Source: Methanothermococcus sp. SCGC AD-155-M21
GTDB lineage: Archaea; AGJL01; Methanococci; Methanococcales; Methanococcaceae
Direction: 5' to 3'
Length of the DNA stretch: 40,917 bases
Assembly: GCA_019561565.1 (NCBI GenBank)
Contig: JAHEPY010000003.1
Coordinates: forward strand, 1-40,917
In this document: piece after piece, positions 1-40,917 of the stretch
Layout: each line of letters starts with the position of its first letter
Position numbering within the stretch: position 1 is the stretch's first letter
Made by a program: the position numbers and the translations under genes
Notes under the pieces: model-generated
The model's input: only the letters and a program-made list of their open reading frames with translations
Told to the model about the DNA's origin: nothing
Databases searched by the model: none

Positions 1-552
1 TCTGGGACACCAATATCCAACCCTTAGATCCTTTAATAAAAGGTCCTTTTCATAAGCCTTTTTTAAAGTCCACCATCCCATTTCAATATACTCACTTTCT
101 ATGGGCATATAGGCATTTTCCCAATCTAACCATATTCCCAAATTTTTAAATTGGCTTTCCATTACTTCCTTGTTTTTTAATGCAAACTCCTTACATTTTT
201 CTATGAATCTTTCAGTTCCAATTTTTGTTTCAATATCCTTCTTTGAATCTATGTTAAATTCCCCCTCTACCTTTACCTCTATGGGAAGGCCATGCATATC
301 CCATCCAGGTTTATCCAATACATTATAATCCTGTAATCTTTTAAATCTTAGGACAGTATCCTTTATTATTTTATTCCACGCTGTTCCTAAATGTATTGCC
401 CCTGAACAGTAGGGAGGTCCATCCACAAAATAGTACTCTGGATTATGTTCCCTTAATTTTTTTACCTTTTCATATATATCATTTTCATCCCAAAATTTCT
501 TTATTTCTAAATCTAATTCCCTAAAATTTATGTTTCCCTTTACTTCCTCCAT
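1..552 (-). CDS. ileS: Isoleucyl-tRNA synthetase, N-terminal part (runs off window)
   Basis: This class I aminoacyl-tRNA synthetase charges tRNA-Ile in the cytoplasm. The frame is open from an ATG at 552 down to base 1, giving 184 codons ending ...DLRVGYWCPR, and continues outside the window. The class I HIGH-type motif is visible as HLGT in GAIHLGTAWNK (about residues 56-66), preceded by YFVDGPPYCSG, which is typical of the IleS/ValS/LeuS group. The later WENAYMP and WWTLKKAYEKDLL segments read like the beginning of an archaeal IleS. The gene begins 568 bases downstream of the top6A stop, so it probably has its own promoter. ValS is the main alternative, but the N-terminal NFRELDLEIKKFWDEN pattern favours IleS. 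Confidence 0.88.
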   Translation of the reverse strand, partial: MEEVKGNINFRELDLEIKKFWDENDIYEKVKKLREHNPEYYFVDGPPYCSGAIHLGTAWNKIIKDTVLRFKRLQDYNVLDKPGWDMHGLPIEVKVEGEFNIDSKKDIETKIGTERFIEKCKEFALKNKEVMESQFKNLGIWLDWENAYMPIESEYIEMGWWTLKKAYEKDLLLKDLRVGYWCPR

Positions 553-1120
553 AGATTCACCTTTTAATTGATATGCTAATAATAATAAAAATATTTAAAA
601 TATTAAATAAAATTAAATAAGATTTATAAAATTAATAGATGTTAAATATAGATTTAAAATAAATTTATATTAATTTTTTATTTATTATAGCCAGGACATA
701 ATTTCTTAACTCATAAATTACAAGATATTATAAAAAGATAGATTTTAATAGAGGGAATTATTATAAATATATCTCTACCTTACCTTAGCCTAAGGTTCAT
801 AATGCCCGTCCTGTAAGAAATGCCCTTTCCCTTAGTACTCAGGGTATAATGGGTTAATAATGGGATTTTTATTTTTTTATGAATTTATCTTTTTTTAGAT
901 ATTAAAATCTTAAATTACTTATTTTTATTTTAATTATCCTTTATTTTTTTAATTATATTATTCTTATTATGATATTTTTTTAAAATAATAAATTTATATT
1001 AATTTTCATAATTTATTTTTTATTCTAATTATTTTTTATTTATTTACTATTTATTTACTATTTTTTTATTGTAATACCTTATAGAATATTTTAAAGTATT
1101 AAATAAAGTTTTTATACATT
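553..1120. other. 568-bp spacer with a GC-richer islet at about 690-860
   Basis: No credible protein gene is seen between the ileS start and the top6A stop. Most of the spacer is almost pure A+T, but about 690-860 is conspicuously richer in G and C and contains several CCC/GGG runs and a 15-bp palindrome. A TATA-like TTATAAATAT lies at about 762-771 on the plus strand. In AT-rich thermophilic methanogens such islets often mark structured RNAs, but I cannot fold a recognised RNA family (no tRNA, C/D or H/ACA consensus that I trust). It could equally be the long leader or promoter region of ileS. Confidence 0.4.
782..796. repeat. 15-bp perfect palindrome ACCTTAG-C-CTAAGGT
   Basis: Seven bases on each side of a central C form an exact inverted repeat. 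It sits inside the GC-richer islet about 230 bases upstream of the ileS start. Its symmetry and one-base centre suit a dimeric protein-binding site better than an RNA hairpin. No regulator can be named from the sequence. Confidence 0.45.
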
Positions 1121-2218
1121 TTATGGCAACCATCCCTTTGAATCATCTATTTTTGCTGGAAGATATTCCTCAACAACATATTTTAAACCATACTTTGCCA
1201 AAGACTGCTGTTCAGCCCTTTCCTTCATTTCAACCATTTGATTTAATGCCTTCTGCCACTCAGGGAAACTTCTTATAAAATCATCATTTTTTAAACCATC
1301 CTTTAATCTCTTTATATCGTGCTCCTTTAAGGGATGAGTAGGCAAATCATAATCAATAATATCTTGGGGCGTAACTCCAATTAATCTAGCCTCTGGGATG
1401 GCCAACTTATCCGCCAAATGAACAGCCTTACCACTACCTACCTTTAAAGTCCTGTATATATTGAGGTACCCATAGGGATCTCCATCTGTAAATACCATCA
1501 CAGGAAGATTATGCTCCTCATTTAATCTCTTTATAAACCTTCTTGTGGCTCTTGCAGGAACTCCCTTTAAGGATGCCAAAATACAGTTATATTTTTTCCA
1601 AAATTTTTCAGCATTCAATCTGGCAAACATACCTGCTGTTTCTATTGCCAATATAAAATCTGCATCTGTTTCAAATTCTAATTTAGTAATATCGTTGGGA
1701 ATATTATAGGCTCCACTTCCTAATTTTTCACAATCTATCTTTAACTCTTCCCCTTCTGAGGTTTTATCCACTATTCTTAAGGGCCCTATTACAGAAGAAC
1801 CATCCTCTTCAGGAATAAATCCAAGTTCTTCCCTTAAAAAGGTAAGTGAAGCCTCAAGATCCTCTATAACACTATTGGATGGCTGCTGATCATCAAATCT
1901 TGCTTCACCCCAGTTTTTTGAGACATAGTAGGCCTCCCTTAGTGTTGAGAAATCATCTGTATCCAATAACTCCTTTGAAAATTCCATCATTTTTATAGTT
2001 TGTGCAAATATTTTAGCCTGATTAACAGTTAGGGTCCGCTCTTTCTCCTTACCTATCAACACAAATGTTCCCTTTTCCCTATCAAATTTGGCATTGTTTA
2101 AACTTCTAATTGGAAATTTAAGTTTTGGCCGCCTTCCCTTTAAAATAAGATTATACATCTCATTTGCAACATTGACAATCCTTTTTTTGGCTTCTTCTCT
2201 TATCCTATGTGATACCAT
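1121..2218 (-). CDS. top6A: DNA topoisomerase VI subunit A (Spo11-like)
   Basis: This is the DNA-cleaving subunit of the type IIB topoisomerase, which works as an A2B2 complex with the ATPase subunit Top6B to relax and decatenate DNA. The 365-residue length is normal for the family. The winged-helix/CAP part carries LREAYYVSKNW, where the second Tyr (about residue 98) is the expected nucleophile. The Toprim domain follows with the conserved Glu in LAIETAGMFARL and the metal-binding DxD in FTDGDPYGY. The ATG at 2218 is preceded by a good GGTGGA ribosome binding site. The top6B gene is not next to it; the neighbours are ileS downstream and ftsZ divergently upstream. No odd features are seen in the protein. 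Confidence 0.95.
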   Translation of the reverse strand: MVSHRIREEAKKRIVNVANEMYNLILKGRRPKLKFPIRSLNNAKFDREKGTFVLIGKEKERTLTVNQAKIFAQTIKMMEFSKELLDTDDFSTLREAYYVSKNWGEARFDDQQPSNSVIEDLEASLTFLREELGFIPEEDGSSVIGPLRIVDKTSEGEELKIDCEKLGSGAYNIPNDITKLEFETDADFILAIETAGMFARLNAEKFWKKYNCILASLKGVPARATRRFIKRLNEEHNLPVMVFTDGDPYGYLNIYRTLKVGSGKAVHLADKLAIPEARLIGVTPQDIIDYDLPTHPLKEHDIKRLKDGLKNDDFIRSFPEWQKALNQMVEMKERAEQQSLAKYGLKYVVEEYLPAKIDDSKGWLP

Positions 2219-2235
2219 AATTCCACCGTTAGATC

Positions 2236-2285
2236 AATAAATAAATCTAATAAATAAATCTAATAAATAAATCTAATAAATAATA
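2236..2285. repeat. 13-bp tandem repeat, three full copies and a partial fourth
   Basis: The unit AATAAATAAATCT repeats exactly at 2236-2248, 2249-2261 and 2262-2274, followed by a partial copy (AATAAATAATA). It lies just upstream of the top6A ribosome binding site in the top6A-ftsZ divergent spacer. It may be slippage-generated; a role in top6A transcription is possible but not shown. Confidence 0.8.
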
Positions 2286-2424
2286 GAAAGTATAATAAAT
2301 AATAATTAAAAAATAATAATTTTTATATTTTTATTTTTAATAATTACTTTATATTAAAAACATATATAAATAGAGGCATATCTATAAAAATATAAAATAA
2401 AAAAAGGTTAATATATAAAAATAT

Positions 2425-2528
2425 ATAAAAATATATTATGTAAAAATATATAACCTTATATAAATGTATATAAAAGTATAAAAATATATTATATTATATA
2501 AAAATATATAAACTCATATAAATGTATT
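2425..2528. repeat. Two imperfect direct repeats of about 45-50 bp in the top6A-ftsZ spacer
   Basis: The copies lie at about 2425-2469 and 2478-2528. Each contains an AAAAATATATTAT block, a second AAAAATATATAA block and a closing CATATAAATGTAT-like block in the same order; they differ by a small insertion and a few substitutions. The rest of the divergent spacer (2219-2732) is nearly all A+T and contains TATA-like stretches for both genes, but no protein gene. Confidence 0.6.
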
Positions 2529-2732
2529 AATAGTATTAAATTTTATAAAGTCCATTTGATTTTATAGGTATATCATGTAAATAATAATTTATATTTATTA
2601 AAGTATTATATAATTGAGTATTATTATAGTTATTTAAAAAATACATATGAAATACATATAAATATCTTTTTAATAAATTGCCCCCATAATTATAATATAT
2701 TTTCATTCATTAAAAACAGTGGAGGTAATACT

Positions 2733-3827
2733 TTGAAATTTTTAAAGAATATTGCTCTTGAAGAGGACAACTTATCAGAAGGCCCACAAGAGTTATCTGA
2801 TGTAGATAAAGAACTTTTGGATATAATAAAGGAATCCAAAATTAAAATTACAGTGGTAGGATGTGGCGGTGCTGGAAATAATGCACTAAACAGGCTTGCA
2901 AAAGAAGATATAATGGAAGTAAAAACCGTAGCAGTAAATACTGATGCCCAACAACTTATAAAGACTATGGCCAGTAGGAAAGTCTTAATAGGTAGAAATC
3001 TTACAAGGGGTTTAGGTGCCGGTGGTGACCCAATCAAGGGAGAGGAATCTGCAAAAGAGAACGCTGAAGACGTTAAAAAGGCCATACAAGATTCTGACAT
3101 GGTGTTTATAACCTGTGGATTAGGAGGAGGAACTGGTACAGGCTCTGCCCCTATTGTAGCAGAAATATCCCGAAAATTAGGTGCCTTAACTGTTGCAGTG
3201 GTTACCCTACCATTTTCCATGGAGGGTAAAATCAGAATGGATAATGCAATATCAGGACTTAACAAATTAAAGGAAGTGGCTGATACCATAGTAATAATTC
3301 CCAATGATAAATTATTAGAGATAGTTCCAAATATGCCCCTTAGAACAGCATTTAAAGTTGCAGATGAAATACTTATAAATTCTGTGAGGGGAATGATAGA
3401 CTTAGTTCAAAATGTTGGAGATATTCACCTTGACTTTGCAGATGTAAGGGCTGTAATGAGCAATGGTGGCGTAGCAATGATAGGTATTGGGGAAAGTGAT
3501 TCAGAGAACAGAGCCAAGGAAGCCATAAGTATGGCATTAAATAGTCCTCTATTGTGTGTAGATGTGGATGGAGCCAAGGGTGCATTGATACATATAACTG
3601 GTCCAAAGGATATGAGTGTAGAGGAAACAAGGGAAATAGTTTCAACAGTTACAGAAAAGTTGGATGAAAATGCAGTTATAATATGGGGTACCACAATAAA
3701 CGAAGATAGTGAAAATACTGTTAAGGTGTTGCTAATAGTAACTGGAACAAACTCCTCTGAAATCACTCCATTTTCCACACCAAAGGGTAAAAAGCCAGTA
3801 GTTATTGATATATTACCAAGTATCTAA
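2733..3827 (+). CDS. ftsZ: Cell division GTPase FtsZ (FtsZ1 type)
   Basis: This tubulin-like GTPase polymerises into the cytokinetic ring at mid-cell. The 364-residue protein has the N-terminal nucleotide-binding VVGCGGAGNNA (about residues 41-51), the signature GGGTGTGSAP (about 131-140), and the VTLPF and NDKLLE segments found in FtsZ. A charged N-terminal extension of about 35 residues precedes the GTPase core, as in other Methanococcales FtsZ1 proteins. The start is taken as TTG at 2733 because a strong GGAGGT lies at 2721-2726 at the right distance and no ATG fits. It is the first gene of a plus-strand run ftsZ-secE-spt5-rpl11, an order typical of Methanococcales. Confidence 0.96.
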   Translation: MKFLKNIALEEDNLSEGPQELSDVDKELLDIIKESKIKITVVGCGGAGNNALNRLAKEDIMEVKTVAVNTDAQQLIKTMASRKVLIGRNLTRGLGAGGDPIKGEESAKENAEDVKKAIQDSDMVFITCGLGGGTGTGSAPIVAEISRKLGALTVAVVTLPFSMEGKIRMDNAISGLNKLKEVADTIVIIPNDKLLEIVPNMPLRTAFKVADEILINSVRGMIDLVQNVGDIHLDFADVRAVMSNGGVAMIGIGESDSENRAKEAISMALNSPLLCVDVDGAKGALIHITGPKDMSVEETREIVSTVTEKLDENAVIIWGTTINEDSENTVKVLLIVTGTNSSEITPFSTPKGKKPVVIDILPSI

Positions 3828-3837
3828 GGGGAATACC

Positions 3838-4074
3838 ATGGCAGAACCTAAGAAAAATGACAATAATAAAGGGGATAAAAAAATAGATAAAATTGAAAGT
3901 ATAAAAACCTTTTTAAATCAGTGTAAAAGGGTGCTAATGATATTGAGAAGGCCCACCAGAGAGGAGTTTTTAAATATATCCAAGGTTACAGGCCTTGGGA
4001 TATGCTTCTTAGGGTTATTGGGCTATATAATACATGTGCCCATTACCTACCTAAAGGGACTCATAAAACCTTAA
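3838..4074 (+). CDS. secE: Preprotein translocase subunit SecE (Sec61 gamma)
   Basis: This small tail-anchored subunit clamps the SecY channel in the cytoplasmic membrane. The frame is open from 3805, but the ATG at 3838 is chosen because it lies just after the ftsZ stop (3825-3827) with AAGGGG upstream, giving 78 residues. After a lysine- and asparagine-rich head comes the amphipathic stretch with CKRVLMILRRPTREEF, the conserved SecE cytoplasmic helix. One transmembrane helix follows (GLGICFLGLLGYIIHVPITY) and then a short LKGLIKP tail. It is tightly coupled to ftsZ (10-base gap) and so is probably co-transcribed. The usual partner spt5 follows only after a 374-base AT spacer. Confidence 0.93.
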   Translation: MAEPKKNDNNKGDKKIDKIESIKTFLNQCKRVLMILRRPTREEFLNISKVTGLGICFLGLLGYIIHVPITYLKGLIKP

Positions 4075-4448
4075 CATTTAAATTTAATTAAGTTATTTAA
4101 AAATAAATCTACTATATTATATATTAATTAGTAAAATATAAATATTACAACATAAATTTTATTTAATGTTTTTATGTAGGTAATATTTATTTATTTTTAA
4201 TTTTTCCATATACTCATTATTTTAATGTATCTTTATATAATACTTTATTTTAAATTATTTTTTAAATTTATATTTAATTATAATTTATTATATTTTTATT
4301 ATTCTATTTTTTAATATAAAAAAAATAATCTCATTTATAGGAATATCCTTATTTTTATTATATTAATTTTATTATAACTTATTTTAATAGGTTTATAATT
4401 TTAATTTAATATTATTTAATATATTTAATACTATTTTGGTGATTACAT
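4075..4448. other. 374-bp A+T-rich spacer between secE and spt5
   Basis: I see no coding or structured RNA signal here, only very AT-rich DNA with many TATA-like stretches. At its end GGTGAT (4438-4443) is a clear ribosome binding site for the ATG at 4449. The spacer probably contains the promoter for spt5, but no single TATA box can be chosen with confidence. Confidence 0.5.
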
Positions 4449-4876
4449 ATGATATATGCCATTAGGACTACAACAGGCCAGGAAAAAAATGTTGCAGAGT
4501 TTTTGGCCTCAAAGGCTGAAAAAGAGATGATTGAGATATATTCAATACTTGCCACTGAGGATTTAAAGGGTTATTTACTGGTGGAGGCTCCAAATAGAGG
4601 GGCTGTTGAGGATCTAATAAGAAAAACATTTAAAGTAAAGGGGAATCCTCAATAGAAGAACTTGGCCATTTACTATCTCCTCATAAAATAATTGATAATA
4701 TAGATAAAGGTAATATTGTGGAGTTAATAGCAGGGCCCTTTAAAGGAGAAAGAGCCAGAGTAATGAGGGTAGATAAGCACAAAGAGGAAATAACCTTAGA
4801 ATTAATTGATGCAGCAGTTCCAATACCTGTAACTGTTGGAGTGGAGCAGGTTAAAATAATATCCAAAAATTCCTGA
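4449..4876 (+). pseudogene. spt5: Transcription elongation factor Spt5/NusG, frame broken
   Basis: Spt5 binds RNA polymerase with Spt4 and aids processive elongation. The first frame (4449-4655) encodes the NGN domain, starting MIYAIRTTTGQEKNVAEF and ending ...KTFKVKG. The KOW domain then continues in another frame as SIEELGHLLSPHKI and EIIAGPFKGERA-like VELIAGPFKGERARVMRV, ending at the TGA at 4874-4876. The break is at the G4 run at about 4640-4643, and the net change equals a loss of one base modulo three. Compared with my memory of the family, about four linker residues also seem to be missing, so a deletion of about 13 bases is possible. The gene is essential, so sequencing or assembly error is the leading explanation. 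Confidence 0.85.
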
Positions 4877-5126
4877 TTTAAAATAATTTAATTTTTAAAT
4901 AATTTAATTTATAGAATAAATATAAAAATCATACGTAAGGTTTAAATAGATAATGAGAATATAAAGGTTTAGAATGTTATTAAAATAAAATAATAATATT
5001 TAAAGATCAATAAAAAAGTTTTTAAATATGAACTTTAAATTAAAACACGAAAAATTAGCATTAATATTATTATTTATTTTTTATATTAAAATTAATTTAT
5101 ATTAAATAATTATTAAGGTGAGTAAA

Positions 5127-5609
5127 ATGGGTACTGAAGTAGTTGAAATATTGGTAACTGGAGGAAAAGCCACAGCAGGGCCTCCATTAGGTCCAGCCAT
5201 TGGGCCTTTGGGCGTAAATATTATGAATGTGGTAAAGGAAATAAATGAAAAAACAAAGGATTATGAAGGAATGAGTGTTCCAGTTAAGGTTATTGTAAAT
5301 ACTGATGACAGATCCTTTGAAGTAGAGGTAGGTATTCCTCCAACATCGGCTCTAATAAAAAAGGAATTAAAACTTGAAAAGGGCTCTACAGAACCAAAGC
5401 ATAAGATAGTTGGCAACCTTACAATGGAACAGGCCATAAAAATAGCAAAGATGAAAATAGACTCCATGCTATCCCATAATTTAAAAAATGCTACAAAGGA
5501 GGTAATAGGGACCTGTGTATCCCTGGGAGTAAATGTAGATGGAAAGGATCCTAAGGAAGTGATAAATTTAATAGATAGTGGAGAATATGATGAACATTTT
5601 AAGGAATAA
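5127..5609 (+). CDS. rpl11: Large ribosomal subunit protein uL11 (archaeal L11)
   Basis: L11 binds the GTPase-associated region of 23S rRNA and supports factor binding. The N-terminal domain contains the hallmark [20 protein letters not shown]; the C-terminal RNA-binding domain has the [18 protein letters not shown] and [17 protein letters not shown] stretches. The frame is open from a GTG at 5118, but that codon overlaps AAGGTG (5115-5120), which is a ribosome binding site for the ATG at 5127, so I choose 5127 (160 residues, MGTEVVEIL...). It is the last gene of the ftsZ-secE-spt5-rpl11 run, 250 bases after spt5. L10, L1 and L12 do not follow; the next gene is on the opposite strand. Confidence 0.96.
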
Positions 5610-5627
5610 AAAATATTAATTTTTTTA

Positions 5628-6368
5628 TTATTCATCTACCTTTTCCCTTTCTAAGTAGTACTTGGCTATAGCCCTATGGAATATCACATCAATTGGGAAG
5701 GATATTATTCCATAAATTAATATACCAATGAAGGGGATAATTGAAACAACACCTACAATACTATATACTATAAAATACAATATCAGCATTAAAATATATT
5801 CAAGAGAGATCTTTTTAAGTATGTTGAAAAACTCAAAGAATCCAGAAAATCCCTTTTTAGCAAAGTTCACTGTTGCAAGTGGAGTATATATTGCAAGTGC
5901 TATGGATGCAACCATGTAATACAATACTGTTATTATAACAAATACTGACAAAGACATAATTATAGATAATAAGTCACCAGAGGTTAAAATTTCAAATCCT
6001 GCCGTAAAAAATATTCCAACTATTAAAAATAAAATAGCGGGTAAATATACTATTAACGATATTATAGTCAATGCAATATAATATAAAATTCCATCTTTAA
6101 TAAATTCCATATAATTACTCCAGTCGGGAAGAGTATCTATTCCATTAAGGGTATTTTTTATCACGCCTATATAATATCCTGTCAAGAGCATGCTAACAAT
6201 TAAAACAGGTATAATTATAAAAATCATTGCATATGGCCCCAATAGTAAGGATGATGCTAAACTGATAAATATAATAAAAAATAACAGTGAACTACCAATA
6301 AGTATTTTTGTCCAATCTGATGTAGCATATCTAAATGGTTCCTTTAGGTATTTTTCTAGGAAGGACAT
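5628..6368 (-). CDS. DUF4013-type multi-spanning membrane protein
   Basis: The function is unknown. The 246-residue protein begins MSFLEKYLKEPFRYATSDW, has about six hydrophobic segments (for example ILIGSSLLFFIIFISLASS and YYIALTIISLIVYLPAI), an ...DTLPDWSNYMEFIKDGI loop between the second and third, and ends with a short charged tail (EREKVDE). The LPDW..Y...F.DG loop and helix pattern match what is known of the DUF4013 family of archaeal and bacterial membrane proteins. The start is set at the ATG at 6368 because GGGGTGAT lies just upstream; a GTG at 6377 would overlap that site. It is convergent with rpl11 (18-base gap) and probably monocistronic. Confidence 0.75.
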   Translation of the reverse strand: MSFLEKYLKEPFRYATSDWTKILIGSSLLFFIIFISLASSLLLGPYAMIFIIIPVLIVSMLLTGYYIGVIKNTLNGIDTLPDWSNYMEFIKDGILYYIALTIISLIVYLPAILFLIVGIFFTAGFEILTSGDLLSIIMSLSVFVIITVLYYMVASIALAIYTPLATVNFAKKGFSGFFEFFNILKKISLEYILMLILYFIVYSIVGVVSIIPFIGILIYGIISFPIDVIFHRAIAKYYLEREKVDE

Positions 6369-6496
6369 AAATATCACCCCATTTTATTATATATAATTTG
6401 TTTTTTTAATAGTATATATAATTTATTTTAAAATTATTTTTTATTTTATCTACATATTTAAGTAATTCTTTTCCATTTTTCCCATCTTATTTTTTA

Positions 6497-6605
6497 ATTA
6501 CGGGAGGGGGGCAAATCTGTTCCATTCCGATCTAAGGGGAATTTTTATATTAAACAGGATTATTAGCCACTTGTAGCAAATGTTCAAGGTGCCTAATTCC
6601 TCTTT
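6497..6605. other. GC-richer noncoding islet between the type I RM operon and the DUF4013 gene
   Basis: This stretch stands out from A+T-only flanks, with a G-rich GGGAGGGGGGC block and two small inverted repeats. One is ATTCC/GGAAT at about 6524-6542, directly followed by five T on the plus strand. The other is CACTTG/CAAGGTG at about 6569-6592. No open frame covers it. It lies just beyond the end of the type I RM operon (minus strand) and upstream of the DUF4013 gene. It could be a small RNA, a terminator region, or the remnant edge of an inserted island. Confidence 0.35.
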
Positions 6606-6615
6606 TTCATATTTA

Positions 6616-7291
6616 TTATAATCTCAACAAATGGCCGCTATTTTTTAGCCAATCTTTATACTGCTCGTAATAAGGCATAAGTACCTTAACTTTATTCCAA
6701 AATGTTTTTTTATGGTTATACTCCACTAAATGAACTAGTTCATGAACAACGACATAATCCAAAACATTTAAAGGGGCCATTATGATACGCCATGAAAAGT
6801 TTAAATTTCCTTTGAGAGAGCACGAACCCCACCTTTTTTGTGCATTGGTTATATTGATTTTATTATATTTAAATCCACCTTTTTTTGCATACCACTGAAC
6901 CCTTTCTAAAATCTTTTGATATGCCATATTTTTATACGACTTCCCTTGCCTGTGGCAGTGCTTCCCTTGAAAGATAAAACCCATTCTCAAATTTTAAGGG
7001 TTCTTCCTGAGAATCCACAATTTTTAATCTGTAATAGTTCCCCAGATAGAGAAAACCTTCACCATTAACAAATTCCTTTGGAGCATATTTTGGGTCTCTT
7101 GAATCTATGTATCTTTTTTTACTTTCTATCCATTTTTTATGCCTTGCGATAACTTTCATTATTGTTTCGTCAGTTGCCTCTAAAGGGGACCTTATAATTA
7201 ATGTGCCATCGTCAGTTATCTGCAAGGCAATGGTTTTCCTTTTCGTGCGTACTATTTCTTCAATATCAATATTCAGAGGACTTTCTTGCAT
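6616..7291 (-). pseudogene. YgjP-like (DUF45) zinc metallopeptidase, frame broken
   Basis: This family has a DUF45/YgjP metalloprotease domain and is frequently encoded beside type I restriction genes; its exact role is not known. The first frame (6932-7291) gives the N-terminal part MQESPLNIDIEEIVRTKRK...REALPQAREVV. The second frame gives KNMAYQKILERVQWYAKKGG, then QKRWGSCSLKGNLNFSWR, the zinc-binding VVHELVHLVEYNHKKTFW (HExxH with a downstream His) and the C-terminus at 6616. The break is at about 6926-6936 in a T/A-rich stretch; removal of one base would restore a continuous protein. The ATG at 7291 is chosen because AAGTGAT precedes it; it lies 6 bases past the hsdR stop, so translation is coupled. 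Confidence 0.82.
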
Positions 7292-7296
7292 AAATA

Positions 7297-10200
7297 TCAC
7301 TTATCATAAATATGATATGCTAATTCCATCAACCTTTGTGCTATTTCATTTATTATTTTACCAGGCAGGATTTTTTTATTTTCTAATTTAAGTAGAAGGA
7401 TTTCTAAAATATATGCTTTTAGGTTTTTTTGCTGCGTATAGTTATTCCAGAATTCTCTCTGAATAACATCTACTATATCTTTAGTTAGATTAACTAAAAT
7501 ATCAATCTCTTCGCTGCTAAGTGAGTCAGTGGATTTATTAGGATATAATTCCCTTTTTAAGAGGCCGAAAAACGGCATTTCTTTTTTGGGATCAAAACCA
7601 AATGTTTCTTCTGCCTCTCTTCCTTTTTTCATTACCTCCCTAATATTTTCAAGTTCCTCATAGAGTATATCCCAGTTCTCTTTATATTCCTCAAGGATCT
7701 TATTTAATCTGTCAGAAAATCTCTCATAAAATTCAGGGTCTTCTTCATGGTGCTCCTCAATATGTTCTAAGATAGCATATTTAAGTTCTTCAACCCTTGC
7801 CTTCATTGATTTTGTCTTTTTCAGTTTTCCAATAAATTCATCATTAAAAAGGGGAGTTGGTGGTATTTTTGGGTTTATACCCTTTGATATGAGATAATCT
7901 TCAACAATCTCCCTTATTTTTTTACTTGCATCCTTTATACTAAGTTTATCATCTCTGTATCTGTTCCTTGCAGATTCTTTTATGAAATTGAGAATTTTTA
8001 AGTCCTTAACAAATTTTAGAGCCTCTGGATCTGGCAATACTGCATCCATTGCTCTGTTAAACTTTCTTATTAGATTTATAAATTCGTTTCTAATCTCTTC
8101 ATCAACTAAAAGATCAATACATACATCTATATCCGTTCTCCAATTTTTAATTCCATATTTATTAAAAAATTTGTTAATAATGCCGTGAATGAATTTTAAA
8201 TCATCTATACTCTTCGCCTTATTTTTTACAACTCCTGTAATTTCCTCTATATCTTCATCTGCATAAATTGAAAGAGCCTCCTTCAAATGCTTTAAGACTC
8301 CAACATAATCCACAACAAAACCGCAACTCTTGTTTTTATAGGCCCTATTAACTCTTGCGATAGCTTGCAGGAGATTATGTTCTTTAATTACACTGTCTAA
8401 ATACATAACCTGCTCTATTGGAGCATCAAAACCCGTAAGGAGCATACTTTGGACAACTAAGATTCCTACATCTCCAGAAATAGAGTTTTCCCTCTTATCA
8501 AATGGAAGTTTGAAACTTTTTATTATTCTCTCATGCTCGGCTGTATCCGTGTAGGGTTGATATTCTGGGGGATCATTGGGGGCTCCAGATATAACTACGC
8601 CTACTTTTAGCCTCTTAAGTTTTTCTATATCTATTTTGTTTTCCTTATCTCTTTTTAATGCTTCTATTTTCTGTTTAAGTGCCTCCTCAAGTGCCTTTTT
8701 ATACCTTATTGCGGCAAGCCTTGAGACTGTTACAACCTGAGCCTTGAAACCATTAGGGAATATATGGGTTATATAATGCTCTATCATATCCTTGGCTTTA
8801 TCCATTATAACATTTTCATCCTCAAGATATGCCCTCCAGGTGTATCTCCCCATTATCCTTGTCTTTTCATTAGCATCCAGCATGGAAAAAACATCTTCAA
8901 ACCTCGCGTTTGCAGACTCTTCATCGGATAACTCTGCGCTGTGAATTCGACCTTCATAAACTATTTCAACAGTTACCCCATCTTCAACTGATTGCCTTAT
9001 GCTATATTTATCAACATACTCCCCAAAGGTCATCTCTGTTTTTTCAATAGGGGTTCCTGTAAAGGCTATCTTTACAGCATTTGGTAGGGCATTTTTAAGA
9101 TTGGCACCTAAAAGTTTATACTGTGTTCTATGTGCCTCATCAATCATAATAAGTATATTTGGCGAGTCGTTGAGTTTTAGAGGTGGTTTTTTAAGATCTC
9201 TTTCCTGAAATTTATGGATCATACCCATTACTAAGTCTGGAGTATCTGTTCTTAGAAGGTCTTGGAGTTCTTTTATACTATTTGCAGAATGTACAGTGAA
9301 GCCCACACTCCTTGATGTTTCGTACAACTGCTTCTCTAAATCCTTTCTATCGATTATAAAAACAATCTTAAATTTAGCAAGCTCTGGATCATGATACATA
9401 GCCCTAACTGTGAACATCATTGTTAAAGATTTTCCTGATCCCTGTGTGTGCCATACAATTCCGCCTCTTTCTTCGGGTGTTTTTCCCTCTTTTAATTCTT
9501 TTATAATTTTCTTGACGGCCCTAAATTGTTGATACCTTGCCACTACCTTAATAAAGCCACTCTTTGGGTCTTCCTTAAAAATAGTGAATGTATGGAGCAA
9601 ATCCAGAAGATTGCTCTTTGAGAGCATCCCTTGAATCAGAACCTGTTGGCTTGTTATATTCCCCTTAGTGTTTATATTTGAGAGTGTGTAAGGATAGGGA
9701 TCCTTCCATTCAACAAAGTGCTCATATTCTGAGGTTATTGTACCATACTTTGCAATTTGGTTAGATGTGGCAACAGTGAAAAGATTAAACCAGAATAATT
9801 TTTCATTTCCTTCCTTTGCCCCTCTTCTGTTGGAGTATCTCATAATTTGGGTTATTGCCTCACTTATTGGGTCAGATGTTGCAGGAGATTTACATTCAAC
9901 CACTACCAGAGGCAGGCCATTTACAAAAAGAACAATATCAGGAATTATATGCTTTTCTGTGCCTGGAATATTTACCTTAAACTGGGAGATTGCAATAAAT
10001 GAGTTATTCTCAGGGTTCTTAAAATCTATGAATCTAACAGTTGGGCTATTCTCCCCTGTTATTCTATTTTCAGATACAGATGTATTTTCTAAAAGCATGT
10101 TATGGATTTCCATGTTTGCCTCTAAAAGGGAGTTGGCTGACGGTGTGGTTATTCTCCTAACTACTTCATTTATCTGGTCCTCTTCCATCCATGGATTTAT

Positions 10201-10431
10201 CCTTTTTATTGAATCCTTTAAAACATCTTCAAGGATTACCTCCCTGAAACTCTTCCGCCATTTTACAATATTATCATCATAAACAGGCTCAAAAGAAGAT
10301 TTAAAATATTTAATCTCCTTTAAATTCTCTGGGTTTCCTTTTTCCTGCCTGTAAATCTTCCACCCTAAACTCTTAAGTTGATAAAGAAAGGGATTTTCAA
10401 CGTAGTGTTCTTCATCGAGTTTATTGTACAT
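7297..10431 (-). CDS. hsdR: Type I restriction enzyme R subunit (HsdR)
   Basis: HsdR is the ATP-driven DNA translocase and nuclease of a type I restriction complex (R2M2S). The protein of about 1044 residues has an N-terminal PD-(D/E)XK nuclease with IPDIVLFVNG and VVVECKSP (about residues 163-183). Two RecA-like domains follow, with Walker A HTQGSGKSLTMMF (about 328-340), Walker B MIDEAHRTQ (about 429-437), motif III AFTGTPI, and motif VI QAIARVNRAYKNK. A long charged C-terminal region follows, which in this family contacts HsdM. The ATG at 10431 is preferred over a GTG at 10440 because GGAGGG lies at the right distance from it; it overlaps the end of hsdS by 11 bases. All key motifs look intact. 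Confidence 0.95.
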   Translation of the reverse strand: MYNKLDEEHYVENPFLYQLKSLGWKIYRQEKGNPENLKEIKYFKSSFEPVYDDNIVKWRKSFREVILEDVLKDSIKRINPWMEEDQINEVVRRITTPSANSLLEANMEIHNMLLENTSVSENRITGENSPTVRFIDFKNPENNSFIAISQFKVNIPGTEKHIIPDIVLFVNGLPLVVVECKSPATSDPISEAITQIMRYSNRRGAKEGNEKLFWFNLFTVATSNQIAKYGTITSEYEHFVEWKDPYPYTLSNINTKGNITSQQVLIQGMLSKSNLLDLLHTFTIFKEDPKSGFIKVVARYQQFRAVKKIIKELKEGKTPEERGGIVWHTQGSGKSLTMMFTVRAMYHDPELAKFKIVFIIDRKDLEKQLYETSRSVGFTVHSANSIKELQDLLRTDTPDLVMGMIHKFQERDLKKPPLKLNDSPNILIMIDEAHRTQYKLLGANLKNALPNAVKIAFTGTPIEKTEMTFGEYVDKYSIRQSVEDGVTVEIVYEGRIHSAELSDEESANARFEDVFSMLDANEKTRIMGRYTWRAYLEDENVIMDKAKDMIEHYITHIFPNGFKAQVVTVSRLAAIRYKKALEEALKQKIEALKRDKENKIDIEKLKRLKVGVVISGAPNDPPEYQPYTDTAEHERIIKSFKLPFDKRENSISGDVGILVVQSMLLTGFDAPIEQVMYLDSVIKEHNLLQAIARVNRAYKNKSCGFVVDYVGVLKHLKEALSIYADEDIEEITGVVKNKAKSIDDLKFIHGIINKFFNKYGIKNWRTDIDVCIDLLVDEEIRNEFINLIRKFNRAMDAVLPDPEALKFVKDLKILNFIKESARNRYRDDKLSIKDASKKIREIVEDYLISKGINPKIPPTPLFNDEFIGKLKKTKSMKARVEELKYAILEHIEEHHEEDPEFYERFSDRLNKILEEYKENWDILYEELENIREVMKKGREAEETFGFDPKKEMPFFGLLKRELYPNKSTDSLSSEEIDILVNLTKDIVDVIQREFWNNYTQQKNLKAYILEILLLKLENKKILPGKIINEIAQRLMELAYHIYDK

Positions 10432-11665
10432 TTTCCACACCCTCCTCTATGAGATGATTAACTCTAACCTTTCCAGTTAATAAATCCTCCATCAAACCCT
10501 GTTTAATCTTTTTAAGTTTTTCTTTATATTTTTCTTCTTTTTCAATAATTTCGTCAATCTTTGAGAGTATTTTGGCTATTTTTTGTTGTTCGGGAAGTGG
10601 AGGGAGGGGGATTTGAATAGAACTTACAATAGTGCTATTTAAATTTCCCTGTGTTCCAGTTTGTCCTAATTGAATGATTTCTTTTTCTTTGAAGTTGATG
10701 ATATAATACAGATACTCTTTATTTACCTCATCCGAGAGATTTTTTAATGCTACAAATCCATCATGAATACAAGCAGGTATTTTGATAATTATTAGTTTTC
10801 CAATAGTAGCACAAATACTCATTATAATTTCATCAATTTCAGCCTTAACACTCTTTGCTTCACCATATTTTGATAAGTACTGTTTTGTTTCTTTCAAATA
10901 TTTAGTGGATTTAACAACATCTTCTATTCTCACCCAAGCTCTGCCCTTCCCTTTCTCAGTAAAGTAAATGGGGGTATCTATTGGTCTTGGTGATGCTCCT
11001 CTTTTAACCCTACTCACCTCTCCCAACCTCACAACCTCCCACTCCTCTGGTATCCTGCCCAGTGGGGAGTCCTTAAACTTATGTGTTTCTTCGCTTCTTA
11101 TCTTTCCATTTTCGTCTATGCCTTTAGTGAGTAAATCCTGCATCAAGCCCTGTTTTATTCTTTTATATTTTTCTATGATTTTGTCAGTCTTTTCTATTGT
11201 CTTATCAACTGTTTCAAGTATTTCGGCTATTTTTTGTTGTTCAGGGAGTGGAGGAAGGGAAATAAAAAATGTTTTTTTTAAATCTTCTTTTTGAAGGTGT
11301 TCTAATCCGCTACCTATGAAATACCTATATGTAATAAAATTTATTAATCTTAATATATAAAAATAAAGATATTTGTTATTTACTTCCTTTGATTTTATGG
11401 AGTATGTATCTGCAGAGTAGGATGTTTTTCCTTCATAAAATTTCACATAAGCAGAACCTCCTGTAGAAAGAAACAAGTTTTTACCATCTACTATATATCT
11501 ACTATGTGATAATATCTTATCGCCACTAGTAAAAAATGGATATTTTCCACTATTATCTGCATCTTCTACTTTAAATGGGGATTTTGGATTTTCAATTATA
11601 ACCTCCCCCAACCTTACCCTTTTCCAACCTTCCGGCAGTTTTTTCATCTCTTTAACTTCAGTCAT
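10421..11665 (-). CDS. hsdS: Type I restriction-modification specificity subunit (HsdS)
   Basis: HsdS supplies the two target-recognition domains that give the type I complex its bipartite DNA site. The 414-residue protein has the expected repeated layout. The first target-recognition domain begins [14 protein letters not shown]; then comes a conserved helix after [18 protein letters not shown] (spacer with [10 protein letters not shown]). The second domain begins [16 protein letters not shown], followed by a second [18 protein letters not shown] helix with [13 protein letters not shown]. The two repeats allow a pseudosymmetric fold. The start overlaps the hsdM stop by eight bases (coupled translation). 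Specificity cannot be predicted from the sequence alone. Confidence 0.96.
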
Positions 11666-14099
11666 AATAATACCCCAATTTCTTTAAAAAGCCTTCCAGT
11701 TTTTTCATTTCCTTATCTCTTTCTTCAGTTATATCTGATAGAGAGACCTTATATTTATCCCAAAGTTTTTCAAATATCTTTATTATTTCCTTTTTTTCTT
11801 CATTGAGATATTTATTTAATTGGTTTTCTATGTGTTCATAAAATTTCTCAAGGAGCAACTCTTTAGCCTCTGACTCACTGAGATTCTTTCTTTTCTCTTT
11901 TATTTTCTCTTCTATTTCTTTCTCGATGTTGCTCAACTCTCTTTTAAATTTCTTCAATTCCTTCTCTTTTTCATTGATCTCCCACATCAGGGTTTCCCAT
12001 CTTTCCGCTTCTTTTAATCCGGATTCGCTAACACCTGCTCTTAAATCCTCAATTATATCTTTTAAATATTTTTTAACCTTATTTACCGTCTTTTTTCCCT
12101 GCTCTTCCTCATCCCACTCTTCAACCTTATCTAAAAGTTCATTTAACTCTCCCTCAATTCCTGCTATTTTACCCTCCAATTCTTCAATTTTCTCCATCTC
12201 AGATTTGAAAAACTTCTCTTTTATGCTCTCATCTTCAATAAGATTCTTACTCCAGCCCGTTGATACAATGGTTTTAAAATCATACTTAAGATCCTCCCAC
12301 CAATTTGCAAATATTCCAGATACCTTAAACTCCTCCAAAGTGCCAAGGGGTAATAATTTCTCTTTTAAACCTTCCATTGCCCTATTTCTGAAGTTCCACA
12401 GGTTGTTATTGCCATAAAACCCCTCAATCTCATCCCTTACCTCGCCCCACCAGTTCTTAAGTTCCTCCCTATGCTTTGATATAGTATCCTTCACAGAACC
12501 GGCTCCATCAATAACTTCGCCTATCTTACTCCTGTTATCTATCTCCCCTTTAAACTCCATATATTCGCCATCCCTTTCTTTTAACAGTAGAGAGGGGGCT
12601 ATACCAAATTTTTGGAATTGCCCTTCATATAAATTAACCTCTTTCTTGGGAACTCCTCCAATGAGATGGGCATGAACAACTTCAATCTCAACCTCTGGAG
12701 AATTATCAACATATCTCCTTATATTGAGATTAAAATCATTCTCCTCTATTTCTTTAATATCTACAAGTCTCGAATATTTGGACAGTTCTAACTTTCTCTC
12801 ATAGACACTTACGATTTTCTCAATATCTTCAGGTCTTAGGTAGTTCTGATTCCGTCCCTCGCCATACTCTCTATCGGCATTTATAAATAAAATCTTATTT
12901 TTAAAGGGTTCTGCCTTGTTTTTGTTTATAACTATTATGCATGCAGGAATACCCACATTGTAAAACAATTTAGAGGGCAATCCTATTATAGCCTCTATTA
13001 GATCATCCCTAACAATACCTTCCCTTATTACCTTCTCCTGCCCGCCTCTGAATAAAACGCCGTGAGGCATTACAGTGGCCATAATTCCGTCATCCTTTAA
13101 ACTGGCAATCATGTGCTGCAAGAACATTAAATCTCCCTTTTTCCCAGTCTCTGGCGTAAATCCGTAGTTAAATCTCTCTGGGAATTTCATGTTTGCACGG
13201 GTGTAGTTCTGTGAAAATGGAGGATTGGCTAAAATCCTGTCAAACCTCTTTACATAACCATTTTCCACAAACATGGGTGTGGTTAATGTATCCTCATTTT
13301 CTATATGTGCATCAGGAATACCGTGGAGAATCATGTTCATCTTACATATTGACCATGTTAGTCCATTTAACTCCTGCCCATAAAGGGCTAAATTTCTGGG
13401 ATTCTGGCCTTGTTCTTCAACATACTGCCTTGATTTGATAAGAAACCCTCCAGAACCAACAGTTGGGTCATAAATCGTCATGCTCTCCTGTGGTTTTACA
13501 ATTCTAACCATTAGTTTTTTCACATGTGAGGGAGTATAAAACTCACCGCCCTTCTTTCCTGCTGAATCAGCAAACTGTTTAAGAAGATATTCATAGGCAG
13601 CACCAAGCAGATCCGGAAACTCAAAATTATTATTTGTGAGTTTGTATTCATTGAAATGACCAATAAGATCAATAAGTTGTTGGTCTTTAAGGCGGGCCCT
13701 TCCCTTTATAGCATTAAAATCTATGTGCTTCAAAACGCCATCAATCTCTGGATTACTTTCCTCCAATGCTGCCAATGCTTTATTCAACTGATTGCCAATA
13801 TCCTCTTTTAAATTGAGGATGTTTTCCCATCTTGCTCTTTCAGGAACATAAAAAGTATCTCCATATAACACAGAATCTTCTAAAAGTTCATTAACCCTAT
13901 CATCAGAGAAGCCTTGAGATTTAAACTTCTCCCTTAATTCCTTTCTTTTTTCTTCAAATACATCCGATGTGTGCTTTAAAAAGAGCATTCCAAAGATATA
14001 TTCTTTATATTCAGAGGCATCCATCTTACCCCTTAAAATGTCCGCTGCCTTAAAAATGTGAGTTTCCAACTGTCTTAGTGTTATTTTTTCATTATCCAT
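11658..14099 (-). CDS. hsdM: Type I modification methyltransferase (HsdM) with long C-terminal extension
   Basis: This adenine-N6 methyltransferase subunit of the type I system uses S-adenosylmethionine. The N-terminal helical bundle has [27 protein letters not shown] is the usual lead-in; the SAM motif I is [14 protein letters not shown] (about residues 209-222); and the catalytic motif IV is [11 protein letters not shown] (about 290-300). Typical HsdM is about 500 residues; this one is 813. The extra C-terminal stretch of about 300 residues is rich in Glu and Lys with predicted coiled-coil character ([18 protein letters not shown]). Longer HsdM proteins of this sort occur in archaea. The start at 14099 has GGGTAGGT upstream. 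It is the first gene of the operon hsdM-hsdS-hsdR-ygjP. Confidence 0.95.
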
Positions 14100-14265
14100 A
14101 GGTACCTACCCATATATTGTTAAAATCCCTAAAGTACATCTAAATTTTTTAATCATTTTAATCTATAAATTTATATAATTATAATTTATTTTATATATAT
14201 TAAATTTTTTTCTATTTTAATTAATACCCTAATACCTCAAATAAATATAATTAAATAAATTAAAA

Positions 14266-15447
14266 TTAATCCCTTTTACATTGAGATAGGGCTTCTATAA
14301 AATTATCAATATGTTCCTTATTAATATGGGGCATTACTATGATCCTCAGGGCATCCACACATCTACACATTGAAACATACCATCCCATATCCCGGAGCAT
14401 TAAAGATGTCCTTAAAGGATCCTCATCCTTTATAGTTACTATGTTAAGCACTGGAGTTATAACCTTCTCAAAACCATACTCCTTCATTTTCTTAATTAAA
14501 TAGTAGGAGTTATCCATACACTTGGATACTATCTCCCTATATCCCTCAGATCCCAAGAGTTTCATTAATGCCCAGGTGGTTGCCACTCCAATACCTGTTC
14601 TTGTTCCAATTAATGTGGCCTGATAGGTGTCTGTTAAATAGGGTGCCTCCACATCTAAATACTTTTTAAAGGAATAGTCTTTAAACACTATACCCCCTGC
14701 AGGGATTGGGGCAAGGCCCATTTTATGGGGATCTATTGTAATGGAAAAAACATTTTCCAATGAAAAATCAAATTCATAGTTATAGTTTTCCAATCTATAC
14801 CTTTCCTCCAAGAATGGAATAACAAATCCACCAAATGCAGCATCCACATGGATATATATGTTATGCTCTTTGGCTATCTTGGATAATTCCAAAACATTAT
14901 CAATGGTCCCAAGTTCAGTGCAGCCTGCAATGGCAACTATGCCATCTATTCCATGTTTTTCCCTTTTATCCTCAATATAGTCTTTAAGGTACTTAACATC
15001 CATAATATAGTTTTTATCCAATGGGGGCGATATATAGTTTAAATCCATCATATCCTTGGCCTTTTCAAAGGAAAAGTGTGCAGTTTCAGGTAGGATTATA
15101 TTTGCCTTTTTATCTTTATCTTTACCTTTTTTCCCTCGTGAGATTTTTTTTATAACCCTCATGGCTGTTATGTTGGCTTCAGTGCCCCCTGATATAATAT
15201 AACCAAAGGGATTTTTGTTATTCAATATATTCCCTATACTCTTAATTACTTCCCCTTCCAATTCCTTTGTTCCTGGAAATAAACCAGGATCTCCTAAATT
15301 ACTTTCAAGGAACATTTCAACTATTTTCTTTGATATAGGATGGGGTTTGGAGCACATGGATCCCAATATTTTCCCATCTTCATATTTCAAATCTCTTTCC
15401 CTATATTTTTTCAATTCCCTTAAAATTTCCTTTTCCTTGATTTCCAT
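14266..15447 (-). CDS. mfnA: L-tyrosine/L-aspartate decarboxylase MfnA
   Basis: This PLP enzyme of the group II decarboxylase fold makes tyramine from tyrosine for methanofuran and can make beta-alanine from aspartate for coenzyme A in methanogens. The 393 residues are the usual archaeal length. Recognisable parts are [13 protein letters not shown] near the start, [16 protein letters not shown], the substrate-binding [13 protein letters not shown] (the Asp contacts the PLP ring nitrogen), and the PLP lysine in [18 protein letters not shown]. It starts at the ATG at 15447 with a weak ribosome binding site. It lies downstream of gatA on the same strand but is separated by 254 bases of AT spacer. 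Confidence 0.93.
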
Positions 15448-15609
15448 GTTCTTTCCTTATCTTTTAATAATTATCTAATAGATTTATAATATGTTATATT
15501 AAAACATTTATTATTTTGAGATAAATAAAATAAAAGAGATTAATTTAATAAAATAATAAGATAAAAATTATAAAAAAGTATATTTATATTAAAATTTAAT
15601 TATTTAATT

Positions 15610-15700
15610 TTTTATTCATTATTCATTTATTATTATTTATTATTTATTATTTAATCACTGTTTATTATTGTTTATTATTTATTTTTAATTATCATTCATC
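15610..15700. repeat. Low-complexity ATTT/ATT repeat tract
   Basis: This is a run of irregular TTATT and TATTTATT units between mfnA and gatA, with no other sequence signal. It probably arose by slippage in an AT-only spacer and lies next to the gatA stop. No function is suggested by the sequence. Confidence 0.45.
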
Positions 15701-15701
15701 A

Positions 15702-16992
15702 TTATTTATTAAAATTCTCCTCAAAACATATCATAATATTTAATATTTTTTCATCATCAAAGGGTTTTCCCTGTATTTGCAATCCCACAGGTATTCCATT
15801 TATATCTCCACAACCTACAACTCCTGCACACATTCCACATATATTTGTTGGTACCGTTAGGACATCATAGGCATACATCTCCATAGGGGTAAGTTCCTCC
15901 CCAATGTTATGGGGAATCTTAGGTACTGTAGGAGATACTATAGCATCCACATCCTTGAAAAGTTTTAACATCTCCCTCTTCATCATTCTCCTTGCCTGTA
16001 GTGCTTTTTTGTAATATTTCCCACTGAACTCCCTTTCACTTATGTGCTCCCCTATTAATATTCTTCTCAAAACTTCCTCTCTATTGGATAACCATATCTC
16101 CTTCCATCATATCTCCTAGTTGCTGAAAAAAACTCCACGTAGTTTATTAGGTAGTAGGTAGGCAGTGCTAAATCAGTGTATTTATAGTTTAATTCCACTA
16201 CTTCCCAACCTAAATCCCTGAAAACTTCAATGCCCTTCTCAATTCTATCCCTTATCTTTTCATCACTAACTTCCATAAATTCCTTTACAACCCCTATTTT
16301 GTAATTCTTCATTTCCTCTTCTTTCTTTATCTCAAATTTTGGAGTATCCACTGTTGTACTATCTGAAATATCCTTTCCCTTAATTATATTGGTTAGTAAT
16401 AGGGCATCCTTAGTATTCTTTGTTAATGGGCCTATCTGATCAAAACTCATGGCAAGATCACATAGTCCCTGCCTACTTACCACTCCATAGGATGGTTTAA
16501 ATCCAACCACTCCACAGTGGGAGGCTGGGTTTCTTATACTTCCCCCAGTATCACTTCCCAAAGCCATATCACAGAGATCGGCAGATACTGCAGCAGCACT
16601 TCCTGAACTACTGCCTCCTGGTATTTTACCTTCAGCCCTTGGGTTCTTTGTGGCTCCATAGTAGGAGGTCTCTCCACTACTTCCACAGGCAAACTCATCC
16701 ATATTAGTCAACCCCCCTGGGACTTTATCTTTTTAATTACTGTGGCATCATAGGGGCTTATATAGTTCTCAAGGGTCTTTGAGGCACAGGATATTGTATA
16801 ACCCTTAACATTTATATTGGATTTTACCCCTATGATCTTACCATATAAAGGCTTTTTCTTTAATTTTTCGTTTTTTTCTAAATCTTCCCCTTCCTTAAGT
16901 ACTCTATCCGTATCTATCTGTATGTATGCATTTATATTGGATTTTTCAATTTTTTCAATATATTCATGAACTTTTTCCACAATGCTATCCAT
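15702..16992 (-). pseudogene. gatA: Glutamyl-tRNA(Gln)/Asp-tRNA(Asn) amidotransferase subunit A, frame broken twice
   Basis: GatA is the amidase of the GatCAB amidotransferase, which converts mischarged Asp-tRNA-Asn or Glu-tRNA-Gln to the amide form. The catalytic triad is still readable across three frames: the Lys in IIGVKSNINVKG, the cis-Ser in GGSSSGSAAAVSA, and the nucleophile Ser in GSDTGGSIRNPASHCG. The first break is at the G6 run at about 16712-16717, between KIKSQGG and TNMDEFACGSS. The second is at about 16074-16083, between YGYPIE and EEVLRRILIG. Both are net minus one base modulo three, and both seem also to lack about four conserved residues, compatible with deletions of about 13 bases. 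The ATG at 16992 is chosen as start because GGTGA precedes it. The gene is normally essential, so an error in the sequence is likely. Confidence 0.88.
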
Positions 16993-17298
16993 TATCTTCA
17001 CCATAAAAAAATAATTTTAAAGGTTTTAATTTTTTAGAGTTTTTATATTTTTTTATTTTACTATCCACTATATTAAAATTATTATAAAAAATAGATTTAT
17101 AAAATAAATAAACATAATTATAAAATATATGATTATATGAACCTATAAAAACATAATATAAATTAAAAATTAATAAAATTTAATTAAAATAAAAATATTT
17201 TTTAAAATAGTTTAAAGGAAATTATTTTTTATTATTTATTTACTATTTATTTTATTTTTCTAATAATTATTATTTTATTTTTTATTTATTATTAAATA

Positions 17299-18819
17299 TT
17301 AATCTTCATAATTCTTAGAATATTCCTTATCATGTTTATTCTTATTTGCAACACTTGTAATATAGGCATTTAGCCCTCCTGCGAGTGCAACTATCTTCTT
17401 ACTATCATGGAATATCTTTTCCTCATATAACTTCTCTAAATCCATGGCCTCTATTGCATATTTACTTACCCTATCCTTCAAATAACCACTACGGTCCTCC
17501 ATATAATGGGTTGATATATTCCCCTTGTTAAACTCCTCCTCATCCATTACAGCCTTATGGAATGGTATATTTGTACTGATACCAAATATCATATACTCAT
17601 TAAGGGCCCTTTTCATTCTTGCAATGGCCTCCTTTCTATTTTTCCCATAACCTATTAATTTGGCTATAAGGGAATCATAGTATGGAGGAATCTCGGCCCC
17701 GCCATAGACTCCACTATCTATTCTTATTCCAGGTCCCCCAGGGGATCTATAGTATTTTATTTTTCCAGGAGAGGGCACGAATTCCCTCATTGGATCCTCT
17801 GCATTTATCCTACACTCTATTGCATGGCCCCTTATTTCCACATCCTCCTGCTTAAATGAAAGTTTAGCCCCATTGGCTATTTTCATCTGTTCCTTTACAA
17901 TATCAATACCAGTGATTATTTCAGTTATAGGGTGTTCCACCTGTACCCTTGTGTTCATCTCCAAGAAGTAAAACTCCCCATCATAGTATAAGAATTCCAC
18001 AGTTCCAGCGTTGCAGTAATCTATGGCCTTTGCAGCCTTTACTGCTGCCTCTCCCATCTTTTTTCTTAATTCTTCAGTTATAATAGGAGATGGGGCCTCT
18101 TCAATCAACTTCTGATGCCTTCTCTGTATGGAACATTCTCTCTCCCCTAAATACACTACATTACCATATTTGTCTGCCAATATCTGTATCTCTATATGTC
18201 TTGGTTTTTCAAGGTACTTCTCTAAGAATAGGGTGGAATCTCCAAATGCACTCTTTGCTATTGATTGAGTGGATTCAATGGTATCTATAAGTTCCTCCTC
18301 GTTGTAGGCTATTCCCATTCCCATACCTCCTCCCCCAGCAGAGGCCTTAACCATTACAGGATACCCTATTTCCTTGGCAATATCTATGGCCTCCTTGGGG
18401 TCATCAATTGAACCATCTGTACCAGGCAATACAGGTACTCCTGCCTTCTTCATAATCTTTTTGGCATTTATTTTACTTCCCATTACCTCAATGGCCTTGG
18501 CTGGAGGTCCTATAAATACTATGCCATTATCCTCACAGGCCTTGGCAAAATTTGGATTTTCAGAGAGAAATCCATATCCAGGATGTATGGCCTCAGAGCC
18601 ACTTTTTTTTGCAACCTTTATTATTCTATTGATATTTAAATAGCTTTTAGATGCCTGTGGTGGGCCAATACAATAACTCTCATCTGCTAAGGAGGTAAAT
18701 AAGGCATGTTCATCGGCTTCAGAATATACTGCAACAGTTTTTATTCCTAACTCTTGGCATGCCCTTATAACTCTAACTGCAATCTCTCCCCTGTTGGCTA
18801 TTAATATTTTTTTGAACAT
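17299..18819 (-). CDS. pycA: Pyruvate carboxylase subunit A (biotin carboxylase)
   Basis: This ATP-grasp enzyme carboxylates the biotin carried by PycB; with PycB it turns pyruvate plus bicarbonate into oxaloacetate for the incomplete reductive TCA pathway of methanogens. Features in order are [20 protein letters not shown] at the N-terminus, [11 protein letters not shown], the glycine-rich ATP loop [32 protein letters not shown] and the active-site [14 protein letters not shown]. The length of 506 residues is as expected for an archaeal PycA; a short Lys-rich tail follows the biotin carboxylase domain. The second ATG (18819) is preferred to the one at 18831 because homologues begin at MFKK; the choice is not certain. 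It is 171 bases downstream of pycB and probably in the same unit. Confidence 0.94.
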
Positions 18820-18990
18820 GATATCCCACATTTAACTTTTATAAATTAATATAAATTTAAAAATAATATTTTATTAGAGGATTATTAAAACCCTTGGAAG
18901 ATCCTTAGAATGAGATCTATTGGAATAAATACATTAAAAATATTTAAAATATTAAATATTTTAATTAAAATATTAAAAAATTTTTAGAAT

Positions 18991-20694
18991 TTATTTAATT
19001 ACCATAAGTATATCTCCTACATTTACAGATTGTCCCTCATGAACAAGTATCTTTTCAACCTTTCCATCTACAGGGCTCTCAACAGGATTTTCCATTTTCA
19101 TTGCTTCCAATATTAGTATTACATCCCCTTTCTTTACAGTCTCTCCTTCTTTGACTTTTATTTTTGTAATCATACCCCTAAGTGGGGAGGTTACTGCTCC
19201 TTCAGTTTCCACAGTAATTTCTTCCTTTTTCTTTTTCATTTCAGTTCCATACTTTGGATTGATTCTAACTTCATAGGCCTCTCCATCCACTTCAATAACA
19301 TATTCCGTTGGAATCTCCATAAATTTGGATACCTCCTTCTCCTCTGGAATTGGCTCAGGTTTCAACTCTCCCCTTAAGAACTTAATTGCAATATGTGGAT
19401 ATAGTGCATAGGTTAATATATCCTCTTCCTTTGAAACTATGCCCTTTTCTTCTGCCTTTCTTTTAACCTTATCATATTCTGGCTCCAATAAATCAGCAGG
19501 CCTACATGTGATAGGTTTCTCACCATCCTCCAATGCTCTCCTTATAAGTTCTTTATTTATTGGGGCAGGGGGTTTTCCATAAAGTCCCTTTACATAATTT
19601 ACAACTTCGTTAGTAATTACTTTATATCTTTCCCCAGTTAATACATTCATTACAGCCTGGGTTCCCACTATCTGAGATGTAGGGGTTACCAGTGGAGGAT
19701 AACCTAAATCTGCCCTAACCTTGGGAATTTCTTCAAGCACCTCTTCAAACTTATCCAATGCCCCCTGTTCCTTTAATTGAGAAACTAAATTGGAGAGCAT
19801 TCCTCCAGGCACCTGATAGAGTAAAACCCGTGAATCAATTCTCTCAGAAATGGGGTTTATTAAATATTTATACTTCTCTCTAATTTTATCAAAATACTCT
19901 CTAATTTCATTTAATAATCTCATATCTAACTTAGTATCATACTTGGTACCTTTAAGTGCAGCCACAACACTTTCCACTGGAGGATGGGATGTTCCCATAG
20001 ATAGTGAGGATACTGCACAATCCACTACATCCACACCAGATTCAATTGCCGTCATAAAGGTAAATAGGGCAATTCCACTTGTACAGTGGCTATGTAAATG
20101 TATTGGAAGGGATATTTCTTCCTTTAACCTTCCAATAAGTTCCTTAGCATCATAAGGCAATAGTAAGCCTGCCATATCCTTTATACCTACAGAATCACAA
20201 CCAATCTCTTCAAATTTTTTTGCAAGTTCCACAAATTGATCTATGGTATGCACTGGACTGGTGGTATAGGATATATCCCCCTGTACATGGGCCCCCAACT
20301 TCTTTGCAACCTTTATAGGAACCTCCATGTTTCTAATATCATTTAAGGCATCAAATATTCTAAATATATCAATACCATTTTTATAGGCCTTTTCTATAAA
20401 TTTTTCCACAATATCATCTGGATAATGCCTATAGCCTACAAGATTCTGACCTCTTAATAGCATTTTAAGGGGTGTTTTTTGAATCCTTTTTTTAATTATT
20501 CTTAACCTTTCCCAGGGATCCTCATTTAAGTATCTAATACAGGCATCAAAGGTGGCTCCACCCCAAACCTCCATTGAATAAAATCCTACTTCATCCATTT
20601 TTTCCAAAATAGGCACCATATCTTCAGTTCTCAATCTTGTAGCCATTAGGGATTGATGTCCATCCCTTAAAGTAACATCGGTTATCTTCACCAC
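18991..20694 (-). CDS. pycB: Pyruvate carboxylase subunit B (carboxyltransferase plus biotin carrier)
   Basis: This subunit carries the biotin and transfers the carboxyl group to pyruvate. The N-terminal TIM-barrel carboxyltransferase has VTLRDGHQSLMATRLRTEDM, EVWGGATFDACIRYLNEDPW, and the metal-binding HLHSHCTSG with the Lys of VGIKDMAGLL. A linker with a charged region (MKKKKEEITVE) leads to the biotinyl domain, whose attachment Lys lies in ILEAMKMENPVESP (about residue 533). The 567-residue length is typical. The start is the GTG at 20694, with AGAGGGA upstream; a second GTG directly follows, so the start could be one codon later. It is transcribed away from the TauE gene across a 333-base spacer. 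Confidence 0.95.
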   Translation of the reverse strand: MVKITDVTLRDGHQSLMATRLRTEDMVPILEKMDEVGFYSMEVWGGATFDACIRYLNEDPWERLRIIKKRIQKTPLKMLLRGQNLVGYRHYPDDIVEKFIEKAYKNGIDIFRIFDALNDIRNMEVPIKVAKKLGAHVQGDISYTTSPVHTIDQFVELAKKFEEIGCDSVGIKDMAGLLLPYDAKELIGRLKEEISLPIHLHSHCTSGIALFTFMTAIESGVDVVDCAVSSLSMGTSHPPVESVVAALKGTKYDTKLDMRLLNEIREYFDKIREKYKYLINPISERIDSRVLLYQVPGGMLSNLVSQLKEQGALDKFEEVLEEIPKVRADLGYPPLVTPTSQIVGTQAVMNVLTGERYKVITNEVVNYVKGLYGKPPAPINKELIRRALEDGEKPITCRPADLLEPEYDKVKRKAEEKGIVSKEEDILTYALYPHIAIKFLRGELKPEPIPEEKEVSKFMEIPTEYVIEVDGEAYEVRINPKYGTEMKKKKEEITVETEGAVTSPLRGMITKIKVKEGETVKKGDVILILEAMKMENPVESPVDGKVEKILVHEGQSVNVGDILMVIK

Positions 20695-21027
20695 GTTATC
20701 CCTCTAAAAATTTTATTAAATATTAAAAATAGTAAGTGTCTTTATAAAAAATAGTATTATAATATCCTGTTAATGTTATCTATATATTATTAATATTATA
20801 TATACCTTTATATTAGTTTAATATTAAAATATTAAAATTATATTTAATAATTATATTATATATTTAATTATTATATTATATATTTAATTATTGTTATCTC
20901 CAATCCACTAAAATAAAATATTTTAAAATAAAAAATATTTATAATACATAAAAATATATAAATTAATTTTAAAGATTTACATTTAACGATTTACATATGT
21001 GGATTACCATCTTATAGGTTATACTCC
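20695..21027. other. 333-bp A+T-rich divergent spacer between pycB and the TauE gene
   Basis: This region must hold promoters for both pycB (minus) and the TauE/SafE gene (plus). It is almost entirely A and T, with many TATA-like stretches and one exact tandem duplication at 20851-20890. I cannot choose individual promoters. No coding or RNA signal is seen. Confidence 0.5.
20851..20890. repeat. Perfect 20-bp tandem duplication
   Basis: The unit TTATATTATATATTTAATTA occurs at 20851-20870 and again at 20871-20890 with no mismatch. It lies in the middle of the divergent pycB/TauE spacer. Each copy contains a TATATTTAA core that could act as a TATA-like element. Confidence 0.8.
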
Positions 21028-21888
21028 ATGAATACTTTAATAATACTGTTGTTGGCAATCTTAGGGACTATAATAGGATTTATTACTGGATTACTTGGTA
21101 TTGGGGGAGGGTTTATTTTAGTACCTGTATTAAATAGTTTGTTTTGTGATATGGGAATCCCTTTAAATGCCTCCATAAAGATGGCTGTTGGAACTAGTTT
21201 ATTTGTAATTTTTTTAACTTCAACAGTTGGTACCTACAAACACCACCTACAGGGAAATATTTTATGGAGATGCTCCATTGTTTTAGGAGTTCTTGGAATA
21301 ATAGGTTCTTTAATTGGCTTAAAAATATCAATGGAGTATTTAAGTGGCAATCTACATAAGAGGTTATTTGCCCTATTGCTAATTATTATATCCCTGTATG
21401 GATTTTATGGTACAAAAAGACAGAATTACAGGACACCAGGTAATAATCTATTGATTGATAACTTAAACACCATAGATAATAGTATAGACAATATTAGTAG
21501 TATTAATTATAAAAAATTATGTATTATGGGCATAATTGTAGGAATTATCTCTTCAATATTTGGTATAGGGGGAGGTATAATTGTTATTCCCCTTTTAGTA
21601 TATCTTCTAAGATTCCCAATAAAAATGGCAATTGGGACCTCCTGTGGTATGATGATATTAACCTCTTTTATGGGATTTGTGGGCTATATGACTGCCCCCT
21701 ATTCCTTCCATGAAGAGCTCTATAATGTTGGATATGTATCCCTAATTTTTGGATTAATTGTTGGACTAATAGCCACAGTATCCTCTAAATATGGGGCAGA
21801 AATCGCCTACAAAATAAAATCCCAAAGGTTAAAATATATATTTTATACAATACTTATGATAGTGGGGGTTAAATTGCTATTGGATTAA
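21028..21888 (+). CDS. TauE/SafE family (UPF0721) membrane transporter
   Basis: Members of this family export or import sulfite, sulfoacetate or other small anions; the substrate here is not known. The 286-residue protein has eight or so hydrophobic segments in two homologous halves. Each half begins with the family motif, GFITGLLGIGGGFILVPVL near the N-terminus and GIISSIFGIGGGIIVIPLLV in the second half. Each is followed by a KMAVGTSLFVI or KMAIGTSCGMMI segment, which is diagnostic of TauE/SafE. A polar linker (about residues 133-165, rich in Asn and Asp) joins the halves. The gene precedes a PAPS reductase-like gene on the same strand by about 230 bases, which could point to a sulfur-containing substrate; this is only inference. 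Confidence 0.88.
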   Translation: MNTLIILLLAILGTIIGFITGLLGIGGGFILVPVLNSLFCDMGIPLNASIKMAVGTSLFVIFLTSTVGTYKHHLQGNILWRCSIVLGVLGIIGSLIGLKISMEYLSGNLHKRLFALLLIIISLYGFYGTKRQNYRTPGNNLLIDNLNTIDNSIDNISSINYKKLCIMGIIVGIISSIFGIGGGIIVIPLLVYLLRFPIKMAIGTSCGMMILTSFMGFVGYMTAPYSFHEELYNVGYVSLIFGLIVGLIATVSSKYGAEIAYKIKSQRLKYIFYTILMIVGVKLLLD

Positions 21889-22123
21889 AAATAATATGAA
21901 AATTTTATTTATGAACTATAAAAAATATTATTTATGATAATTCTATTTAATATATACTCTTTTAAATTATAAAATTTATTATTTTTATTTAATTATTTTA
22001 TACTTTTATCATATTGTTTATTTTTAATTAATTATTATATTTTTATCATATCCTTAATTATTTTATTAATTATTTTTACTATATTATTAATTTATTTTAA
22101 AGAATCTTAAATAGGTGAAATTT

Positions 22124-23608
22124 TTGAAAACCTTCCTTGGAAAGATCCATTTAAAATGGTGCATTCACTGTAATCTTCCAGTACTTGACAAAATTTGTAA
22201 TGTATGCAAGAGGGAAACTAATAATGTAAAAATAACACCTCCAGGAGATGCCAGGCCTGCATTTATCAAGGATATAGAAATGATAAATAATATTTTAAAT
22301 GATCAATTTAACATCCAGAGGGAGGATATATTTAAAAATAAAATTGTTTTAATAAGTAATACCCCTGGAATAGATTGTATGAAGGAAATTATCCTTGATG
22401 GCACTGTCTTTGGTATTTTAAGATATGATATTGAAAAAAATAAATGGTCCATACTACCAACTGTGGAGGGGGCACGTAAAATAATAAACAGTGGGGGCAA
22501 TAAAAAAATAATTGGGGTTAAAAAAGAAATTATACCCTACATACTGGAAAAGCATGCCTCAGTTTTAAGGCCTGGGGTTGCATATGCCTCCAAGGAGATT
22601 AAAAAGGGAGATGATGTAATTGTATTAATTATGAAGAATGGGGAAGAGGACACAATAAATTATGAAAATTTTGAAGATCTTAAGGATATTATTGTATTGG
22701 GAGTGGGAAGGGCAAGAATGGATTACAATGAGATAATAAACAGAGATAAAGGAATGGTAGTTAAAATAAGACATGCTGAAACTCCCAAGAAAGCCACATA
22801 CTTAAGGGAAACAGGAAACTTAAAAGAATCCATAGAGAAGATGGTAAATGCCAATGAACATGTAATTACAAAGTTTGAAAATAACTCCATAGAATTTATG
22901 AGGGGCACTGTAAGGAAAATAAATAAACCCATTGTTGTGGCCTACTCTGGGGGTAAAGATAGTCTTGCAGTACTAATATTGGCTTTGAAAGCCTTTGGAG
23001 ATAAGGAAATTAAATTTGATGTTATATTCATAGATACTGGTTTGGAATTACCTGAAACTTTGGAGAATGTGAAACAGGTGGAAAATGAGTATAATTTGGA
23101 GATGATTAAAGTTAAATCCAATGATTTCTGGAAAAAACTTGAGGAGTATGGTCCTCCTGGAAGGGATTATAGATGGTGCAGTGAAGTATGTAAAATGAAG
23201 CCCATTGAGAGATTAATTAAAAGTAGGTACAAGGAAGGCTGTTTAACCTTTGTGGGGTTAAGAAAATATGAATCAATGAACCGTTCAAAAAAACTACGTA
23301 TTTGGAAAAGTAAGTATATAGAGGGGCAGATACAATCTGCTCCAATATTGAATTGGTCTGCAATGCACCTCTGGTTATACCTATTTAAAAATAATCCTCC
23401 CTACAATAAACTATATGAATTATGTTTTGATAGAGTGGGCTGTTACATATGTCCTGCCATGGAACTTGGGGAGATAGAACTACTTAAAGAGCATTATCCT
23501 CATCTCTGGGAAAGATGGGAGAAATATCTAATAAATTATGCTGAGAAGAACAATTTAGATGAAGAATGGATAAGGGGAGGTTGGAGATGGAAGTATAAAA
23601 ATAAATAA
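22124..23608 (+). CDS. Zinc ribbon-PUA-PAPS reductase-like (CysH family) protein
   Basis: This resembles the methanogen proteins annotated as phosphoadenosine phosphosulfate reductase family, of uncertain function. Domains in order (numbered from a GTG at 22115): a zinc ribbon CIHC...CNVC (about residues 16-31); a middle region ending in a PUA-like RNA-binding module (KHASVLRPGVAYASKEIKKGDDV, about 146-168); and an ATP pyrophosphatase/PAPS reductase domain with PP-loop AYSGGKDSLAVL (about 276-287). Four cysteines, WCSEVC (355 and 359) and CYIC (443 and 446), could hold a metal or Fe-S centre as in APS reductases. I prefer the TTG start at 22124 because AGGTGA (22113-22118) fits it; GTG at 22115 would overlap that site. 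An RNA thiolation role is as plausible as sulfate reduction. Confidence 0.82.
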   Translation: MKTFLGKIHLKWCIHCNLPVLDKICNVCKRETNNVKITPPGDARPAFIKDIEMINNILNDQFNIQREDIFKNKIVLISNTPGIDCMKEIILDGTVFGILRYDIEKNKWSILPTVEGARKIINSGGNKKIIGVKKEIIPYILEKHASVLRPGVAYASKEIKKGDDVIVLIMKNGEEDTINYENFEDLKDIIVLGVGRARMDYNEIINRDKGMVVKIRHAETPKKATYLRETGNLKESIEKMVNANEHVITKFENNSIEFMRGTVRKINKPIVVAYSGGKDSLAVLILALKAFGDKEIKFDVIFIDTGLELPETLENVKQVENEYNLEMIKVKSNDFWKKLEEYGPPGRDYRWCSEVCKMKPIERLIKSRYKEGCLTFVGLRKYESMNRSKKLRIWKSKYIEGQIQSAPILNWSAMHLWLYLFKNNPPYNKLYELCFDRVGCYICPAMELGEIELLKEHYPHLWERWEKYLINYAEKNNLDEEWIRGGWRWKYKNK

Positions 23609-23777
23609 AATAATTATAATAATAAAATATAAAGAATAATTAAATAAATAAAAGTAAAAATAAATAAAAAAAGTATAAAATAATATTTAGGGTATAGAAT
23701 AATTTATAAATTATTTATTAATTATAAAAAATAAATAAAGTAAATAAATACTTAAGATAAAAATGAAGGTGTGAAAT

Positions 23778-24077
23778 ATGCCAAAAATGGTATTACTTCC
23801 AAAATTAACCATGGCCCTTGGGGGATATATAAGGGAAACTGTAGTACCCTATAACAATAATGAAGTAGAGGCCTTTCCCCATAGAAATGTAATAGTGGGC
23901 AATCCCACAGGGGAACCTATAAAGATAGATGTTCCTGCCTATGATAAGGAATGGGTGGAGAGACACAGAGAATTAGGGTTGATAGTTGTACCTGTTAGGG
24001 TTGAGGATGACTTTGTGGGACTCTTCAATATGGTAAGGGAAAAAGTAAATAGATACTCTATAAAGAATAAACAGTAA
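23778..24077 (+). CDS. ehbP: Probable energy-converting hydrogenase B subunit P (EhbP)
   Basis: A 99-residue soluble protein beginning MPKMVLLPKLTMALGGYIRE, with a central HRNVIVGNPTGEPIKIDVPA and a C-terminal half WVERHRELGLIVVPVRVEDDF. These blocks agree with my memory of the small EhbP family found in methanogens that have the Ehb membrane hydrogenase, which reduces ferredoxin for anabolism; the role of the P subunit is not established. There are no membrane segments or metal-binding motifs. In Methanococcales ehb genes are scattered, so a lone copy is not odd. The start has a good AAGGTGTG site. The family name is recognised only from memory. Confidence 0.55.
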   Translation: MPKMVLLPKLTMALGGYIRETVVPYNNNEVEAFPHRNVIVGNPTGEPIKIDVPAYDKEWVERHRELGLIVVPVRVEDDFVGLFNMVREKVNRYSIKNKQ

Positions 24078-24161
24078 CTATGGAGCTATTAATTATAGCA
24101 TTAGTAACTATAGAATTTTAATTATATTATTATTTAAAAATTTTTATAAAGGGTGCTTTAG

Positions 24162-24841
24162 ATGGATATAAAGGGAGTATTATTTGATTTGGATGATACC
24201 TTATATGATTCATCTACCTTTGCAGATAGGGCTCGAAAGGAAGCCATAAAAATGATGATAGATGCTGGATTAAATGCCTCAGAGAGGGAGGCCTACAATA
24301 TTCTCCAAAGAATAATTAAACAAAAGGGCTCAAATTATAGCCGCCACTTTGATGATTTGGTAAAGGCCATTGAAGGCCAATACAATCCTAAGATAATTAC
24401 CATGGGCATAATAACCTACCATAACGTTAAATTTGCCCTTTTAAGGCCCTATCCTGATACCATAAAAACCCTTATAGAGTTAAAAAAGATGGGATTGAAA
24501 TTGGGGGTAATCACAGATGGAATTACCATAAAACAGTGGGAAAAACTTATAAGGCTTGGAATAGTTGATTTTTTTGATGAGGTTGTAACTTCAGAGGAGT
24601 ATGGGCTTGGAAAGCCAAATATCGAGTTTTATGAGTATGCCCTTAGGAAGATAAACTTAAATGCAAAGTTGGAGATAGGGTAGATAATGATATTATGCCT
24701 GCCAATAGTATAGGCATGCATGCCATAAGAATACTTAGGGGTAAATATAGGGATATTAAAGGAAATGATTGTAAGTATGAGGTTAAGGATTTAGGGGAGA
24801 TTATAGATATTGTAAGAAGTTTAAAGGAAGGAAAAGAGTAA
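24162..24841 (+). pseudogene. HAD-superfamily hydrolase, frame broken near the C-terminus
   Basis: This is a haloacid dehalogenase-like phosphatase of unknown substrate. The first frame (24162-24683) holds the nucleophile motif I LFDLDDTLYDSS, a helical cap, motif II GVITDGITIKQWEKL and the motif III lysine in EYGLGKPNIEFYEYAL. Motif IV (GDRVDNDIMPANSIGMHAIRI) is in a different frame and continues to the TAA at 24839-24841. The break lies at about 24666-24671 (AAAGTTGG), with a net loss of one base modulo three. The normal beta-strand before VGD (about four residues) also appears missing, so a deletion of about 13 bases is possible. The start ATG has GGGTGC upstream. It lies 24 bases before cobS. 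Confidence 0.85.
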
Positions 24842-24865
24842 AAGAGTAATTATGAGGAATATCCT

Positions 24866-25657
24866 ATGAAAAAATTAACAGAGATAGGCAATGCCATAGA
24901 TGGGATTAAGGGGATAATTGCCTTTATGACAAGGATACCTGTTGGAAACTTCCACAGTGATTTTGAAGAGATGTCCAAATACTTTATAATTATCCTGTTT
25001 ATTGGAATGTTTATTGGATTCTTAGGCTCTATTGTGGCCCTTCCATTCTATTACCTCAATATGGAGGCCCCTATCCTTGTAGGTGCCTTGGTACTTTTTA
25101 CAATGTTGTATATACAGGGATTTCATCATGTGGATGGATTGGGGGATTATGGAGATGCCTGGATGGTAATGGGGAATGCAAGAAGAAAGTTAGAGGTTAT
25201 GAAGGATAAATACATGGGCGTTGGAGCCCTAATATTTATATTTTTTTTGGAGATAATATCCTTGGCCTCCATAGGCTATCTTTACAATAAACTTCCATTT
25301 TTAATATTTTTAAAAATTATGATATTAATAGAGGCCTGTTCCAGATTGGGACTTCTTACCTGTGCATGCTGTGGTATTCCCTCAAAGGAGGGCACAGGGC
25401 GATACTTTGTTAAGAATACTAATGAGTACCATTTATTTATGGGCTATTTAATAATGATGATACTCTCCTTTTTATTGGATCTCTCAAAGGTTGGGGTATT
25501 GTGCTCAACTGTTGCAGTGTTCTTTGCCATAATTATTGCAAGGAAATCCAATAGGGATCTTAACTGTGTAAATGGAGATGTCTTAGGTGCTACCAATGAG
25601 ATGACTAGGGCCTTAGTTCTATTATGTGCCTCCCTTGGAATAAATCTCTATATGTAA
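24866..25657 (+). CDS. cobS: Adenosylcobinamide-GDP ribazoletransferase (cobalamin synthase)
   Basis: CobS is an integral membrane enzyme that joins adenosylcobinamide-GDP and alpha-ribazole (or its phosphate) in the last step of B12 coenzyme synthesis. The 263 residues are standard. The conserved segments are GIIAFMTRIPVG near the N-terminus, the acidic metal-binding GFHHVDGLGDYGDAWM, then MGVGALIF and the SRLGLLTCACCGIPSKEGTGRYF region, with about six hydrophobic helices. Methanogens need corrinoids for the Mtr methyltransferase. It starts at the ATG at 24866 with GAGGAATA upstream, and its stop is one base from the convergent argS stop. Confidence 0.93.
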   Translation: MKKLTEIGNAIDGIKGIIAFMTRIPVGNFHSDFEEMSKYFIIILFIGMFIGFLGSIVALPFYYLNMEAPILVGALVLFTMLYIQGFHHVDGLGDYGDAWMVMGNARRKLEVMKDKYMGVGALIFIFFLEIISLASIGYLYNKLPFLIFLKIMILIEACSRLGLLTCACCGIPSKEGTGRYFVKNTNEYHLFMGYLIMMILSFLLDLSKVGVLCSTVAVFFAIIIARKSNRDLNCVNGDVLGATNEMTRALVLLCASLGINLYM

Positions 25658-25658
25658 A

Positions 25659-27416
25659 TTACATCCTTCCTGGACAATCTATTCCCAGTACTCCAAGGCC
25701 ATTTTCTATAACTATTTTTGTAGATTCTACAATCCTAACTCTTGAATGTAATATATTCTCATTTTCCTCCCTTAGGATTGGACAATTCCCATAGAAACTG
25801 TTAAAGGCCTGGGCCACATCCAACATGTAATTTGCAAGTGTTTGGGGTTTTAGATATTCTGCTGATTTCTCAAGGATCTTTGGGAATTTCAATAGGGTTT
25901 TTATAAGTATCTTTTCCTGTTCCTTTAATTCATAGTTAAAGAGTTTCTCAAAGTCCCTATTGTTTATATTTATATTATTTTTCTCTAATGCATTTTCAAG
26001 TATCCTGGAGCATCTTGCATGGGCATACTGTATAACTGGACATCCAACCTTTTCAAAGTCCAAGGCCTCCTCCCATCTAAATACCATGGGTTTCTCTGGA
26101 GATATTCTTACTATATTGTACCTAACTGCACCTACAGCGATTTTATGGGCAATCTCTTGGATTTCTTTTTCATCCTTGGTAATACCTCTTTTTTTAACCT
26201 CCTCAATGGCCCTCCTTTTAGATTCCTCGAAAAGTTCGTCCATACTTATAAATCTCCCCTTTCTTGTACTCATGGATCCCTCTGGAAGGGATATGAATTC
26301 ATAGAATATGACTTTTGGAGTGTTGTAGTTTAACAGTTTTAATGAGGCATTTACCATTTGGGCTGTAAGTTTGTGATCTGCCCCCAATACATTGATACCA
26401 ATATCGCAATTTGCCATTTTATCTATGTGGTAGGCAATATCCCTTGTGGAGTATAAACTTGTACCATTTAATCTTGCTAAAACAAGTTTTTTTTCTATTC
26501 CAAAGTCTGATAGATCAAGTTTATATACGTCCTCCTTTACTACCTTGTTGGCCTCCATTAATTTTTTTATAACCTCCTTTACCATGCCATTCCTTACATA
26601 CTCACTTTCCCATATGAACCTATCATGTTTAATATTTAGGTTATTTAGGGTCTCTTTAAATCCCCTTAAGGCATAATTTACAGCCCACTGGAATTTTTTT
26701 ACAATATCACTTTCTTGATTTTTTTCTAAGGATTCCTCGTATTCTTTCATTATATTCAGTATTTCCTCTTCCAATTGAGGATCTTTGTTTAAAAGATTAT
26801 TGGTCTTTACATAGATCTCTCCAATGGCATGATCTGGTTTCTTATCCTTATCATTATCAATTCCAAACCTGTCCAATCCAAAAACAACTATGGCCTCCTG
26901 CCTACCCATATCATTTACATAGTAATGGGTTTCCACATCATACCCTTCAAATTCAAGTATGCCCTTTAAACTATCTCCAACAATGGCATTTCTACTGTGG
27001 CCTATATGTAACGGTCCATTGGGATTTGCCGAGGTATGTTCAAGTATTATTTTTTTGCCTTTATCTTTGCCTCTGCCAAAGTTATTCTTTTCATTTATTA
27101 TTTTTTTTATACCTTCCCTTGAGTACAGGCTATAATCCAAAAAGAAGTTTATATATCCATTAAGGGCCTTTATCTCCTTAATGTAGGATGGCATACCTTC
27201 AGAGTTTAACATCTCTACTAATTCCTCTGCAATAACCTTTGGAGGTTTTTTTAATACCTTTGCCAATCTAAAGGATATATTTGTTGAATAATCCCCCAAA
27301 TTCAGTGAAGGAGGTTCCTCCAATTTTATCTCTCCAATTTCTTCTTTGGATTTATTGGATACTTCCTGGACCTTTGAATATATGGCCTCTATTATAGAAT
27401 TTTCAACTTCTATCAT
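25659..27416 (-). CDS. argS: Arginyl-tRNA synthetase
   Basis: This class I synthetase charges tRNA-Arg. The 585-residue protein shows the N-terminal tRNA-binding domain ([19 protein letters not shown]). The HIGH motif is in [28 protein letters not shown] lies in the Rossmann fold, the KMSKS-equivalent [14 protein letters not shown] follows, and the C-terminal DALR anticodon-binding domain ends [12 protein letters not shown], the usual Met-terminal end of ArgS. The start at 27416 has an AGTGATAAC site. It is convergent with cobS and sits downstream of the type III-like island with 111 bases between. Confidence 0.96.
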
Positions 27417-27527
27417 GTTATCACTTTTAATTATGGTATTTTATAATAATAATAATTATTAATATGATAAAAAATATATAAAATTATAAAAATTATAAAA
27501 ATTAAATTTAAATTAAAAATAGTTTTT

Positions 27528-30500
27528 TTAATTATTAATTATGCCTATTTTTTTAAAAATTTTTTTAATATAATTCCTATCCTCCTGGAAAAGAATATTA
27601 TGTTTTTCAAAATCTTCTTTTGTATAATTACCTTCGCCAAATATACCTTTTATATCATCGTAAGATGATGTAGATAGAATAAATGCATCCAATTGTATAT
27701 TAAGTGTTTCTCCTTTTTTATTTAATTCTTTATTTATTCTCTTTTCTATTTCCTTAATATAGAAGGTACATAATTGGATTTTTTCATCATTAAAGTTCCC
27801 AAGGTTTCTTATACCCTTTGGATCTATAAAAATTATATGCTGTTTATATTCCCTTTTTATCCACATTACAAAGTCCGGATAGAATCCTGAGGTAATAAAA
27901 AACCCTATACCTTTTCTTGAGAGATTTCTAAGTAAAAATATATCATCATTTTTAAAGGTACTATTATTTTCTAAAAAGTTTTTAAGATCCTCTACAAATT
28001 TTGTTTCTCCTTCATTCAACTTCACAGGAATTGATTTTATTTCGTCTTTATTTTTCTTCCATACTATCAAAGGAGTGCATAAATGATTGTCAAGATGAAC
28101 AACAAAGGAATCCCATTCTTTCCATTGTTGGGGCACTTTATCATTATCTGGATCATATTCATTGAGTTGCTTCATAATTTCTTCAATATCCTCTTCTAAG
28201 CTTTTTGGTATTTTAATTATTATTTCTCCATCCTTGGGATACATAGAAGGATGTTTTTCTATTGTTAGGGGTTCAACTTCCAAATAATCCATAGTTTTTC
28301 TTTTCTCTTCCCTTCTATAGGATTTAAGGATATAATCCTTTATAACCATTAAAATGATCTCATTAAATTTTCTTATTCCTTCAAATGAAAGTATTTTTAA
28401 AAATGATTCTTCGTTGTTATGTTCTATATCTATTCCCTCTGATTTATTTAGGAATATTTTATATTTTTTTGATTTTATTATATTTTTTATTGTATCAATA
28501 TCTATAATTAAATTATACATTCCTTCTGTAATTTTATAATTCATAACCTCTGAGTAAATAAAATCCCAATCAATGAAGTTTAAATCTTTCTCTTGGATAT
28601 ATAATGGTTTATCAATTGTAATCTCTGCATTTCCAACCTTTAATCCCTCTGCTGTTGTAATCTTAGGCCTTAGATCAATTTTTATATTTCTTAATATTTT
28701 TTCATCTACTTCAAGTTTTAGAGGGTATTCAAGAAAATTAAAGTCATCCTTTGTTTTTATTGTGTAAATCTTTTTTTCCCATTTGTTGGTTTTATTGAAT
28801 TTTATTGGAATTTCTATCTCTTCATAATCTACCTCTTCCCTCTCTATTGTGGCTAAAAATGCATTTATATAGTCTGCATTTAAACCGAATATAAATAGGG
28901 TTTGTAATACCTTTAATTCATAATCTGGATTTTCTTCTCTCCTTAGGGAGTAATCTTTACCTTTTAGTCTTACCCCCCTTCCAAAGAGTTGGATAATTTG
29001 AGGTCCCTCTCCCTTTCCCATATTTATTAATCCCATATTTGAAACACGCCAGGAGTTCCAACCCTCAATGAATTTTTTAGATCCAATTAAAATATTTATA
29101 TGAGAGTTATTTTTATTAATATCAAAGAATAAGGATTGGGTAAAATGATCTTCTTTAATCTCTATTTTGGATTCTGAAATTAGTTTTTTTAAAGTTTTAA
29201 CATCCCCAACATTAATAACTCCAAAGTATTTTTCTCCTGTTGTTTTTAGCCCTATCTCTCCCTCTGAGTTTTTTATCTCATAAAGTTCCAATTTTCCATT
29301 TCCATTAAATATTTTTTGATATATATCCTCTACAAGGGCATCTAAGTTTAAATTTCTTATAAATTTAAATTTATTTTTAAAAATATCATTTCCTTCATTG
29401 TTAATAAGTCCAGATTCTCCACTTAATATTTTATCTACATTTTCTTTAAATTGTTCCTTATTCTTTGTTATTGCATCAATAAATTTAATTACTTTCACTA
29501 CATCAGAGTTAACTCCCTTTCCTATTACCTTACTACCAACAAAAATCCATAGGGGTTTTTCAATATTGTATTCCTTTAATTCTTTTTTATGTTTTTCAAA
29601 AATTGCCAATTGTTCATAGAATGACAATAATCCTGCTGTGAATAAAAGGTTTTGCTTTTCTTGGGAATAATATTCTTTATTGTCCTTTTTCTCTGATTTT
29701 ATATTATAAACATAAAAATCTTTACCATATCCATCTTTATAAAAGTACTTATAGGAATAATCAAAAATTATTGCCTTAGAATATTCCTCAAGTAAATCTT
29801 TATTTTTCCCAATAACCTGCCCAAATGTTGCAGAGTATTCATATAAAAATCCTTCTTTTGCTATCTCTTCCCTTAATTTTTTCCATCTTTGTTCTTCTGA
29901 TTTTTGTCCCTTATGGCCCTCATCTATGAAAACTAAATTTTTGCCCTCAAAATAGGATATATCTACACTTACTCCTTCTCCCTTTTTCTCTTTTGTTAGT
30001 TTATGAATATCTATGATTAATATTTCTCTATCTTTTGTTTTAAGATTATTAGAGTTCCCATCATATAATTTAAATGGAATACCACTAAGTTTTAATTCCT
30101 CTTGATGTTGCTTTGATAATCCCTCATTAGGAGTTATAAGGATTATGTTGTCCCAATTATTTTTTGAGTATTTTAAAATCTGCCAATAATTTATATGCAT
30201 TATTAAGGTTTTCCCACTTCCTGTTGCCATCCAAAAGGCTAATTTTTTTAGGTCTTCCTCTGTAAAGGGGCTTATTTTTGTTCTGTTTTTGCTGTTAAAC
30301 TCTTGTAAAAATGCATTTAATTCATTTAAAAACCTTTGCCTATCATTGTAATATTTATCGAGAAAAATTTCTGTAAATAAAACTGCTAAATACTGGAAGT
30401 ATTTAAGTTTAAAGTCTATCTGGCTTCTGTTTTTTTCTAATTTTTTTACATACTCCTTTATTGCATAATCATATCTTAAAAGTAAATTCTCCCACTCTGG

Positions 30501-30662
30501 TTTTAATCCTATTAAAGTATCAATAAAATAACTTCTCCCTAAGTTATCATAGCCTTCTTGGGTGTCCTTTAATTTTTCCCCTAATTCCTTAAAATCATTA
30601 AATCCAAAGAAACTTAGGAAATATTTGTTTAAAACCATATGTTTTTCAAGTTTTATTGCCAT
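27528..30662 (-). CDS. res: Type III-like restriction subunit (Res), helicase-nuclease
   Basis: This is the ATP-dependent DNA helicase/endonuclease of a type III-like restriction system. The 1044-residue protein has Walker A FWMATGSGKTLIMH (about residues 143-156), a Walker B of DEGH type (LVFIDEGHKGQ, about 243-252, rather than the usual DEAH), motif III EYSATFGQ, and motif VI QIIQLFGRGVRLKGK. The C-terminal nuclease has the PD...D-x-K pattern in GFYPDFVMWIKRE and IIFIDPKGIRN (about 926-952). Its start ATG at 30662 follows the small upstream gene by 10 bases with AGGGGATG as ribosome binding site, so the two are coupled. All motifs look intact. Confidence 0.88.
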   Translation of the reverse strand: MAIKLEKHMVLNKYFLSFFGFNDFKELGEKLKDTQEGYDNLGRSYFIDTLIGLKPEWENLLLRYDYAIKEYVKKLEKNRSQIDFKLKYFQYLAVLFTEIFLDKYYNDRQRFLNELNAFLQEFNSKNRTKISPFTEEDLKKLAFWMATGSGKTLIMHINYWQILKYSKNNWDNIILITPNEGLSKQHQEELKLSGIPFKLYDGNSNNLKTKDREILIIDIHKLTKEKKGEGVSVDISYFEGKNLVFIDEGHKGQKSEEQRWKKLREEIAKEGFLYEYSATFGQVIGKNKDLLEEYSKAIIFDYSYKYFYKDGYGKDFYVYNIKSEKKDNKEYYSQEKQNLLFTAGLLSFYEQLAIFEKHKKELKEYNIEKPLWIFVGSKVIGKGVNSDVVKVIKFIDAITKNKEQFKENVDKILSGESGLINNEGNDIFKNKFKFIRNLNLDALVEDIYQKIFNGNGKLELYEIKNSEGEIGLKTTGEKYFGVINVGDVKTLKKLISESKIEIKEDHFTQSLFFDINKNNSHINILIGSKKFIEGWNSWRVSNMGLINMGKGEGPQIIQLFGRGVRLKGKDYSLRREENPDYELKVLQTLFIFGLNADYINAFLATIEREEVDYEEIEIPIKFNKTNKWEKKIYTIKTKDDFNFLEYPLKLEVDEKILRNIKIDLRPKITTAEGLKVGNAEITIDKPLYIQEKDLNFIDWDFIYSEVMNYKITEGMYNLIIDIDTIKNIIKSKKYKIFLNKSEGIDIEHNNEESFLKILSFEGIRKFNEIILMVIKDYILKSYRREEKRKTMDYLEVEPLTIEKHPSMYPKDGEIIIKIPKSLEEDIEEIMKQLNEYDPDNDKVPQQWKEWDSFVVHLDNHLCTPLIVWKKNKDEIKSIPVKLNEGETKFVEDLKNFLENNSTFKNDDIFLLRNLSRKGIGFFITSGFYPDFVMWIKREYKQHIIFIDPKGIRNLGNFNDEKIQLCTFYIKEIEKRINKELNKKGETLNIQLDAFILSTSSYDDIKGIFGEGNYTKEDFEKHNILFQEDRNYIKKIFKKIGIINN

Positions 30663-30672
30663 CTACATCCCC

Positions 30673-31116
30673 TTAAAGATTTTCAAGTAATTGGATTAAC
30701 TCATTATTTGTGTATTTTCTAAAAAATACTTTAAACTTACTTTCATCATACTTATTAAATTCATCATAGTTTTTTACTTCCCAAACCCAAAAATCACATT
30801 CTAAGGTTTCTGGATTCTTTAATCCATAGAGTATGATAAAAAATTTTATTCCTATTTTCTGACTTAGAAGAAAAATCGCTTTGGAGTTTGCACCACATAA
30901 ATATTTTTTCTGTTTTACATGGGCCTGTTTTACTTCTAAAAAAGCCTTTGGGATAAATTCTCCATTTTTTTCTATTCTATATTCATAGAAATCAATGTCA
31001 GTGGTATAAGATTTATTACTAAGATATTTTCTATGCCAACTATTAAAAGTTAAATCCCTTTCTCCAGTTTTATCTGTTCTTTTACCAAATTTATCTCGTG
31101 TTAAATCATCATTCAT
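30673..31116 (-). CDS. Small PD-(D/E)XK-like protein between mod and res
   Basis: I do not recognise a named family. The 147-residue protein begins MNDDLTRDKFGKRTDKTGER. The stretch SYTTDIDFYEYRIEKNGEF followed by FLEVKQAHVKQ resembles the D...(E)xK core of a PD-(D/E)XK nuclease (TDIDFYEY giving the Asp, LEVK giving E-x-K). A hydrophobic strand IKFFIILYGL and a basic C-terminus follow. Its ATG at 31116 directly follows the stop of the third mod relic (no intergenic base), and it precedes res by 10 bases, so it belongs to the mod-res operon. It may be an accessory nuclease or a DNA-end-binding subunit. The fold call is inference from a few residues. Confidence 0.65.
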   Translation of the reverse strand: MNDDLTRDKFGKRTDKTGERDLTFNSWHRKYLSNKSYTTDIDFYEYRIEKNGEFIPKAFLEVKQAHVKQKKYLCGANSKAIFLLSQKIGIKFFIILYGLKNPETLECDFWVWEVKNYDEFNKYDESKFKVFFRKYTNNELIQLLENL

Positions 31117-31250
31117 TTAACTCTCCCCCTTAAACATTAATGATTTAAATAAAGGTTCTATTGCTTTAAATCCCTTAACTGTAGCATCCCTATTGATATA
31201 AATCTCATCAGGATTAAAATCTTTTATTGTATTTTTAATTATTTTTCATC
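31117..31250 (-). pseudogene. Relic of a third mod gene: C-terminal about 43 codons
   Basis: The translated piece KIIKNTIKDFNPDEIYIN, then RDATVKGFKAIEPLF and SLMFKGES before the TAA (31117-31119), is plainly the last part of the Mod proteins encoded at 31689 and 34745 (compare FNPDEVYINRDATVKGF in modA and FNPDEIYINGDAIVKGF in modB). No start or catalytic part is present; the upstream frame is closed by a TGA at about 31249. The relic overlaps the end of the ggct gene at about 31239-31250, where the homology begins. This implies that a former mod gene was replaced or interrupted here, leaving its tail, and the small nuclease-like gene follows it exactly as it would follow a complete mod. Confidence 0.85.
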
Positions 31251-31687
31251 TTTTCTTACCCTAAGATAAGTATCGATGTATTCCGAAGGCAGACTTAGTT
31301 GTTTTGCACTTTCTACAACAATTTCTTCATATTCCACAGAAGGACTTCCCTCTTTAAGAGGCTCTCTTAAATAAACTAACACCTTATAGGGCTTATCTTG
31401 TTTATCATATGCATCTAAATATTTTTAGAATATGTAGTGGGATAGCCCTCACATCGGTTTAATTCTTCTTCATCTCTCTCAGATATTTTAAAAATCGCCC
31501 CCCAAACAATTCCTTCTTTATCTTTGAGTATATTGCCAACTGCTCCTTCACGTGTTATTGAATAACCATCATAGACAAATTTATAATTTTTAATATAACC
31601 AACACAAACAAACTCTGAATCAGGACAACGTTCTTCCATCTGATCTAAATTCATATTGGATCCATAAGCAAAGTAATATTTTTCCAT
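31239..31687 (-). pseudogene. Gamma-glutamylcyclotransferase-like protein, frame broken by one base
   Basis: This is a GGCT/AIG2-like fold protein. The N-terminal YYFAYGSNMNLDQMEERCP is the family signature, followed by the catalytic Glu region ISERDEEELNRCEGYPTTYSK. After KNI the frame stops, but the same chain resumes as YLDAYDKQDKPYKVLVYLRE and runs to VRKDEK at 31239. The break is in the A5 run at 31422-31426; one extra A restores an uninterrupted protein of about 148 residues. It sits between modB (1-base gap) and the third mod tail, an unusual place for such a gene. It may be a cargo gene brought in by recombination. The function inside a restriction locus is unknown. Confidence 0.8.
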
Positions 31688-33246
31688 TTTACATCACCTC
31701 AAACATTAACTTTTTAAACAAAGGTTCTATTGCTTTAAATCCTTTCACTATTGCATCTCCATTGATATAAATCTCATCGGGATTAAAGTTTTCTATTTCT
31801 TTTTTAATTTCCTCTTTATCTTTTTTAAAGTCCATGTTTTCCATACTTCTCCAAACTATTGCTACTCTTTTGCCTTTTTTTTCTCCAAAAACAAATAAAT
31901 ATGTTCTATTATTATCCTTTAATATTTTATATTTCTTAATATTTAAACCAAGAAGATAATTAAATGTCTCCACTAAATCCACATTTACTATTTTTTGTTG
32001 ATAATTTTCCAATATTTTAAGTTTATAGTTAAATGGATCCTTTAAGTCATCAATTTTAAGAAAAGTTTTACTTCCCTTTGTTTCCCATTCAAGCATGTAT
32101 TTAACAAAGTAATCTGAGAGTTCTAAAAGATCATTTTGTGCTTTTTCAAACTCAATATTTTCTAATGCATCTTCGTATTGTTCTAAGGTGTGGTATTTGA
32201 AAAATACGCCAATTCCATCAGTATCTTGTGGTTTTCCTTCCTTCCAGTTAAAAGAATGTGCCACTTTCTTAATTCTTGGAATGATAACAGTATCAAAATA
32301 TTCTGCCATTTCTATTAGAATAAACTTTCTTTTGCCTCCATCTTCTTTATTTAATTTCATAACTGCATGTGCGGTTGTACCTGAGCCTGCGAAGAAGTCT
32401 AACACTAAATTGTTGAGTTGAGTATTCATCCTTACCAAGTAGTGAATTAAACTACTTGGTTTAGGATATGAATCAAAAAAAATTCCTAAATTAGATATTT
32501 CGTTACTCCCTTCCTCATTTGTTCCCACACCTGCTTTTTTATCTAAAAAAATATTGTCAATATACTTGTCTGGTATGATCCAATCCTCCTTATCTTTTAC
32601 TCTCTTGTACCTTATAGAAAATTTTTTACTTTTTATGAAAAAAATTGTACCTAACATGATTTCTTTATCTAAGGTTTCTTGTGTCCATTTGGATTCGCAT
32701 TTTATTCTAAAAGAATTTTTATTTTTCCCATTAACAACCTCAACGTCATCTAATAACTCTACTCTTTCTCTTTTGCCTTTTTTATACTTACCATCTGGTA
32801 TATTAAAACTTACTGCATTTGGAGGAAACGTAAGAATTCTAAGGGAATTTCCCTTATTTAACAAAGGAGCATCATTACCTTCTGCTATTCTCCCCCTAAA
32901 TCTGTCTTTTAATTGTGCTTTAGCAAATGTGACAATATACTCTACATTTTTTCTAGAAATATTGGATAGAGAGGGAGGGGTAGAAGTATTATTCCAAATA
33001 AAAGTTTCTAAGAAACATTTTTCGCCAAAAATATTTATATTAATCATTTTTAATCTTTCCAACTCATTATCATCTATACTCACAAAAATAACTCCATCCT
33101 CTCTCATTAATTCCCTTGCTAAATTTAACCTATTCTCCATCATTGTAAGCCAGGATGAATGCTGATAGCTGTCTTTATAAATGAAATCATCACTTCCTGT
33201 ATTGTAAGGAGGGTCTATATAGATTGTTTTAATTCTTTCGCTATAC

Positions 33247-33310
33247 TTATTTAATAATAAATTTAAACCTTGGAAGTTCTCACTCTTTATTAAAATCCCA
33301 TCTAAAATAT
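33247..33310. repeat. 64-bp perfect direct repeat shared by modB and modA (other copy 36246-36309)
   Basis: These 64 bases match modA 36246-36309 without a mismatch. They are the longest clear block in two longer nearly identical regions that cover the N-terminal and C-terminal parts of the two genes. They lie just before motif IV, upstream of the region that differs between the genes. Such flanking identity would favour gene conversion or exchange of target-recognition parts. Confidence 0.85.
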
Positions 33311-33420
33311 TCTCTAAATCATTCTTTTCACTTAAGGCAGCCAATAACTTCCATTTAAATTCCTCATTAAAATATTTTGTATCAATTGGTAGTTTTTTAT
33401 ATTCTTTACCCTGCAATATG

Positions 33421-33428
33421 TTTTTTTT
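33421..33428 (-). repeat. A8 homopolymer (T8 on plus strand) splitting modB
   Basis: The homopolymer lies exactly where the two halves of modB change frame. The paralogue modA has the same codons interrupted by C bases (about 36418-36427), so it lacks a slippery run. An in-frame protein needs seven bases here. Such tracts in mod genes are the known switch of phase-variable methylation systems in bacteria. Confidence 0.8.
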
Positions 33429-34744
33429 CAATTAAATCATTCTTGTCTTTAACATCAATCCCAAATAACTCCTTCCATTCTTTTAATTGCTTTTTATTAT
33501 TTAATACTTTATCTAAAATACCCTCTAAAAACTCCTCTCCTGCATATTCCTTAATCTTATCCAAAGTAATTACATAATGAGTATTAATAACAAACTTTTT
33601 CTTCTCCCATAGTTTCTTCTGGAAGTTTTCAATCTGATCTAAAAACTCAATAATTTTTAAAGATATATCTCTAAATGCTATAACTCCAATAAGATAAATC
33701 CTTAATTTATCAAAGTATTTATTCTGCTCTAAAACCTGTAAATCCTCCAATTGTAAAAACTCATTTTTAATATAAAAATCCAATTCCCTTTCTAAAAATC
33801 CCTTTAAATTTTTATGGACAAAGTAATCAGTTGTATTTCTTCTTGTGTAGTTGTAAAGGTGTTTTTCCATTAAAGATTTTTCTCCTTCTTTTTTAAAAAG
33901 AGGTCTTATTGTTTCATTATTTAGTATTTTTTCTTCCAATATTTTTATTGTTTCTTCATTTATCTTATCCTGGGATATTGTATTACCATGCTTGTATTTC
34001 TCTTTTTCTTCCTCTTTTAAAGTTCTATATTCAAAGTAAATGTTTAATTCTTTTTTTTCTTTATCAAAATCAAATACTCTATCATTTAAAATAAAAAACT
34101 TCTTTTCCTGGGATTTAATATTTCCCTTTTCTTCCTCTGCTTCTATGACTTTAAAATTAACTGTTAATCCTTTAACTCTGAAGGTATATTTCCTAAGATA
34201 CTCCGTTGTTTTAATATAATATTGATCCTTATTTATCCAGTATAGATAAATCTCCTCTCCATTATATGGAATAATATATTTTTCATTTTTTCCATATCTT
34301 CTCTTACTTATAAAATCTCCATTATCGTAATATCTTGAGAAGAAGGTTATTAGGTGGTTGTAGATCTCTTTTTCTAAATTTTCTGAAATCTCGATCTGTT
34401 CTAATTGCTTTTTCTTTTCATAATATTCTTTTCCAAGGGGCGTATCTCTAAATCCTTCTTTTAAATCTCCATTTTTAAAAGCATCTTCTCTAAAGTTTTC
34501 ACTTATACTTTGTTTTATTTTTTCAAGTTCTTCTCTTATTTTATTTCTTTTTTCTTCATTTAAAAGATTTAATTGTTTTTTTATATCATCTATTAAATCA
34601 TTCTCAATAAACTCCTCAATCTCTTTTCTTTTATAATTCATTATTTTATAAATACCAAAGTCTAAATCCCCATTTTCAAATTGAAATAGTTCTTTGAGTT
34701 TGTTTTTTAATTCCTCTTTTAAATTATTGTTATTAATACTCATC

Positions 34745-37636
34745 TTACCCTTCCCTCCTGAACATTAATGATTTAAACAAAGGTTCTATTGATTTAAATC
34801 CCTTAACTGTAGCATCCCTATTGATATATACTTCATCAGGATTAAAATCTTTTACAATATTTTCAATTATTTTCTTATCATTCTCAAAGCCAATACCCCC
34901 CATACTTCTCCAAATTATTGCTATTTTTTTACCCACTTCTTCCCCAAATATAAATAAATATGTTCTATTGTTACATTCTAAAAGTTTATAACCTTTAATA
35001 TTCAATCCAAGGAGATAATTAAATGTTTCCACTAAATCCACATTTACTATTTTTTGTTGATAATTTTCCAATACTTTAAGTTTGTAGTTAAATGGATCCT
35101 TTAAGTCATCAATTTTAAGAAAAGTTTTACTTCCCTTTGTTTCCCATTCAAGCATATATTTAACAAAGTAATCCGAGAGTTCTAAAAGATCCTTTCGTGT
35201 TTTTTCAAACTCAATGTTTTCTAATGCATCCTCATATTGTTCTAAGGTTTGGTATTTAAAGAATCCTCCTGCCATCTTAGGGTTGTATTTTTCTTTTACC
35301 TCCTTTTCTTTACTTATTCCTGATTTATCATAGAATAATACTTTTTTCATTCTTGGCAAAATTACAGTATAAAAATGCTCTCCCATCTCAACTCCCATCC
35401 ATTTTCTCTTTAATTTATGGGCTACTGCTATTGTTGTACCTGAACCAAGAAAGAAGTCAAGGATTAAATCTCCTTCCTTGGATGTGGATTGAATAACACG
35501 CTTTAGAAGGATTTCGGAGTTTTCTGTTTGAAACTTCCAGGTTGTAGAGTATCCATAAATATCGCTCCAATTAGAGTCTAAAACTTCTTTATCCTTTTCT
35601 TCAACCCAGTATTTTGGCTGCACCTTATCATCCATACCACAAATTGGACAGCCTTTCCATGGCCCTTTATTTTTATCATGTATATATCTACAGTGTTTGC
35701 ATTGCAAAATTATTTTTCCTTCCTCTATCATCTGATCTATTTTTTCTTGGGAATATTTCCAGTGCTTTCCTACTGGAGGATATAACTCTTTGCCAAAGAA
35801 AATCTTAGGGCCCCCTTGCCCGGAAGAATCACCCATGTGTCTCCAAAACCCTCCTCTTTTCTCATTTTTCATCTTAAATGGATTTAAATAAAAAAAGTAT
35901 TCAGAATTTTTTGCATAAACGTATATTGTATCTAATCCTTCTGGAAGTTTCTTTACTTCTCTTTCCATAACATTTTTCTTAAATCTTCTTATACCTATTT
36001 CATTCCTAAAATTATCCTTTCCAAAAATCTCATTTAATAAAAACCTTACATAATGATTTCCATTATAATCACATCTAACAAATATACTTCCCTTTTCATC
36101 CAATAATTCCCTTCCCAACCTAATCCTATTTTCAAGCATTGTTATCCAAGTGGCATCCTTATAGCCAACTTTATAAAGATAATCTGCTTCATTATCTTTG
36201 TTAAAGGGAGGGTCAATATAAACTGTTTGCACCTTTTCATAATATTTATTTAATAATAAATTTAAACCTTGGAAGTTCTCACTCTTTATTAAAATCCCAT
36301 CTAAAATATCCTCTAAATCATTCCTTTCACTTAAAGCAACTAATAGATTCCATTTAAACTCTTCATTAAAATACTTTGTATCAATTGGTAGTTTTTTATA
36401 TTCTTTACCTTGTAATGTGTTGTTTTCAATTAAATCATCCTTATCTTTAACTTCAATATTGAATAAATCCTTCCATTCCTCTAATTGCTTTTTATTATTT
36501 AATACTTTATCTAAAATATCCTCTAAAAACTCCTCTCCTGCATATTCCTTAATCTTATCCATAGTAATTACATAATGGGTATTAATAACAAACTTTTTCT
36601 TCTCCCATAATTTCTTCTGAAAGTTTTCAATCTGATCTAAAAACTCAATAATTTTTAAAGATATATTTCTAAATGCCTTAACTCCAATAAGATAAACCTT
36701 TAATTTATCAAAGTATTTATTTTGTTCTAAAATCTGTAAATCCTCCAACTGTAAAAACTCATTTTTAATATAGAAATCCAATTCCCTTTCTAAGAATCCC
36801 TTTAAATTTTTATGGATAAAGTAATCCCTTGTATTTCTTCTTGTGTAGTTGTAAAGGTGTTTTTCTAGTAAAGATTTTTCTCCTTCTTTTTCAAAGATAA
36901 TTCCTGTTAAATTATTCTGGGGTATCTTTTTTTCTAATATTTTTATTATCTTTTCATTTATTTTATTCTGTTTAATATTTAACCCTTTTTTATCCCCCCA
37001 ACCTTTCTCCTTTGCCTCCTCTTTAGAGATTACTCTATATTCAAAGTAAATGTTTAATTCTTTTTTATCTTTATCAAAATCAAATATCCTCTCATTTAAA
37101 ATAAAAAACTTCTTTTCCTGGGATTTAATATTTCCCTTTTCTTCCTCTGCTTCTAAGACTTTAAAATTAACTGTTAATCCTTTAACTCTGAAGGTATATT
37201 TTCTAAAGTACTCTGTAGTTTTTATATAGTATTGATTCTTATTTACCCAGTAGAGATAAACCTCCTCTCCATTGTATGGAATAACATATTTTTCATTTTT
37301 TCCATATCTTCTCTTACTTATAAAATCTCCATTGTCGTAATATCTTGAGAAGAAGGTTATTAAGTGGTTGTAGATCTCTTTTTCTAAATCTTCTGAGAGT
37401 TTAATTTCTTCCAGTTGTTCCTTATTTTCAATTATACTTTTTTCCTCTTCACTTAAAATATTTAATTGTTTTTTAATCTCTTCAATTAGTTCTTTATCAA
37501 TAAATCTTTCAATCTCTTTTCTTTTATAATTCATTATTCTGTAAATACCAAAGTCTAAATCTTCCCTTTCAAATTGAAATAGTTCTTTGAGTTTGTTTTT
37601 TAATTCCTCTTTTAATTTATTGTTATTACTACTCAT
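34745..37636 (-). CDS. Type III-like Mod DNA methyltransferase A with zinc-ribbon target region
   Basis: This is the intact modification subunit of the type III-like system, a beta-class amino-methyltransferase. It has about 963 residues, longer than classical Mod (600-700), because of an N-terminal region of about 400 residues that starts LKEELKNKLKELFQFEREDL and has no motif I can name. Motif IV is TVYIDPPFNKDNEADYL (about residue 478) and SAM motif I follows later as LILDFFLGSGTTIA (about 728-741), the beta order. Between them lies the recognition region with a probable zinc ribbon, CKHC (649, 652) and CPIC (666, 669), numbered from the upstream GTG at 37645. The ATG at 37636 is chosen because modB starts at the equivalent residue. 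Confidence 0.9.
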   Translation of the reverse strand: MSSNNNKLKEELKNKLKELFQFEREDLDFGIYRIMNYKRKEIERFIDKELIEEIKKQLNILSEEEKSIIENKEQLEEIKLSEDLEKEIYNHLITFFSRYYDNGDFISKRRYGKNEKYVIPYNGEEVYLYWVNKNQYYIKTTEYFRKYTFRVKGLTVNFKVLEAEEEKGNIKSQEKKFFILNERIFDFDKDKKELNIYFEYRVISKEEAKEKGWGDKKGLNIKQNKINEKIIKILEKKIPQNNLTGIIFEKEGEKSLLEKHLYNYTRRNTRDYFIHKNLKGFLERELDFYIKNEFLQLEDLQILEQNKYFDKLKVYLIGVKAFRNISLKIIEFLDQIENFQKKLWEKKKFVINTHYVITMDKIKEYAGEEFLEDILDKVLNNKKQLEEWKDLFNIEVKDKDDLIENNTLQGKEYKKLPIDTKYFNEEFKWNLLVALSERNDLEDILDGILIKSENFQGLNLLLNKYYEKVQTVYIDPPFNKDNEADYLYKVGYKDATWITMLENRIRLGRELLDEKGSIFVRCDYNGNHYVRFLLNEIFGKDNFRNEIGIRRFKKNVMEREVKKLPEGLDTIYVYAKNSEYFFYLNPFKMKNEKRGGFWRHMGDSSGQGGPKIFFGKELYPPVGKHWKYSQEKIDQMIEEGKIILQCKHCRYIHDKNKGPWKGCPICGMDDKVQPKYWVEEKDKEVLDSNWSDIYGYSTTWKFQTENSEILLKRVIQSTSKEGDLILDFFLGSGTTIAVAHKLKRKWMGVEMGEHFYTVILPRMKKVLFYDKSGISKEKEVKEKYNPKMAGGFFKYQTLEQYEDALENIEFEKTRKDLLELSDYFVKYMLEWETKGSKTFLKIDDLKDPFNYKLKVLENYQQKIVNVDLVETFNYLLGLNIKGYKLLECNNRTYLFIFGEEVGKKIAIIWRSMGGIGFENDKKIIENIVKDFNPDEVYINRDATVKGFKSIEPLFKSLMFRREG
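35537..35679 (-). repeat. modA segment repeated inverted at the window end
   Basis: These 143 bases encode the second half of the modA zinc ribbon and the following residues (from HDKNKGPWKGCPICG to YGYSTTW). Their reverse complement is found, base for base, at 40775-40917. Confidence 0.9.
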
Positions 37637-37996
37637 TTTTAACACATCCCATGTTATATTTATGGCCTTAAAAAATTATTTATAATAAATAAAGAATAAT
37701 AATAAAAAATAAAGGATAATTAAAATTAAAATAAATTATTATAAAAATTTTATATAAATATAAAAAATAGTTAGAATTAAGGTAGAATAAATCTTAATAT
37801 TTTAAAATACCTAAACTCCCCTAAGGATGGCATTATAAACTTCATATTAAACTAAGATAGATGGACTTAAAATATCTTCTTTATTTATATTTTATTATTT
37901 TTTTATGGACTTAATTTAATATATATGCATTTGACTATTGTTATTGCATATCCTATCTAAAACCATATTTTTTTTAATCCCTTATTCCTTTCTTAC
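37637..37996. other. About 350-bp A+T-rich spacer upstream of the mod-res operon
   Basis: No gene is seen. The region must contain the promoter for the whole mod-res operon (minus strand), and GGGATG near 37648-37653 can serve as ribosome binding site for modA. A short GC-richer patch at about 37815-37835 (ACTCCCCTAAGGATGG) has no assigned role. Confidence 0.4.
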
Positions 37997-38659
37997 TTAT
38001 TCCTTTTTCCCTAATTTGGTATAGAGACCAGACTGAATTTTGGTTATTAGCCCAGAGATTAAATAAAGTACTGCTAAAACTATTATTATTTTTCCCCACA
38101 TGGTCATAGGGGTAATATCTCCATATCCTATGGTGGTTATGGAAATAACTGTAAAATAAAATGCATCTGCAAAGTTATTTATTCCAGGATTTACTTCATT
38201 TTCTGCTAACCATATAAAACTGGAGATTATAAAACTATAAGTTAAAATAGTAATAAAATTAACCATTTCACGACTTAAACTAAGATGTTTAAATTTTACA
38301 ACCCTTAAAAGTACCAATATTCTTACAGCGTTGATTATTCTTAAACTAATAATCGCATTTGTGGAGTATATTTGAAGAAGATAAAGTATAAAGGCACCAA
38401 TAACCACGGCATCTATTATATTGTATAGATCTTTAAAGAACTTTAATTTATTCTTAGTTCCAATCAACTTATAAATAAACTCAAAAGAAAGAAAGGAAAT
38501 TGCTATAAAATCCATCTTTATTAAAATATCCTCATAGGGGGGATTGTATGTTGATAATATAAAAGAGATTAAAATCTCCAAAGTACATAATATGCCTATT
38601 ATCTCAATGGCATGATATACCCTTGGATTGTAAATTTTCAGATTTTTTAATAACTTCAT
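37997..38659 (-). CDS. Voltage-gated potassium channel, six-TM single-subunit type
   Basis: This resembles the small archaeal Kv-type channels such as the Methanocaldococcus jannaschii MVP channel. The 220-residue protein has S1-S3-like helices, an S4-like segment with Arg at every third or fourth position (SLRIINAVRILVLLRVVKFK, about residues 105-124), a pore helix, and the selectivity filter TTIGYGDITP. A final hydrophobic S6 helix (IIIVLAVLYLISGLI) and a basic tail follow. It would form a tetramer in the cytoplasmic membrane. The start ATG at 38659 has GGGATAGT upstream. It is transcribed separately from modA (350 bases away) and mcm (about 150 bases). Confidence 0.92.
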   Translation of the reverse strand: MKLLKNLKIYNPRVYHAIEIIGILCTLEILISFILSTYNPPYEDILIKMDFIAISFLSFEFIYKLIGTKNKLKFFKDLYNIIDAVVIGAFILYLLQIYSTNAIISLRIINAVRILVLLRVVKFKHLSLSREMVNFITILTYSFIISSFIWLAENEVNPGINNFADAFYFTVISITTIGYGDITPMTMWGKIIIVLAVLYLISGLITKIQSGLYTKLGKKE

Positions 38660-38812
38660 ACTATCCCAAAAAAATAAGGGGTGTATTAAATAAATATTAA
38701 TATATTTTAAATTTTTAAATAAAAATTTTATAATTTATTATAATTTATTTTTATATTAATAATTTTTTAATTATTTTTTAAATTTTTATTTTTTATTTTA
38801 TTTATTACATCC

Positions 38813-40774
38813 CTATGTAATTTTATAGTATCCAAATTTTGGAGAGTAAATTTCAGCACTTTTTTTCAATTTTTCAAGTAAATCCTCCACTTCCTTTTCT
38901 GATATATTATACTCAGTAGCCTTCTCTACAATATCCTCCTCATGGGCCAAACTATTATCTGATAATGCTGATAATTCCCTTATAATCTCTATTATTTTAT
39001 CCATTTTATCAAACTTGGATTTTGGCAATTGTCCCATGGCCTTTCCTATATCATACTTTCCAGTTTCTGGATCATAGGCAACTTGGTTTAAGCATTCTTC
39101 AATAATATCTATGGCTATCTTTGCATCCCTTTCTTCAACTTTTCTTGATAACCTTGCCTTGGCATGCATCTCAGAGATTCTTATGGCTGCCTCCAATTGT
39201 CTCGCAGTAACAGGTATTGGGTTATCTCCCTCTCCTAACTTTCTCATGTTGATATAGTAGTCCTTTATAATCTTCTTTGCAGATTTTGTTAAATATGGGT
39301 TTTTTAACTTTCTCTCATCTATGCCCTCTCCCATAAAGAGTGCCTGATTTTCCTCAAAGTATGCACAGGTTCTGGCGTAGATGATATAACTTTTAATTAA
39401 ATCTTCATCCACAACTATACCATCTATCTCAATTGGCTTTAGAACAGAATAGTTTTTTGTTGCTGTTTCTATGTGGATATCCAGTATATGCTCTGCTATT
39501 TCCTCATCTCTTTTTATATCTGGTATGTCCTTTAATGGGAATATTAAGTCAAATCTACTTAACAGAGGAGAGGGTATATTTATTTGCTCAACTATTCCCA
39601 AATTATTATCAAACCTACCCCTTTTTGGATTGCATGCTGCAAGAACTGCACATTTGGCTGGAAGTTTTACATTTATGCCCCCCTTATTTACATGTATGGT
39701 CTGGGATTCCATGGCCTCAAGGATATACTTCATAATATTCCTATCCACTGTAAGTTCATCTATACAGGCTGTACCCTCATTGGATTTTACAAATACTCCA
39801 GGTTTTACTACCCAACCATCCCCTATTTCAGTACTCTCCCTTACAACATTGGCTGTAAGTCCCCTCCTGTTGCAGTGGTAATTGAGGCGTAGGAATTTTG
39901 AGGAAACAATCTTGCTATTCTCCTTAACATTGTGGATTTTCCTATTCCAGGATCTGTAATTAAAAGAATATGGCTATCCCGTCTTAAGGGGGAACCATCA
40001 GGTAGGAACTTTATACATCCTTTAATTTGCTGTAGAAATATGGCCTTCTTTACAATATCATATCCTTTAATCTGTGGTATGAGATAGTTAGATAGTATAT
40101 CCACTATATTCCTTTTTCTACCTAATTGGTTCAGTGTTTCTATTAAATCAGGGTTTAATATGTCCCTTACCTCTATCTTTTGATAACTCTCATTTAAAGA
40201 TATACTGTTACTCTTAACATATATTTCAAAAATTGGTAAATTTGGACGTACTGATTTTTTCATTACTGTTCCCACAACATTTACCCTCCCAGAATATATG
40301 CCCTCAGAATTTTCAAGAAATGCCTTAATACTTCTTGGAGGATCCTCTGGGTTTTTCATTAAATCTATAGGTTGCTGAATTTCCAACTCCTGTATATTTA
40401 CATAGGTGGAACTACTTAAGTCAAGGGACATTTCAGCCCTACAGTTTTTATTACTACATATCATCTTAGGTATTGAAAAATAATCATTTACTGTTTTATT
40501 TATTATATTTCCACAGTTTTTACATACAAAACATGCCTTTTTTAATAGGGCACATACCTTTGCTGCGGATATGATATTACCTTCAAACATTGCAAGTTTA
40601 TTAATATCTGAAGAATTAATTTCATCTATTTTTTTATCGCAACCTATAGGATTTTTTAAGGCTATCTGAATCTTTTCTAGTTCCTTCTTTGTCTTACCAT
40701 CCTCCCCAAAAACCTCAATATATGCTTCCTTGTATATGTAAGAAATAGTATTTTCAACCCCTGTAGGATATTCT
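38813..40774 (-). pseudogene. mcm: MCM replicative helicase, frameshifted and cut at its 5' end
   Basis: MCM is the hexameric 3'-5' DNA helicase of archaeal replication. The N-terminal OB-fold with a zinc-binding CKNC...CSNKNC is followed by a AAA+ core. Walker A (DPGIGKSTMLRR) lies in the frame ending at 39841, and Walker B (ACIDELTVDRN) and the arginine-finger region (PSPLLSRFDLIFPL) in the frame ending at 38813. One missing G in the G4 run at 39861-39864 explains the break: with five G the chain reads TATGGGLTANVVRES, as expected. Upstream of MFEGNIISA (40590) the frame stays open through TGVENTISYIYKEAYIEVFG to about 40774, where the sequence abruptly becomes the inverted modA copy, so the true N-terminus is not present here. 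Confidence 0.88.
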
Positions 40775-40917
40775 ATGATAAAAATAAAGGGCCATGGAAA
40801 GGCTGTCCAATTTGTGGTATGGATGATAAGGTGCAGCCAAAATACTGGGTTGAAGAAAAGGATAAAGAAGTTTTAGACTCTAATTGGAGCGATATTTATG
40901 GATACTCTACAACCTGG
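40775..40917 (+). repeat. Perfect 143-bp inverted copy of modA 35537-35679 at window end
   Basis: From ATGATAAAAATAAAGGG to the last base, this plus-strand stretch is identical to the coding strand of modA and encodes the same CPICGMDDKVQPKYW segment. It begins in the middle of the mcm N-terminus. Possible readings are a chimeric read or contig end formed at a short shared sequence, or a real second mod locus or inversion boundary beyond the window. Confidence 0.9.

What the first reader, a model, noticed from the sequence alone, without database searches (positions are those of the whole stretch)
30673..31116. Small PD-(D/E)XK-like protein coupled to Res: possible extra nuclease subunit
The TDIDFYEY...FLEVKQ pattern suggests a compact nuclease core, while Res already has its own C-terminal PD...DxK site. 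The gene is packed between mod and res with 0- and 10-base spacings. A second small nuclease would be unusual for type III systems.
Basis: inference. Interest (0 to 1): 0.5.

Follow-up and report, generated by a model that had tools for sequence, protein, structure and literature searches.

The report
Swappable nuclease gene in restriction operons
A small predicted DNA-cutting protein sits inside a restriction (anti-virus) operon, and comparison with relatives suggests it is an exchangeable cutting part that changes together with the part that reads the DNA target.

Summary
The 147-aa gene is real and lies in a type III restriction-modification operon. Its D-x-D...E-x-K residues are invariant in 6 of 6 aligned relatives, one only 24% identical. 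An AlphaFold model, poor over residues 1-39, looks most like the PD-(D/E)XK resolvases RecU and Hjc.

The context is the new part. In related mod-res loci the same slot holds several dissimilar small proteins ("X") with similar motifs. Loci whose Res lacks the C-terminal nuclease all have an X (7 of 7), against 2 of 11 with a complete Res; among loci found blind to X, 4 of 4 against 1 of 9. X type follows the Mod target recognition domain (TRD), not the Res subfamily. In a genome of the window's genus the same locus keeps a 92%-identical Res but carries another TRD and another X.

Best reading: a TRD-matched nuclease subunit acting in trans with the Mod-Res motor. Main rival: a stand-alone type II-like enzyme of matched specificity.

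The parts
30673..31116 (-). X-A: small PD-(D/E)XK-like protein, 147 aa
30991..30999 (-). codons of D40-I41-D42 (first acidic motif residues)
   Evidence: invariant D40 and D42; coordinates computed
30928..30936 (-). codons of E61-V62-K63 (ExK motif)
   Evidence: invariant E61 and K63; coordinates computed
27528..30662 (-). res (Res-A subfamily), 1044 aa, helicase motifs plus C-terminal nuclease
   Evidence: PADLOC REase_III E 5.9e-148; motifs
27816..27884 (-). Res C-terminal nuclease motif FYPDF...FIDPK
   Evidence: coordinates computed
31117..31253 (-). 3' fragment of a mod gene directly before the small gene
   Evidence: 90% over 122 bases to the mod1 3' end; 86% over 130 bases to the mod 3' end of L072
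31415..31687 (-). GGACT-like (gamma-glutamylcyclotransferase) fragment between the mod pieces
   Evidence: Pfam GGACT E 1.9e-6, residues 5-88 matched to 1-82 of 120
31689..34743 (-). mod2: two overlapping frames (33406-34743, 31689-33431), TRD unlike mod1's
34745..37645 (-). mod1, 966 aa, intact; carries TRD-A
   Evidence: PADLOC MTase_III E 2e-179
35513..36007 (-). TRD-A of mod1, with two CxxC pairs
   Evidence: 67-77% identical to the TRDs of L002, L003, L005

Best explanation
The small protein is the nuclease part of a three-gene form of type III restriction-modification. Mod reads and methylates the target, Res supplies the ATP-driven motor, and the small PD-(D/E)XK protein (X) cuts DNA in trans. 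X is matched to the TRD of Mod, so TRD and X are exchanged together while motor and Mod scaffold stay. Inferred order: X is gained beside a complete Res (as in the window), the Res nuclease becomes dispensable, and it is then lost. Shown here: gene, motif conservation, predicted fold, association with loss of the Res nuclease, association with TRD type, co-replacement at an orthologous locus. Inferred: catalysis, docking on Mod/TRD, cutting after Mod-Res sliding.
For: Catalytic-type residues invariant in 6 of 6 aligned X-A relatives and a RecU/Hjc-like model. Loci with a Res lacking its nuclease: 7 of 7 have X; complete Res-B: 2 of 11 (Fisher p 0.0023). Two of the seven (L002, L005) were found by searching with X itself; among loci found with the Res profile and unknown before the prediction was noted, 4 of 4 against 1 of 9, p 0.007. 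All 7 short Res keep Walker A, DExH and motif VI, and tblastn found no displaced nuclease remnant after them. The short/long label changes at least 3 times on well-supported branches. X-A goes with TRD-A in 4 of 4 loci that have a mod, across four Res backgrounds including the window's Res-A, which is 23-28% identical to the others. X-B goes with TRD-B in 3 of 3 and was found in only 2 of 136 Aquificota genomes, both in this slot. L072: mod ends and Res stay homologous (82-87% and 94% DNA) while TRD and X are unrelated. Two thermophile type III systems need mod plus res for methylation (PMC8259958, Results and Discussion read), which would explain keeping a nuclease-less Res.
Against: No activity or interaction data. 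Four loci have X plus a complete Res (window, L072, L020, L055), so X does not simply replace the Res nuclease. TRD-B occurs without X in L050 and L024, and L021 lacks X although its TRD is 69% identical to that of L020, which has one. One X-A (L004) has no mod or res on its 9.3-kb contig. L020's X has E instead of K (IEVE). The X-B model is unusable (pLDDT 52), and the X-A/X-B profile match is weak (probability 6.5). L046 Res ends 86 bases before its contig end. Counts are small and phylogenetically clustered. In the window mod1 is not adjacent to X.
Confidence: 0.5

Rival explanations
1. X is a stand-alone type II-like restriction enzyme that recognises the same sequence as the TRD of its Mod; Res loses its nuclease because X makes it redundant.
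For: X types are dissimilar in sequence and 146-261 aa long, and each tracks a TRD type, as expected of sequence-specific enzymes. Mod needing Res for methylation (PMC8259958) would also explain the kept helicase.
Against: Type III Mods methylate one strand only (PMC8259958, PMC4490356 passages), so after replication one daughter site is bare and a single-site enzyme should cut the host; this rests on these Mods doing the same, which was not tested. X-A lacks room for an obvious extra recognition domain (147 aa).
Confidence: 0.22
2. X is a repair nuclease matched to the methylated site, as Vsr is for Dcm.
For: Small PD-(D/E)XK-type protein linked to a methyltransferase specificity; the loci are from thermophile-rich groups where deamination is fast (recalled).
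Against: Does not explain why Res loses its nuclease in X-bearing loci (7 of 7 against 2 of 11) nor the variety of X proteins.
Confidence: 0.08
3. Decay: short Res proteins are nuclease-dead remnants, the loci work only as methyltransferases, and X is a passenger or a non-catalytic helper of Mod.
For: L003 Res is frameshifted and interrupted by a transposon; mod2 and a third mod copy in the window are broken.
Against: In 7 of 7 short Res the helicase frame and motifs are intact, with no nuclease remnant in the loci; the catalytic-type residues of X-A are invariant.
Confidence: 0.15

Closest known systems
Type III restriction-modification (EcoP15I, EcoPI)
   Same: Beta-class Mod with TRD between motif IV and motif I; Res with SF2 helicase motifs; PADLOC MTase_III and REase_III
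   Different: A third gene between mod and res encodes a PD-(D/E)XK-like protein, and in 7 relatives Res has no nuclease domain
m4C type III systems DthLIII and FnoB1III of thermophiles (PMC8259958)
   Different: Their Res has the C-terminal nuclease; no gene between mod and res is described in the parts read (abstract, introduction, part of methods, Results, Discussion). The extra gene reported for two other systems is a helicase 5' of mod
RecU and Hjc Holliday junction resolvases
   Same: Best structural rows for X-A: RecU Z 8.3 (rmsd 3.3, 114 aligned), Hjc Z about 7
   Different: 8-14% identity; operon context is restriction, not recombination
Type II restriction endonucleases
   Same: Small, diverse, tied to a methyltransferase specificity
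   Different: Always with a type III Res in the loci counted; no family match in Pfam or NCBIfam
Thermus plasmid pTA78 operon (SNF2 helicase, DrmMI/IIG-like methylase, 231-aa protein)
   Same: The 231-aa protein is a relative of the X of L072, with the YDF...EVKSD pattern, beside a methylase and a helicase
   Different: Helicase resembles DpdE/DrmD and methylase DrmMI, not type III Res and Mod

Membership tests
PD-(D/E)XK nuclease superfamily (X-A) | Conserved acidic residue plus (D/E)xK on adjacent strands | tested here: met
   D40, D42, E61, K63 invariant in 6 of 6; on strands 41-50 and 53-64 or just before
PD-(D/E)XK nuclease superfamily (X-A) | alpha-beta-beta-beta-alpha-beta core | tested here: inconclusive
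   Order of elements fits, RecU/Hjc top rows, but Foldseek E above 0.001 and residues 1-39 poorly predicted
PD-(D/E)XK nuclease superfamily (X-A) | Metal-dependent DNA cleavage | not testable with these tools
   needs biochemistry
Type III restriction-modification (window locus) | Beta-class Mod with TRD between motif IV and motif I | tested here: met
   DPPF at 478, TRD, then FFLGSGT at 731 in mod1; MTase_III
Type III restriction-modification (window locus) | Res with helicase core and C-terminal nuclease | tested here: met
   row winA
Type III restriction-modification (short-Res relatives) | Res with helicase core and C-terminal nuclease | tested here: not met
   7 of 7 lack the nuclease motif and have no remnant; they work at most like type III with a separate nuclease
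Type III restriction-modification | Cleavage after communication between two inversely oriented sites | not testable with these tools
   needs biochemistry
RecU/Hjc resolvases | Sequence-level relationship | tested here: inconclusive
   phmmer and hmmsearch of PDB sequences list neither; fold resemblance only
Type II restriction endonuclease | Cuts its site alone, without the helicase | not testable with these tools
   needs biochemistry
Vsr repair endonuclease | Vsr family sequence match | tested here: not met
   no Vsr family among Pfam or NCBIfam rows for X-A at E up to 1

The most novel reading that the evidence does not exclude
A modular form of type III restriction in which the cutting domain has left the motor protein and become a cassette of interchangeable, mutually dissimilar nucleases, each dedicated to one DNA-recognition domain of Mod; specificity and nuclease are swapped as a pair around a constant motor, and the motor's own nuclease has been lost repeatedly.
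Probability: 0.42. Interest if true: 0.8.

Novelty: new variant of a known kind. Interest (0 to 1): 0.66.

Why it matters
Type III enzymes are described as Mod plus a combined helicase-nuclease Res. A trans-acting nuclease matched to the recognition domain would separate motor from cutter, make it testable which surface recruits the nuclease, and explain how such systems could change specificity without losing restriction. It would also point annotators to a class of small hypothetical genes between mod and res.

Tried and rejected
Phage match of X-A (E 0.03, Salmonella phage Munch and four others): the protein lacks the D-x-D...ExK pattern; dropped. Plasmid searches with two X-A proteins, the mod1 TRD and X-B gave no match; viral contigs with the X-A alignment gave none. 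Weak EF-Tu and Cas6 rows in PDB sequence searches are chance-level.

A weak own-family match (G021, E 0.005, one internal stop) was dropped. X-B structure model (pLDDT 52) was not used for fold search.

Motif control: 12 of 12 X proteins match a loose pattern and 11 of 12 a strict one, against 4 and 3 of 164 other ORFs of 100-320 aa. The pattern was written after seeing the X proteins, two of the four control hits are X-A-like proteins (L063, L065), and the X of L072 did not match a similar pattern, although YDF...TVEVKSD is shared with Thermus. So it is description, not proof.

Rows left out of the Res-B count: 4 of 22 places: L003 (damaged Res) and L040, L051, L052 (cut by contig ends). Res-A loci are not in that count: window and L072 have X; L022, L023, L024 (Res cut), L073 (mod split by an insertion) and L074 do not; where readable these Res are long.

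The tree gives label changes, not losses: three could include a regain in L020, which sits beside L044.

In print: searches showed no paper describing a nuclease gene between mod and res; only listings and starts of abstracts were seen, except PMC8259958 and passages of PMC4490356. The library holds open-licence papers only.

Full report
THE GENE. The ORF at 30673-31116 (minus strand) encodes 147 aa. It has no credible match in Pfam, PADLOC, NCBIfam, PHROGs or PDB sequences. One scan of genome contigs found four relatives at 56-67% identity: L002 (Anaerolineae), L003 (Methanolliviera), L004 (DHVE2 archaeon), L005 (Aquificaceae). It is rare: 1 of 36 genomes of the own phylum, the window's own, and 1 of 400 in the phylum of L002, L002's own. 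A sixth, divergent member (L019, 24% identical to the window protein) lies in another Aquificota genome. D40, D42, E45, E61 and K63 are invariant in 6 of 6.

FOLD. AlphaFold on 5 sequences gave mean pLDDT 74.6, with residues 1-39 mostly under 50. The element order fits a PD-(D/E)XK core. Foldseek found nothing at E 0.001 or below. VIA-align put RecU first (Z 8.3) and Hjc next (Z about 7); 12 of the top 13 rows are RecU/Hjc-type resolvases, the other a tRNA splicing endonuclease; BsaXI, SPARDA, D212, BpuSI and HsdR follow. The tool warns that a best Z of 7-8 is common for models without a clear match, so the fold is likely, not settled.

THE WINDOW OPERON. Order on the minus strand: mod1 (intact), mod2 (two frames), GGACT-like fragment, mod 3' fragment, small gene, res. 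Mod1 residues 451-800 are 56-88% identical per 50-residue block to the Mods of L002, L003 and L005, while the N-terminal blocks before residue 451 are 12-47% and the C-terminal blocks up to residue 900 are 23-34%. Mod1 and mod2 agree in most N-terminal blocks (85-92% in 6 of 8 full blocks) but fall to 20-48% in the TRD part. So mod1 carries a TRD related to those of the other X-A loci in a different scaffold. The window Res is 23-28% identical to the Res of L002, L003 and L005.

RELATED LOCI. A TRD profile found 7 of 136 Aquificota genomes; L019 had a divergent small gene, four others had mod directly followed by res, and L020 had a different 243-aa gene in the slot. A Res-B profile then found 14 places in 13 of 136 Aquificota genomes, 5 of 392 in the phylum of L003, and 3 of 400 in that of L002. 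Open frames were bimodal. Before fetching neighbours I noted the prediction that short Res should have a small nuclease gene and long Res not.

RESULT OF THAT TEST. Short Res (L002, L005, L019, L044, L045, L046, L047): 7 of 7 have a gene X between mod and res. Long Res with readable mod side (L020, L021, L033, L048, L049, L050, L053, L054, L055, L059, L060): 2 of 11 (L020, L055). Fisher p 0.0023. L002 and L005 were found through X, so they are biased; with them dropped, 5 of 5 against 2 of 11 (p 0.005); with only loci new to me after, 4 of 4 against 1 of 9 (p 0.007); without the doubtful L046, 3 of 3 against 1 of 9 (p 0.018). Four of 22 places were not counted: L003 (damaged), L040, L051, L052 (cut). 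Fisher ignores relatedness: the L005/L020/L044/L045/L047 rows form one clade. On the Res helicase tree the short/long label needs 4 changes, at least 3 on well-supported branches, which may include a regain in L020. All 7 short Res keep helicase motifs and leave no nuclease remnant; L003 by contrast shows the nuclease part, frameshifted and interrupted.

X FOLLOWS THE TRD. TRD-A: window mod1, L002, L003, L005 (64-77% identical); each locus has X-A. TRD-B: L044, L045, L050, L055, L024 (about 70-82%); X-B is in L044, L045 and L055 only. L020 and L021 share a TRD (69%), and only L020 has an X. So a TRD can do without X, but each X family seen more than once goes with one TRD type. X-B was found in 2 of 136 Aquificota genomes, both in this slot; strong X-A hits in 2 of 136, both in this slot, plus three weak ones, of which the three loci read (L063-L065) show a different methylase beside it. 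X-A, X-B and the other X proteins are not alignable with confidence; the X-A/X-B profile match is weak though it pairs the D-x-D and E-x-K parts.

ORTHOLOGOUS LOCUS. In G007, same genus as the window, L072 has mod, a 219-aa X, and a Res 91.7% identical to the window's, followed by the same arginyl-tRNA synthetase side. DNA similarity is 94% over Res and stops within about 10 bases of the small gene on both sides (homologous blocks end at 31125 and resume at 30682). It is also lost in mod1 between 36161 and 35264, the TRD, while the mod 3' parts stay 82-87%. Thus two separate segments, TRD and X, differ between relatives that share the rest. The X of L072 has YDF...TVEVKSD...TGN, also in Thermus plasmid proteins, one of them beside a helicase and a methylase.

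MECHANISM. Known: EcoP15I Mod2Res1 reads DNA with one TRD, slides after ATP hydrolysis and cuts on meeting another complex; its endonuclease domain hangs on a spacer and is disordered (PMC4490356, passages). Two thermophile systems need Res for methylation (PMC8259958). Inference: X takes over or adds cutting, recruited by Mod or its TRD, with the motor kept for sliding and perhaps for methylation. One-strand methylation argues against a free single-site enzyme, if these Mods also modify one strand.

LIMITS. No activity data; small clustered sample; one poor X model; post hoc motif pattern; four loci with both nucleases; one X-A without mod or res on its contig (L004).

Noticed in passing
window 33406-33431: mod2 is open only as two overlapping frames that meet at an A-rich run; phase variation, decay or an assembly error are all possible.
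   Followed up: partly
window 31415-31687: A GGACT-like (gamma-glutamylcyclotransferase) fragment sits between mod pieces in the operon.
   Followed up: no
L003:4066-5723 and 8549-9838: An XRE/ImmA-IrrE-like gene and a second gene lie between X and Res, and a transposase-like gene lies where the Res nuclease is interrupted.
   Followed up: partly
L063:1444-2639, L064:1492-2554, L065:1285-2557: Distant X-A-like proteins (DIDF...DYK) sit beside a different DNA methylase; two of them match PHROG 16357, and one finds Streptomyces phage proteins.
   Followed up: partly
L047:6478-7263: This X may have the motif domain first and a GSRPS-like stretch second, the reverse of X-B; similarity is weak (E 0.06).
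   Followed up: no
L075:1157-8546: Thermus aquaticus pTA78: SNF2 helicase (DpdE/DrmD-like), DrmMI/IIG-like methylase and a relative of the L072 X in a row.
   Followed up: partly
L022:4352-10968: Tandem mod genes with a Res N-terminal fragment between them, resembling the duplicated state of the window.
   Followed up: no
L002:8442-8732: A 291-base gap between X and res contains repeated non-coding units.
   Followed up: no
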